From the NCBI GenBank assembly GCA_949152475.1, contig OX424568.1, positions 25,333,667 to 25,397,666 of the forward strand: a DNA stretch of 64,000 nt, given 5' to 3'. Numbering within the stretch: the stretch's first letter is position 1; every line of letters starts with the position of its first letter. Shown here one piece after another: positions 1 to 64,000 of this stretch. The notes beneath the pieces are model-generated. The model did no database searches. It was given only the letters and a program-made list of their open reading frames with translations, and was not told where the DNA came from. A program made the position numbers and the translations under genes. Origin of the DNA: Terebella lapidaria. Lineage: Eukaryota; Annelida; Polychaeta; Terebellida; Terebellidae.

Positions 1-503
1 CCAGGTCAGATGTACATAATACATGTATATATATTTATTTTAATAAATGTATAGAAAATATAAGATTTGTGCTCCTGTATTTCAATTTATATTAAGCCCT
101 ACAAACCATTTGTTAATTTAAAAAAAAAACATTTCGTTAAAATTCATGTAGTATTTTTAATTTTCAGTCATCCCAATTGAAAATCTGGAGACCTTATGTT
201 TTTTCTGCCGTTTGGTTTTTAACTATTGAAAGCTTTGAGCAGTCATTCCGAATTCTTCTCAGCTTATCCATAATAGTCTGTTGCAGCCCCCTTTTGTACA
301 AAAGTTAGGGCGATCCCTAAATCTGAAACATCTGTTTCATATTTTTTACTTGCATGAATAAGTTTTCACCATTTGAAATGATAGGAAAAAATTTGGGGTG
401 GCCTTTCAGGCTTTTATGTCTAGTTCTATCCCATAAACATGATAAATTCGATGTGTATAAATGTGATAACTCATTACACATCATTTTCCCCCATTTCATT
501 CAG

Positions 504-600
504 GTACCGACTCATCAAGAACGGAAACAACAAGTCCGGTGGACGTAGGGGCAAATTTGTGTTCATGGAGGAGATGAATGCTATCTATCGTTACCGGCTA
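504..600 (+). pseudogene. Exon remnant, Myb/SANT-like (trihelix) DNA-binding domain
   Basis: After a pyrimidine-rich acceptor ending CAG at 501-503, the frame from 505 reads YRLIKNGNNKSGG, a basic linker, then FVFMEEMNAIYR. The spacing of a basic K/NNKSG segment followed by F-(F/M)-EEM-(D/N)-AI is the pattern of the last helix of Myb/SANT-like trihelix domains, which bind DNA in many transposon accessory proteins and their domesticated descendants. The first helices are not found upstream and no clean donor closes the exon, so this is probably a fragment. Identification rests on motif memory only. Confidence 0.4.
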
Positions 601-1777
601 TACGTAACACAAAGTGTTACCATTGCCAATCAGGATTGCGTAGTGACTGCCTATTCTATCACTGTTTGCCTCTGCTGTTCATTTAGGCATACTATATGTT
701 ATGCATGTGTAACATAAGTTGTATCGATTGATAATCGCTTGTGACCTTATACCAAACACACTGTGTATTGTATGTAATTGTCGTCACAATATAGTAATAA
801 ATAGAGCAGGTTATTTGTAACATTTTTGAGAGAAAAAAGGTCCAAGTTACCAGATCCAGACAGAAATAGGGATGTAATCACTTGTGTACCAACGAGGACG
901 ATGATGATGCGTAAGGGGATTGATATACCAGTAATGTGTCCTTGTGTTATCTGTAATTGAACCAAACATATTTTAAAATGCCATAATGATATTGGTGGGG
1001 GTCAGTGTTTGAGCACGCACGTACGCCTGAGCCAGCCCAATCCAGTGCAACACTAAAAACATATCGTTTTAGGTAGAATACCTGATGCATGCACAAGCAA
1101 TCAAGTGATATATTAAGATATGTGGTGGATGTAATCTGACTTTCATGACCAGAATGTAGAAGTAATAACATCTCTTATTTTGATTCATTTTATGATGAAC
1201 ATTGAGGTAAAGTTTGCGTGTGGTTGACATCTTGCTGTGGCGCTGGTTGTGCCTGCAGATGACAACTATGTGTTTCATTCAGTAAGCACAGTCTTGTATG
1301 GTGACATCTGACAATCCGTGAGGTCGAGACTGTTGGCTGTGCAAGCAGGTGCCAAGGGCCTCGTGGACTTTGTGAAGTTTGTATGTATACAAATCGAAAG
1401 ATTAAAATTTCTTTGTTTGTATCTTTCAATGCTTGTTCATTCATTGGTATTTTGGAATAGTTTGCTGATTTTGTAAAAGCTGATTTTCTATTATGCTGAT
1501 CTGGACATTGTTTAATCAGGTGAGTAGGCAAGGCGATCTTGATCGCCTTTTTGAGCTCGATTCACTGGACAACTCAGACGTTGAAATCAGTATTTTGGCA
1601 TGCACAAAGAGGATGTGAAAATATCCATTCCAAAACATTAGTACGTTTAATTCCATAAGGATTCGGAAATTGGAATCAACACAGACTTTCCTAAGATTTT
1701 AACATGACACACATTGACAATAATATGTTTACTTATTATAATACTGTTATAATCAGCTATTCATTCTTTTTGTGCAG

Positions 1778-2264
1778 AACTCCTACACATACTGATGTTG
1801 GCCACAGCGATCAGGAGACAGGTGGTTCAGCACTGCGCATCCACAATCCGTCACAAGGTGCTAATCAACACAGTATTCGCACGCTGCCCACAGCAATGGC
1901 TTCCAGCACCAATCCACGTGCTGTGGGTACCGACACTATTACCAAGAGCCCCTGCAAAATTCATGGTAAAATTCCTCGAAATTTAGTCCCACCAAACTTA
2001 GTGGTAGGAATCGCAACCAATCTCATAATACTTGATGATGTCTAGCAGGGGTCACTTCTACCATGGTAACCAATTCCATGGCCAGAAGTGTATGCCTATA
2101 TGCCTTTATTGTTTGTTATGGGAAAGGTAACCCAAAATTTTTGGAAGGTGTGACTTTCAACCATGTCGTGCTCATGGTACCCCATGAGAGGAAGGCTTCT
2201 ATTCTCCCAGGAGGTAGCCTGAGCATATGCGGCATGCAGCAGCTCAGTGCTTGTGTATTCCAGG
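1778..2264 (+). other. Possible exons of an unknown gene
   Basis: An acceptor (TTTTTGTGCAG) precedes an open stretch from 1778 to about 2045, rich in Ser, Thr and Pro in one frame. A second open stretch encodes GVTFNHVVLMVPHERKAS and ends at a good donor (CCAG/GTACTG) near 2264. No domain is recognised. They lie upstream of the PHD-like exons on the same strand and could belong to that gene, but the phases were not shown to join. Confidence 0.25.
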
Positions 2265-2441
2265 TACTGTATATATTTTTCAAATCAATGTACAATCTTT
2301 ATTAATTGAGACATCATCTGATTTGTGTGATGAATTCATTTGCGTCACTGTAGTGAGAAAATGTAATCAGTAACGCTGTTTTATGTTTGAGGTGTATTTT
2401 TTTCTGATGAATTATCACATTCCATCATCAAACATATGTAG

Positions 2442-2891
2442 GATGGCCCAACACTGACCATCCAAGTGTGTCCATTTATGTGGACAAGCCGATGCTGAGG
2501 TGCACCGAGTGCCGTCAATGGTTTCACCACCATTGTGTCAATTTGGCGCATCAAATCAGCAATGAAAGATTTAAATTCGACTGTGGTTGTTTCCACCTCA
2601 AGGCAAACAAATCTATAGTCGAACTGAAAAGGTATGGTTTATGTCTGTCACTCTTCAGTATGATCAAGAATGAATGATGTCACACTGAATGATGTATTAT
2701 AAAGTATTGGATGTTCCATCTGACTTTGGTTATCAGCTACAATGTAGCCAATCTCATCTCATTTCAGAAGCTCTATATTTATGGATGTGGCCGAAAAGGC
2801 AACGTTCCTTGCAGAGATGGATTTGTCTTTGAGTGTTAGTTTCGCTGAAAAAACAGTTCAACAAAATGTGTTCTTTCTAATCTCTGAGTGA
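2442..2891 (+). CDS. Last two exons of a PHD-finger-like protein
   Basis: Exon 2442-2631 starts after a TAG acceptor and ends at AAAAG/GTATGG. The next exon starts after TTTCAG at 2768 and runs to a TGA at 2889-2891. The phases match (AG plus A), giving an uninterrupted reading frame. The first exon encodes MLRCTECRQWFHHHCVNL and, about 14 residues later, FDCGC. This Cys-x2-Cys, Trp-Phe-His, Cys-Val, Cys-Gly-Cys pattern is the second half of a PHD-like zinc finger, the kind that reads histone tails or sits in transposon proteins. The first zinc ligands should lie in an earlier exon that I did not find. The last exon encodes about 40 acidic, partly hydrophobic residues with no known domain. 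Host gene or transposon origin cannot be settled. Confidence 0.5.
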
Positions 2892-3319
2892 TGATCAAAC
2901 AATATGTCTCGTTAACAATGACTCACCAAATTGCTTCAGTAAGTGAATCCTGGTGGGCAAGCAAATTCAACTGTTCAACCAATTCAACAATTGCCAATAT
3001 CGAGATACAATATTAATGAACTAATTAATAAACCACCAATAAATTAAAATTTGTGGGGTTTTTTTTCATGAATTTCTTTGCCCGACACTTTCGCCAGTTG
3101 TAGTATTTTCTGTGGAATCCCCCTTTTAGAGATTTTGGACTTGTCCCTTGGACCCGTTCTTGCGATGTGGCCTTTGTCCTCTACCACAGGTGGTTATTCC
3201 CACGTATAGTATTCTAGAAAGCTGCATGCAAAGCTGTGTTTCAATCCCGTTTTTACTATCACGGAGTTTCCAACAACCGACAAAAATGAACCCGGAAAAA
3301 ACAATGACAAGCAGATGGA

Positions 3320-3730
3320 GTGCGTGACATGGACCCCGATTCGCGAGGGACCCATGAAGAGTTATTGCCTGAAAGCAGCTCCACAGGTCTGGAAGCGTGT
3401 GATTATCCTGAACTGATTGTTCTACCTGAAATCAATATTACCATGTCAAAAAACGATAATAGTAAGAATCTCGGTCCCACTGCTTCTTGTTCAACAGACC
3501 CCGAGCCTATAATGCTGACAACTGGGGCCGCATGTCCAAACACCCCCTTGCCTGAGCCCATAGCTGAGCCCCGACGCCAGGTACCGGACGGCCAGGCCGT
3601 ACAAGCATGGTATGGAAAGCCAGTGGCGGCCCCGGTTAACCCACTTCCTCCGCGTATATCTTGCAGGTTGGGTGCCCCATTGGGCTGGCGAGATAAGCCA
3701 GAGCTTGATGTACACATGTTTCCCAGGTGA
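3320..3730 (+). CDS. Unrecognised 136-aa ORF
   Basis: This open frame starts MRDMDPDSRGTHEELLPESS. It is acidic at the N-terminus, then rich in Pro, and ends in a stop at 3728-3730. I see no signal peptide, membrane segment, zinc ligands or catalytic motif. It could be the N-terminal exon of a gene on plus, or chance. The pieces downstream to 4.27 kb are not open. Confidence 0.2.
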   Translation: MRDMDPDSRGTHEELLPESSSTGLEACDYPELIVLPEINITMSKNDNSKNLGPTASCSTDPEPIMLTTGAACPNTPLPEPIAEPRRQVPDGQAVQAWYGKPVAAPVNPLPPRISCRLGAPLGWRDKPELDVHMFPR

Positions 3731-4273
3731 CGGACTGCCCTTTTCGCGCGACTACAGGCAGAGACAAGCCATCCAAACGTAAAAAGGTATAAAGACAATA
3801 CGGACTGAGCGCACCCCCTATTTGGAAATCCCAAGAAAAAGACACTGTCAGCACTTCGTGTGTGTAGAGATGCCAGATGAGTGGAAGTTTTTGACAGTGG
3901 ATCATTCGGGCCACAGACAGTTGAAGAGGCAACAGTGTTTGTGACTGAGAGTTACTGAAGCTTATAGCGGAATATTTCAAGAGAAATATCATTCAACTTT
4001 GTGCACTACTGGAGATCAAAGGCAAAAGCCATGTTTTACTGGGTCAGTGAACTTTGTTGTAATGATTGTTGTGTTGCAAATCTGAAAATATTTTATCGTT
4101 CCTGACATTGGGATACCATCTTCTATAAATCTGTAGAAATTGCACTTATGTTGAGTTAATTGACGTGCATGTTACCTTGGCAGTGCTACGCTATTTCTGT
4201 CATAGTCAGATATCAGATGCACAGTCCTATCCCTGACAACCATACTGAATCTATGGTATTTGTTCCATTTCAG

Positions 4274-4443
4274 TATTTGACAGTGATTGTTCAGCATGTT
4301 TCACCAATGATGATTGGGTGACACCCAAAAGTGTCATTACGAAGACACTATTAGATGGACAGCCACTGTACTGGCTACTGGGGAAGAAAGGTCAGGACTA
4401 CAGATTATATATTGGCAAGAAAACCTTGTCTATAATAGCCTGA
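4274..4443 (+). CDS. Possible terminal exon, unknown protein
   Basis: A CAG acceptor at 4271-4273 is followed by an open frame encoding FDSDCSACFTNDDWVTPKSV and continuing to a TGA at 4441-4443. Aromatic and charged residues are spread evenly as in a folded domain, but I do not recognise it. Confidence 0.25.
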
Positions 4444-4562
4444 TTATATAGCTACCACGTGATCCACATCATGCCTACAACAAATACATATTTATATTCT
4501 ATATGTACTATAATTGTTGCTACTGTATATGGTGACATATGCCCATCTATATATTTCATACT

Positions 4563-4967
4563 AATATGTTATTATGCAGAGCATAGAGACGCAGCGAGTG
4601 GAAATGCAGATTTCTTGTATATCTCTATACATGTATTATAGTCATATTAATTATTATCATGTTAATGGGCATATATGTGTGCCGGTGTATTACTGTATCT
4701 ACATGTATATGATATAAATACACTGCAATGATGCTGATAGATCTAGGCCTAGAAGATTGCCAAAAAATATTGACTAATACTTGCAAGCGGTTGAATAAAA
4801 AAAACTGTCTGAATCAGGCTCATGGACAGTCAGTGGGCCTAGATCTATGTGTATAACAATGAAACTAAAAAAACTTTCATCATAACCAATTGTTGTTATT
4901 GTATCTACATATTCAGAAGGCTCCTTTTCCACTCGCTGCGTCCCTATGGTCTGCATAATAACATATT
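4563..4967. mobile_element. Nonautonomous TIR element (MITE), about 405 bp
   Basis: A 41-bp inverted repeat lies at 4563-4603 and 4927-4967, with two mismatches (AATATGTTATTATGCAGA at the left end; GACGCAGCGAGTGGAA at its inner edge). Between the arms there is no coding potential. No convincing target duplication was found, so the superfamily is open and the true ends may differ by a few bases. It abuts the 5' side of the intact LINE. Confidence 0.7.
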
Positions 4968-5238
4968 AATTACACTGTCATAATATACAGCTTGGTTGAA
5001 ATGAAGGGCTGAGCGTCTTATGTCGTCTCCAATCTAAGACAAATTCTGCTAGTTGTACACAACGAAAGTGAACTAAAAGTGACATGTGTCTAAATGAACA
5101 CTCTATGAATATTAATTGGATATCTACCAACCGATAGGATAGAAATAGGAGAGGGAAACTGTAAGTAATATTTTGTACATTTCGACTTCCCTGTGCGGCC
5201 ATAAAACAAACGCCATTGCCGAGGCCAGCCCAACCACC

Positions 5239-6513
5239 ATGTCCAGTGACGCGAAACGAAGTCAAAGCGCCACTGAAACAACAATAAAAGGAATTGAGAG
5301 CGTCATGCGGAATATGGGTCTACATACACTGAAGGACGATATCTCTGAAATAAAATCAACAGTAGCCAATATACAAGCACAGCAAGATGAATTGAAGAAA
5401 TCGCTACAGTTTACTCAAGATGATTACGAGAAGACTAAAACAACAGTACGAGAGCTACAGGAAAAGAACGCAAAGTTACTATCGAGAACAGAATTTTCAG
5501 AAAATAGGCTATCGGAGGTACAAAAACACTTGAAAGAAACGCACAAGAGACTCATACATGTGGAATATATGAGTATGAAAGACAAGCTTGTCTTCAGTGG
5601 AATTGCCGAACACCCCGACGAAAACACACGGTCGGTTTTGATGAGTTTCCTCAAGGATGTGCTACGTATCCCGGACTTCATGTTTTCGCTCACTCGAACA
5701 TCTCAGAGCGACCCAGCAGCAGACCTCCGACTGGATGGCGATAGCATTCCAGATGTCGTGTGGATATCTAGATGTCATCGCTTCGGTAATCCAGGTAACA
5801 AGGGTCAACCCAGACCTATCATCGCCAAATTCATCGAGGGTCGCGACAAGGTTATGTCATACTGTAAAAATCTGAAAAATACAGACTATTTTGTGTCCAG
5901 ACAAGTACCGCAAGAAATCACTGAACGAAAAAAGAAGATAGCCCCGCTCTTCAAATCAGCGAGATCGAATGGCAAACGACCGAAATACGTCGGAATGGGA
6001 GACGCAGTACTATTCGACAAAAAGGTCTTCTCTACGCCAGAAGTCCCAGTATGTTCAACGGCTGCTCCGGATATCATAGGGGCACGAGACAAACTCCATG
6101 TCAGTAGCTCTCCAGTCTTACAGGAGAAGGGAAATCGCTTCGTGGGACACGCTGCCACTGTGACTACACGCGAAGAAGCAGTAGCTGCTGTCTCGGCCAT
6201 CAAACACAGTCACCACAGCATTTCAACTGCCACACACAACATGTTCGTGGCTCGCATAGTACAAGGTTCTTCCACATTCAATATCTGCGATGACGACGGA
6301 GAATACGGAGGATCAGCAGTCATCCTGAAAGAAATGGAAGCACATAAAATACTAAACCGTGTGGTCATGGTTTCACGCTGGGCGAGCGGATATCAGCTTG
6401 GAGGGCGCAGATGGTCCATCATCAAGCAAGTAACGAACAACTGTCTGGCAGCCGCTGGACTGGTGTCACCAACTGATCTAGAAATCACAACCCCCAAGAC
6501 CGTGGAAACGTGA
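5239..6513 (+). CDS. LINE ORF1 protein: coiled coil, RRM-like, CTD and IMPACT/YigZ-like domain
   Basis: The frame opens at 5173, but MSSDAKRSQ at 5239 is the more natural start (424 residues). Numbering from 5173: residues about 45-130 are a heptad-rich coiled coil (trimerisation in L1 ORF1p). Residues about 135-300 start MKDKLVFSGIAEHPDE and include VPQEITERKKKIAPLFKSAR, matching the RRM plus C-terminal domain of L1-type ORF1 RNA chaperones (Transposase_22). Residues 319-420 are extra: KGNRFVGHAATVTTREEA, ATHNMFVARI, DDDGEYGGSAV and VMVSRWASGYQLGGRRW. These reproduce in order the landmarks of the UPF0029/IMPACT N-terminal fold (K-x-FIGHA, ATHN, DDGE-GG, VVSRW-GG-LG-RF). Known family members include IMPACT, which regulates GCN2, and bacterial YigZ. 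In a LINE it may bind RNA or ribosome-associated factors (inference). ORF1p acts with the element RNA in a cytoplasmic RNP. Confidence 0.85.
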   Translation: MSSDAKRSQSATETTIKGIESVMRNMGLHTLKDDISEIKSTVANIQAQQDELKKSLQFTQDDYEKTKTTVRELQEKNAKLLSRTEFSENRLSEVQKHLKETHKRLIHVEYMSMKDKLVFSGIAEHPDENTRSVLMSFLKDVLRIPDFMFSLTRTSQSDPAADLRLDGDSIPDVVWISRCHRFGNPGNKGQPRPIIAKFIEGRDKVMSYCKNLKNTDYFVSRQVPQEITERKKKIAPLFKSARSNGKRPKYVGMGDAVLFDKKVFSTPEVPVCSTAAPDIIGARDKLHVSSSPVLQEKGNRFVGHAATVTTREEAVAAVSAIKHSHHSISTATHNMFVARIVQGSSTFNICDDDGEYGGSAVILKEMEAHKILNRVVMVSRWASGYQLGGRRWSIIKQVTNNCLAAAGLVSPTDLEITTPKTVET

Positions 6514-6829
6514 GAAAAAATTGTATAATGAACTAAGAATCACAACTTAAATAATGAAAATATCATACTGATGTTACTAGCCTAATCGTCACAATATCAT
6601 GATTGATTATCGTATGTAATGCATAGGTATCGTAATACACATGTCATAATTTATGTTAACCGTCACATTAATCAAGCACACATATCTAACACTATATGAT
6701 GACACTATATGCTTGTCTATATTGATGTATATATATAAATATATATGGATTTGTGTACAGGTGTACGCGTATATATGTAATTTATATATATATATTATAT
6801 ATATATATGTGTGTGTGTATGTATGTGTG

Positions 6830-6872
<43 letters not shown>

Positions 6873-6893
6873 GTATGTATATATATGTGTATA

Positions 6894-6924
<31 letters not shown>

Positions 6925-7161
6925 CTGAAAGATTGGATTTAAAAAAAAAAAATAACCAATCTATATTCTTATTCGTGTGTGTTTCTTGTGTACACTAACA
7001 AAACATTTCACCCCTAATCATTCCACATGGAGACTACACTTTTGGACGCCCTGCGCACAAGCCAATACTCGCTCTCAGAACAACTGAGCACCCAGAAGTA
7101 CACGAACGGTTACATAACACTCTGAATCACATAACAGAAAGTTTTATGCACCTTCAGTGGC
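6514..7161 (+). repeat. LINE inter-ORF spacer with (TA/TG)n microsatellite
   Basis: About 200 bp (6727-6924) is an alternating purine-pyrimidine tract of TA, TG and GTAT units. The open frames across it encode only Tyr/Ile/Val/Cys repeats and are not genes. The rest of the spacer is non-coding. No ribosome re-entry or overlap signal for ORF2 is visible. Confidence 0.85.
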
Positions 7162-10100
7162 ATGTCCGCTGACCAAAATCTAACTTGTTTGTCCCTAAAT
7201 GTAAGAGGCATCAATGGTAATTTTAAACGCGCATACTTATTCAATTGGTTGCGTAAGCAGCCGTACGACATATTCCTGTTACAGGAAACACATAGCGATC
7301 CAAGAACTGTTGATGCATGGACGACGGAATGGGGCAATACGATCTTTTTCAGTCATGGCAGATCTAACAGTGGCGGTGTAGCAATACTTTTCAAAGTGAA
7401 TGCGAACATCGAAGCACAGGTTATCAGTGACATAGATTATTTTGGTCGTATACTCTGCGTTCGCGTAACACACAACGAATGCGACTTTATCATAACGAAC
7501 ATATATGCGCCCACAAAAGATCATATGGTGGAACAAATCGAGTTCCTGAATGTCCTAAACGAAGTTTTATCTGATCATATTGGGGATAACATTATAGTCG
7601 GAGGAGACTGGAATACCATCCTGGATCCAATAAATGATAAGCGGGGTGGACGTTTCGAACCGGCGGCAAGATACAGGCGCGCTATCGAACAATTAATGAA
7701 CGATTTGTCCCTGGTGGACATATGGCGAATTAACCAACCAAACGCGAGGGTATTCTCCAGAATACAGTTAATACCGAAAGTGGAGTCGAGAATAGATTTC
7801 ATGCTCATATCCGAGCACTTGATGCCAATGGCCTTCGCGACTATTTTGCCTGACAAAGTGAAGACAGATCATCGGCCGATCACCCTCTCAATAACGGACC
7901 AAAACCAGTCCAAACGCGGTCCAGGCTTCTGGAAACTTAACAGCGCGCTTTTGCAGCAAGAAGACTATACGAGAAAGGTGGAAAGTATTCTTAAAAATCT
8001 TGAGACAGAATACTTATCCATTGACAATAAAGCTCTCAAGTGGGATCTTGTAAAATGTAAAATCCGTGCATTCTCTATAATGTACAGTAAGAGCGTAGCG
8101 CGACAACGCAAGTCCTACGAAAAAGCTCTCATCAGCCAGCAACGTGAACTTTCAGAAATAATAGAAATGTACCCAGACAATACCGAGGCCCAAATGAGGC
8201 TAGACAGTGTCCAGCAAGATTTAGATCAATTGTATGAACAACAAACCGAGGGCGCCATTCTGCGATCGCGAGCCTTATGGTACGAAAACGGCGAAAAAAG
8301 TAATGCATACTTCTTTGGTCTTGAGAAACAGAGGTACAAAAATAAATGTATAACGAAACTAGTAATGGACTCTGGGGAGATTATCACAAACCCTGATGAA
8401 ATCCTAAAGTCCGAAACATCTTTCTATAAAACATTATACAGTTCATCAATTCCCAATGTCCATGACTTGGAAGCTTCAGCCGAAATGTTCTTCAACACTC
8501 AGAGTGTTCCTCAATTAACCCCAGAACAGAAGCGTGATCTTGATCAAGTTATAACGAGTGACGAATGCCTTAATGCACTGAAGTGCATGAAGAATAACAA
8601 ATCGCCTGGAACGGATGGTCTTGGGTGTGAATTCTATAAAACCTTCTGGCCATCAATAAAAACGTTTCTATTGGAAAGTTACAACTACTCTTACGAGACA
8701 GGTAAACTCTCGAACGATCAGCGAAGAGGGATAATCACCCTTACCCCCAAGAAAGATAAAGATCGAACAAAGCTGAAAAATTGGAGGCCTATAACCCTCC
8801 TAAATACGGACTATAAAATCTTAGCGAAAGTTTTGGCTAAAAGATTACAAAAAGTTCTCCCTTTTATCATCAGCCCCGATCAGACTGGATATATCAAAGG
8901 GAGGTATATCGGCGAGAACATTCGACTTATATCTGATCTCATTTTTCTGGGACAGCAAAAAAACATATCAGGCATCATGCTGTTGGTAGACTTCCAGAAA
9001 GCGTTCGATTCTCTGGAGTGGGTCTATATTGATAAAGCATTACAGACATTCGGCTTTGGTAAGCCTTTCTGCACGTGGATCAGAATACTTTATTACAATG
9101 CCGAAAGCTGCGTGATAAATAACGGTTTTGCGTCACATTTTTTTACCCTCGAAAGAAGTGTGAGACAAGGATGTCCCCTTGCTGCGTTTTTATTTATTGT
9201 GGTAATCGAGCTGTTAGCCATAGCAATAAGAAAACACGATGATGTCAAAGGCATATCGCTCCAAAATGGCATCGTCAAAATATCGCAATTCGCAGATGAC
9301 ACCACCTGTTTCGTGGAGAATGAAACATCATTGTTAAACTTGCTGAATATATTTGATAGCTTTCGAAGATGCTCGGGCTTGAAGTGTAACTTGGAAAAAA
9401 CTGAAGCGGTCTTCTTGAACAAAAGATGGAACCCAGAATTCGGTGAACTCCCTGTCCCACAAACATCATTGCCATTCACGGCCCTCGGTATTGTGCTTCA
9501 TCCAGAAGAAGACGTCATGTGCGAATATAATTGCACACCTCGTCTAAGAGCCATACAATCAACTTTAAATATGTGGGAACGACGGGATCTAACTATAATT
9601 GGTCGAAATCTCATTTTCAAGACATTAGCATTGTCAAAGATTATCTATCCAAGCACCTCCATCTACATCGCACCCTGGGTAACCAAGGAAGTCAATAAAC
9701 AAACGTCATCTTTTTTGTGGAAAAATCGTCCGGCAAAGGTTAAAGCTGAAGTCATGTATCAATCGAGAGAAAACGGGGGTTTGAGTGTGGTGGATTTCGA
9801 TCTACAAGTCAAGGCTCTACAGCTATCGTGGATACAAAGAATTCTGAAGCAGGAATCACCGTCCGCATGGCAGGTAACACTGCAATCAATGATTCCTGAT
9901 ATTAACGCTTTAGACTTTGTCAGTTCGAGGTGCAATATTAAAGGGCACCATTTGAAATTATCGCTTTTTTACCAGCAAATTTTCGGTGTGTGGAACGAGT
10001 TTCGTAAAGGCCAATATCCGAAAAATGGTCCTGACGTAAGACGGGAAATCATTTGGTTCAATGACCACATACTAATTGACAACAATCCCGTCTTTTATAA

Positions 10101-10959
10101 ATCCTGGTACAAAGCCAAAATACTATATATCAGCGATATTCTAGATACCAATGGCAAAGTATACTCTTATACGGAGCTATGTGATCTATATAGTTTCCGC
10201 CCAAATATTCTAGATTACTATGGCATTATCAATGCTATTCCAAGAGAATGGAAAACATGTATATTGCAGAGTGGTTGCATAGACTCGAATAAAAATATAA
10301 CAGTATACATGCCGGACGGCAACAAACGTCACTTCGAAGTCATGTGTACTCGGGATAGATACCGCGTGTTTTCCTCTGTTCGACACAAAGCCAAGCCAGC
10401 AGCTATAAGAAAATGGTCGGAACGTTTCAACGTTGCGCCAAATGATTTGAATTGGATAAACATTTTCTCCCGACCATATCTGGTGACTCACAACACCAAG
10501 CTGCTCGCATTTCAATTTAAATTTCTACACAGAATAGTGCCAAACAACTACTCACTGCATATCATGAGCATTGTAGATGACAACACTTGCCGAAACTGTG
10601 GGGGCATTGAGACGATCGAACATCTCTTTTATGACTGCCCATATGTGATAAGGTTTTTAGACGCACTTGGAAATTGGTTCAATTCTATACACTCAACCAC
10701 CTTCTTACTAACTAAAACAGTTGTATTTTTCGGCCTAGCAGATGATTGTAACGCCAGCACCGCAACCTTTAATCACGTTCTCTTATTCGCGAAGTACTAC
10801 GTCCACCGAAATCATATTAACAAAACAGCACCTTGTTTGTCACATTTTAAACACGCACTGAGAAAGCTACTGAAAATAGAATATTTCAATGCTGTCAACA
10901 GAACACAGAAAGTGCGCTTCATGGAAATTTGGGGAAAATTGTATTTTGAGATCGACTGA
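7162..10959 (+). CDS. LINE ORF2 polyprotein: endonuclease and reverse transcriptase
   Basis: This is a 1265-residue open frame. The N-terminal APE endonuclease (residues about 5-235) has LNVRGINGN, LLQETHSD, GGDWNTILD, SRIDFMLIS and TDHRPI, covering the Asn, Glu, Asp and His active-site positions; it would nick the target DNA. The reverse transcriptase (about 440-780) has GTDGLGCEFY, NWRPITLLNTDYKILAK, LVDFQKAFDSLEW (Asp 610) and QFADDTTCF (Asp 712 and 713), then GLKCNLEKTEAVFL. The C-terminal region ends with a Cys/His knuckle starting at Cys 1143 (CRNCGGIETIEHLFYDC), as in L1 and Tx1 ORF2. The start at 7162 directly precedes the endonuclease fold and the length is usual for the clade. No stop or missing catalytic residue was seen. 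It copies the element by target-primed reverse transcription. Confidence 0.95.
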   Translation: MSADQNLTCLSLNVRGINGNFKRAYLFNWLRKQPYDIFLLQETHSDPRTVDAWTTEWGNTIFFSHGRSNSGGVAILFKVNANIEAQVISDIDYFGRILCVRVTHNECDFIITNIYAPTKDHMVEQIEFLNVLNEVLSDHIGDNIIVGGDWNTILDPINDKRGGRFEPAARYRRAIEQLMNDLSLVDIWRINQPNARVFSRIQLIPKVESRIDFMLISEHLMPMAFATILPDKVKTDHRPITLSITDQNQSKRGPGFWKLNSALLQQEDYTRKVESILKNLETEYLSIDNKALKWDLVKCKIRAFSIMYSKSVARQRKSYEKALISQQRELSEIIEMYPDNTEAQMRLDSVQQDLDQLYEQQTEGAILRSRALWYENGEKSNAYFFGLEKQRYKNKCITKLVMDSGEIITNPDEILKSETSFYKTLYSSSIPNVHDLEASAEMFFNTQSVPQLTPEQKRDLDQVITSDECLNALKCMKNNKSPGTDGLGCEFYKTFWPSIKTFLLESYNYSYETGKLSNDQRRGIITLTPKKDKDRTKLKNWRPITLLNTDYKILAKVLAKRLQKVLPFIISPDQTGYIKGRYIGENIRLISDLIFLGQQKNISGIMLLVDFQKAFDSLEWVYIDKALQTFGFGKPFCTWIRILYYNAESCVINNGFASHFFTLERSVRQGCPLAAFLFIVVIELLAIAIRKHDDVKGISLQNGIVKISQFADDTTCFVENETSLLNLLNIFDSFRRCSGLKCNLEKTEAVFLNKRWNPEFGELPVPQTSLPFTALGIVLHPEEDVMCEYNCTPRLRAIQSTLNMWERRDLTIIGRNLIFKTLALSKIIYPSTSIYIAPWVTKEVNKQTSSFLWKNRPAKVKAEVMYQSRENGGLSVVDFDLQVKALQLSWIQRILKQESPSAWQVTLQSMIPDINALDFVSSRCNIKGHHLKLSLFYQQIFGVWNEFRKGQYPKNGPDVRREIIWFNDHILIDNNPVFYKSWYKAKILYISDILDTNGKVYSYTELCDLYSFRPNILDYYGIINAIPREWKTCILQSGCIDSNKNITVYMPDGNKRHFEVMCTRDRYRVFSSVRHKAKPAAIRKWSERFNVAPNDLNWINIFSRPYLVTHNTKLLAFQFKFLHRIVPNNYSLHIMSIVDDNTCRNCGGIETIEHLFYDCPYVIRFLDALGNWFNSIHSTTFLLTKTVVFFGLADDCNASTATFNHVLLFAKYYVHRNHINKTAPCLSHFKHALRKLLKIEYFNAVNRTQKVRFMEIWGKLYFEID

Positions 10960-11040
10960 TCATTTTTGTAGTTACCATTTGTTTATGTAACCTAGTGTAC
11001 GAATTTTTGTACGTAAGCACGAAACTGTTGAATAAAATTA

Positions 11041-11080
<40 letters not shown>

Positions 11081-11081
<1 letters not shown>

Positions 11082-13318
11082 ATTAATATGAAGGTGTGTT
11101 AAATGCTTTGAACATCCCAAAATGTAGACGAATTTAGGACACATGGCTCGCATGTAGAATTGCTGATAATCAACTCACTGATTCAGCAGCACTGTAACCT
11201 CCATTAAGACGCGGTGAGAACGAACGGGTTGATAGCTGTAACCTCAAGATGCAACAGTTACTATAGGAGATTAAATGGGAGTCAAATTACTCGAGACTTC
11301 TGACATGAGGTTTGATAGGTAAGAAAGGTAACCCATTATGGGCGAAATTTGTCCCTCTAGATAATCAATATAATGATTGAGTTTATGAGTAACACAAAAT
11401 CATAAATGCAGAAATTTCATCATGACCACTGTTATTTCTGAACCTGACAACTCACTATAAGAAACTACCTGGGAATAGATATTGCCCAAGACTAACTGCA
11501 TGAGATTCAATGGATATTATGTGACTAGAATTTCATGAGCGAAATACACTTAAAACGGTAATTACAGCTGTATCACATAATGAAGTTCTTTAGTTGATTT
11601 AAAAAAAATAAAATTTTCATAACCGTTTTTATAGGAAACTAACTTCTGTGAACTGTGATAATCAACGATAAGAATATATCAGTAACACAAAGTGATGAAG
11701 GCAGATACAGACAACCCCATACTTGTTGTGTTGTGAATAAACTTTCCAACAAAAAACTTTCTTTCATAACCAATTGTCATATTTATATCCAACCACTAAC
11801 TATAGAGGAATAACTGAGATCAAAATTGCCATGGGGATTCATCTGATGACCTGCCTATTCAAGACAACAGATCAAGAGAATAAATCTATTCGAGCCAACA
11901 ATATGCCTATGTAGTGTCAAGCACCACATACCCACACAGGAACATTAAGAACGAATGAAATTATGAGCAATGGCAGTGCTGCGGATCACACCAAACAGTG
12001 ATTTTACTGCACAATATTGTGGAAACAATGCCTACTGGTTGACTATTCAATTTGAAGGTGTGAAAGTGTGGGTCACACTGAACATACCTCTGCATAACAT
12101 TGAATCTGTAAAATCGTGGTTATAGCATATTATTATTTCATTAATATCATGTATACAATGGACAAATTTTATCGTCATTATTATTTGTTACTATTACATA
12201 TTGCATGTATCAAACAGAATAATTTCACTCTGATATATTCATCACTTGTCAATATATCAGAGTGGTTGAATGTGTAGAGATACAAAATTATGTCAGTAAA
12301 ATTTTGACAGCGCATATCTTTTTGTTGTTATCCATGTTATCGGTCTGGCTTCCTATTGTGACAATAAAATTGAGTGAAATACTGACCGAAGTCTTTTTTA
12401 TTTGATCAACAAAGAACACGGTTTCATGTACAATAACCTATACTGAACAAAATAATATAAACGAAAAAATAAGCCTATTTGACATGAGGAGGTTATATTT
12501 TGTCCAGCATGTTCACTGTACAACTCGGCATGAATGGAATTACTTTTAAAGTAATGGGTGTTTAATTTTCTTCCCTCTACTAGAATAACTGTGTGTATGT
12601 CAGGCTCCAGTCTTTTGTGGATATCAAAAAGTTTCTGATGCATTCAAATAAATCTGTTAACATATGGAAAATACCTATAGCCGTGGTAAGGATAAAATAT
12701 GTATATATTTCTTGCTTAAATGTTCAACAAGTGAATTCATTAATAAGCAAAGATATGTCATTGTACCAGTTCAATATTTGGAAGAAAATAATGTTGGGCA
12801 ATATTTAATTTTTTTCTGTGCTTGCAAGCATTAATTTGAACGAAAATTGCATAATTTGAACTATTCACCATCCAGCATCAGGCATTCAAAAGTCCTTTGC
12901 GTTTTGGAACATAAGGCGCCAAAGTTCTAGAAGATACGCACGAATACGGCATAACTCACTATCATATACTCGTATACAGTAGTGAGCATACTGATTCATG
13001 TATGCATGTTCGCGTGACAGAAATCTACTTTTTTCTAGAGTATCCTGCTTGCGTGAAATTACGGTACCGGGCGGCCGTGCAATGCAATAACCAATTAAGG
13101 AACGCTCGTGAAACCATATTGCGAAACGGTGCTTCGCAAAAAAAAAAAATCACTGAGCGGTGAAATTCGCTCCCAGATCGCTAGGGGTTTCCTGTCTAAA
13201 AAAACTTCCGGTCAAAATTCGCAGAGATGAAAATTGTGATCATAGTAGCTGGGACTATCTTTAGATTCTGCTGCTCTCAGTGCTTTGGTGTTATTTTCTC
13301 GGACATGCAATACCATTA
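11081..13318. other. Non-coding stretch
   Basis: I see no gene. Open frames here are short and AT-driven. One clear hairpin lies at 12226-12264 (stem CACTCTGATATATT, loop of about 10 nt). A poly(A) run of about 12 lies at 13138. Confidence 0.6.
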
Positions 13319-13355
13319 GACGCAGTTCGGCGCGCTTCGCGCGCCTCGCTGCGTT
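13319..13355. repeat. GC-rich hairpin
   Basis: A strong stem-loop: GACGCAGTTCGGCGCGC, a TTC loop, then GCGCGCCTCGCTGCGT. The arms pair almost completely (two mismatched positions). It stands out in AT-rich surroundings and may be the centre of a small foldback element. Confidence 0.6.
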
Positions 13356-13863
13356 ATTACATAACCATTCCTTATGGTGACATAAATGATATACAGTTAC
13401 ATATTGTCTACATGTATGTGTTTTTTGTCCCTCTGATAAACATGTATCACTGTACCCTCATCATCGCTCACGTTTTCAGTGACAAGAATAATGAAGTATA
13501 TAGTAAACATGGGATAGTAAAACTATATGGGTGATGGAAGATTTATCAATCCGTGATGCATATGATATTCCTCACTTGTTCTCTACGCTCAGTCATCCGT
13601 GATATATACGTCAATTGTTGATAAAAAAAACATAGTTTCCCCCTCAAGAGTTTCACAAGGAGGCAATTCTTTGGCAGGTTTTGCTTTCTACACGTAATTC
13701 AGTTGAGCTAACTTTCCTTTCAGGACATTGCAGTTTTATCTCAAGGCTTAACAGTATTTCAAGAACATTTCAGGTCCATCCGTTTCATTTCTTTATTTCT
13801 ATGAAAATACTAAATATGTGCTGTCTATTGAGTTGCTTGTGCATTCACTTGTTCTATGTTGTA

Positions 13864-14081
13864 GACGGCACTTGGAGAAGATGGGAAAAGCCGGACTGGG
13901 AGTCATCGTGGTGAATAGGACAGGAGGGACTTTTTTCAGAAAGCGCAAGTTTTCTGAATTGTCTGAAGGTCCCCAGAATATCCTGCGTAAGATGCAGATT
14001 TCTCGAGTGGAGTACGACGGGAAGGATACTGAGGAGGATTTCGGGGAACCCTCTCCTGGTACATCGAGGAACAGCGATTAG
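13864..14081 (+). CDS. Possible terminal exon of an unknown gene
   Basis: After a pyrimidine tract and TTGTAG acceptor, the frame encodes RHLEKMGKAGLGVIVVNRTG, a basic patch (FFRKRKF) and an acidic, Ser-rich tail ending SRNSD before a TAG at 14079-14081. Composition is that of a real protein terminus, with a possible nuclear localisation signal. I do not recognise it and found no upstream exon. Confidence 0.35.
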
Positions 14082-15017
14082 GATGCAGTGGTGTGAGCTG
14101 GCAGTGCCCATTGCCACATGTATTGACCATCACGTCTTTCGTAAATGACAGTTGTTGAAAATCACCTGGTGCGCATGACAGTGGTTATGTACAGGACACG
14201 ATCCAAGACCAATATTGTATTGAACACCATGTAATGAGTAATGGTTGGTAATTTGATGTATTTTCATGTTTATATTTATGACACCTTAGAATGAGTTGGA
14301 AGGAGTAGATCAGCAACAGCATTGACTGATCATTATGTGTAGAAATAGTGGGAATATTTCGCTTGATGACATAATGAGTCATTGGGTGTTCATTTGATGC
14401 ATGCAGGGAACATTGTACTATTTGAGTTGGTATGGCTGTAGCAGTGATGGGCCACGAAATCAAAATTCAATAGCAATTTTCCCTACTTTACATACGGATT
14501 GATACTGAGTTTAGGGAGACTTTTTTTTCAATTGTTCATAACAAGATCTTGCCCATACATGTATACCTTGAGAAATGGATGTCAACATGTGGGCAATGAT
14601 GAAAGTAATATAGCAGTTAGGTCAAAGTTGGTACAAAAGACGTACAATAATATGTATCAATTCCCTGAAGGAATTAAAGCATAGGAAACTGTGATGCGAT
14701 ACCCAGTGAAACAGAAGTTTGATGAAACAAGTTCAAAATAAGTTTGATGAAATCGGTGTCCTTCCTAACTCATGTATCTGTATTCTTTTTTTGTGTATAT
14801 ACAGTGCAATTTAATTATGGGGTGTGATATATATACAACTGTGGAGTTCCATTCCGGTTTGAAACTACATGATAGGGCTATAGGTCAGGTGAGTAGGTCA
14901 GGGGATGAGTAAAATTTGAGTTGTGGTGTGAGGGTGTGGGTAAAAATGGTAGGGGAAGCGTGTAGAGGGGTATAAAGCAAAATGGCATACAGCAACCGTA
15001 CAACCGTTTACTTCCGT
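14082..15017. other. Non-coding stretch
   Basis: No gene or repeat is recognised. Small open frames on both strands lack protein-like composition. Confidence 0.5.
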
Positions 15018-15077
15018 GGGTCAAAAAGTCCCCTATCAATTGAAATAGGGTCAAAAAGTCCCCTATCCATTCAACTG
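15018..15077. repeat. Two tandem 30-bp units
   Basis: Two direct copies of GGGTCAAAAAGTCCCCTATC followed by CATTGAA or AATTGAA lie back to back. Confidence 0.7.
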
Positions 15078-15114
15078 AACAGGTGTACCAGATTGAAAAA
15101 TCTAAATATTCCGA

Positions 15115-15402
15115 GTGGCCGATTTTTCCCGAGAAGAATTACTAAATGCTCGAGATGGTGCCGAGTGTAAACGTGTCGCCAATTTGTGGAGGCGCTGCTG
15201 CGGGGAAAATGGCAATTGGGACATCAGGAAAAAGGAAGTGATGCGGAAAATACTGAAGGCCAAGGTCCGGGTATGCCCCGAATACTGCGAAATGCTGGGG
15301 ATGTGCTGGGCTTTCAGGGACAATACTTCGGATTCAACGGCAATTGCATATCAAGGCTGTCAACCCCGTTGGTGGCGGACTCACCGTGTCAGCTGCAAAT
15401 GA
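15115..15402 (+). CDS. Unrecognised 95-aa ORF
   Basis: The frame starts MADFSREELLNARDGAECKR and continues with WRRCCGENGNW and KVRVCPEYCEMLGMCWAF. It has eight Cys in the first 70 residues and a mostly helical, charged composition, unlike chance ORFs nearby. There is no zinc-finger spacing that I can name. It may be the first exon of a gene or part of an unidentified transposon. Confidence 0.25.
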   Translation: MADFSREELLNARDGAECKRVANLWRRCCGENGNWDIRKKEVMRKILKAKVRVCPEYCEMLGMCWAFRDNTSDSTAIAYQGCQPRWWRTHRVSCK

Positions 15403-15600
15403 ACACGATGCCAGCAGTTGCTCTCTCTGTGAAAATTGGGGAAAACCTCGCGACCGCTCAGTCTCAGATCGACAGCACTACTTATTTCTGCGTATTTACC
15501 CCCATCGACCAAGGGAAAGATAAATGCACGTGAGGGGCAGTATTTGGTTAGTATATCACACACGGCAAAAGTAAATAATGTTTACGTAAGTAAAAAACTT

Positions 15601-15680
15601 ACTTACGCGTAAATAACTTTATTTACGTGTAAATAACTTTATTTACACGGAAATAACATTATTTACGCGTAGATTATGTT
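15601..15680. repeat. 20-bp tandem repeat, four units
   Basis: Four units of about ATTTACGTGTAAATAACTTT. Each unit contains a near-palindrome TTTACGCGTAAA, so the array can also fold. Preceding sequence (GTAAGTAAAAAACTTACTTAC) is also palindromic. Confidence 0.8.
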
Positions 15681-16859
15681 GATTATATATCAGTCAGGAT
15701 TACTTCGAGAAGTAAATAGCTATTTTTCACAATGTCACTTATCAGCCACTGTAGACACCAGAAAAATTAACGAAGACAACAGAGCGACCACGGTTCAGGG
15801 GCTTGGAGTTGTAGAGGTTGGTTGATCTCGTGGAGGCCCAAAGAACAGAACTATATGGAAGCTTCAGTGGACTGAGTGAACAGGGTGGGGGGGGGGGGGG
15901 GGGGGGCAGGGCATAACACATACGCAGAAGCTGCTCGTTTGGGGAAAGATAGCAGCCGAAATGGCAGTCGATGGTGTAGTAAAGAGATCAGCCGCCGAAC
16001 TTAGACGGAGAAAAGAAGTCGGCTTCAGTGATGTTAAAAGAAATGTAAAGTTCACTACCTTAAAATATATACGAAATTTCCCAACATTAGCTGAAATCGA
16101 TGGGTGATAATATATGTTAAGATGGTGAAACCCTGCCGATTGTTGGCAGTAAATTTCACGACTTTAGTACCGCATACAAAATCTGAGCATTTGTCATAAA
16201 ACTTCTGGTAGTCCGAAGTGACTTTTTGCAGTTGGAATAGAGGAGTCATTTTCTTGTTTTAGAAAAATACAATCTTCGACCTGAACGTCTGGATCATTCC
16301 GGACCATAACGATAAAGTTGGTACATCCGTTCTCAAAATCAACCACGTAATCTTTAGAATACATCGACTTTTTACATAGTGGAGCAGTCAGTGTCTATGA
16401 GCCGAGAATTACTTTTTGAATTTACCGCCTACATTTGTCACAAAATGCCCGACTGTCTTTGACACATTTACGAAGTGCGCCATTTTCAAAATATCACGTG
16501 GATCTGGACAACACACAGACTTAAAATATCATCTATTATTTTGATGATTTTCAAAGAATAGTTGACTTACTTGGGATTGGTACATCGTAGACTCCATAAC
16601 GAGCTATCCAAAGCCATGTGACAATGCGTTTTCCCCCGTAAAATTGAGTCTGAACATCGGCTACTTTCAACGTCAGGTGCCACGAAATCGTGTTTACATA
16701 TTTCCCAGGTCAAAGTTTAATGTATCCTTACGCGAGACTTATCTTTGGTCATGTCGATTCTGGTAATCTGTATAATCCATTGATCACACCAAATAATCCA
16801 CTTTCTGAATACTCATATGATACACAGAACAAACAATGAAATAAAACAAATGAAACTAG
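15681..16859. other. Non-coding stretch with a poly(G) run
   Basis: A G-homopolymer of about 21 bases lies at 15886-15906. I see no gene in the rest. Confidence 0.5.
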
Positions 16860-17760
16860 ACATCAAGGTCTAGAGATGCCTTGGGGCATTTTGGGTGAAG
16901 CTCTAATTTCTACCCAACATATACCTTATCAAGAATCATGATGACTCTGAAAACATCTGTGGTCAAATTTTAACTGACATACTCTTCAGGCATATCTGTG
17001 TAAAACGTCATTTCTGCTTTTCAACATACCATTTCTCAGATATCGACGAATGTCAAGAATGCCGAATTAGCAGAAAATTTCAGGTCAAGGTCAGAGTTCA
17101 TCCCTGATACCCATTAGAATGTTTGTCTAGGGCAAAGAGCCCGTTTTGCTCAACAATGCATTGTTTCTGAGATATTGAAGACATTGAATCGGCAAGAAAA
17201 AATCGACACCAGGGGTCTTCTCGACCCAATATTCACCCAGTTCCCTTAGACTAGTTTGTTCAGTGCCAGGAAGCCGAAATGAAGCTCTGTTTAGCTTTAC
17301 CATGCAACGTTTCCAAAATACAGCCAAACAGGAAGTGCCGAGTCAGAGAAAAAAAATCGACACCAGTGGTTGTATCGACCCAAGATTCCCCAGTGACTAG
17401 TTTGTCTAGTGCCAAGAGGCCGAAATTGAGCTTTGTTTCACTCTACGACACACCGTTTTCGAGAACCGGCCAAACAGGAAGTGCCGATTCAGCAAAATAA
17501 TTTTGCACAGTTTCCAAGATATCAATGAAAATGAATAATGTAGACTCAGCAGAAAAATTAAAGGTCGAGGTCAAAGGTTATCACTTATACCCCTCAGACA
17601 TGTTTGTCTAGGACGATAAGTAACATTCGAAAATAACATTCGTTTCGCTCTACATTGCACGGTTTCCGATATACGGCCTGACAGGAAGTGCCGAGTTGCA
17701 GGAAAATATTCTGCATATTCTGAAAATATCTATCGAAGTGCCCAGCTAGTCTCTAAACTG
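16860..17760. repeat. Diverged tandem array, units about 120-200 bp
   Basis: The same blocks recur in order: GTTTGTCTAG (17121, 17243 as a variant, 17400, 17601), a GCTCTAC/TTTACC block, TCCGATATACGGCC-like, and CAGGAAGTGCCGAGT (17330, 17479, 17687). Two units share AAAAAATCGACACCAG. The units are old and unequal. A related fragment (GAGATACGGCCGAAAACG) recurs at about 26370. Confidence 0.65.
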
Positions 17761-17881
17761 CTGCGACAAGGATATGTTATACCCGGTGCTCTCCCGGTGC
17801 TCTTTCCTTCTCGAGCTTCATGACAGGCAGAAATTCTGTATATCTATTGCTTTGCAGAGAACCACAGGGGACGTGTATCTT

Positions 17882-18205
17882 CAAGAGTGGTTGGAGCTTC
17901 AAGAGTGGTAGGAGCCGAGCAGACTTTGCCAATTACGTCGTTCGCTGTCTACATTGACCGTATTCAGATAGCCAGCTTCAACGACCTTTTCGTTGCAACG
18001 GCATGCCTTATCACCCTGCTACATATCTTAAGGCGGTGACTGACAAGAGTGGTAGGAGCTTCAAGAGTGGTAGGAGCCGAGCAGACTATGCCAATTACGT
18101 CGTTCGCTGTCTACATTGACCGTATTCAGATAGCCAGCTTCAACGACCTTTTCGTTGCAACGGCATGCCTTATCACCCTGCTACATATCTTAAGGTGGTG
18201 ACTGA
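17882..18205. repeat. Recent 162-bp tandem duplication
   Basis: 17882-18043 and 18044-18205 are nearly identical, differing at a few bases. The unit contains the outer 33 bp of the neighbouring MITE terminus (CACCCTG at 18012 and again at 18174), so the duplication happened after or at the MITE end. Confidence 0.85.
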
Positions 18206-18722
18206 CCTAGTTCTTTTGTCTAGGGGTCAGGTCATGTTATTGTCACTGACTTGTGAAGCTTGACTCAAATCGGTGACACGACAAGCATGTGGACCAATTT
18301 AGGAATAACTGAAAAATTACAAGATAATAGTGCATATGCGCAGAATGTATGAAACATGAGACTATTATCTTAACTCCCGTGTACAGATTATCGAAATACA
18401 ACGTGCAGATTTTATTGAAAATGACCATGAACGTGACCAACGTGTCAAAATTGGGGGTAAACATTGATGGAAGAAACCTTGTTTCTGGGGAATTTCAGCC
18501 CCTACAAATATTTGTGAAGTACATAAATTTGTAGTAGTATCTCGGACATCGTAACATCCCCCTCAGTTATTATTATGCGTTATGTTGCAGAAATTGCATT
18601 TTTCTTACCTTGTGTTTGTCTTCCTTTCAGAAAATCTGAGCACAAGTCGGTGACAATAACATGACCTGACCCCTAGACAAAAGAACTAGGTCAGTCACCG
18701 CCTTAAGATATGTTGCAGGGTG
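18174..18722. mobile_element. Foldback MITE, copy 1 (549 bp)
   Basis: TIRs of about 75 bp begin CACCCTG and end CAGGGTG and contain CTTAAGG-GGTGACTGACC and CTAGACAAAAGAACTAGG. The flanks are TTAT and TTAA. The interior has no ORF. It matches the copy at 52079-52720 in TIRs and much of the interior, for example GACTCAAATCGGTG and CACGACAAGCATGTGG. Confidence 0.85.
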
Positions 18723-18852
18723 TTAAGGAGGCATGCTACGTCTTCAACTCCCGAGTTGCCAAAAAATTTAACAAAGCTTTTCTCTTTTCTTCAAATGTAC
18801 ATATTCAATTTGAAGGTGAAGAACGTCCCGAAAACTGTTCTTAAATGCGCAG

Positions 18853-19349
18853 TCAGGCTTCACATTCTAGATCATTTTCACACAAATATTCATGTACAAT
18901 ACTATTGAATTTTTCATCTATGACAGATTGATCATTAAGCAAATCCTGAAAATATGATTCCCACCTCGATTTTGAGATCGATTTATCAACACATGCCTTT
19001 TGAGTTAAACTCTTCATATAAGACCAAACATCTTTGTTACACTGCACCTGCACTGCACAACTTCTCGTAAATTACCATACAGCTCTTTCTCATACATATG
19101 TCTGTTCTTACGACATAGTGTTTTGAAAGACTTTTTAGCACTTAAATATACATCCAGAGAAGGTTGTGATCTGTTTACTTTGTAAATTTTTAATATGATT
19201 TGCTTTTTACATTTTGCACTTTCACATTCTGTATCCCACCACATTGAATGTTTACTCCTTTTGTTTTTATTTACATGTATCCCGACATCTGACCTAGTAT
19301 ATTTCATCGACTCAGCGGCCTGCTCTTCCATGTCCACTGTGGTGATACT
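18853..19349 (-). pseudogene. LINE ORF2 fragment, region between endonuclease and RT
   Basis: On minus the frame encodes SMWWDTECESAKCKKQI, then a basic helical region (KSFKTLCRKNRHMYEKELYG) and, in a second frame, DVWSYMKSLTQK and SRWESYFQDLLND. These are the linker motifs that follow the endonuclease in CR1/L2/Jockey-like LINEs. The frame shifts near 19050 and the RT domain is absent, so the 3' part is lost. It continues from the endonuclease piece at 20081-20817 across an inserted element. Confidence 0.75.
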
Positions 19350-20080
19350 GGATGCACTAACGATCGTTAGTGCATCCCGCAATGGCCGACAGTAAACACG
19401 ATCAGTTCGGTTTTTGACCGTATTCTATCAAATGACAGGTCCATTTGTGATAAATTGACACTCTGAAGGTAGCTTAGTGTTTTGGTCAAAGGCATGCGTA
19501 GTTATTTCAAGCAGATCACGCTTCTTTGTTTAGATATGTTGAGGAAAAGAATTAGCGATAAGATTCACCAACGACAAAAGTGAGATTCCCTAACGATATA
19601 GGCATAATACGTGTATATTGTAATACGTCCATATCATACACCATTGTGAATTCGTTGATTTATGCGACATAAATTAGCGAATGTCACATCAAAAATAGGA
19701 AATCTGTATTAGAAAATCATCTATACACATCAATACATGTCAATTGGTACTTTATTTCACGTTTAACTTTTAAATAAAGTAGATTTCAATTAATAAATAA
19801 AAGATCGTTGAGGAATCTTCACATGTTCGTTAGGGAATCTTCGATTTTACAAAAACAATCGTTAGGGAATCTTTCGGCTTTTTTTCAGACGAGTTTTTCA
19901 TGCTCAAACCAACCTAAATCGCCATGTATTTGCAACGAACGGTTGTTTCGTGCGCAGGAGAATCAGCAGATGCATGTGTGTATCGATCACAATCGTAATT
20001 ATCGGGAAAATGAAGAAAATTCAAACGAACCGCGAGTGGGTTCGCCATTGCGGGATGCACTAACGATCGTTAGTGCATCC
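19350..20080. mobile_element. 731-bp element with palindromic 37-bp TIRs, inserted in a LINE
   Basis: Both ends carry the same 37-bp inverted repeat. Its outer 28 bp form a perfect palindrome (GGATGCACTAACGA plus its reverse complement) and its inner 9 bp are CGCAATGGC. Inside, motifs CGTTAGGGAATCTT and the reverse (AGATTCCCTAACG) lie in inverted array: two at 19568-19600 and three at 19803-19875. There is no ORF. The target is a LINE reading frame, so the boundaries are firm. No direct target duplication is evident; flanking ACT/AGT extend the palindrome by three bases. Confidence 0.85.
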
Positions 20081-20817
20081 AGTCTCAGCACAGTGATGTC
20101 AACCAAACACGCCAGTGCTGCATTCACATCTCTATTACCAATATGTGTGATAAATGTGTCGCGGTACATGCTCGTGCAGCTCAGCTCTGTATTTACACGG
20201 CTGAGGTATTGGTCACGCTTGTCTGGGTTCCAGCCAAACTGGGCCGGCAGTGCTTGGCCTTGGCCTCCAGGTACATGACGAGGTGTGGGCGGACATGGTT
20301 CATCACACACATCGGTAAACAAACAAGTCACCGGGAATGATCAGACTCATCCCGGCTAGAAACAGAAAAACCGGTTACACTAGGGAAAAGCTGCGACGAC
20401 ACCAGTATATAAACAAAATGTGAATTCACCAAATTTGTCACTTTCAGACCTTCCATTCAACATATGCACATTGCATTGTACACATAAATCAATTAGGCTC
20501 AAACCAAAAGCGTTTACCTCTGTATCTCTAGATTTCCTAGGCATAGAGAAAGTATCAGGCTCCCACCAATTTGGGTACGAATTATATTTGGTAGCATCAT
20601 CAATAAAATCTGGGATATCGGATGTACGAGCATTGAAATTCCCCATCAATATTATGTCATTATTTTGTATTAATTTTGTTAATTCATCCAACAGTTCTTC
20701 GATACCATTGGTATTAATACGTTTGTCATAGAATGTTGATTTATCACATGGAATATACACACAGCCAATTGTTGTTGTGCCATGTGTTGGCGGTTGCTGT
20801 TTTGGGGAATAACGCAC
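20081..20817 (-). pseudogene. LINE ORF2 fragment, endonuclease domain
   Basis: The minus frame from 20817 encodes TTIGCVYIPCD, NDIILMGNFNARTSD and FGLSLIDLCVQCNVHMLNG, a clear APE-type endonuclease (the G-D/N-FNAR active-site strand and LIDLC motifs). The DHMPI end of the domain is degraded. From about 20240 another frame gives FGWNPDKRDQYLSRVN, which follows the endonuclease in CR1/L2-like elements. The N-terminus is missing beyond 20817. At least one frameshift separates the two parts. Confidence 0.8.
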
Positions 20818-21747
20818 ACTTGGTAGAGTTACACACCTTTATTCTTCACAACCATTAATATCTTGTCAACAACAACATGAAACATCGAACATTCCTATTT
20901 ATTAACCCCGTTACCCGGCTCCCGGCCCGTTCCTGGCTACGTGGCTGGCCATTGGTCAGCCTCTTCACACCTGGCCCTGGGCCCCAGACCACATAGAGCA
21001 TGATTCTATTGTTATGGTGAAGTACATATTTTACGGAGGAACCTGTTGTGAGGTCTCTATCTAAGATAGTAACCTCCCAGAGAGGTATCTATCCTAGATA
21101 GGGACCTCTAGATAGGTTTCTATCTTAGATCTATGAAAGCAAATTCAAACAACCGATACAGTAGGGTAGTTTATTACATGTTAAACGTCAAATTTCCACC
21201 ATACACATTAATCACTACAATGTATCATGATTATATTACTCGATGTACATAAACTAATCGTGGACAGCTAATCGTTGCGTTTATGGTCAAAAGGTAGTTC
21301 AACCAATCCACCCCAAAATCGATACACTTCTGCACTGGTGGTATATAAGTCCACGTGCAAAATATATTTGTGCAATACTCCAAATCCAAATCGTTTTCGA
21401 GTTATTGAAACCAAGTCCAGAAACCGGACTGAATTCGGACCTCATGGAGTAACCAGGTGCCGGACCCGGCTGAAAAACAATAGGCTTTTCCCCTATAATA
21501 TGTTTGACACCAGTTGTGAAAATTTTACGATGAATCATTGAAGCATTCTCATGAATTATTGAAGCATTCTCAAGTTATCAGCAGAAACTGATTTGGGGGA
21601 AGAAAAGGCTCTTTCGTGCATGGTTTTTCTGCGCTCACCTTTTTCATGTTGTTTGATCATAATTTGTCTCCCATGGTTTGAGATGAAGATGAATGTTGAA
21701 ACAGGTATACATGGGGAATGTTTTCCGACTGTTCCAAAGCCACCCAC
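20818..21747. other. Non-coding stretch
   Basis: No gene seen. 21050-21125 contains short repeated palindromes (TATCTAAGATA, TATCCTAGATA, CTCTAGATAGG). Confidence 0.5.
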
Positions 21748-21927
21748 CTTCCGAGGGTTTCGTTGCTGCTAACTGTTCCGTGTTAAGGGAGATCTCTCCG
21801 TGCAGCATCGGATCCACGTTGACCATGACAGCCGGATTCCGTCTCATATCTGACTGGGTGACAGTGATTGTTGTAATGGCTTTTGTCGCGGCTTGAATTG
21901 TGGCCGCCACTGTCTGCTGGCTTTGAA
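21748..21927 (-). CDS. Candidate internal exon, Gln/Ala/Thr-rich
   Basis: On minus, a TTTCCAG acceptor precedes an open frame encoding QSQQTVAATIQAATKAITT, SDMRRNPAVMVNVDP and GEISLNTEQLAATKPSE. It closes at a good donor (GGAAG/GTGGGT). Composition is typical of an unstructured region in a nuclear protein. It lies downstream of the SET exons on the same strand and could belong to that gene. Confidence 0.4.
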
Positions 21928-22050
21928 CTGGAAATTATCGATGCTTTTTTTTAACTTTTTAGTAACTTATTTTTAAGTATGTGATTCTATTTTTTTCTCA
22001 ACTGTGTACAAATTAGGTATATATCTACATGTATAGAGGATCTTAAATGA

Positions 22051-22145
22051 GTGCCCATTTGATATCAAATTCATTAAACGAGCCAAAGAACTTTTGCTTT
22101 TTGCAAGCCTTGGCGAGCTTAATAAATTTGATATCAAATAGGCAC
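22051..22145. repeat. Inverted repeat, 25-bp arms
   Basis: GTGCCCATTTGATATCAAAT and its complement (ATTTGATATCAAATAGGCAC) flank a 45-bp centre containing GCTTTTTGCAAGC. The structure suggests a small foldback element. Confidence 0.7.
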
Positions 22146-22330
22146 GAATTGAAGATTATATTTATCACATGAAACATCCTGTGACCTTTCAACGGCATTT
22201 TTACTGTATTTCACAACAGATTTTGCAGTGGTGATGCACTTGATTTGTCTCCATGCATGACCCTGTATTTACGTTATGTTACCATCGTTACGTTACGCTA
22301 TATTACACGAAGTCGTGTTGAATAAGTAGA

Positions 22331-22471
22331 GGTTATATAATGGGGTAACGGATATCGGCACATGTATAGACATGAGTTTGTGGATATCGGCACGAGACTT
22401 TAGCCGAGTGCGGATATCCAATGAACGAGTGTCCATACATGTGCCGATATCCGATACCTGATCATGTAACC
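22331..22471. repeat. Foldback element, about 141 bp
   Basis: Arms of about 37 bp contain GGATATCGGCACATGTAT and its complement. An inner hairpin reads GATATCGGCACGAGAC..GCCGAGTGCGGATATC. No ORF. Confidence 0.7.
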
Positions 22472-22605
22472 TGTTTATTACATTTACCATGGGATATATT
22501 AACACTACATTCATGACATTTCATGCGAATGTGAGAGTCATAACTAAAAACAGAATTTATTATGTTAGGCCTCATGAGCTCCCCTGAGCTGATCAAGGAG
22601 TTGCC

Positions 22606-23035
22606 CACTCTTCAGTGCCTGTTAATCGTCGTACACTGGAGCACACACGACTTGGAGTTATCAGACCATAGGTCCGGCAACCTAATAAAACAAGAACAAG
22701 AATAGAACACTGATGCAAAAAATACAGAACTCTTCAGTGCCTGTTAATCGTCGTACACTGGAGCACACACGACTTGGAGGACTGTGGGGAACAACCACAG
22801 CAGACCCCTGACAATCATTATCCGATCGAGAATGATCCAGTTAACGACCCGAGACGGAAGGTTCAAGGTTGGAGGAAGCCCAAACGAAACCAGGGTCCTA
22901 TTCCAGCCCGAACCCAAATGTGGATGGCGGACAGCTAGACAGACTAACAGACAGACAGAATGGGTTATCAGACCATAGGTCCGGCAACCTAATAAAACAA
23001 GAACAGAACACTGATGCACAAAATACAGAACAGAA
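22606..23035. repeat. Duplicated segment with pearl-like 3' ends
   Basis: Block A (TCTTCAGTGCCTGTTAATCG to CACGACTTGGAG) occurs at 22610 and 22733. Block B (TTATCAGACCATAGGTCCGG, then CAACCTAATAAAACAAGAAC) occurs at 22658 and 22966. Between A' and B' lie about 187 bp ending in an ACAG microsatellite. Block B contains the hairpin GACC-ATA-GGTC followed by CTAA, the same terminus as the Helentron-derived repeats at 36.6 and 56.5 kb. Confidence 0.7.
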
Positions 23036-23220
23036 CAGAATTTTCACTCAAATCGAACATTACGAAAACAAATTGATATGAATACGTATACATACATTCA
23101 TCATGTTCATTCTCATGATTCTGATCGTTGACATGAAGGAATGATAGATGTGCAATTAATGCCAATTCCTCCACATAATATAGTGTCCATTAATTTCTGT
23201 GCATATGCTGTTTTTCTCAC

Positions 23221-23419
23221 CTTTTTTTCTCTCCAAGGTGCCGTTTCTGATCTATAATTGTATCGCAGTTCCTCTCCTGCCTCAATATCCCGCAGCGCGA
23301 TGAAAATAATACGAGGGTGAGAGTCGACCACAAATAGTCGTGGAGTGCAGTTTGGGTTGTTATGTTCATCGTTCAAAAATCGCCCCATCGTCGTCGATTG
23401 CACTGTTGTTGCATCAACC
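23221..23419 (-). CDS. SET-domain exon (C-terminal half)
   Basis: The exon opens after TTAG and encodes VDATTVQSTTMGRFLND, then NNPNCTPRLFVVD, RIIFIALRDIEAGEELRYNY and a post-SET-like PWREKK. It ends at a donor AAAG/GTGAG. These are the core motifs of SET lysine methyltransferases: D-A-T, the pseudoknot N-x5-PNC (here NDEHNNPNC in place of NHSxxPNC) and GEELxYxY with the catalytic Tyr. The spacing resembles KMT5A-like proteins, which methylate histone H4 or other substrates using S-adenosylmethionine. It pairs with the exon at 23752-23891. Confidence 0.8.
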
Positions 23420-23751
23420 CTAACACACGAAAATCAAATTGAAAATGGACATGTAAGCAAAGCATAGTGTCATTAACTACAAGGCGTAGTGTGACACTAG
23501 TGTCATTAACTATAAACACATAAAAGCGTAGTGATAAACATGATGAGGCGTAATATCAAAGCATGATCTCATTAACCATGTTGCATGTGTTACATGCAAC
23601 TAGAAGCCCACACACCGAGCACGAACTTCCCCCAACGATGATGTCCACTATAGATCGCAGATTTATACAGCTACATGTTCAGGCCTCTTGTTAATACGTG
23701 TATTGTATCGAGGTAATTGTACCACATGAACATGATGAATGTTGTAAATAC

Positions 23752-23891
23752 TTGCCATTTGTTTGTACTGTTGTGTCGAAACTGTATGACATACGTGTCA
23801 TTGGGATACGGATCAGTCTCTGATAGTAAGCCTTTATATTCAAGGAGGAGCTCTCCTTTGGCAATATCAACTTTGGTGAATACACCTTTCC
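23752..23891 (-). CDS. SET-domain exon (N-terminal half)
   Basis: After TTTCCAG the frame reads KGVFTKVDIAKGELLLEYKG and then TYVIQFRHNSTNKWQ before a GTATTTAC donor. This is the start of a SET domain (G-x-G-V-F, kG-eLlleY-G, Y-F). Joined to the next exon (23221-23419) it would give most of the domain. By my reading the two boundaries do not keep phase, so a boundary may be misplaced or one base changed. The upstream part of the gene is not found. Confidence 0.75.
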
Positions 23892-23951
23892 CTGGAAATA
23901 GAAAGAATGAACATTCTGTGAGCAGTATTACATGTATAAATGTTGAAGAAT

Positions 23952-24083
23952 TACCGTATTCCCTCGAATAAGGGCCCCGGCGGTTATTGTTTTAAAGCAT
24001 TGCTTGCCCCCAGCGCCTATTCAAACAGGCCCTTTTAAAAGCAAGCAGAGGCTCCGGCGGCGTTTATGCGAGGGAATACGGTA
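23952..24083. mobile_element. MITE, 132 bp
   Basis: Imperfect TIRs: TACCGTATTCCCTCGAATAA at the left and CGAGGGAATACGGTA at the right. The GC-rich interior repeats GGCCCCGGCGG and GGCTCCGGCGG in inverse sense. Confidence 0.75.
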
Positions 24084-24310
24084 TCAGTACCATGGGTACC
24101 AGTATTTTTAAAAAAAAATTAGCATTCAATTTCGACCAAAGTGGCAACGAGGGCAATTTTTGCCATTTTGGGCCTTCTGAGCCTACATTTTGGGCCTTTC
24201 GTGCGATTCAAGTCCTACATGTACTTGTGATGGGAATCACTGACTGTGCGTTTGGTCTGCCTTGTGGCATCTAGCACCCTTGCTCCACCTCCATCCTTGG
24301 ATTCTATGCA

Positions 24311-24652
24311 AGCATGTAGTAGTTTAGATCGGTAAGGTATAGAATAAACTTCAGGAAATTTAGTTAGTAATTTCCCTGTTTATTGCTATACTTACCTCTA
24401 AACTACTACAGTTTAGTCCCTCCCAACCGTCCCCCCAAGGTTTTGTGCTAGGCTCCTTTCTGTTTTCTGGACAGAAAAGTGACGCTTCTGCGCAGCTGTG
24501 CGCGCATGTGCGCGGGCTTTGGGCGGGAAAGGAGGCGTCTGCCACACGGACCATGCGCCCAAGGGGAGTTCATTACGCGATTTTGTCCAGGCCGATTCCT
24601 GGTGGATCGGAGCGAGCATGTAGTAGTTTAGATCGGTAAGGTATAGAATAAA
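24311..24652. repeat. Hairpin plus direct repeat
   Basis: GTAGTAGTTTAGATCGGTAA followed by GGTATAGAATAAAC occurs at about 24318 and again at about 24619. An inverted copy (TATTGCTATACTTACC, TCTAAACTACTAC) occurs at 24378-24411. The first two form a hairpin of about 95 bp. Confidence 0.65.
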
Positions 24653-25204
24653 CAACTTGTAAACCGCCATCAATGGCCAATTGGAAATTGTAAACTGTGA
24701 ATCCAACAACACGGCACAGATTAATTTCTATCATTTATATTTCGCATCATGATATTACAAACATTTAAACACAAACAGACACACAACACAACAACAAATA
24801 TTCACATGAAAGAATCTGAAACCTTAGTTTGTTTGCTACAGTTAGTTTTAGTGTTGCCTGTGTAGGCATTGGATAACTCGAGAAAGGATTATGAACAAAG
24901 GCACCTAATCAAGTCACGTGTCACTTTAGAACTGCTTACGAGTTGGTCTGCTGTGATTGATGTTCTGATAAATCTCTTGTGTTCAAAGCTCCCAGCATTT
25001 AATCAAAGATAAATTAGTAATAAACGATGGTGTATATTTTCAATTAACAAATTCATTCATTCATGTTTGAAGTGAAACAAATAAACAGGCCATCAGAAAC
25101 CTGCTGTTGATCAGCCGCCGCCGTCAGACAAATGGAAACAAACAACGGGGAGGGGGGGGGGGAGGGCGGGGCGGGGGGGGGGGGGGGCAGGCTGGGGCTC
25201 AGAT
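24653..25204. other. Non-coding stretch with G-rich tract
   Basis: No gene seen. 25147-25187 is almost pure G with a few A and C. Confidence 0.5.
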
Positions 25205-25463
25205 GCAGTGGAGTGGAAAACACAGACGGTCGTTGTAGGCCTGACCACTGGAGGTGAAAGCTGACTACTGGTCGTTAGTGGCCAGCCTGTTCGCACGCAC
25301 GGTGATTCACAACTGAGCGGGCTGTCCGCCGGGGACGAACTGTGCAGTGGAGTGGAAAACACCGACGGTCGTTTTAGGCCTGACCATTGGAGGTGAAAGC
25401 TGACTACTGATCGTTAGTAGCCAGCTTGATCGCCCGTACGGTGATTGACAACTGAGCGGGTGG
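25205..25463. repeat. 138-bp tandem duplication
   Basis: 25205-25342 and 25343-25463 share GCAGTGGAGTGGAAAACAC, CGACGGTCGTT and AGGTGAAAGCTGACTACTG, with about ten differences. The unit has no long ORF on plus. Confidence 0.8.
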
Positions 25464-26523
25464 ATTACCGTAACTGTGAATGTCGTTACAGAGCACCCGT
25501 TCAGACGGCTTGGGGTCGGTCGTATGTCGCATCTTGGGGGAAGTCGTTCGTGAGGGGACAGTTACATGTAGAACTTGATGGGGCATGGAAATAAAGTCGT
25601 ATTCACGGGGAAGTCGTCGGCGAGGGGGGTCTTATCTTAGGGGGATCACTGTAGTAGAATTAATTATAACTTATTCATTAATATTTTTTAACCCATGAAA
25701 TCTTCAGAGTACAACAGGTTTTTCCTGTTGAGCACAATAATAAATGTTTTCGGCGTTAACTATTTTTATTATGATATTAATAGAGTTAACTAGTAGAATT
25801 AATGTTAACTTATTCATTAATATTGTTCATCTTTCCCTAAACTCATGACACATCATACTTCTGACTATATCCAGTGTCATTTGTTCTCAAACTGCATGCA
25901 ACTGGAACTAGATCAAAGATGCCACCCTGGATATCTCACAGTAATAAGTTAGAGTTTTAACTTATTAATAATTCAATATTTCTGAAAAACAATAGGTTTT
26001 ATGCCTTGGTACTCGGCAACACACACGTGAATTTTGGGAACGATTCATCGAAAAATCCCAGCCTTCACAAGCCATACGTCTCAAAGTGGCAAATTTCAGC
26101 ACAAAATGCCTTGGCAACTGGCCAATTTGGTTGCCATGGCAACCAAAATCGATAGGTGTCGTGATCTTATACAAATCATAATATATCTCCCTATAAAATA
26201 TTATTAGAATCGGTCAAGATTTGCAACCTGTAGAGCGTTCACAAGGAAATCTGTACGGCGGCGGACGCAGACGCGGTGGCGGCGCGATGATCGCAAATCC
26301 ATAGTATCCGCCGAACTTCGTTCGAGGGATACAATTAACTTCTGTTTAGGTCTAAGATGCACTATTTCCGAGATACGGCCGAAAACGAAAAACGCCGACT
26401 CAGCAAAAAAAAATTTGGCCCAGAGCCTAGTACCCCCCAGGCTTGCTCATCCAGGCCGACTGTTATCATGGTTATATAAAGTAAAGAGCACCGCATTTTT
26501 TTCTGTAACAGATGGGGGGCACT
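25464..26523. other. Non-coding stretch with small repeats and a palindrome
   Basis: It holds a repeat AGTAGAATTAAT-TTATTCATTAATATT at about 25650 and 25795. A 22-bp perfect palindrome TTTGGTTGCCA/TGGCAACCAAA lies at 26126-26147; it contains the palindromic RFX X-box GTTGCCATGGCAAC. From 26209 to 26335 is the end of a dispersed repeat (TTGCAACCTGTAGAG to GGGATACAA) also seen at 45724-45815. Confidence 0.55.
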
Positions 26524-27076
26524 CAGCCCCGTTGTGGCTCTCCGTTGGCTCGATATCGGACGTTCGCCACGGGAGAGCCACAGCTTGGGGGTTCTGAAAA
26601 TCACTGGAGAGCGGGCAGCACAATTTTCAAACTGTTAAAAAGTGGAATAAATCGCAGCCCACCTGTTCAAAGTCGATGCTGAACGCCAAATAAATAGTTT
26701 ATAAATCGTTCAGCATTGTCAGAACAGGTGGATGGGGTATTTGACTTGTATTTAATGCCTACTTTCAACGTGCCACCGACCTTTTCAAACTTCGGCCATT
26801 CTCAAAACACCGTCACGAGGGCTATTGTAATTCAAAGTCAAATTTTTATAAAATCATATTCCTCAGGTGCGAGGCGGCATCCACGATGTTTGGTGTTTAT
26901 TTTCGTCTCAAAAGGCTGTGAAAATTGGGGAAAAAATTAAAAATAAATCTTCTAACAAATATTCTGGTGTTGGCTTGTTCATTACTCATAATTATCACAC
27001 ACATACATGAATGAAAAACATAGCCATCCATGTGGTTTCCTGGGAGAGATAATGACCATACCTGGATCTGGCATGT
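26524..27076 (+). repeat. Left long TIR of the AcademH-like element
   Basis: This arm matches 29765-30316 inverted. It contains an inner palindromic region (GTTCAGCAT..ATGCTGAAC around the AAATAGTTTATAA core at 26670-26725). Open frames inside simply mirror those of the right arm. Confidence 0.95.
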
Positions 27077-27169
27077 GTCAGGCATGTCAACATGGCACTG
27101 TGTGTCACATGTGGATGTGATTTATCTGTGAAAAGTTAAAAAAATAAAGGGTATGACAGGTATAGCCTG

Positions 27170-28129
27170 TTGAAAATAACTAATCCCATTACTGCCCGTA
27201 CAGTTTTCCCTGGCCTGCACAGGGTCAATGGTTTCATTTGTAAGGATTGTTGTAAATTGTTGCGTGCAGTAGGCTCAAAGGACAAAAAGAATAGATATAG
27301 AATAAAAACAAAACCCACGCAAACTAAACGAAGTGCCAGCACGCCCCTACCGCGTGAAGACAAAAAATTGGACAACCGTGGAACCCCAGCTCCCGGACCC
27401 CAGGTCAAAAACACTACTAGGGTACAACTGTTCCCCTCCACGCCCGACAGGGCTGAGATATCTGGGGTCAATCAATTGGGTAGTTGTTCCACAACCCCTT
27501 CAAACACTGAAACACTATCTGAAGAGACGTTCAAGGTAATGACAAAAACTTGACATGTTTGTCTTGTGTTAAAACAATTTATCTCTTTTTCGCGCAAATG
27601 AACTGAAAATAATAATTTTGATAATTTATAATTTATAAAACAGACGTAGTGACATATAGAAAAAAAATCCATGAACAGGCCAATCTAGGCAATACACACC
27701 GGGTTGAATCATCTTTGAGTAAAACCTAGCTGTGGGTATTTGGTCTTTCAGAAGCATGCACATGAACTTCTGGATGGCTCTTACTACGAGTCCCTGTTCC
27801 GTTATCTGTGCAAACACTCCCCAGCAGCACTCTCAGCAATGCTGCAGTTCTGCACATCAAAGGTGAAACAAGAGCAACAAGGTATCAGCAACAAGACTAA
27901 CACCATCGAGTCCTTGGCTGCGGAGGTTCACCAAGAATCACTGCGATTCTTTTCTTGGGAACGGGTGTCACAGGAGCTGCGGGAGAAGTGTCCGTGGTCG
28001 AGTTCTTTGGTGGAAGCTACGCTTCCAAGTGCAAGTGTGCTGCGGAAACATTACCAAACCGGTGTTGGCAAAAACAGAAGGTGTGCTATGCAAATGAATA
28101 ATGTTATCGCAAAATGTATTAAAAAATGA
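27170..28129 (+). CDS. Transposase N-terminal fragment (Academ / DUF6589-like), two exons
   Basis: Exon 1 (27170-27535) encodes a zinc-knuckle-like FICKDCCKLL followed by a basic, Pro-rich linker, ending EETFK at AAG/GTAATG. Exon 2 (27752-28129) follows a TCTTTCAG acceptor in the same phase: KHAHELLDGSYYESLFRYLC, SPAALSAMLQFC and LRFFSWERVSQELREKCPW. The Cys pair, a helical block of the L-GSYY-A/S-LFRYL type and a conserved FSWE-V-EL are what I recall from metazoan Academ/DUF6589-type proteins. The catalytic core would lie further on, but the frame ends at 28127-28129, so only the N-terminal part remains. Family assignment is by motif memory. Confidence 0.6.
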
Positions 28130-28197
28130 TCAACAGGTTTATTGATGTACATGTATATAATCAACAACGAACCACAGTGGAATTTATTGGCATGAAT

Positions 28198-29833
28198 TTA
28201 TGTATACTGAACAAACCTCACGAATATTATGCACTTGGGACAGTTGTTTCCTTCCGACCTCAACTTATCCACATACCACAGGAGATCATTTGTACTGGCT
28301 TGTCCTTTCTCGATGTCCAGCATGATGTTAGGTCTAGCAAAGACGTGTGAAGAAGTATAGAACAATCAGAAATGTTCGCGCAAGAAAAGCGTTATATTTC
28401 TTCTAGTGAAAGTTCGACTACTTTTGATTATCAGTGCTTATTGTTAAATGCGTGGTCAACTAATTCATAATCGACATTGAGCCAATATACAGCAGCCAAT
28501 TTTACATGTACCAATGTATTTTGTGCATATATAACGTTTTCTGTTATACATTATAGTATCAGAGTATGGTCACCTGTTTGGGATCATTGTAACCCATTTA
28601 ACTTCATCAGGGGCCAACATCAACAGGTCTGTTATGGATGTCGCCATTTTCTTGGTGGCAGTGGCCGTGGTCATGAGCACAGTTGATGTGTTCAAGATTG
28701 CCCTCAAACTACCCATAGTTTTATACTCTGGACGGAAGGTATTTCCCCTATCGAAGTCCATTGAGAAAATGCTTATAATTTCAATAAAATTATTGGTTTC
28801 CTCCTACTACTCGTAAGGTTTCTTGGGGATAAAATCCCAACTGTCTCTTTTCCAATTCAAAATAAGATAAAATAATTAAGTTTCAAAATGAATAGTAGTC
28901 TGGATACTTCGTAAATGCATCCTTATGTACATACCAATCCACCATGCAGTGTACCTCGTCGAAAGCGAGAACCTTGATCTGTTTTGAAAAAGTTTTGAAA
29001 ACAGCCCTCAACCACTTTGACTTCACCGCTTCCAGTGTGGCCAGAAGCAGCGACCAATCTCCTTGCATGATGTCTATGTTAAAAAAGAAAACTGTGTTCG
29101 TCTTGTGTGTTTTTGAATTGATCATACCCAAAGTATTAATATATACATGTATATTCTCTAATGGTTAATGTCCTGAAACATTAATACAAGCAACCCCAAA
29201 ATTTCAGTGATGCTCTTCTGGTGAACAGGTAATGTAGTAGTATCCAGTATATGAAACGAAGGATTTTCAGCTTTCATCAATTCTTTCCTAGGTTGAATTT
29301 TACCCAACATTCAACTTTATAGTATATACACTTGTTTTCGAGTTATTTTTTTATCATATTTTGTTTTCTAAGCTACCCCCGGCCCCTCCATCCTATTAAA
29401 CACAAAAGTTTGAGTGGAGTCATTTACTTTTGTCTTCAGAGAGTGACGTTACAACTTTCACCCCACGTTGTACCCATCTTCTTTCTTGTTCTTGAATCAG
29501 GGCCCTAAGTGGCATTATTGCCACTGCTTTGTGGCGGGCCGAATGATCCATTTCGTCCATGATGTCAGAGCACAAGCCGAAAAGCACACTCTTCACAAAA
29601 CCAGTGGGGAAAAGAACGAAAGTATGGTGCTCTCCATTTGTGAGACAAATATGTTTCAACACCTCAAGCTGTTCGTTCTTCAAATTGTAATGTATGCCTT
29701 TGTTTCTCAAAACACTGGACACCGCCACTGAGAATGATGCCATAGTTCCAGCAGCATGAAGCGACATGCCAGATCCAGGTATGGTCATTATCTCTCCCAG
29801 GAAACCACATGGATGGCTATGTTTTTCATTCAT
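28198..29833 (-). CDS. RecQ-like SF2 helicase, four exons, truncated after motif IV
   Basis: Exons on minus: 29833-29428, 29073-28935, 28747-28574 and 28333-28198, each with GT/AG ends. Exon 1 begins inside the right TIR (MNEKHSHPCG) and holds motif 0 (NEQLEVLKH), motif I (FPTGFVKS) and Ia (IMPLRALIQEQ). Exon 2 ends in motif II (AFDEVHCMVDW). Exons 3 and 4 join in phase to give WGNTFRPEYK, motif III (TATAT), then NRPNIMLDIEKG and CPKCIIFVR (motif IV). A stop follows and motifs V and VI are missing. The Walker A has Val for the second Gly of TGxGKS, so ATPase activity is doubtful. RecQ enzymes unwind DNA 3' to 5' and in AcademH elements would assist transposition (inference). Confidence 0.85.
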
Positions 29834-30316
29834 GTATATGTGTGATAATTATGAGTAATGAACAAGCCAACACCAGAATATTTGTTAGAAGATTTATTTT
29901 TAATTTTTTTCCCAATTTTCACAGCCTTTTGAGACGAAAATAAACACCAAACATCGTGGATGCCGCCTCGCACCTGAGGGATATGATTTTATAAAAATTT
30001 GACTTTGAATTACAATAGCCCTCGTGACGGTGTTTTGAGAATGGCCGAAGTTTGAAAAGGTCGGTGGCACGTTGAAAGTAGGCATTAAATACAAGTCAAA
30101 TACCCCATCCACCTGTTCTGACAATGCTGAACGATTTATAAACTATTTATTTGGCGTTCAGCATCGACTTTGAACAGGTGGGCTGCGATTTATTCCACTT
30201 TTTAACAGTTTGAAAATTGTGCTGCCCGCTGTCCAGTGATTTTCAGAACCCCCAAGCCGTGGCTCTCCCGTGGCGAACGTCCGATATCGAGCCAACAGAG
30301 AGCCACAACGGGGCTG
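29765..30316 (-). repeat. Right long TIR of the AcademH-like element
   Basis: It is the inverted partner of 26524-27076. It carries the start of the helicase ORF, so the left arm carries a matching but unused start. Confidence 0.95.
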
Positions 30317-30326
30317 GGGGGCACTC

Positions 30327-31762
30327 TTCTATTGGGACACATGCTTCCTGAGGACCAATATGGAATATTATTATATGCCTATTATCCTTCAAACCAACAT
30401 ACACATGGTGTACGTTATTTAATCTATTAATTGAAAAACTAAGTATACAGCCATGTCCAGCTTTGTAAACTTCATGAAATGAGCAAAGAATTTTTGGTAT
30501 AGAATTAATATTTAGCCGAATACTGTAACCCCCCAAATATTCGCGTGCCTTTAATTTCGCGAGTTTTGCGATAGGGAAAAAAAACGCGAATATATAAGGA
30601 CGCTAATATGTAAGGACGCGAAATAATATTCGGACCCATGCACTGCGAAATGGATTCAGGACGCACGATGCCTTCAGGCACACTAAAACACCATATAATA
30701 ATGTCACATTCAACCACTGACAAATGTCAGTTATGTGTGGGGTAAAGGCTGCTAAAGTAAGAAAACGCATTTTACTGTTTATGTTCGATAACTTCGACAT
30801 CAAATTTCCGGTTGTGCGCACATTCTCGAGGCTTGAAGCGAGAATCTCGCACTTGGTACGAAAGGCCATTACAGTCAATTGGAAGGCGCACGAAAGACCA
30901 CCTGATATATTCAAAACTGTGATATTTTGTGTTTGAATATCGCATAAATTTGTTTCTTTCATGGTAATACTTATTAGAGGTCATCTGCAGTGTTATTCTT
31001 CATTACAATCGCAAAGTTCAGAATAAAAATGAATAGCCATAACGGGTTTCCGTAGCAAGTTCCCGTGCACATGGTATTGTTGATATTATGTTGTCAAAAC
31101 ATGGCCGACATCGAGGACGATTTTCACAATAAAGTTTTCGTGTTTGAATGGCAGAAATGCCACGATTGTTGATGGAAAACATTGAGAATCACGTGCACGA
31201 TTCACTCGGAAGGCAAACGAGCCACTACAGATCGATGTCAGTGATGACAACAGCGATCGAGGCAGCAAGATGGCGGTACACTCATTGACTGACAGCAGCC
31301 TTCTCGATCGTGACCGATGTCACGGACACCTTATGACGATTGACGATTGACGATCGAGTGTCATTTCCTGGAATCATCACATGTAGAATATATTTTCAAA
31401 TCTTGCATTGTTCAGGTAAAAGGCACTTCAATCACAGAGAATGGTCATCAGTTACTAGCACAATCAATGGGCGGTTATTGCAGGTTAATGGCTGAACTAA
31501 TCAGTTACTAACTATAAACATTGATTAGTTATTGTACTAGTTAACTGTTACTTGGACAATCCCTTAACCAGAAGTAATCTTCTTCTTTTTCAACTTTAAA
31601 AGAAATTATTGATTTCCGGCTAGCGAAATTAAACGGCAGCCAATATTATTTGGCATTTTGACAGTTCATCCAAGAAATTGTTGAGTATACGGTGGCTTCA
31701 ATCTGCCTGGCATTCTTTCCGTCAGAGGGCTTTCTTGGCGAGGAATAAAATGTATTGTATGC
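30327..31762. other. Mostly non-coding; one small GCG-rich foldback
   Basis: 30526-30640 has TATTCGCGTG, TTTCGCGAGTTTTGCGA, ACGCGAATATATAAGGACGC and GACGCGAAATAATATTCG, the look of a MITE remnant. Nothing else is recognised. A 23-codon ORF at 31102 (MADIEDDFHNKVF) has a start-like context but no support. Confidence 0.45.
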
Positions 31763-31973
31763 GGGCAAACAATTGTTTTTTCCACACAAACAATGGTTAA
31801 GGGCAAACAATGTTCTTGGGTCGAAAATAATATTATTTGCGCATCTTTAACGAGAAAACAATGTTCTTTGCACGACATTAAATATTTTCGCGAAAACAAT
31901 GTTCCTTACGCGCAAACAATATTTGTTGCTTGCAAACAGTTATTCTTTGCGGGAAAACAATTTTCAAGTAAAC
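31763..31973. repeat. Cluster of eight AAACAATGTTC-type units
   Basis: CAAACAATTG, CAAACAATGG, CAAACAATGTTC, AAAACAATGTTC (twice), CAAACAATATTTG, CAAACAGTTATTC and AAAACAATTTTC follow each other at roughly 20-50 bp. Each is preceded by G/C-rich GGG, GCG or TGC. The core matches forkhead-type sites (AAACAA), but a decayed minisatellite is equally likely. Confidence 0.6.
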
Positions 31974-32638
31974 ACTGGTAAAGTAGGCGATATCTTAGGT
32001 TATTGTATCATTCATATTCATTTATTCAGGTTATAATTCAACTGCATTGAGTTAGTATATTATTCCAAGCTAAATTCTAGTAACGATTTCGATATAGTTG
32101 TTGATATGGTTTGAACCGAATGACAAGAGTTTTCGGGTACACTGTTCGAGAGTAGCAGAAAGTCTATATAAGGAATCGCCTGACCCAGTTTAGGGGTCAT
32201 TTTTCAATCTAGGTCATCACTTATGAACAAACTTTGACAGCTGTTTGACAGCGACAACGTACAAGTTTCGGTAACTATATTTCATTGTTTTGAGCTGATA
32301 TCTGAGTATGGAAATAGATTTGCACAAGTAATTCACCCCACAGTCTGGTGTTGAATGACTGTCAATGAGCTTTTGACGATATATTTTCGGTTATCTTCCT
32401 TCGGGTATACAGGTTGATTTTCGGTAACAGTTCCGGTTACCTGTTTCGGTAGACAATCTATTCGGTATACTCGGTCACTTGTTATATATTCTATCAGTTT
32501 ATTTATTATGTATACGAGTTTCCAGTCGTTATATGGGTTCTGGTATACTTTCGGTATACATTATGGTATGTGAGAAACCCATTTTCGATTGGTTGGAGTG
32601 ATAATGGGAAGTAGTCATGAAGTATAATATGAGCCAAA

Positions 32639-32769
32639 TTTGACCAAAGTATCATACACTGCGCCTTCCTTTATATTCAATACGGATTCAAAATGTGATT
32701 GACGGATTAAATGGCATTCATTTAGTGGACGAGTAGTATTAAGGCGCAATGTATGATACTTGGGCCAAA
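32639..32769. mobile_element. Short foldback element, 131 bp
   Basis: 29-bp arms: TTTGACCAAAGTATCATACA at left and GTATGATACTTGGGCCAAA at right, with AAGGCGCA at the inner edges. The centre has no coding potential. Confidence 0.75.
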
Positions 32770-33639
32770 AAAGTCAACGTCAGTACTATCCGTGCAGGGT
32801 GTCAGCCAAAGTTGGACGAATACTACTCCGCATCTACCGTCTCCGTAGAAGAGGCACTACGTTCCCCACAAAAGAGGAGACTCACCCTGAGCGGTAAAAT
32901 TACCAAAGAATGTGAATCATTGTCCACTGTCAACATTCAGCCAATGACACAAAATCAAGTTTCTAATGCAAAATTTTTTGTTGAATAGAAAAATTGCAGT
33001 GCGATGGGGGTCCCACCGAAAAGCACCATAAAATAACACAGCTCAACATGGCCTGCTAACAAAAACTGGGAAAATTTATTGCAACACATATCAATGTGTC
33101 CATGTATGCCATTCAAGACAACACTAGTTTTACACGACTGACATGTATAGGATGTTAAGTTGACTATTTTTTGCATTGATGTTATATCTGAAAAAATAAA
33201 TAATGAATATATAAACTAGTTTTATGAGTAAGTCATAGCATCGCCTTCATAAATGTTCTAACCATGACAGGCACATATTGCGGCTGTCGAAATCACCTCC
33301 ACGTCATCCTGAGCCTGATAACTTTGACTCTTCTGATTCTGAAAATAGCACACAACGTCGACGATCGTCAGACGCTGAACGAACCAGAAAGTTGCGGGAG
33401 AAGAAACTAAGTTTGCCTGATGCGGAGGAGTTAGTGTTCAAACTGTTGGACGTTTCAATTATAAATGAGCTTGTGCCGAAAAAGCCGAAATTTTCATCAA
33501 ACATAGGGCCGAGGGCCCTGTAGCTCATCGGCAGACGACCAGAATATTCCATCAAACTGATATAGATAGGTGTATGTGGTGAATAGATCTCATTATCATG
33601 TACATGACCATAATGTTCATCATAAAATACTAAGCTCTA
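32770..33639 (+). other. Unrecognised open frames upstream of the Crypton-like gene
   Basis: Open stretches at 32770-32985 and 33278-33523 encode Ser/Lys/Arg-rich, charged sequence (for example RRSSDAERTRKLREKKLSL). They may be early exons of the gene that follows, but I could not join them. Confidence 0.3.
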
Positions 33640-34752
33640 TCCTCAAGTTGTGTCGCTATGACAGTGAAAACGAAGTTAGGTCAGACGAAAGCAGCTACCA
33701 TCTTGGTGACAAGTTACAAACACAAGGTAGACGGACACCAAGAAAACGAATCAAATGCATGAGGTCTGCCAAAAGAGATCAAGTATGTTCCGGCAGAGAA
33801 AGTGAAAACGAGGGAGGATCAGATGAAAGCAGGTGCCATCCTAGTGACGATGCTGACGAAGTTCTTCGGATCCAGAGAACTACCTTGAAAAGATCCCAAA
33901 ACGTGTGACAAGCTGCGGGAAAATGTGAAAAGAACGAATCCTTCCGAGTCTCCTATACAAGATGAGGTGGTTGAAAATTCTTTGGATAGTGATGGGAGCA
34001 TTGCCATGCCAGTATACAGTGCATTAAGGAAGTCCACAAACCCAGAGACTGATTGTGAAGATGATATCTGTGAAGATGAAGTGCTCCGAGACAGAACAAT
34101 GAACAATATCTACATAAAAGAATTGACAAATCATACACCACTAAGAAGGGAGACCCGAAGAGGTTACAGAAATCCAGAGAGCTGAGAAAAGTGTACGAAA
34201 GCAACTGCTGACCTTGCTTCATGACAAGTCCAACCACGAAATGAACATGATACCAATCAATAAGAAGAAGGGAGAAATTATCCTGAACCGACGGCCAACT
34301 AAGGAGTTCCAACTTAAAAGATACGGACCATGCTCTGTGTGTATGGCCTGGGTTCTGAGGCGCCTGTTGTGGAAGCATCAACGTGTGTGCGTAGCTAAGC
34401 CAACACGTCTACAAACAACCGCCGCTTTGATCACGAAGTCCGACACGCTAGCTGGTAGGTTGACCACCGTTGTTAGCAAAAAACTGAAGAACGAAGTATG
34501 CTCGAATATGCATAATGATGAAGATGCATTGATAATCCTACTTGGTAATCAATGGATGGAAAAGAATATCGGAAACCGTTTGAAGAGAGGGAAATATACT
34601 GCACAGGTGATGCGAGTGGTATCACGCCTGCTATTGAACTTTTAAAATTGAAGCCCTTAAAAAGCTCTGGAAGTGTGTCTGACTACCTGAAACCACAACA
34701 ATTTGATGTTATAGTGAAGGCAACACTGTTGACAGCCCTTCCCTTACGGTGA
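33640..34752 (+). pseudogene. Crypton-like (tyrosine recombinase-type) protein, N-terminal part
   Basis: A charged, Ser/Asp-rich region (33640-34185, in two frames) is followed by EIILNRRPTKEFQLKRYGPC, SVCMAWVLRRLLWKHQRVC and ALIILLGNQWMEKNIGN, then in another frame LKLKPLKSSGSVSDYLKPQQ. The Cys-x2-Cys ... His-x4-Cys finger followed by an L-x-GN/ES-helix and a SDYL-P-x-FD helix matches N-terminal regions of metazoan Crypton-like proteins whose C-terminal half is a tyrosine recombinase. The recombinase core is absent here. At least two frame changes are needed (near 33910 and near 34635), so this copy is broken. A possible recombinase-domain exon of the same family lies at 57272-57384. Confidence 0.5.
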
Positions 34753-35168
34753 TATTAGCCCTCCTATGAAGGCTACCAAGGCATACTTTGACTACTATGG
34801 CAGTGAATATCCGAAATGCCTTCTAACCTATTACATCTAGTTGCTATTTATATAACACTTGGCAACATCCCCAGGGGTGTGGAGTGGTAGTTGAATATTG
34901 TTTTTTTTTCATACTAATTTACTAAAGCTCGGAACCTGCGCACGGCCCTGTCTGGAAATGTGCATGAGGTCCACGCCCGGAGGAGTGCACAGATTCCGCT
35001 TGGAGGAATGGACAGGTTCAAGTCTGGAAGAGGAAACATGCTGATGTATGCTTACAATGCATACTTATGGTGTATTGCGTTATTATGCATCACAATATCT
35101 GCTGACATTATAATACATGTGTACCTTTAAATATATATCCACCTTTGGCTAACATAAATAGTAAAAAA
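34753..35168. other. Non-coding stretch
   Basis: No gene or repeat recognised. Confidence 0.5.
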
Positions 35169-36623
35169 TTAGGCCAAGGGCCAAAGATAGGTTACCGGAC
35201 AATGTTTAATATTTTAGGTATTAGCCAGGTCACTGGTTGAATTCAAGGTCAAGAGAATATTCAGCATATATAACATTAAGCATATATCATGTCCACAGTT
35301 GATTGCTAAGCTGTAAGTTCAATAATCAGAGAGAGATTAGCAATTTTATGCTGTAGCCATGAAAATGAAGGGGCAAAGGTCAAATTCAAGGTCATCAAAA
35401 TATTCAGTGTATATCATTTTCTATATCATGTATATCATGTCCACAATTGATTCCCAAGCCATACAGTCAATAGAGGAGCAAGATATGAGCCAGTTTGTCC
35501 TTGGACCTTAGAAATGAGGTCAGAGGTCAAATTCAAGGTCACGAGAATATTCAGCATATATCATTTCCTATATGTCCACAATTGATTCCTAAGCTGTAAA
35601 ATCGATAATAAGTGAGATATTAGCCATTTTGTCCTGTGACCTTGAAAATGAGGTCAAAGGTCAAATTCAAGGTCATGACAATAATCTGCATATATCATTT
35701 CCTATATGTTCATAATTGATTGCTAAGCTGTAAAGTCGATAACAAGCGAGATATTAGCCATTTTGTCCTGTGACCTTGAAAATGAGGTCGAAGGTCAAAT
35801 TCAAGGTCATCAGAATATTCAGCATATATCATTTCCTATATGTCCACAATTGATTCCTAAGCTGTAGAGTCGATAATAAGCGAGATATAAGCCATTTTGT
35901 GCTCTGACCTTGAAACTGAGGTCAGAAGTCAAATTCAAGGTCACGAGAATATTCAGAATATATCATTTCCTATATGTCCACAATTGATTCCTAAGCTGTA
36001 GAGTCGATAATAAGCGAGATATAAGCCATTTTGTGCTCTGACCTTGAAAGTGAGGTCAGAGGTCAAATTCAAGGTCACGAGAATATTCAGCATATATCAT
36101 TTCCTATAGGTCCACAATTGACTCCTAGTCTCTAATCTCAATATCAAGTGAGATATTAGGCATAATGTGTCCCATTATAAAGCATAGGAGAATTTAACAT
36201 GGGAAAGTCCCATTTGAGCCGAGTTTGGGCCAAAATGGACCACTTCGAGCGATTCAAGCGCAACGAAATTTATAGACATCATAGGAGTACATATGAGGAG
36301 TGTTATTTATCAAAAAGAAAAAAAGTTACTGAACAGATTTTGAGAAAATGGCCGCCAAAGTCCAAAATCAGGCATTTTTCGTCGAAAACGGCCGCCATTT
36401 TGAAAAAAATGCGAAAATCAAAAAACTAAAAAATACCTCCTTCTTGAATTATGTTTAAGTATTTTCGTGCAAAATTTCAGAAATATTCGCCTGTAAACAA
36501 AAAAGATAAAAATGTGGACGACGACGACGACGGACGACGACGGACGCCGACAGACGACGGACGACGGACGACGGACGCAACGCCATGCCAATAGGTTATC
36601 GGACCATAGGTCCGGTAACCTAA
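35169..36623 (+). mobile_element. Helentron-derived (HINE / pearl-like) element, copy 1
   Basis: The left end TTAGGCCAAGGGCC folds as a small hairpin and is followed by AGATAGGTTACCGGACA. Then come about seven tandem cores of 132-148 bp, each with GAGGTCA-AGGTCAAATTCAAGGTCA (split motif), ATATTCAGCATATATCATTT and CACAATTGATTCCTAAGCTG. A unique segment (36190-36500) and a GACGGACG microsatellite (36513-36577) follow. The right end is a hairpin CGGACC-ATA-GGTCCG, then GTAAC, then CTAA. Tandem core, ACGG microsatellite and hairpin with CTRR match the bivalve pearl elements, which are classed with Helentron-associated elements such as DINE-1. It is nonautonomous, with no ORF. Confidence 0.75.
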
Positions 36624-37289
36624 AATCAGGTGGTCCCACAAGGCTATTTTGTCATTACTATGCATTGTATTGCTGATAACATGGATAAAGTGTGACAAAA
36701 TACTAGTATACCACACTGATAACATGTGATCTGTCACTGTTGTGGGATACAGGGATGGGGCATTAGGGGGAAACACCCACGTGGTCGACAACAACTGGAG
36801 AACGTTAGTTATTATCGACAGATGAATGGCAGTTAAATAGTTGTACTGATTTCCACTTCCAGAAGTACAGCTTGTATCCTCCACAAATTGGTTGATGTCA
36901 AGGTCTGGTGGCAGAGAAACTGAGAAAGACGCAAAACAGATTTCCACCATGGTCAACCCTGTCATGTCTGCTGTTGATCGTAACCGCAGTCGCAGATTCG
37001 GGTAATGCCTTTCCCTGATAGAGGAAGAATTCATCGAGAAATACGAGCATCATTACCAGGCTTCAACTTTGAAGAATCATCTCCTTAATGTCAAGAAATA
37101 TGGAGACTTTGTAACACTGACTGGGCTATCAGACATCACCAAGGAAGAACAGTCCAAGTTCGAAAAACAAATCCAGCTGTGGAACACTTCCCCCCCCCCC
37201 CCCCCCAATAACGTTGAAAATGAAAGTGTGACCCCCCCCCCCCCCCCCCAGTTTTTACCCAACCCCCCACCTGATAAATAATGACCGGC
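36624..37289. other. Unassigned stretch with open frames
   Basis: A plus frame around 37030-37180 encodes TLKNHLLNVKKYGDFVTL and SDITKEEQSKFEKQIQLWN, protein-like in composition but not identified. It runs into two C-homopolymers (37191 and 37232). A minus frame over 36641-37034 is also open but shows no domain. Confidence 0.3.
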
Positions 37290-37540
37290 CCCTCACTCAG
37301 GGTTACCTGCTCCGTAGGGAGGAGGCCCCTGTGTGTGTGCCCTGTCGAGAGTGGCTGACGGTTGAACATGTCCTGGTACATTGTCAAGATTTGGCTGACA
37401 CTCGTCGCATGTTCTACGAGTGTCAGTCAATACATGATGTTTTTAACGATATTAATATTTATAAAATCCTCAATTTCCTTCGGGAGATTGGGGTAAATTT
37501 CTATTTTTAGACAAATAAATTCTAGTCAACGCCTTTGAGT
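37290..37540 (+). pseudogene. LINE 3'-end fragment (I/Jockey-like ORF2 C-terminus)
   Basis: The frame gives CVPCREWLTVEHVLVHCQDL, RRMFYECQSIHDVF and YKILNFLREIGV before a TAG. This is the Cys/His knuckle (C-x2-C-x7-8-H-x4-C) and C-terminal helix of I-type LINE ORF2 proteins. Only this tail is present. Confidence 0.7.
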
Positions 37541-37548
37541 CTAGATCT

Positions 37549-40039
37549 AGAAGTTCGCTGTGCGGAGCAAAACCTGCAAGACATGTGAGATGGCAAAACA
37601 GAAGAAGATACCGGCCAAAATTCACAAATGTTACCGAAACTGGGGAGGTAGTGCCAAAGGGATGGAACCAGACATGGCTGTGGATATGGTCAAGACCTTG
37701 TATTCTTCAGGCTTCAAAGTAAATGAAAGTTATATTAATTTTATGACAAGTGAATTGCAGTTGAATAGCATTTCAGATTGAAATTTCATTGTCCATACAT
37801 GCAAGCACACTATCATATGTACACATTGAACTGAAATTGCATCAATTTATTGATTTCTCATGAATATTTTCAGGTATCGGGTGTGGTTATGGATGATGAT
37901 ACAACTACCATTCATCGTCTCCGGTCACAGGTTGACAGCAGCATACAGAAGTTCAGTGACCGTAACCATGTTGTCAAGTCCTTTACATCAGAATTGTACA
38001 GTTTACAGAAGAAACACAAGGGATTGCGGTACAACATCATTTCCTACTTGAAACGCCTGTTTGTAATGGCAGTCAGCCAGTGCAAGCAGAAACCAGATGA
38101 ACTGAAGAAGCGTCTGGAAGCAGTGATTCCACATGCTTTCGGAGACCACACTTCTTGCGATGCAGTTTGGTGCAAAGCCCTTGCCCTGGATGATCCTGGA
38201 GCGTACTTGTACAAGATGCTTCCAAGACAGAAGCCATTATCTGATGCACAACTCAAGTCTGATCTGCTTACCGTCTTTGGAAAGTACAAGTCACAAACCG
38301 AGAAACTCTCATGTCTTCTCTCATCGCAGGTGGGTACATGTAACTATCTTTTTCCTCATTGTAAAAGTGCAAGTTTACCATGCTGCTGTTAGTGAATGTC
38401 TGTTTCATGGTATATGATTCATGTACATCACCCTATTTTTGTATTCATATCTGCGTATAAAACCATTTCAGAGCAATGAAAGTTTGAACAGCTCCATATC
38501 CAGGAAGGCACCAAAGGCAGTACACTACAGTAGCTCGGGTGCACTGCATTATCGTATGAGTGCTGCAGTGGCAGAGAAAAACCAAGGATCATCATATGTT
38601 GTCAAGGTGAAACTACCTTTGAATTTGCAATGCTGAAAATGGAATCCTGGAAGTACTGACATTTGTTTGGAATATTTCCATAACATGAGTGTTAATGAAA
38701 TTGATATCAATATTTTGTATGTACAGACAAGTGAGCAGCTGGGTTTATCCCCTGGAGCACGCACCCGTCTTGAATCCTTCAAGTTAGACAAACAGCGAAA
38801 GTCACACCAGGAGCTCACACAAACAGTCAGGTACAAGCGACGGAGGCGGGAGCTGAAAGAGAGGCGCAGTACGGCCTCATCTGAGCTTAGAGAGGGAGTG
38901 ACATATGAGAGTGGGGTAGACCTAACAGCTGATGGAGCCCCTCCTGATCCTTCACATATCCTGGAGATACCTGAAGCACCTGTTTGTCGCCCTGTCACAG
39001 CAGAATGTACAGTTCTGTTTTTTGACTTGGAAACCACTGGTTTCGGTATGATCGTTTATCTGCATTAAAAATAACATTTAAATAAGATATTATAACCAGT
39101 ATGATGAAGTATATAGGTATACTAGTATGATGAATTGAATACTAATGAAACGAAGTGCCCCAAGACATTCATGGGCCTTGACATCTAGTTTGATACTTTG
39201 TATCTGATATTATTTGTGTACATGTATCTCCATCAATTTAAAAATATATTAATTTTTTTTTATACATATCAGGCCACCAATGTGACATCACACAGATTTC
39301 GGCTGTCCAAGGTGACCGATGCTTCAATCAGTACGTGCTTCCGATGAAGCCGATCACCAGGGAAGCAACAAATGCGACAGGATTATCAGTGGAGGAAGGT
39401 GAACTCCTGCACCATGGCAAACCAGTGAACGCCACAACTGACTTTGATGCTCTGTCCAAATTCATCGACTTCCTGTCAACATTTCCAGACAGATGTGTCC
39501 TCCTTGCCCATAACTGTAAATCCTTTGACGCAGTCATTGTGGTTCAGCATTTGCTGCAACATAATATGTTCTCAGCTTTTGTAGAGGCATGTGAAGGGTT
39601 TGCTGACAGCAAGTTGATGTTTCAACAGTTGTATCCAGAAAGTAAAGAAGAAAAGAAAAGCTTCAAACAAGTAGATCTTTGTACTGATATCATCAACTAC
39701 TCCTATGATGCACACGACTCACTTGAAGATGTGAGAGCACTAGAGAAGTTATGTAAACACATTCAGAGATCACAGATTCTCCAACATTCCTTCACTGCAT
39801 GTTATGTGAAACAGTCATTGGTGTATTCCAGGCAGAAGCAAAGAAATGTGCAATGTTTCAGTACCATGGTCAGTGATAAAGTGATGAGCAAAGCCACTGC
39901 TGGCAAGATAGCTGCATCTGGTCTCACCCTGGAACACTTGAAGCTCGCACACAGTCGCGACCAAGAGTGTGGTGTACACAGTGTCAAGTCAACGGAAAAC
40001 CAAGAGTTACAGCTAATAAGCGTGTTACTGACAAAATAA
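37549..40039 (+). CDS. Mutator-like transposase C-terminal region fused to a DEDDh exonuclease, five exons
   Basis: Exons 37549-37718, 37874-38329, 38472-38606, 38727-39045 and 39273-40039 (stop) all have GT/AG ends and join in phase (0, 0, 0, 1). Exon 1 has a zinc-like CKTCEMAKQ, HKCYRNWGG and SAKGMEPDMAVDMVK. Exon 2 has VVMDDDTTTIHRLRS, which carries an Asp of the DDE core, and SDRNHVVKSFTSELY. Both are typical of metazoan Mutator-like transposase domains. Exons 4-5 form a DnaQ-type 3'-5' exonuclease: ExoI FFDLETTG, ExoII LLAHNCKSFDAV, ExoIII AHDSLEDVRALEKL. All four acidic residues and the His are present. The N-terminal transposase part with the first catalytic Asp is missing; a LINE fragment ends just upstream. 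The exonuclease could act on DNA ends; PML-I carries a related domain. Confidence 0.8.
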
Positions 40040-40102
40040 ACAGCAGCCTAACAAGAATTTCATAAGTGAGTGTCGTCATGTTGATGATTGAACGATGTGT
40101 TT

Positions 40103-40773
40103 CTAGGTTATTGTACCTTTGATCTAATAACCTATTTGCATGGTGTTGCGTCTGGCCTCCGTCTGTCAATCCGTACCTACGAAAGCATACGTGTGCATGG
40201 AATTTCTATTCCATTGCCCTTATGTTCCTCTGTGATGTGTATAAGTTTGGGGGTTTTTTGGCCCAAATCGCTTTACTATCCATTTTCTGTCATTTCCAGG
40301 GTAAATTTTTCACTATGAAAAAATAATATGACTTATGAAAATTTCTCTATTCATAATGAGTGCTGCCACAAATGTACTCATAGACTGCCCAGATTTACAT
40401 CTACAGATGAACTGATTGTGAATAGAGCTTATATTTGCATTATGAACATCAAGGAAGATGTTCAATGACCTTCAACTTGACATCTGATGAAAGTGATTGC
40501 TAAATATGTCTGACTTGGAATGCTCAAATTTGCCTCAGCGTCCTAAACGTTTACACATATAGATTTCTTTGTATTATGAACATATAGAGATTTAAATGCC
40601 GCAAATGTACATGAAATGGTGACATTCAAGCTCACACAGATGACCTTGATTGGTTATTTTCATATGTTCACACAGTTTACCTTGATTGGTGAATCTTGAT
40701 TCTCGAGGTCATTTGTTACTTGGCAAAACAAAAACCAAAATTGTCTGGTAACCTATCTTAACCCTTGGACTAA
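40103..40773 (-). mobile_element. HINE / pearl-like element, copy 2, inverted
   Basis: Read on minus it starts TTAGTCCAAGGGTTAAGATA, contains fragments of the AGGTCA-type cores, and ends with GCGTCC-like sequence, a hairpin remnant (TTATTAGATC..GGTACAATAA) and CTAG. It shares both ends with the copy at 35.2 kb but has decayed cores and almost no microsatellite. Confidence 0.65.
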
Positions 40774-41319
40774 TTTTTTTGGAAACTTGGTGAGCAGTTT
40801 TGAGATTTTTGTTTCGAAACATGCTAATTTGTGCCCTTGATATTGTTTTTGGAGATGGAATGACTTCAATTGACCTATCTCAGATTCCCCTAAAAATTGT
40901 CCGAGTTTCACAAATTACATCAGAAAACTTCTCTTTGGCCAATAGTAACGTTTTGCAGAATACGTTGAAAATGACGTAAATAGACTCGGACAAACTGGAT
41001 TTGGGATAGGTTAAATTGCACAAAAGACCCAAAATCTAGGCTGAAATGAGTTTTTGGCGATTTCCCTGAAAACTACTTTATCCGTTTTGTGATTTTTGAA
41101 AGCCTGCCATGCCATTAGGGTTCCTTGAAATGGTGTATGAAGTATTGATTTCTATGAATAGCTCGAAAGACTCGATATGTGATCCCAAAAGGCCTGATTT
41201 GCAAAAATTGCCTTATTAGGTGAAAACGCTTGTACATAGGGCTTAGGTTTTCAGTATAGGCATATACCGGTAGGCAGTAATATATGGCACAATAATTGTG
41301 TAAAGTTATTGACTGTCGT
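40774..41319. other. Non-coding stretch
   Basis: No gene or repeat recognised. Confidence 0.5.
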
Positions 41320-42545
41320 CCGCTCTTCGGGATCCTCGAGGATAGTCCTCTCACCACGAGTCCTTGCGGACGCGCATCCGATATTCCGGATCCTTGCGGC
41401 GGTGCCGCTCACCGGAGGTCACTGCGGACACGGTAACCACTCTAACATTTACGGTAACCAGGTAACAGCCCACCGGACACGCCCAGGCCTACGGACACCG
41501 TTCAGAAACTAGTTCATCACCACGGTGTTAGCTGTAGAGGCCTGGCGAGCCGCGGTCTGCCTCGGGGACGGAACCCCGTACAGCCCAACGAGCTAGCCAG
41601 AGCCTACGTCACACCGTCCCGGGAAAGGAGAGAACTGGCGATCCACAGGGCTTGCGCCCCCGAGTCAGCAACTCGTCTCTCCCAGCCCGGGCCCCCTATG
41701 GAAATTGTCCCCAGGGCCCCAAGGGGCCTCTACTCGTGACTCGGAACCTCAAAGCTCATGGCGAGCTCCGAGTGCATCCTCGCCACTCGATCGTGAACAA
41801 TCTCCTCGATTAAGTCGCTTCCAGTGTATATATAATACACCAGAAACTAGAGGCTGCACGCGAATCGTAATCAAACCATTGTTATAGTTTACTGGATAAC
41901 GTAAATTACAATGCGTCGCCGTAGCAACGCCCGCTCGAACGGAGCGTGTCAAAACAAGGCCAAGACAGAAAAGGCCACACAAATGGCATGTAGTTTTACA
42001 ATCACCTGCCGCGATCTTAGGGCAAAATCGCCACATTACCCCCTTCTTACAATGTTGGTCCCCAACATGCTCCGCCTGCGCCCAAAGCCTGCCGAAACAC
42101 GACGAGGGCATCGCATGACGGACCGAAGGAAGCAAGGTGAACGGTACCCAGAAGTCACGGCACAAAATACTACAACTTTAACAGTCCCTTTTGGAAGAAT
42201 GGGGAACTACCCCCGGACTTACGGAGTAAACTATAACGCGCTTTGGAATTTTGAATAAACCCTCATAAACAAGCTAAAATTTTGACCGAGGTGGTCCAAA
42301 ACCGTGTGGTGACCTTGGAAGGTCATCCGCCGAAAGGGACGGTGTGTCGAGTCTTTGGAATATCTTTAAGGTTAACTTTAAATTTAGAAATTTTGTAAAA
42401 CGACACACCAGGTGATCAAAAGTGGTAGTACCTCTAAAAGGTGTTGCCAGCCGCCCTCAGGTCCGCAGAGCGGATCTGAGGCAGGGCGGAGCCGCGGGAG
42501 CGACTCCGGCGCGCCGCCGCGCAAGTGCGGCGACGAGGCTAGCAC
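41320..42545. other. GC-rich block of unknown origin
   Basis: Base composition changes sharply here to GC-rich. No protein motif is recognised on either strand. A TATA-like GTATATATAATACACC lies at 41827. Its position beside the coiled-coil ORF suggests untranslated or terminal sequence of a retroelement. Confidence 0.35.
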
Positions 42546-43324
42546 CTAGCCTTCCCCCTCTGTCATTGGCTCCTCGTCCGTGCCACCTGTCTTGGGGTTT
42601 GGCGGCGGAGACGGGTCCCTACGCTGCGGAAGCAGTGGAGCCGGCAGTGAGTAAGCCGGCTGCACGGGCGGACGAGGCAGGCCCGGTGGCGCTTGCAGGG
42701 GCTTCTGCGGGGAGCCCTGCAAACCGGGTCCTGACGGAGCCATGGCAACGGAGGCCGGTAGAGCTGTGGCGCCGAGATTTGCGATGGCGCCAAACATCTC
42801 TACCGTATCGCGGGTGCGCTGAGGACCGGCCGTGCGTTCTCCCCATACCTGGAGTAGGTATGGGTAGATGGCCAGCTCCAAAGCGGCATCCGCCCGCTGG
42901 AGAGCCGCCTGGTTCCGGGCGGACGACTCGAGGTCATCGACGCCCTGGAGTAGGCGACGCCCTGGAGTAGGCGAGTCCGTTTTTCTTGCAATTTGCTATT
43001 CTGTTCTGATTGGATATCACAAGCGCGCTTCAGAGCCGAATTTTCCTTTTTCAGGGAGAGGGCTTGATTTTCCAACAGGCTGACCTTCTGGTCAACGGTA
43101 GATTTCAAGGTGTTGATTGCCTTTGTATTTTGGTCAATGCCGGCTTTTAAATCTCGCATTTGTAGCAAAAGCTCATCGAGTTTTTCGGAGTCGGTTCTAG
43201 GAACAGTAATGTTTTCTTCAGCCATGTCAGATGTGTTCAGTTTGTAACGTTTATCTGCCGAGCGGTTATTTGGGGATGTTACACTATCTATACTACTATC
43301 CAACGATAAATGTCGTTTGGACAT
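42546..43324 (-). pseudogene. Coiled-coil ORF of a retroelement (ORF1- or gag-like), broken
   Basis: The minus frame starts MSKRHLSLDSSIDS, followed by a polar region, DSEKLDELLLQMRDLKAGI and a long heptad coiled coil ending NSKLQEKRTRLLQG. Helical and then Pro-rich sequence follows (LALYPYL-type helix, GLPRPPVQPAYS), ending EPMTEGEG. The layout resembles the first ORF of LINEs or DIRS-like elements. I cannot decide between them. It is broken, with at least one break, and the rest of the element is not found nearby. Confidence 0.5.
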
Positions 43325-43375
43325 TTGAACAAAGTTAGTAGGCCCAGATTGTTTGTGTGTGGTGAATAACAGCAA

Positions 43376-43995
43376 AAGCGCGCGTGAAGCTCAGCGTCAA
43401 ATTCAGTGCAGGTGAGTAGCGGGACTGGGCGAGACTGCTTGTACGTGTGATCGGGACTACTGGCCTCCAGCGTGGTCGGTGGCAACGTACAATGGCGATG
43501 TTCACTGGAGCGTGCATTTGTGGGGTCAGGAGATTCAAAAATATAATGTCAAATATTCCACTTACTATTCATTCAATTCCCATGTGTTACAGTCATTTGA
43601 GGTCTATGGTACTTCATATATGTTAGGATCCACTCTGGGTTGTCAATGCCTAATGTAATCACAATAAAATCATGATTTCATCCGCTCTCACTCGCTGTTG
43701 TCAGCTAGCCCATGGTGCCCCGAGTATGTATGTGCTATTTGTTTGTGCTCTTCCTTAAAATGCACAATTTGTTCCTTGCCTGAAAGCATCACGGCAATCT
43801 GCACATGACGAAAAACCATCCTTATTAATCTATTTCCACAATGCTTCATTGAGTAAATGATCACTTTCATGCTTACTCAAACACAAACTTACTCGGGTAA
43901 CCATAACCGTCTATGAATCCCTCGAAATACGTATTGATCACCCTGTTGTCTCCTCTTGACCATGATATCTGTGTTTTACTTTAGAAACTTTACTT

Positions 43996-44026
<31 letters not shown>

Positions 44027-46128
44027 GAAAAAGAGGGAGAGAGAGTAAATTATTTTTCTAGATAATATAGAAAATAATTTCCGAGCTAAAGAGCTAGGCT
44101 AAATACAATGTAGATCTAGGTGTACCTTTATTTAACTTTCACCTAACCGCGATCATCTGCTTTACTAATGTGCAACTGGATGACTTTTCGTTGGCTATAA
44201 ATATTTATAGGTATAAATATAGTTATAAATATTTTTATATATGACAGATCTACCATGGGAGCTATTCGAAAAACACTCACAGTATATGGATGATCAGAAG
44301 GGTTTCTCTCTGACCCTGCATCTCCAATCACCAAAAGCCTGCGATTATTTCAAGGACTCATTCAACAAGAACCACTATTGTCAAAGTAATTGTCTAAACA
44401 CCAGAATACATGAGCATCTTCGGCACTTTGGGTAATAATGTGTTTCCATCAAATTATATATAGAATTTTTATGTAACGTCATTACAACATTGGGCTATTT
44501 TTGCCTCTGTTTTTTTCAGTTATTGATTTTCGCCACACAATACGTCTGAATCGTCAGAAGAGCTCCCAAGGCCAACCACTTTGTTGCCTGTGGAGAAGAG
44601 AAATGCAGAAGTGTTATATTATTCATAATTATTGTTAAAGCTTTTCGGTACACCCACGTCCATAATACAATATGGGTTAAGAAAAAAAATGACATAGTTA
44701 ATCGTCAACTGGATCTACAAATTGGGGAAGTCCTGGGTATAATTTATTGATTTAGTTGTAAAGGTTATCTAGATCTAAGGTACAGTCTTTGTTTTGGTTG
44801 GGTTCCTGAGGGAAACTTGACAGAACAAAATTTGTATGCTGCAATATAGATTTCCGAAAGAAAAGGAATGACTTGTAAATCACTAGGCAGAGCCACCATT
44901 GAGGCAGAAATTAGGACAGTATCAGTCATACCCATTTTTTTCACAAGGACGTTTTCTTCCTGGTGAGGATCCTTTTTCAAGCATGCTAACCCATGTAGTA
45001 TTGTGGAGGGGAGATATACATGCAGACAAATAAGGACTTGAAAAATAGTGTATGGCTATTTTGGGTCAAGACAAGAATGAATAGTATTATGTTCTTAAGG
45101 GATTTTGCATGTAGAATTCCAAATAATAATTGTAGTTCTTCTGTTTATTGTTAAACTTGCCTCTGAAATAGTACTGCAGCGAGCCAGACCATCTGACTAC
45201 CACGAAAAAAGTGTGCAATCATGAGCGCCAACTGTGGCCAGCTGCTTGAAATCACGTCAGAAGGGATTGCTGATCGGGGCATGCGCATTGCGCAGTGCAG
45301 CTTGTTTAACTTTTTCCTGTCAGTTGAGTATAAGTGAAAGCAGTATAAGTTTATAAGTATAAGTGAAAGCCGAATACTTATCCAATTAATGCCTTCCTAT
45401 TCCAAAAGCATTAGCCAAAAGGTGAAATGATGCTACTAGGATCACTTAATACTTTATATACCGGTATAAGGCAAAATGCTTTGACGATTTCCAAACTATG
45501 AAGATCTGCAACCTCCAAGATGGGCCCGGACAAGAAAAAGTGAAGAACGAAGCTGTGAACTGCGCATGCGCCAATCAGTTTTGGCGAAAGTTACCGTGGC
45601 TGGCCATGGTATGGCAGACTTTTTTCGTGGTAGTCCAACGGTCTAGCTCGGTACAGGTACGAGCGTGTAGATTTCAGATTGTTAACACTTGTTTAAAATA
45701 AACTTGAAAGTATCGATTGACAATTGCAACCTGTAGAGTATTGACAAGAAAATCTACAAATATGTACAGTGATTGCAATGCATAGTATTTGTCGATGTTT
45801 GTTTAGGGGATACAACACAGGATAAATGTTATTTTGGTCAAAATGTTGCACTTTTTCTGAACATGGTCATAATTCCATGGGAGGATGGGGGTGCCTCACT
45901 TCTGTTCCAACCTATAAAAAGGAAACAAATTGCTTTTCATATCAAGGTCAAGATTTTTTTAAATTTTAAAATCAACAAACAATTGTTTGATTATTTGGCC
46001 ATTTGGAATATAACTTTGACTACAATCATAGATACAACATGACCATGTTGACATGAACAATGCGTAATGCTTTACTGCATCATACACATACATTGAAAGT
46101 ATAATTGTGTATTGATTGGTTTACCATA
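43376..46128. other. Mostly non-coding; (GA)n tract and one open frame
   Basis: (GA)n with interruptions at 43996-44046. A plus frame at 44243-44435 (MTDLPWELFEKHSQYMDD, then CDYFKDSFNKNHYCQSN) is protein-like but unidentified. AGTATAAGTGAAAGC is repeated at 45327-45371. 45724-45815 is the second copy of the repeat end seen at 26209-26335. I see nothing else. Confidence 0.45.
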
Positions 46129-46266
46129 GACACTTTTGTGATGACCTCATCTTTCTTGTGAATGTGAAGTTGAAAAGGTAGCTGCTTCCGAAGCTCTGGT
46201 TTGGGCTTGAGAAGTGATTTGGGCACAGAGTATATTCCTTCATCTGTGAGGAGGTCGGCATCCGGG
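46129..46266 (-). CDS. Exon of an unknown minus-strand gene
   Basis: After a TTTCTGACAG acceptor the frame encodes PDADLLTDEGIYSVPKSLLK and LRKQLPFQLHIHKKDEVITK. The composition is that of a conserved protein. The donor is uncertain (near 46129). No domain is recognised. Confidence 0.45.
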
Positions 46267-46704
46267 CTGTCAGAAATATAATATTGTCAGCACAGAAATG
46301 TTTTCACAAGGTCATGTTGAAGTAGTTGACCAATGGATTTTTGTGCCGAAAACTTACAGAAGAATTGTTGTACTGAATTTTTCAGATGCATGTAATGTAA
46401 TTGCTCATTTTAATGTAATATCCTTTATGACAAAACATATTTTAAAACTATATTTGTATGGACTCACTGATCAGGGTCTATGTGAAAGTGCTGAATTGTT
46501 TTGATTCGTGAAAGTGTCAAGGGTCAATACATAAACGAGAAAATACAATTTCATGTTAATCATTGATGCAGTTGAGGAACTTCCCAAAATGTGGACAAAG
46601 CGAGAACAGGCAGAAAATGATTCTCTTTCAGAATAGGTTTTAAAAAATAAGTAATTTGCAGGTAAGCGCATTCGAGTTTTGTCGAAATCAGTCAGTAACT
46701 AACC

Positions 46705-46894
46705 TCCACAAACCCATTGGTTATCCTTTCAATCTCCCCGGACATTCCATCAAAGACCTCAAAATAGGTGTACTCCAGAGACTCACGAAACATAGCAGAC
46801 TGGACCGTGAAATTGCAGAACAACAGCTCATTACTAAATTTGACTGCGTCAGATAGACTGCGGGGTTGAACAGGGACACGGGATTTCTTGCACA
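46705..46894 (-). CDS. Exon of the same unknown minus-strand gene
   Basis: Acceptor GTGTGCAAG, donor GTGGAG/GTTAGT. It encodes SRVPVQPRSLSDAVKFSNEL, LFCNFTVQSAMFRESLEYTY and FEVFDGMSGEIERITNGFVE. It is well formed but not recognised. Confidence 0.5.
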
Positions 46895-47397
46895 CTATGA
46901 GAAGAGCAAATGAAACTGAATTTTTTAACTGAAGGGATTTTCCAGTGTATTGGTATTGGAGACCGAGCGAAGCCACAAAAAATACCACCCCCCCTCCCCT
47001 CACAATTACTTTATACCTCAAAATGCACGAGTTGTAAAGACGTGAGCACAAATGTTTTTATTTGTGAGAGGTGTAGGGGAAATGGTTGCATTATGGTATC
47101 TGACACCTAAATGATCCCTTGGGATTTATCGTAAAGAGTAGGGGATCTCCCCGATCCCAGATTTCTGTCTAGGGGGCATATCATCAAGTTATGGTGCCCC
47201 CTTACCCCAAGTACAAGTATGGTTGCATTCATTTCACAAACAAATGTTGAATGAACGACATCGTATTGTTCAAGTGAAATTCGTACTATATTTAAATGTT
47301 CACGAGACAAAAAATGCTCATCCTCTGCTGTGAAAGCAGATAACAACCAGTCACGAATATGATTATAACTCACAGGCACAACTTGGGATAACCACAC

Positions 47398-48025
47398 ACG
47401 ATTTCATGGATATTTCAAAAACTGGATAGCTCACATGCCATGGATACATATTGCAGGGGCATTTCTTGTTTCTTCTTGAAAATTGCACGTGTAGCGTGTT
47501 CCTCTTTGATTCTTTTTATAGTTTTATTCAATATTTGACATCCCAATAAATAATGAACAATATAGAAGTTGATTTTTGCTATTTATTTGATTTCTGAGAC
47601 TATTCAGTCCTCAGTGAAAAAAATAAGACTACTCAGTCCTTATATTTACATGTAATGTAACTTACATAAGTGCTATACCCTTATCCGTCATTTTCATACC
47701 ATTTCCCAAGCTATTTACAGCTCTACACACATAGATTATTTCCAATTAAAGTTATTTACAGCTGTACACACATATTATTTCCAATTAAACAGAACAATTA
47801 TGAAAGATTGTACACAAAAATATTTATGTATAAATTATATTTATAAGTAACTGAGATTACTGAATGATATAAGAAGCATTGAAAATGCACCTTACAATCA
47901 CCAGGCAGTGACCCTACGGTGTATATATCATTAATTCCATGAATACTTCCAATCTCTGTAAAGAACCACTAGATGCTTAGCATTACTAGTAATGTAGATC
48001 TATATCAAACTTACATATTACAGTA
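47398..48025. repeat. Intron-like stretch with a 40-bp duplication
   Basis: TTATTTACAGCT-TACACACATA-ATTATTTCCAATTAA occurs twice in a row at about 47710-47790. No gene is seen in the rest. Confidence 0.55.
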
Positions 48026-48145
48026 CCTGTTCCACAACACAGGGTAGATCTTTTGTACCACATGGTACAATCTTCTTCAGAGATGTTGAGGATTTTTTGC
48101 CACTACTAGGTTCAGCTGATTCTTCAGTATGTGCTTCTTCCAAAC
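48026..48145 (-). CDS. Exon of the same unknown minus-strand gene
   Basis: Acceptor TATAACAG, donor GAACAG/GTACTG. It encodes CLEEAHTEESAEPSSGKKSS and LKKIVPCGTKDLPCVVEQ, a low-complexity acidic and Ser-rich linker with a short Cys-containing end. It lies about 1.1 kb upstream of the previous exon; an intervening exon may be missing. Confidence 0.45.
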
Positions 48146-48525
48146 ACTGTTATACAAACAAATTCAAATAAATTCATCCACACACAGTGAGATCAATTGA
48201 TTTACAGTCGAGCGGCAAAAAGTGTTAAATTACTCTTCAGAGTCTCCCACTCGGCCACTGTTTTCTCACAAAGGCAATTTCACTTTATTATCGCCCACTG
48301 ACCAGCCACTTGATTATCACTTGAAGCCTATTTCATTGTAGTGCACTACCGCTATAATTTTAGAAATGAAGGTTTGGTTAGCTCGCCAACTATATGTGGG
48401 TGAGGTACATATAATGTAGGCGCCATCGTCATGGAATCATCTTCATAATTGACCTGAATATGCTCTAGAGTTGAATTAGATTGATTTTGTTCAGAATATA
48501 TTGACCTACTGTTGTATTTCTACAG

Positions 48526-48841
48526 CTTGAAACACAACCGGCGCACGCAAGAGACGTAAAGATTCTGGCCTTCGAATCAGAGCTAACTGACATTGTCTGC
48601 TTGCTCATTGAAGAAAACGGCATTGATGTGCAGATGAAAGTTGCGATACCTCAACCTCAACTGAGGTATCATAGCGATACCTCAGATGATATACTTATTC
48701 CGTCCAAGTGCGCAGAAACCAATACCTTGGAAAGGTCTCTTGCACTTGTTGCCAGCAAATTTTTCACCCGATGGATCCAACATCAGGGACGAGGAAGATC
48801 GAATGTACGCAAAATTTGTTGCATACACGAAGGAAGTGGCA
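48526..48841 (+). CDS. Candidate exon upstream of the HECT-like exon
   Basis: Acceptor TTTCTACAG, donor GGCAG/GTAGTA. The frame encodes AFESELTDIVCLLIEENGID and LERSLALVASKFFTRW. It is open throughout and on the same strand as the HECT-like exon. I do not recognise the domain; one frame change inside is possible. Confidence 0.4.
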
Positions 48842-49324
48842 GGTAGTAATTTGCAGTAAATGCCTTAATCAGTTGATACTTTTTTGTCGATTTGATCTCT
48901 TTCATTTGGGGGAATAGCTTACTTGAATGAATATACATGTACAACACTCCAAAATATGAAAGGTCAGAAGCTGCCTATTCTTGAGGTAATTTTTTATTTT
49001 CCCTCAGACTTGCTGATATCAGTTCTACTAGTATATTCCTGAAGGTGATTTTGGTGGACAGTGTCAGCAGAAATGTGATACATGTAATGATAAAGTTGAA
49101 ATTTCTTGTGGAGATTTGATGTCAGGCCTCCAAAGTCCTTGTAGAATTTACAGTTCATTTACATGCTCTGTATCATTATGCTTACATCATAACTACATCA
49201 TGTACATGAACATGATGAATTGTATGTCAATGCAAATGAAATATGAAGGTCAAATGTATAAAGTTATGACATAGCTCACATATACATATGTAATATACAT
49301 ATCGTATATCTTTATATATTTCAG

Positions 49325-49578
49325 CAGGCAGGCGGCACAATCTGAATCTCGGCAACATCCTGCAATTCACCACAGGAGCTGATGTTGAGCCAATTCTTGG
49401 ATACAAAAATCAACCAAAGCTAGTATTCGTTGAAAATATGAGATATTCTCTTGCACGAGCGAATACATGTATATGCCAGCTGCAGTTACCGATAGGTGAT
49501 GATGTTCCTAGTGACAAAGAGGAACTTTATGAGAAGTTTCACTTAGCATTCTGTAACGCCTTCTTTGGCTATGTATGA
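49325..49578 (+). CDS. HECT-like C-lobe, terminal exon
   Basis: After a TATTTCAG acceptor the frame reads LNLGNILQFTTGADVEPILG, then KLVFVENM, the ANTCICQLQLP motif and LYEKFHLAFCNAFFGYV before TGA. This order (L-x-FxTG, P-x-G, short strand, TCxxxLxLP, final helix) is the C-lobe of HECT ubiquitin ligases. The catalytic Cys is in TCICQLQLP; it receives ubiquitin as a thioester. HECT-like tails of this kind also occur in many poorly described invertebrate proteins. The N-lobe was not found, so the gene is partial or has distant exons. Confidence 0.65.
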
Positions 49579-49933
49579 TCTGGGCAGTTCAGCTAAGAAT
49601 GATCAGTGTGATCGTGTGATATGTAATTCAATTGCGGCTTCAGATATTGGAAAGCATTATGTTGCGCTTGATTTTGTTTGATTTGAAATAAATGCAGAAT
49701 TTGTATGCACATCCTCCACCACACCTCATGACTGATAACAGTTCTTTTTTGTACACACATGAGCATGCATTCTAAGTTTTAGGAATGTAATAATTTTTTT
49801 CTGTCAATCATATCGTTTGTATTGATGTTTTAATGCAGGACGTGTGACTGCATAGTTTATGAAGACGTTTGCATGGTATGTGGCTAACTTCGTATGCCTA
49901 CAAGTAAAGCTTATAGCTTCAAAAGCATGTAGC

Positions 49934-51077
49934 CGGAGCTCACGATTGCGACCTACTGAAACTAGATAAGGTGCAAACTCGTGCATTAAGAATAGTCACG
50001 GGGGCTACCGAGCGATCCAATGTAAATAATCTTTACTTGGATACCGGGTGGGCTACACTGGCTGACAGAAGAGAGATGCATAAACTTTGTTACTTATACA
50101 AAATAGAAAATTATATGGCGCCTTCGTATCTAATTGATATCATGCCGCCCTCGGTTGAGGAACGCACGAATTATCAACTAAGAACGCGTCATAATGTATC
50201 TCAGTTCCTAACTCGAGTGGAATCGCTAAGAAGGCCCTTCTTTCCTTCCACTACTGTGGCATGGAACTCACTGCCCATTGAAGTCAGGAGCTTACCGACT
50301 TTGGGAACATTCAAGAATTGTTTAAAGGCTAGAATTGGTAAAACCAAAAGACCATGGTTTATGATTGGCGACCGATTCGCGAATATTCATCATGTTAGAA
50401 TGCGCATCGGTTGCAGCTTTTTGAATGCTCATTTGTGTCACAATCTGCATGTCATTGAAAAGCCAAATTGTAATTGTGGGTGGCCTTATGAGAATCCTAA
50501 ACATTATCTGTTAGAGTGTGCCCAATACCGAGACATTAGATCTAGTTTGTTCCGTAAGTTAAATGATTTCATTCCGTTAAATGTTGGAGTTATTACTCTT
50601 CGGAGATGAAAATCTATCAATATCTGATAATATTATAATATCACTAGCAGTACAGGATTACATCAAAGATTCCCGTCGCTTTGTTCACTCAGACGAGAAA
50701 TGGTAACACTAATTTACTAGATGTGTATCAATGAGTGTCCTTCTTTTTGTCCTGTGTATCTTGCGTATGGTCTATCTATTTCCGTGTATATATCCGTAAA
50801 TACAGAACATGGTTCTGGAATCTTATCGGTTGCCATTTGCTATCGGTTGCCATTTGCTATTTGTGTGTAAATACGTTGTTTTGTTACTTTTGTTTCGGTG
50901 GCCGTCGGTGGAGGGCTGTATCAGCAGTGTTTTTTTGTTGTTGTTCATTTGTATATAATAGTTTGTTTATTTTACATATACTTTGCACACTTTTGTCCCT
51001 CTCACTGGAAAGACCTTTGTATAGGCATGTCCTGTTGGTTAATCCTAATGAATATCGTTTATAAAAAAAAAAAAAAA
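49934..51077 (+). mobile_element. 5'-truncated LINE with poly(A) and 13-bp target duplication
   Basis: The insertion is bounded by AAAAGCATGTAGC at 49921-49933 and 51074-51086. It ends in about 15 A. The contents are the last part of a LINE ORF2, a 3' UTR and the tail. This fixes the ends and shows normal target-primed insertion with 5' truncation. Confidence 0.9.
49971..50609 (+). CDS. LINE ORF2 C-terminal part
   Basis: The frame encodes QTRALRIVTGATERSNV, LYLDTGWATLADRREMHKLC, LRRPFFPSTTVAWNSLPIEV and a terminal Cys/His knuckle (CNCGWPYENPKHYLLEC). These motifs mark the C-terminus of CR1/Ingi-like ORF2 proteins found downstream of the RT. The frame ends at 50609; a shifted frame continues to KW at about 50704, so a one-base change is likely near the end. 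The protein would not work because endonuclease and RT are missing. Confidence 0.85.
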   Translation: MQTRALRIVTGATERSNVNNLYLDTGWATLADRREMHKLCYLYKIENYMAPSYLIDIMPPSVEERTNYQLRTRHNVSQFLTRVESLRRPFFPSTTVAWNSLPIEVRSLPTLGTFKNCLKARIGKTKRPWFMIGDRFANIHHVRMRIGCSFLNAHLCHNLHVIEKPNCNCGWPYENPKHYLLECAQYRDIRSSLFRKLNDFIPLNVGVITLRR

Positions 51078-51086
51078 GCATGTAGC

Positions 51087-52078
51087 TTCTTTATTTTGCT
51101 GATGGCAGGCATTAGCAAGGTTTGTGATGTAATTTGTGCAGTGATAATTTTGTCATTAATCAGATCTGGTGATTTTATAAAGGATGGATCGCATATATCA
51201 ACAGTTGTGGAAATGTGTCAGTTTGTGAGGGAGATATGTGCACCACTTGTTACCTTTGTAATGTTATTGTCTGAAAAGTAGTCCGATGCATGAAATGGAC
51301 CTGTTTGTCTTATATTTGGGACTGGTGCCCATTTTTATGTGATGTATGTGTGATTTTAACAACATTTTAACAGCAAGTGGTTATTTGTTTGTTTCTATGT
51401 CACAATTAATACCTGCAATATACTGGCAACACATGCGGTTAGTTTGCATTTCTGACATATACATGATATAAGTAAATAAATATTTTGGGCATATACTCAT
51501 ACGTATATATTGTGTGATATTTGTTGTATTATAATCAGCTACCTCTAAGTAATCATGTTATTGATTTTATTTTTTCCATTTTAAGCTGCCAACATGTAAT
51601 GTGCCATCCGGGGAAAATACAGCAGAATAAATGATTATTGATTGATTGATGAGTTCAATTTTACACACCTTCAGACACCACAAGCTGATGACAGGATATA
51701 TTTGAACGTATATTTTATCTTCCAGTTAAATCATACTTGCATTGTTCTCCGAGGTGTTTATTCAATGCTGTATGTTGGTTAAACTCCGGCCAGTCACGGC
51801 CGAGTAGTTTTTAGTATGATTTAAAATAGAGAAACCCCACGAGCACTAGGGGTTTATTCGACCATGTTGATTAAACCCCTGTGCCTCAGAGTTTCTATAT
51901 TTCTTGATGCCTGTCCACAGGGAAATGAGGTCAGAAATTTCCCTCTGTAAGGGAGAGCGGGGCAAGATGCCTACTGATAACTGTGGGCGAAATTAGTATG
52001 CACAAGTGTGTCGCAAGTCCACCCTGTTACCATCAATATATCATGCTGGTAAACATTTATTCTGAGGGGAACTCTGTA
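51087..52078. other. Non-coding stretch
   Basis: No gene. 51600-51650 (GTGCCATCCGGGG, AATAAATGATTATTGATTGA) looks like the 3' tail of another LINE with an ATTG repeat. Confidence 0.45.
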
Positions 52079-52720
52079 CACCCTGCAACATATCTTAAGT
52101 CGGTGACTGACCTAGTTCTTTTGTCTAAGGGTCAGGTCATGGTATTGTCACCGATAATGTTGTTGGAATGTATACTGCACAATATATTGCTGCGTCCGGT
52201 CCACGATACCACGAATATGATATCGTTATAACCTGCACAAGAACACCTTTTCTGAGAACTCATTTTACAGTTCAACGCATTCAACCAGTGGGTATGTTAT
52301 ACCCAAAATGTAAACCGAAGTTGGTGACGCTTGACTCAAATCGGTGTCACGACAAGCATGTGGAATAATTTAGGAATAACTGAAAAATTACAAGATATTA
52401 GTGCGTATGCGCAGGATGTATGAAACATGAGATGATTATCTTAACTGACCATGAACGTGATCACCGTGTCAAAATTGGGGTGAACATTGATGGAAGAAAC
52501 CTTATATCTGGGGAATTTCAGCCCCTACAAATATTTGTGAAGTACATAAATTTGTAGTAGTATTATATATATATGCGTTATGTTGCAGAAATTGCATTTT
52601 TCTTACCTTGTGTTGATCTTTCTTCCAAAAAATCTGAGCACAAGTCGGTGACAATAACATGACCTGATCCCTAGACAAAAGAACTAGGTCAGTCACCGCC
52701 TTAAGATATGTTACAGGGTG
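52079..52720. mobile_element. Foldback MITE, copy 2 (642 bp)
   Basis: The ends CACCCTG and CAGGGTG are flanked by a TGTA duplication (52075-52078 and 52721-52724). TIRs and interior match the copy at 18174-18722; this copy has about 90 bp more in the left half. Confidence 0.9.
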
Positions 52721-53039
52721 TGTACTTAGACATCTTCTCCACATAATTTTTCCGATGAGGAAGCATTTTAATAAAGACTTGTGGTTAAAACGCCCATGGC
52801 TAGTGTTTCACCTCCGTGCTTCATTGCACTTCTGAATGACAATAAATATATCATCATCGCCATCATGGCGATCAAAACGCCCATGGCAATTTGAGGTACC
52901 TGTGTAAATTGAGGCAAGATGCCCATGGGCATTTCGCCCCCAATTGGGCGTGGTTGTTTCACTCCAAATGTCCATTTTGATAAAAGTTTAGATAACTAAC
53001 ATAATGATGCAGTATAGAATTGACGACAAATGACGTCAT

Positions 53040-53485
53040 AATTACGTAGACATTCCCGGCAAATGTGTGGCCTGAGGCCTCTAGGTCAGTTTGTTTGGGT
53101 TCACGAGTCCACGGCGGGGTAGATGGCCACAGCAGAATGTTGGTAATGCTGGCTGCATCTACTAACAATAAGAACGAAACGGTGCTTCAGCACTTTTTGA
53201 AGGCCACCGCCGTGTTCGGCATTCCTTCCAGAGTTTGCGTCGACGAGGGCGGCGAAAACAACGATGTATGCGACATGATAGAGCTACTTCGGGGATCAGG
53301 GAGAGGGTGAGCGATACGAGCAAGAAGCGTTCACAATCAACGTATTGAGCGGGCCTGGGTGGACACGTGGAATGGGGCAACCAACCACTACTACGACATC
53401 TTCGCCTACCTTGAACACAAAAACAAGTTGGAAGTAAATGACCTTAAAAACATGTGGGCCCTCCAATATGTCTTCCCTCGCCTGA
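53040..53485 (+). pseudogene. Integrase-core (rve-type) transposase fragment, IS3EU-like
   Basis: Frames on plus give GGVDGHSRMLVMLAASTNNK, ETVLQHFLKATAVFGIPSRV and CVDEGGENNDV, then, after degraded sequence, a VHNQRIERAWVD-like block and HYYDIFAYLEHKN. These are the D..D..E landmarks of an integrase-type core of a kind common in metazoan genomes, usually placed with IS3EU-like elements. The piece is broken and has no element ends nearby. The family call is tentative. Confidence 0.55.
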
Positions 53486-54369
53486 ACAGGGAGAAATTCT
53501 TGATGCGCTCATTGGCACGCTCAACATGTATACGAGAACGGCCAATTTTCCGGCAGAGCTGCACCTCTGCGGGTGTATACTGAGATTTCCCTGTAAGAAA
53601 TGGCGGTATGTTGAGATGAACCCCAGCAGGCAACAGCTTTTGGATGGTGAATCCCTTGTCTGCTAATATCATGTCCCCTGCTTTCATTTGATCAAGTAAT
53701 GTGCTGTGCTCAACGATAGCCACATCAGGGTAGAGCTTACTCACATACACTATAGCCGCATTTGGAGCCATGCCTGTCACGGACTCGACAGTGTGGTTGT
53801 TCTTATGGTTACTGTAAGTTTGTGATTGAAGCCTCATGTCACTCCCAGGAACATCCTGAGAGATCTCCGTGGCATCAATCACAAGTCTACAGCAACTAAA
53901 ATCACCAAAACTTGCCGGCATTGAGCTCATACATTTTTGTACCGATGGTAGGCTAGCTTCAATGAGCCCTTCATACAATACCTCATGCAGTGCATGGCTA
54001 TACGTCATAACAATATTGTTGACTGTTGTTTTTGTTGTACAGAAACCCTCAGCCCGGAAGTGGTGTGTTCATCGTTAATTTCATCAGTGTCAGAAGCAGC
54101 TGGTCGCTCCGTCTGATGCAAGATGGTGTCCAGCCCTCCACGAACTTGAGGTTGAAACGCTGCATCATGTCATCTATGACTTGAAACTTCTTTGTGACTC
54201 TCATGCCCTGAAGTTCCTTTTCCAGCATTGCTACTTGCTCACGAAGATTCTGCAATTTATACATTTTCAATGTAATTTGTGCCCCCCCCCCTTTTTTTTT
54301 TTTACAATTCTTGCCATTAAAAGTGACCAAAAAAGTTATTCGAAAATATAACTCCATACACAACCCCAC
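53440..54369 (-). pseudogene. DDE_Tnp_4 transposase (ISL2EU / Harbinger-like)
   Basis: On minus, a coiled coil (LREQVAMLEKELQGM) and RRSDQLLLTLMKLTMN come first. They are followed, after a one-base frameshift near 54045, by FCTTKTTVNNIVMTYSHAL, then CRLVIDATEISQDVPG, HTVESVTGMAPNA, GDMILADKGFTIQKLLP and RRIHVER-like SRIHVERANERIKNF. VIDATE, LADKGF and HVER carry the D, D and E of the DDE_Tnp_4 core. The order of coiled coil, LLLTLMKL helix, winged helix and DDE is that of ISL2EU-type proteins, which often also carry a THAP domain (not seen here). One frameshift is visible; the 3' end meets the integrase-core fragment at about 53485. Confidence 0.8.
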
Positions 54370-56009
54370 ATGTCTGTAATAATTAGTCTTGAAGAAAAAA
54401 AAGTATGTCCAATATAAAAATATGTTTCAAATGCACAATATCTCATTTATGATTAATGAAAGTCTTAACATAGTCAACAGGAATTTCACCAGAATTCGTC
54501 CAGTCTGGGTATTTCATGGCGTTTTGACTTGAGGATGGACAACGGTTTGAGCAGAAGTTGTGGATGCACTGTGCATGAACTCGCATTCATATATTAGTTG
54601 CTGCATTCTCATTTTCGTGTATTGTTTCGTCATATTGTCCATTCTGCTCAAGGTTGCTTATCAATCAAGATCCATGTCTTGTCAGTCTAACCCTGGTATG
54701 TTTTATTTGGCTCATATAAATCTGCAGTTCGAAAATAGATTTCACTGAAATCTTTTGAGTAGGTTCTATACATGACTACAAGGATAGTTCAATGACCAGA
54801 TTGAACACCCAGTCGATAATCATACGGAACCTGAACGTATACACCGCCAATCAAATGTAACTCACATGGGAAACAGACGTTTTTAGGGTTCTCTTGACTA
54901 TGGTTAGATTACTAATCATAGAACAATAACCTACAACCTGTTTGGGGGTTTACGTCAACATTTGATGGCAATTTGATGATCCCCACCAAAAACGGAGTTG
55001 ATCTAACCTATATGTCGACAAAATGAAACAAGAAGAAAGTACAGTGTTCAAAGTAGTACACCCACGTTATATGAAGCATGAAGCACCGCGTTACATACAA
55101 CATAAAAGAATGACTTCAACATTCTCCCTCTTTTCGTGATGAGAAATGATTAAAATCCTTTAATAACATGTTTATCCACTAAAAAGTAACACAGAAAATC
55201 ATGTTTGTTTGAAATGTGATGCACCTGGCTGCAGTGATCGATCATACCAACAATTTTTGCTATTTTCAACAGTGTTGAATAGTGCTCCGAGTCCTGTCTG
55301 AAGAAATGGAAATGTCGCATGTGCTGGTTCGCCCTTGTCACAAGCCGCTAGCAACCTGACATCGCTTGCAGTGCTTGGACGGGTCCCGTGATTAACAAAA
55401 TGATCAAAGCAACGAAAATCGAAAATTCTCATTAGTATATACATGATAAGACATTGGTATAAACACCAAAATCATGTCTCCAACGGCAACAGAAGAACCA
55501 GCATCTGTGATGTCTTGAACTGCATCATCCTCATTCGCATCAGCATTTCCCATGTCTCAGGGAATCGAGAAATTCTATGGACGTCATCACAATCTGGTTG
55601 ATAAAAACTCAAACTTTGTCACCAACATGAAGCAAGATCAATGGAAACCTCTGCAGAGTCTCATATATGACTTGGAAGACGTCGTTTTTCAACGATGTAT
55701 AAATCAACATCTGACAGAACAAACATTTACAATGAAATATATTATCAATTCACAACCAACATCCCATATACCGATATACGTCAGTAAACCTTATCAGGTC
55801 CCCAAATTGTTTCGAAACTGAACCAGTCCAGGACATTACTACTTGTACATTCATATGCTATCTGGGAAGAATCAATAATACATGCCCTGCAGCGATCTCT
55901 CTCAGATGATCATCACTCAAACCGCTATATATGATTTCCCATTTGAAAGTGCCAATACTTTCGCTCTATCTTCAAGTGTTCTATGAGTTTACTCCGCACA
56001 ACTCCCATT
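54370..56009. other. Mostly unassigned
   Basis: A minus frame at 55199-55444 (FDFRCFDHFVNHGTRPSTAS, then ATFPFLQTGLGALFNTVEN) and a plus frame at 55552-55821 (IEKFYGRHHNLVDKNSNFVT) are open and protein-like but not recognised. Adjacent C and T homopolymers lie at 54283-54303. Confidence 0.35.
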
Positions 56010-56526
56010 ATAAAGGAAAATTGGGTGAAATTTTCTAAGTCCAAAAATTTTTCAATGGCCAAAAAAAAAATTATTTTTTTTTTTTGCTGGAAATGGCTCA
56101 AAACGAATAGTGACTTGATTTGGGACAAAAAAAATTTTTTTCGCCGCCCGTCAAAAAATCAAAATGGCCGCCACATCCAGACCGGCGATTCAAGGGCAAC
56201 GAAACTTATACACATCATAAAGGTACATGAGAGGAATATTTTGAAACAAAAATCTCAAAACTGATCAGACAGTTTTTGAGAAAATGGCCTCCAAAGTCCA
56301 AAATTGGCAATTTTTCGTCAAAAATGGCCGCCAAATAGGCAAAAACGATTCAATCGAAAAAATTTAAAAAACGTCTTTAGATACTGGCCCAAGGTATGTT
56401 CTTATGGGGAAATTCATCATGTCAAAAAAAAGTTACAGACCCGGACGGACGCCGGACGGACGACGGACGGACGCCGGACGCAAAACCATGACAATAGCTT
56501 ATCGGCCCAAAGGGCCGGTAAGCTAA
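56010..56526 (+). mobile_element. HINE / pearl-like element, copy 3 (3' part)
   Basis: It shares with 36190-36623 the segments GCGATTCAAG-GCAACGAAA, AAAATGGCC-CCAAAGTCCAAAAT and TTTTTCGTC. Then come a GGACGGACGCC microsatellite (56440-56482), a hairpin CGGCCC-AAA-GGGCCG, GTAAG and CTAA. Compared with copy 1 the hairpin has changed on both sides (A to C and T to G), keeping the pairing. Confidence 0.7.
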
Positions 56527-56987
56527 AAAACAACAACATAATCCGAGAAACTGATGGTAGGTGGGTATTTTTGGTTGGAAACACATCCCGAACGAGGTTT
56601 CCAGGAAAGGAACTTAGCAGATAGACTAACATAATGATATTCTTTTGCGTGGTAGTTTCATTTGTTGTTGACACCTTCATTATTATTAACTATAAACACA
56701 TGAAGTGAAATTATTCCTCAATTATCGTCCGATTACCACTTTGTCTACATGTAATCACCATATAATGGAACTATAATGGAACCTTCATTATTATTAACTT
56801 TGTCTACATGCAATCACCATGTAATGGAACTTTCAAAATGGCGGCCGTTTCCGTCGAAAAACGGTCTACCAACTTGTACCGAGGTATGCCGTTAGAGGAG
56901 TTCATTCCCGAGGAGAAATTCGGGAGAAATTCTTCACGGAACCAGTATATCCCCCTGGAGTATTGTTAGTGAAAGCTAATTACCCTG

Positions 56988-57669
56988 CAATTATAATGTG
57001 TTTTTCATGACCCTTTGTGTCAGTATTACAGCGGTTTGCGTGAAAGCTGGATGTAGTGCCCTACAATGTATCACATCAATCAGTTTGAGGAAATACACTG
57101 CAACTGTAGCACAGGTATACTCGCTTTTTCATGGCCCCATCCACGTAACCTAGTGGGTATATATGAGGAAACTGGGTGGGTATCAAATTTTCGACCCTGA
57201 TTAGCTCAGTATAAACATACGATTCATTTCATTCACCATTTTCAATTTTGGAATAAGTCATGCATTTCTAGCTGGGCAGACCAGTGCCAGTCATCATCCC
57301 TAGTGAGTGAATACCTTGCTAGTCAAGACATCCGAGACGCAGCTGGAATTCGTCCGGATAATCCATACCTTTTTGCAAACTCTAGTAAGTTTCTAGAAAT
57401 ATAAAAAATCTCACAAATGGTGTGCCCCTGGTATGGTAGCTGAGCACATTTATAATGCTAACTTGTATGTATCACCTCCGTTAAACACATACATTTCCAC
57501 ACCCAGCAATTATAATGTGTTTTTCATGACCCTTTGTGTCAATATCACAGTGGTGTGCGTGACAGCTGGATGTAGTGCCCCACAACGTATCACATCTGTC
57601 AGTTTGAGGAAATACACTGCAACTGTAACATGGGTATATTCGCTTTTTCATGGCCCCATTTACGTACCT
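56988..57669. repeat. 163-bp direct repeat, 518 bp apart
   Basis: 56988-57151 and 57506-57669 both start CAATTATAATGTGTTTTTCA and contain GTTTGAGGAAATACACTGCAA. They differ at about 20 positions. The repeated unit has no ORF of note. Confidence 0.8.
57272..57384 (+). pseudogene. Crypton-like tyrosine-recombinase exon fragment
   Basis: Between a TTTCTAG acceptor and a TCTA/GTAAGT donor one frame reads LGRPVPVIIP and the next reads SEYLASQDIRDAAGIRPDN and PYLFANS. GR-VPVLL ... L-R--AGI-P-NPYLFA is the region before the catalytic Arg in Crypton-like recombinases. A one-step frame change separates the two parts. The exon lies between the 163-bp direct repeats. Confidence 0.45.
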
Positions 57670-57671
57670 CC

Positions 57672-57740
57672 TTTGAAAAGGAGGTCAAAGATCAAATTCA
57701 AGGTCACGCAAATATTTAGCATATATGTTTTATCTAAAGG
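57672..57740 (+). repeat. Isolated HINE core fragment
   Basis: GAGGTCAAAGATCAAATTCA followed by AGGTCACGCAAATATTTAGC matches the cores at 35.5-36.1 kb. Confidence 0.7.
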
Positions 57741-58381
57741 AATATTCATGAATTTTAAAGATAATTTCTCTGTTTTTGATATTCAACTGGAGGTTTTCCA
57801 CTGCTGTTAATAGCCACTGTTAGGTTTTAATATTTTCTTCCTGATTTAAGCATTTTAATTTGAGAGTATATATTTAAAGATGGGAATAAATATATTGATA
57901 TATTCAAACCTGGAAATAAATATATTTATACACATGCAGCCTGAAATTTGAATATTTGAACTAGGAGTCTGATTTAAACTTTGAGGTAGTAAATATATAA
58001 AAAGGAATTGACGATAAAAACCTGAAAATTAATAGGAATACCCGGAACACGGAATTAAATATGAAATACTTGGAAAACAAGATTTTTTATTTCAATATTT
58101 ATCTATGGGTTTAATATTTACTTATTGTTGTAAACATATTCAAACCGGAATTTACTAATTTGAAACGAGGAAAACAATATTAATGGCATTTTAAACTTTA
58201 TCTCTGGGTTTCGATATATATAAGGTTTTGATATTCATTTCCCGGCAATAAAAATAAATTACTAGTTTCATATGTTTTGAAATAATTCTTTCATAATAGT
58301 GAAATTGTTTTTAAAATCTGGATGTCTCTTATAAACTTCTCTACATTTATATAAGCTAATGTCTAAAGTTTTAACGAAAGA
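57741..58381. other. Non-coding AT-rich stretch
   Basis: No gene or repeat recognised. Confidence 0.5.
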
Positions 58382-59700
58382 ACCAGTTCAACAGCTTGTA
58401 GAATAAATAGTATCAAACCTATCCCCATAAAACCCATATGTATTTTATCAAGTAATACCCTAGCTTTCTGACTATGGTTGTTAGGGTCACCTTACCCCCC
58501 CACTTGGTTGCTATGGTAACCATGAAAACAACAAAATCAGTGAAAATTAGCAATAATTTTTGACTTTGCACTGTCAGTAAGTTATATAATTGACCTTGCC
58601 CAATCTATATGTTTATTTATTGGCAATGGTATAGTCCTTTTGCCATTATTTAGAACAAAATCTGAATAATTGCAAGAAACTAGCAAAAAAACATAAATAA
58701 CATCACGTTGGACTTTTTTATTGACCGCAAATTCTGTGAAATATTGTCATATTTAAACTACCAGTTCAACAGCTTTTAGAATAAATAGTATCAAACCTAC
58801 CCTAATAAAACCCATATGTATTTTATCAAGCAACACCCTAGCTTTCTGACTATGGTTGTTAGGGTCACCTGACCCCCCACTTGGTTGCTATGGTAACCAT
58901 GGAAACAACAAAATCAATAATTTTGACTTTGCACTCTCAGTAAGTTATATAATTGACCTTGCCCAATCTATATGCTTATTTATTGCCAGTGGTACAGTCC
59001 TTTTGCCATTATTTAGAACAAAATCTGAATAATAGCAAGAAACTAGCAAAAAAAACCATAAACAGCATCACGTAAGACGTTATTATTGACCGCAAATTCT
59101 GTGAAATATTGTCATATATATAAACTGCCGATTCAACAGCTTTTAGAATAAATAGTATCAAACCTACCCTAATAAAACCCATATGTATTTTTTCAAGTAA
59201 CACTCTAGCTTTCTGACTATGGTTGTTAAGGTCACCTAACCCCCCAATTGGTTGCTATGGTAACCATGGAAACAACAAAATCAGTGAAAATTAGCAATAA
59301 TTTTGACTTTGCACTGTCAGTAAACAATGTAATTGACCTTGCCTAATTTATATGCTCAGTTATTTTCAATTGTATTGTTCTCTACACATTATTCAGGACA
59401 AAACATGCATAATGGCAAGAAACTAGCAAATGTAGAATGTAAATAGCATCATGTTCGACTTATTTATTGACCGCAAATTCTGTGAAATCTTGCCATACTT
59501 AAACTACCAGTTCAATAGCTTGTAGGATAAACAGTATCGAACTTACCCTAATAAAACCCATATGTATTTTACCAAGTAACACCCGATCTTCCTAACTATG
59601 GTTGCTAGAGCCACCTAACCTCCACTTGGTTGCTATGGTAACCATGGAAATAGCAAAATCAGTGAAAATTAGCAATAATTTTGACTTTGCATTCCAAACG
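58382..59700. repeat. Tandem array, 3.5 units of about 375 bp
   Basis: Units begin near CAGTTCAACAGCTT at 58382, 58762, 59132 and 59507. Each contains CCCATATGTATTTT, CTATGGTTGTTAGGGTCACC, CTTGGTTGCTATGGTAACCA and ATTGACCGCAAATTCTGTGA. The last unit stops after GACTTTGCATT. GGTTGCTATGGTAACC in every unit is a near-palindrome matching the RFX X-box. There is no ORF. Confidence 0.9.
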
Positions 59701-60578
59701 TAATCATGTCACTGATTGTTGTAAAAAAATACTAATAAAAAAAACCAGAACCCTAACATACATGATGAATTGTATCTTCTCTCACTGCAGAAATAAATTA
59801 TCACAAAATTCACTTGAAAATATCAGATTCAGAACACCCAAATGATATGTTGCTTTATTGTGAGAAATCATGCAGACATTCTCCATGTTCACAAGAATAT
59901 CAAATGTAATATAACATGTAACAAGAAGTCTTTAAATATAATAAATATTTACGGTATAAATCTTGTCAAAGAATAATTTGTTGTGTTTACATTCATGCAA
60001 TGTTGACAACTGGTATACTATTACATCGTGTAACAAGAATTCAAATACCTCAACTACTATGTAATACATGTAGCATGCAAAATGTTTGTAAACAATTGAA
60101 ATGCTTGAACACTTTGAACATATAGCATGTTGGTATTGATGACTTGATATACATACCTGTACACTATATACAAGAACTACTTTGTGCAAGAAAAATGACT
60201 CCATTGTACATACATGTATGAATTATCATGTATACTGTACATAAAATTCAACTAATTGATATGTACACTACTTACAGTTGTGAAACAGTTCTGGTTGAAA
60301 TACTAACAAAAATGTAATGTACATGTAATCAAATGTATAATAAATGCAGGATCATACAGGTCAACACCTGATGTGTAAAATCATAACAAAAGTAAAACAA
60401 TATATTTATACATTGGGTCAAATAGACATAAATATAAAAATATAAAGCATGAACACAACAAATCTGGCATTACACAAATAAAGTAAATCAAGTAGAGTAC
60501 ATGCAAATACCAAGTAACAATGAATTAGACGTCAATGTAAAATGGAGAGTTTATCACAGATGGCACCATCATCACAGT
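59701..60578. other. Non-coding AT-rich stretch
   Basis: No gene seen; only the 3' flank of the piggyBac gene. Confidence 0.5.
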
Positions 60579-63413
60579 TCAGAAATTGGCAACGGTGTGA
60601 AAGACAGCGAAGCAACTTGGCAGGCACAGGTGGACTTGGCAGGTGGCACAGCCGTTGATGGTCTGCGATCTCTTCTGCTGCTGTCCCTTCCTGTAACGCT
60701 GGCTACAGACAAAGCACCAGGATCTCTTCTCAAGCTGAGCAGGCATACAGCGTGTCATGAGTCGCTGCTGTGGTGCGCTCTGGGTAGGACGTCCTCTGGT
60801 GGCATCCACAGCGACGTGGCCGGACGTCAGGCTGTCGACCAAACCAGTCGTGAAGTCCAGCAAGGTGAGCTTACTCCTCCGCTGGCGCTGGTGGTTGGGA
60901 CTTGACTTCATCAGAAGGAAGGCGTTGACTTTCGCCACTTCCAGCAGGTACAGAAGTACCTTGATGTTCCAGCGACGTCCCTTGCGGTTCGGGAGGTAGT
61001 AGGTGCTGTACTGTTCTGCACGATCGACTCCTCCCATGTTGGAGGTGTAGTCTGCTACAGCTGACGGACACTGGATTCTGTCGCGAGTGAACTTACCATC
61101 CTTTCGCATTCGGCGCTCAACCCTCGTGGTGGTCGGGGTGTGGATGGTCGTCAGCAGAAACACAACCTTCCGGTCTCTCCAAGCAAGCACAAGCAGAGGG
61201 CTTTTCTGACGCAGCACAAAGTTTCCCCGTTCCTTCCCCAGGCCAGCTGGTTTCTTGTGCACCACTCCCAATCTGGACGGTGCCGCAGGCTGCTGTCTGG
61301 TTAGCGTGGAGAAAGGAAAACAGGGGAATCGAAGTGAAGAAGTTGTCCACGTACATGTTGAATCCTTGCCCCAGCAGACCACTGCCTCTCAGAAGACCAG
61401 TGACCACATCATAGCCCTGTCCGTGGTTGCTGGCATCCTGTTGTGCTCCCGTGTAGACGCTGAACTGCTGGACATACCCAGACTTCGACTCAGCCAGACA
61501 CCACAGCTTCATCCCCCACTTCTTCGGCTTGCTCTTGATGTACTGTTTGAAAGGCGAGCGGCCTTTGAAGGCAACCATCGTCTCATCTACGCAGATCTCT
61601 TGGTCTGGATAATGCTGTTCCATGAATGACACGTTGAGGTGATCCACAAGCCAGCGAAGCCTCCAGAGAGGATCTTGGACATGTGGTATCTCGTCTTCAC
61701 GGGGATTCACTGCACAGACGGACAAGTAACTGAAAGAAAAACAGGAAAAAATATAACTTTGTGATACAATGGAACCAGTACATGAGTACACATTCAAGTA
61801 TTTGAAAGTCATTCATCGGCAAGTTTTGTGAAAAATAATTACCGGGTACATGAATACACTTCAAGAGAAAATATGTTTCAACCAAATAAGTAACATTCTA
61901 AAAGATAAGTCACCGGGATATCTGCTTGAAGCGATCACGCTTCATGGTTTGTTGGAATTTGGGCGTGTCGGTGTTTGGACTTGTGCTCCAGTACATCTGG
62001 AGGTCTGGCTTCCGCACAACACCCATGAGAAAGTGCAACCCCAAAAACGCCTTCATCTCAGCAAGGGTCGGCTTCGTCCACAGACCCTTGTTGTGTGCCG
62101 GATCGCGTTGCCTCTTTGACTCGGCATTGAGGTGCGTCTCCTCAATTATTCTCCTGAAATAAATTTGCTCACTGTACAAAACTTGTATATATTATCACAT
62201 GTAGTCTTCACTGGTGGATGTTCACTTGACTGTAATGTTGTTTGATATACATGTATATTATTGTTTCCATATAACTATATTATATTATCTTATCAAACAG
62301 TGGGATGATTTAAAATCGAATGTCACTTACAAGATGGTATCGTCGTTGATGAACAACTGCCAAAAGTCTATCTCTGTATCTTCCGCCCGTAGGTTGCGAC
62401 GAGGGCCAGGTTGGTGTTGTGGATTGAAGGTTGGCAGGTTGTGACGCTGGGCATCAAACTCCGCATGCCACTCATCATCTTCTGTCTCATCAGACTCCTC
62501 GTCAGCTTCATCGTCAGCCTCATCATCGTTATCATGATCTGAATTGAAATAATATGCTATGAATCTCTTAATTTCTGAATGTTTGTTTATAAATATAACT
62601 GGAAAAAAATGTATTCTTAACTAAACTAGACTAGATCTAGAAATATATTTTTTATTATTGATATTCGTGATATAATTTTGTCATACAGATGCCATATGTA
62701 TATTTCTATGTCACCCATGTGAATTTTCTTGCATATAACACTATTTCATGTACTAGTATGATTCATGGGATAGAGACCCGGCCATGATCCAAATAAAAAA
62801 AAACCCTGTTCAACATCTGTAGCATACAAAATGAACACTACCGAAGGCTAGGCAACTACAATGAGGATTAATTTGGATTAACTGCTACTGACATTATCAG
62901 CTGTATCAGTGTGTATATATGTATGTGTGTTGGAGGAGGGGGAGGGGGAAGGGGGTTGTTGTGTGAGAAAATAAAATTACTACTACTAGATCTACTACTA
63001 ATATGGCACACCACATACCGGTAGCATGCATGTACACTGTAAAATATGTGGGGGCAGGGGGGGGGGGTGAAATATGGAAATTGGTAACATCGTTTTATTC
63101 ATTCATGAAACATATATTCACCTGAACTGTCACTACCGATGCCATCGGCCAACAATCGATCCCTCAGGCTGAGCAGGGGCACGTCATCCGACTCGCTGTC
63201 ACTGTCATCAGAATCAGAGTCGTCGGCAAGAATCGCCCTCAAAGTTTCCTGTCCGGATCTCTTATGGCGTGTCGAGGCGTTCCTGACATCTTCTGCTTCA
63301 AACCCTTCGAAATCACTGCTGTCACTTGATAATTCGCGCACCATAGACATTTTGAGGCCAGTCGGGGCGATCGTTTTGACAGATGACAGATCGTTTGTGT
63401 ACATTGACAACAT
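60579..63413 (-). CDS. piggyBac transposase (PGBD-like), four exons, one frameshift
   Basis: Exons on minus: 63413-63122 (MSMVRE start preferred at 63350), 62538-62331, 62153-61914 and 61729-60579, all with GT/AG ends and matching phases (1, 2, 2). Exons 1-2 are acidic and Ser-rich, the usual N-terminus. Exon 3 has WTKPTLAEMKAFLGLHFLMG. Exon 4 has VDETMVAFKGRSPFKQYI (first Asp), MYVDNFFTSIPLF (second Asp) and NMGGVDRAEQYSTYY (third Asp). It ends with a Cys-rich CRD (CFVCSQRYRKG, CATCQVHLC, CFAVFHT) that binds the TIRs. A one-base shift near 61275, after AACGTV-type sequence, breaks the frame. The splicing resembles host-domesticated PGBD genes, but a decayed autonomous element is as likely. 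No TTAA-flanked TIR pair was found. Confidence 0.85.
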
Positions 63414-64000
63414 GTGTACGTGGTCATGTGACTTCAGGTCTTGTCAAAAACTCGGGAGCCAAATATACGTACAAAATCATACCACTTACCCTATCAACAA
63501 CCACATTAGTTTTTTCACGTGAAATATATCATTATAATTTACTTCAATCAAGCTTCTAATACGCAGGTATTGTTTGCGAAGTTGAAATTATCCATTTTGT
63601 GCGGCTACCGGCAGGTGCGCTACGCATGCGCACTTCCCAAACTTGTCCCACCTGCAGAACGTTTTTATCGCTGTAATTCCCTGTTTCCATGTAATAGCAA
63701 ATATATCAACACACAGATCGATAATATGATAATAATTTTATAACCTTACCAACAACTGGCTGTGAAATACGGCTTGATTTCAAAGTTATCAATGAAATAC
63801 ATCACCGACAAAAAAGGCGGGAAAAACTGCGTCATCATGGGATTCCCGTTTGCATTCCTTGGGGAACCCCCCTGAGTTTATTGATTTTAGCACTGCTTTC
63901 GTGTAATAAATATCTTTTTTTGCTATTTCATCATGAAGATATATTTTCAAGTGTTCATTATAACACATAATTTTAAAAAAATAACTTTTTACTCGGAAGT
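63414..64000. other. Possible upstream region of the piggyBac gene
   Basis: No gene recognised. It may hold the promoter of the divergent minus gene, but no TATA box or TIR is evident. Confidence 0.35.

Follow-up and report, generated by a model that had tools for sequence, protein, structure and literature searches.

An L1-type LINE of the annelid Terebella lapidaria carries, at the end of its ORF1 protein, a complete UPF0029 domain of the IMPACT type, and the same domain recurs in ORF1 of many related elements of this genome. We propose that an IMPACT-type UPF0029 was captured by ORF1, is kept there by selection and would dock LINE particles onto RNA or onto the translation machinery; to this explanation as a whole we assign a probability of about 0.5. 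The identity and the conservation of the domain are nearly certain, and the docking role is advanced with more reserve. The findings on UPF0029-bearing LINEs cover one genome and were made at the level of sequence.

The window, by which we mean the whole stretch of 64,000 nucleotides that was analysed, contains an intact LINE of the L1 superfamily, 6.1 kb in length, at 4971-11080 on the plus strand. The ORF1 and ORF2 frames are both open. The features of the element are as follows.

4971..11080, +: whole LINE insertion (L1 superfamily), from 5' UTR to poly(A), 6.1 kb, by empty-site comparison
4965-4970 and 11082-11087: target-site duplication of at least 6 bases, ATTAAT, by the empty sites L085 and L086
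5239..6513, +: ORF1, 424 aa, ATG to TGA, from the sequence
5320..5577, +: ORF1 coiled coil, one helix, residues 28-113, by AlphaFold secondary structure (block pLDDT 83-94 from residue 31)
5578..6093, +: L1-type RRM and CTD, about residues 114-285, by Foldseek against 2ykp, 2yko and 2ykq, the bounds being our reading
6130..6447, +: UPF0029/IMPACT domain, residues 298-403, by PF01205 and Foldseek
6514..7161, +: ORF1-ORF2 spacer, 648 bases, with a long TA/TG-rich simple repeat, from the sequence
7162..10959, +: ORF2, 1265 aa, by its open frame and its match to human L1 ORF2p 8sxt
7189..7815, +: endonuclease (Exo_endo_phos), ORF2 residues 10-218, PF03372 E 1.5e-15
8746..9492, +: reverse transcriptase, ORF2 residues 529-777, PF00078 E 6.7e-33
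11042..11080, +: 3' poly(A) tail, 39 A, from the sequence

The element was assigned to the L1 superfamily because the match of its ORF2 to human L1 ORF2p (8sxt; E 6.3e-108, residues 4-888) far exceeds the best match to R2 (E 3.6e-23). Its ends were defined by the surrounding repeat without the LINE: the empty sites L085 and L086 join position 4970 of the 5' flank to position 11088 of the 3' flank, and C3:20389352-20392009 is an example of a place with both flanks and no LINE. Besides the duplication, the insertion junction shows a C at 11081, and two bases of the flank differ there. The sequence around the LINE (4558-4970 and 11074-13300) is another multicopy repeat in which the element is nested; in a search for this repeat, in which the 40 best of 313 candidates were scored, the main rows were 94-98% alike. 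Inverted ends of about 70 bases were seen within the 412 bases 5' of the LINE. As to the spacer, the next frame in the related loci L013, L019, L020 and L028 begins about 30-230 bases past ORF1 when frames are taken from stop to stop, compared to the 648 bases in the window.

The initial annotation had read ORF1 as an L1-type protein fused to a UPF0029/IMPACT domain. Its landmarks, RFVGHA, ATHN, DDDGE-GG and VSRWASGYQLGGRRW, are all present in the ORF1 frame, and the Pfam profile PF01205 matched residues 298-403 with an E value of 4.9e-18 and 65.5 bits against a cut-off of 27. Since the match spans positions 2-107 of the 107 in the profile, the domain is complete. The nucleotide coordinates first given were correct, with the Pfam match running 15 bases further, from 6432 to 6447; the residue numbers 319-420 had been counted from a TTG at 5173 (446 aa) and correspond to 297-398 when counted from the ATG. 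The fold of the domain is that of YigZ (1vi7) and TTHA1053 (2cve), but its score with the YigZ family profile TIGR00257 of NCBIfam, 27.3 bits over positions 18-110 of 205, is below the cut-off of 167.95, and the UPF0029 part alone is nearer in sequence to Yih1 (PDB 6bqi; E 4.1e-10) than to TTHA1053 (E 0.028). Judged by sequence, the domain is of the eukaryotic IMPACT type and closer to Yih1 than to the bacterial relative. Neither the L1 ORF1 model PF02994 in the window nor an RWD in its ORF1 appeared among the 25 of 26 Pfam families listed at E ≤ 1. The InterPro name of the UPF0029 domain is 'Impact, N-terminal', and automatic labels on such proteins may exist.

The structure of the whole ORF1 protein was predicted with AlphaFold from an alignment of 21 ORF1s and ORF1 pieces, all from this genome. 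The model had a mean pLDDT of 82.2 and a pTM of 0.56. When it was compared with the PDB by Foldseek, 13 matches at E ≤ 1e-3 were obtained, three to proteins of the Yih1/YigZ fold and ten to chains of human LINE-1 ORF1p. Yih1 (6bqi) ranked first with an E value of 2.5e-7, with TTHA1053 (2cve) at 1.7e-5 and YigZ (1vi7) at 2.8e-4; the human ORF1p structures 2ykp, 2yko and 2ykq gave 3.5e-6 to 2.5e-5, and 2ldy was also matched. Because ten human ORF1p chains were found, the assignment of the coiled coil, RRM and CTD is supported by the fold, and the resemblance of a single model to both Yih1/YigZ and ORF1p provides direct support for the fusion. The unbroken frame reported at the outset, with no stop or splice site after these three parts, was confirmed: the ORF1 frame is free of stops and an intron is not required. 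For a related element of a different arrangement, L009 (PHD-UPF0029-SGNH), the model was poor (mean pLDDT 48) and was left out of the fold comparison.

When this genome (761.6 Mb) was searched with PF01205, 381 candidates were obtained, of which 150 were scored. All 150 were above the cut-off, and by our count from the listing 140 of them have no stop within the UPF0029 match. From the two sets of loci described next, 36 near full-length domains, that of the window included, fell into 24 clusters at 80% identity. Twenty loci of 9.9 kb were taken from the top 27 PF01205 rows, a non-random sample; reverse transcriptase profile matches were present in all 20 and were located 3' of UPF0029 in 19, L010 having an upstream fragment only. 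Another 20 shorter ORF1 loci were chosen after a search with the window ORF1, and ORF2 was read in few of these.

Three groups were distinguished by the arrangement of ORF1. Group A has the order coiled coil-RRM-CTD-UPF0029 and consists of the window element with its relatives, together with L020, L021, L023, L026, L027, L028, L068 and L075. In group B the order is PHD-UPF0029-SGNH (L009, L024) or UPF0029-SGNH with PHD weak or unseen (L010, L011, L012, L015, L017); L016 and L025 were placed here by reverse transcriptase profile or by the trees, and the open frame of L025 showed no SGNH. Group C comprises SGNH-UPF0029 (L014, L018, L019) and PHD-SGNH-UPF0029 (L013, L022). By their ORF1 domains, groups B and C are like the CR1/L2 LINEs with PHD and esterase in ORF1, sharing SGNH and in several cases PHD, and differ from them in carrying UPF0029 either before or after the esterase. 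The PHD matches of L009, L024, L013 and L022 are above their own cut-off in L024 only, and SGNH (PF13472) was matched in 12 loci with E values from 1.3e-5 to 6.4e-9, seven of which pass the cut-off of PF13472 or PF00657. A decayed LINE in L049 (5801-7501) has SGNH, by Pfam, and UPF0029, after which a CCHC-like segment and the beginning of an endonuclease can be made out by eye. A degenerate second copy of UPF0029 upstream in L012 had no Pfam match at E ≤ 0.01; it was treated as drift of our own profile and was omitted from the trees, the signature count and the clustering of the 36 domains.

The initial annotation had left room for the domain to be lacking in every other copy of this LINE. The similarity search with the window ORF1, in which 99 of 684 candidates were scored, identified six further loci at least 60% identical to it (C4:25.99M, C14:18.66M, C5:42.36M, C1:44.24M, C4:27.73M and C12:14.68M), and all six hold at least part of the domain. 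Stops interrupt four of these near copies, and the other two are short fragments with an open frame. Three more loci of this search, L059, L060 and L061, were examined because they had no listed UPF0029 neighbour: UPF0029 pieces are spread over three frames in L060, and the domain profile finds no UPF0029 in L059 and L061, which are broken or cut loci.

A separate host IMPACT gene, with RWD and UPF0029, was not found by RWD, Yih1 or approximate human IMPACT queries among the best candidates, which were the ones scored. The RWD search of the genome gave seven matches, and the six examined were by our reading RNF14-, RWDD- or GCN2-type RWDs or unclear. Three places considered as host IMPACT exons (C12:25825576, C15:21982260 and C12:18939708) were rejected as decayed LINE copies, and L058, L062 and L063, partial candidates for a host gene, match our LINE domain profile. 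In L057 (C1:36063655-36063999, minus strand) the RWD match lies within one uninterrupted frame of 1722 aa that we read as GCN2-like; it is possibly an intronless gene or a retrocopy. The apparent fusion could in principle be an artefact in which a host IMPACT gene, a pseudogene or an assembly join stands beside the LINE. This is contradicted by the one unbroken frame, the clean empty sites and the 24 domain clusters in ORF1-type frames, and we rule it out as having practically no probability.

The UPF0029-bearing elements differ in their ORF2. In the reverse transcriptase tree, the window and L084 are separate from every other row with support of 100/100, and the ORF2 of L028 matched human L1 ORF2p with an E value of only 1e-16 over about 320 aa. 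On these two grounds, one kind of UPF0029-bearing ORF1 occurs together with ORF2s of two lineages, A1 and A2. The ORF2 of L013 is not L1-like, since its match to R2 (E 3.5e-12) is better than that to L1 (E 3e-9). UPF0029 does not represent a single fusion; it is a module that occurs in no fewer than three arrangements of ORF1 and accompanies ORF2s of two lineages.

The tree of the domains themselves groups them by arrangement, with support of 99/97 for A1, 97/98 for B and 97/95 for B and C together. The domains of A1 are 0.27-0.42 identical to those of A2, and those of B are 0.41-0.56 identical to those of C. Near full-length matches of the LINE domains to Yih1 reach 42% identity over 114 aa, and the best 25 rows against an approximate human IMPACT sequence are 38-48% identical. 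The split between LINE and cellular domains has support of 65/78 only, with three cellular rows, one of them from an approximate sequence. As far as this tree goes, the sequences would be compatible with one capture or with several. A virus contig search with L019 as the query returned three loci with 18 matched residues each, and the same search with L028 returned none. In the unrooted ORF1 tree, A1, A2 and the NADAR-bearing ORF1s described below are each set apart by a branch. Three groups in a tree without a root do not reveal which two are closest, and hence no claim is based on ORF1 exchange; horizontal acquisition of ORF1 and its shuffling among LINEs are discussed in PMC4120745.

The conservation of ORF1 was compared part by part among nine window-type families. 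Mean pairwise amino acid identity is 0.538 for UPF0029, 0.490 for RRM, 0.446 for CTD and 0.385 for the coiled coil, so that in the window's group no other part of ORF1 is as well conserved as UPF0029. Eighteen columns are kept in at least 90% of the 36 LINE domains: F, A-T-H, R, D-D-G-E, R-W, G and R belong to this near-invariant set. Yih1 is identical at 17 of the 18, whereas over the full alignment it agrees with the LINE consensus in 46 of 115 columns, and TTHA1053 has the same residue in 13 of the 15 that could be aligned. The window domain itself deviates at two of the 18, V337 and W392.

dN/dS was estimated by NG86 for pairs at least 55% identical, as the IQ-TREE codon-model trees, with lengths of 16 to 45.5, are saturated. 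In most pairs dS was uncountable (-1) and these were excluded; in all pairs with positive dS, dN/dS is below 1. The ratio is 0.06-0.07 in four pairs (L009 or L010 with L011 or L015), 0.14 for L012/L025 and L033/L042, and 0.20 for L012/L016. Values between about 0.3 and 0.62, based on few changes, were obtained for the remaining close pairs, 0.62 being that of L016/L025, and L020/L023 and L021/L023 have a dN of 0.0075 with a dS of 0, that is, two amino acid changes and none silent. UPF0029 is maintained in LINE ORF1 by selection.

A domain under selection could still be no more than a folded cap, serving to stabilise ORF1p or to set the spacing of the trimer, and bind no ligand. Its position would suit such a part, as it lies at the C-terminal end of the aligned L1-type ORF1s and on either side of the esterase elsewhere. 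The near-invariant residues, however, include the polar ATH, DDGE and RW, nearly all as in Yih1, and the domain is used in unlike scaffolds, so a cap seems improbable to us.

The initial annotation had suggested instead an IMPACT-like action, in which the domain would dampen the stress response that runs through GCN1 and GCN2. IMPACT and Yih1 are known to inhibit GCN2 and to associate with ribosomes (PMC7140605), and the host genome has a GCN2-like RWD, L057 by our reading. It is the N-terminal RWD, however, through which Yih1 and IMPACT compete for Gcn1, and in yeast overexpression of the RWD by itself is enough to inhibit the pathway (PMC7140605); within the RWD, Asp-102 and Glu-106 matter for Gcn1 binding (PMC4503747). 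Because ORF1 has the ancient domain but no RWD was found in it among the 25 of 26 families listed, action through GCN1 is unlikely, and we give the stress-response reading little credence.

We favor a role for UPF0029 in docking. Since the signature residues of Yih1 and of the bacterial relative are kept, the conserved cellular ligand is most likely still bound. In the proposed mechanism, ORF1p would coat the LINE RNA through its RRM and CTD, or be seated at a membrane through its esterase, and UPF0029 would attach the particle either to RNA or to ribosomes engaged in translation. The association of Yih1 and IMPACT with ribosomes (PMC7140605) speaks for such a role. Docking of this kind would favor the packaging of LINE RNA at its site of translation, and with the RWD missing it would be independent of GCN1. 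The function of the ancient domain is called unknown or elusive in the accessible parts of PMC7140605 and PMC4503747, and its invariant motifs common to YigZ are described there as clustering on one side. The piece of Yih1 that is linked to ribosome binding overlaps the linker and is not the ancient domain alone (PMC4503747). From the sequences at hand, docking is perhaps the role of UPF0029, at a chance that we would put somewhat short of even.

The C-terminal position of ORF1 is occupied by another domain in other elements. Ten L1-type loci were picked by eye for having no listed UPF0029 neighbour, and four of the ten have a C-terminal NADAR (PF08719, E 3e-30 to 7e-33). These are L067 (C14:26.95M), L069 (C2:38.51M), L071 (C13:6.27M) and L076 (C8:35.39M), which form three families as L067 and L076 belong to one. 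Among the rest, L068 and L075 carry UPF0029 and L072 carries a remnant of it; L073 and L074 are incomplete, and no family was matched in L070. The genome has 973 NADAR candidates, and all 150 that were scored pass the cut-off. The reverse transcriptase of the NADAR family L082 pairs with that of the UPF0029-bearing L026 (92/95); the ORF2 of L082, the one NADAR family in which ORF2 was read, is unlike the L1-type ORF2 of the window, so L082 may not be Tx1. NADAR has been reported in ORF1 of Tx1 LINEs of Crassostrea gigas and in Gypsy elements of Ectocarpus (PMC12477816). The C. gigas ORF1 likewise has a cellular domain added, although the domain differs, and this precedent makes cellular domains in LINE ORF1 known in kind.

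The NADAR elements bear on yet another possibility, that UPF0029 is an enzyme-like or ligand-clearing module directed at host defence or at chemical marks on RNA, as NADAR might be. NADAR holds the same C-terminal place in some L1-type ORF1s of the same genome; one NADAR ORF1 passed the cut-off of the TIGR02464 N-glycosidase family of NCBIfam (105 bits) and, at 38 bits, fell far below the 240 set for an anti-phage NADAR family, and the near-invariant residues of UPF0029 could, by eye, form a polar site. The same place does not equal the same task, however, and the accessible parts of PMC7140605 and PMC4503747 describe no activity for UPF0029. We regard an enzymatic or clearing role as rather unlikely. 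More tentatively than for docking itself, we suggest that the end of the L1-type ORF1 may be an exchange slot, filled by UPF0029 or by NADAR, and that UPF0029, found with two ORF2 lineages, may have been taken repeatedly as a hold on RNA or on the translating ribosome.

The LINE protein may be compared with the systems that it resembles. It has the same UPF0029 signature as IMPACT and Yih1 (PF05773 RWD plus PF01205), and differs from them in having no detected RWD, in being fused to ORF1 domains and in being multicopy and mobile. In its ORF1 fold and ORF2 it is like human L1 and the L1/Tx1 LINEs with a type II ORF1, to which the window element adds the C-terminal UPF0029. The initial annotation knew of no description of such a fusion, and our literature search likewise found none, most subscription papers being outside its reach. 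Two papers that name UPF0029 together with transposition had, by their listings, no connection with retroelements. Among 448 ORF1s of the Jockey superfamily, which is not L1, the part of PMC4120745 available tabulates only PHD, RRM, CCHC, Tnp22, esterase, coiled coil and zf/lz. UPF0029 is not mentioned in the accessible parts of PMC10294476, PMC3905857, PMC5408684, PMC11203168 and PMC9115989, the term itself having been looked up in PMC3905857, PMC5408684 and PMC9115989, and neither 'UPF0029' nor 'IMPACT domain' occurs in the text of PMC12477816 that was accessible.

The recurrent and conserved UPF0029 in LINE ORF1 is real, and it is of a kind already known, namely domain capture by ORF1. Its presence across unlike ORF1s and two ORF2 lineages widens the list of known ORF1 modules. 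UPF0029 is better conserved than the adjacent RNA-binding part, which points to a step in retrotransposition that is absent from current models. For the IMPACT/YigZ family, these LINEs supply two dozen naturally occurring versions of the ancient domain that are subject to selection, in a system where retrotransposition can be read out quantitatively. If the end of ORF1 is indeed an exchange slot, these LINEs would be a natural test system for the ligand of the family.
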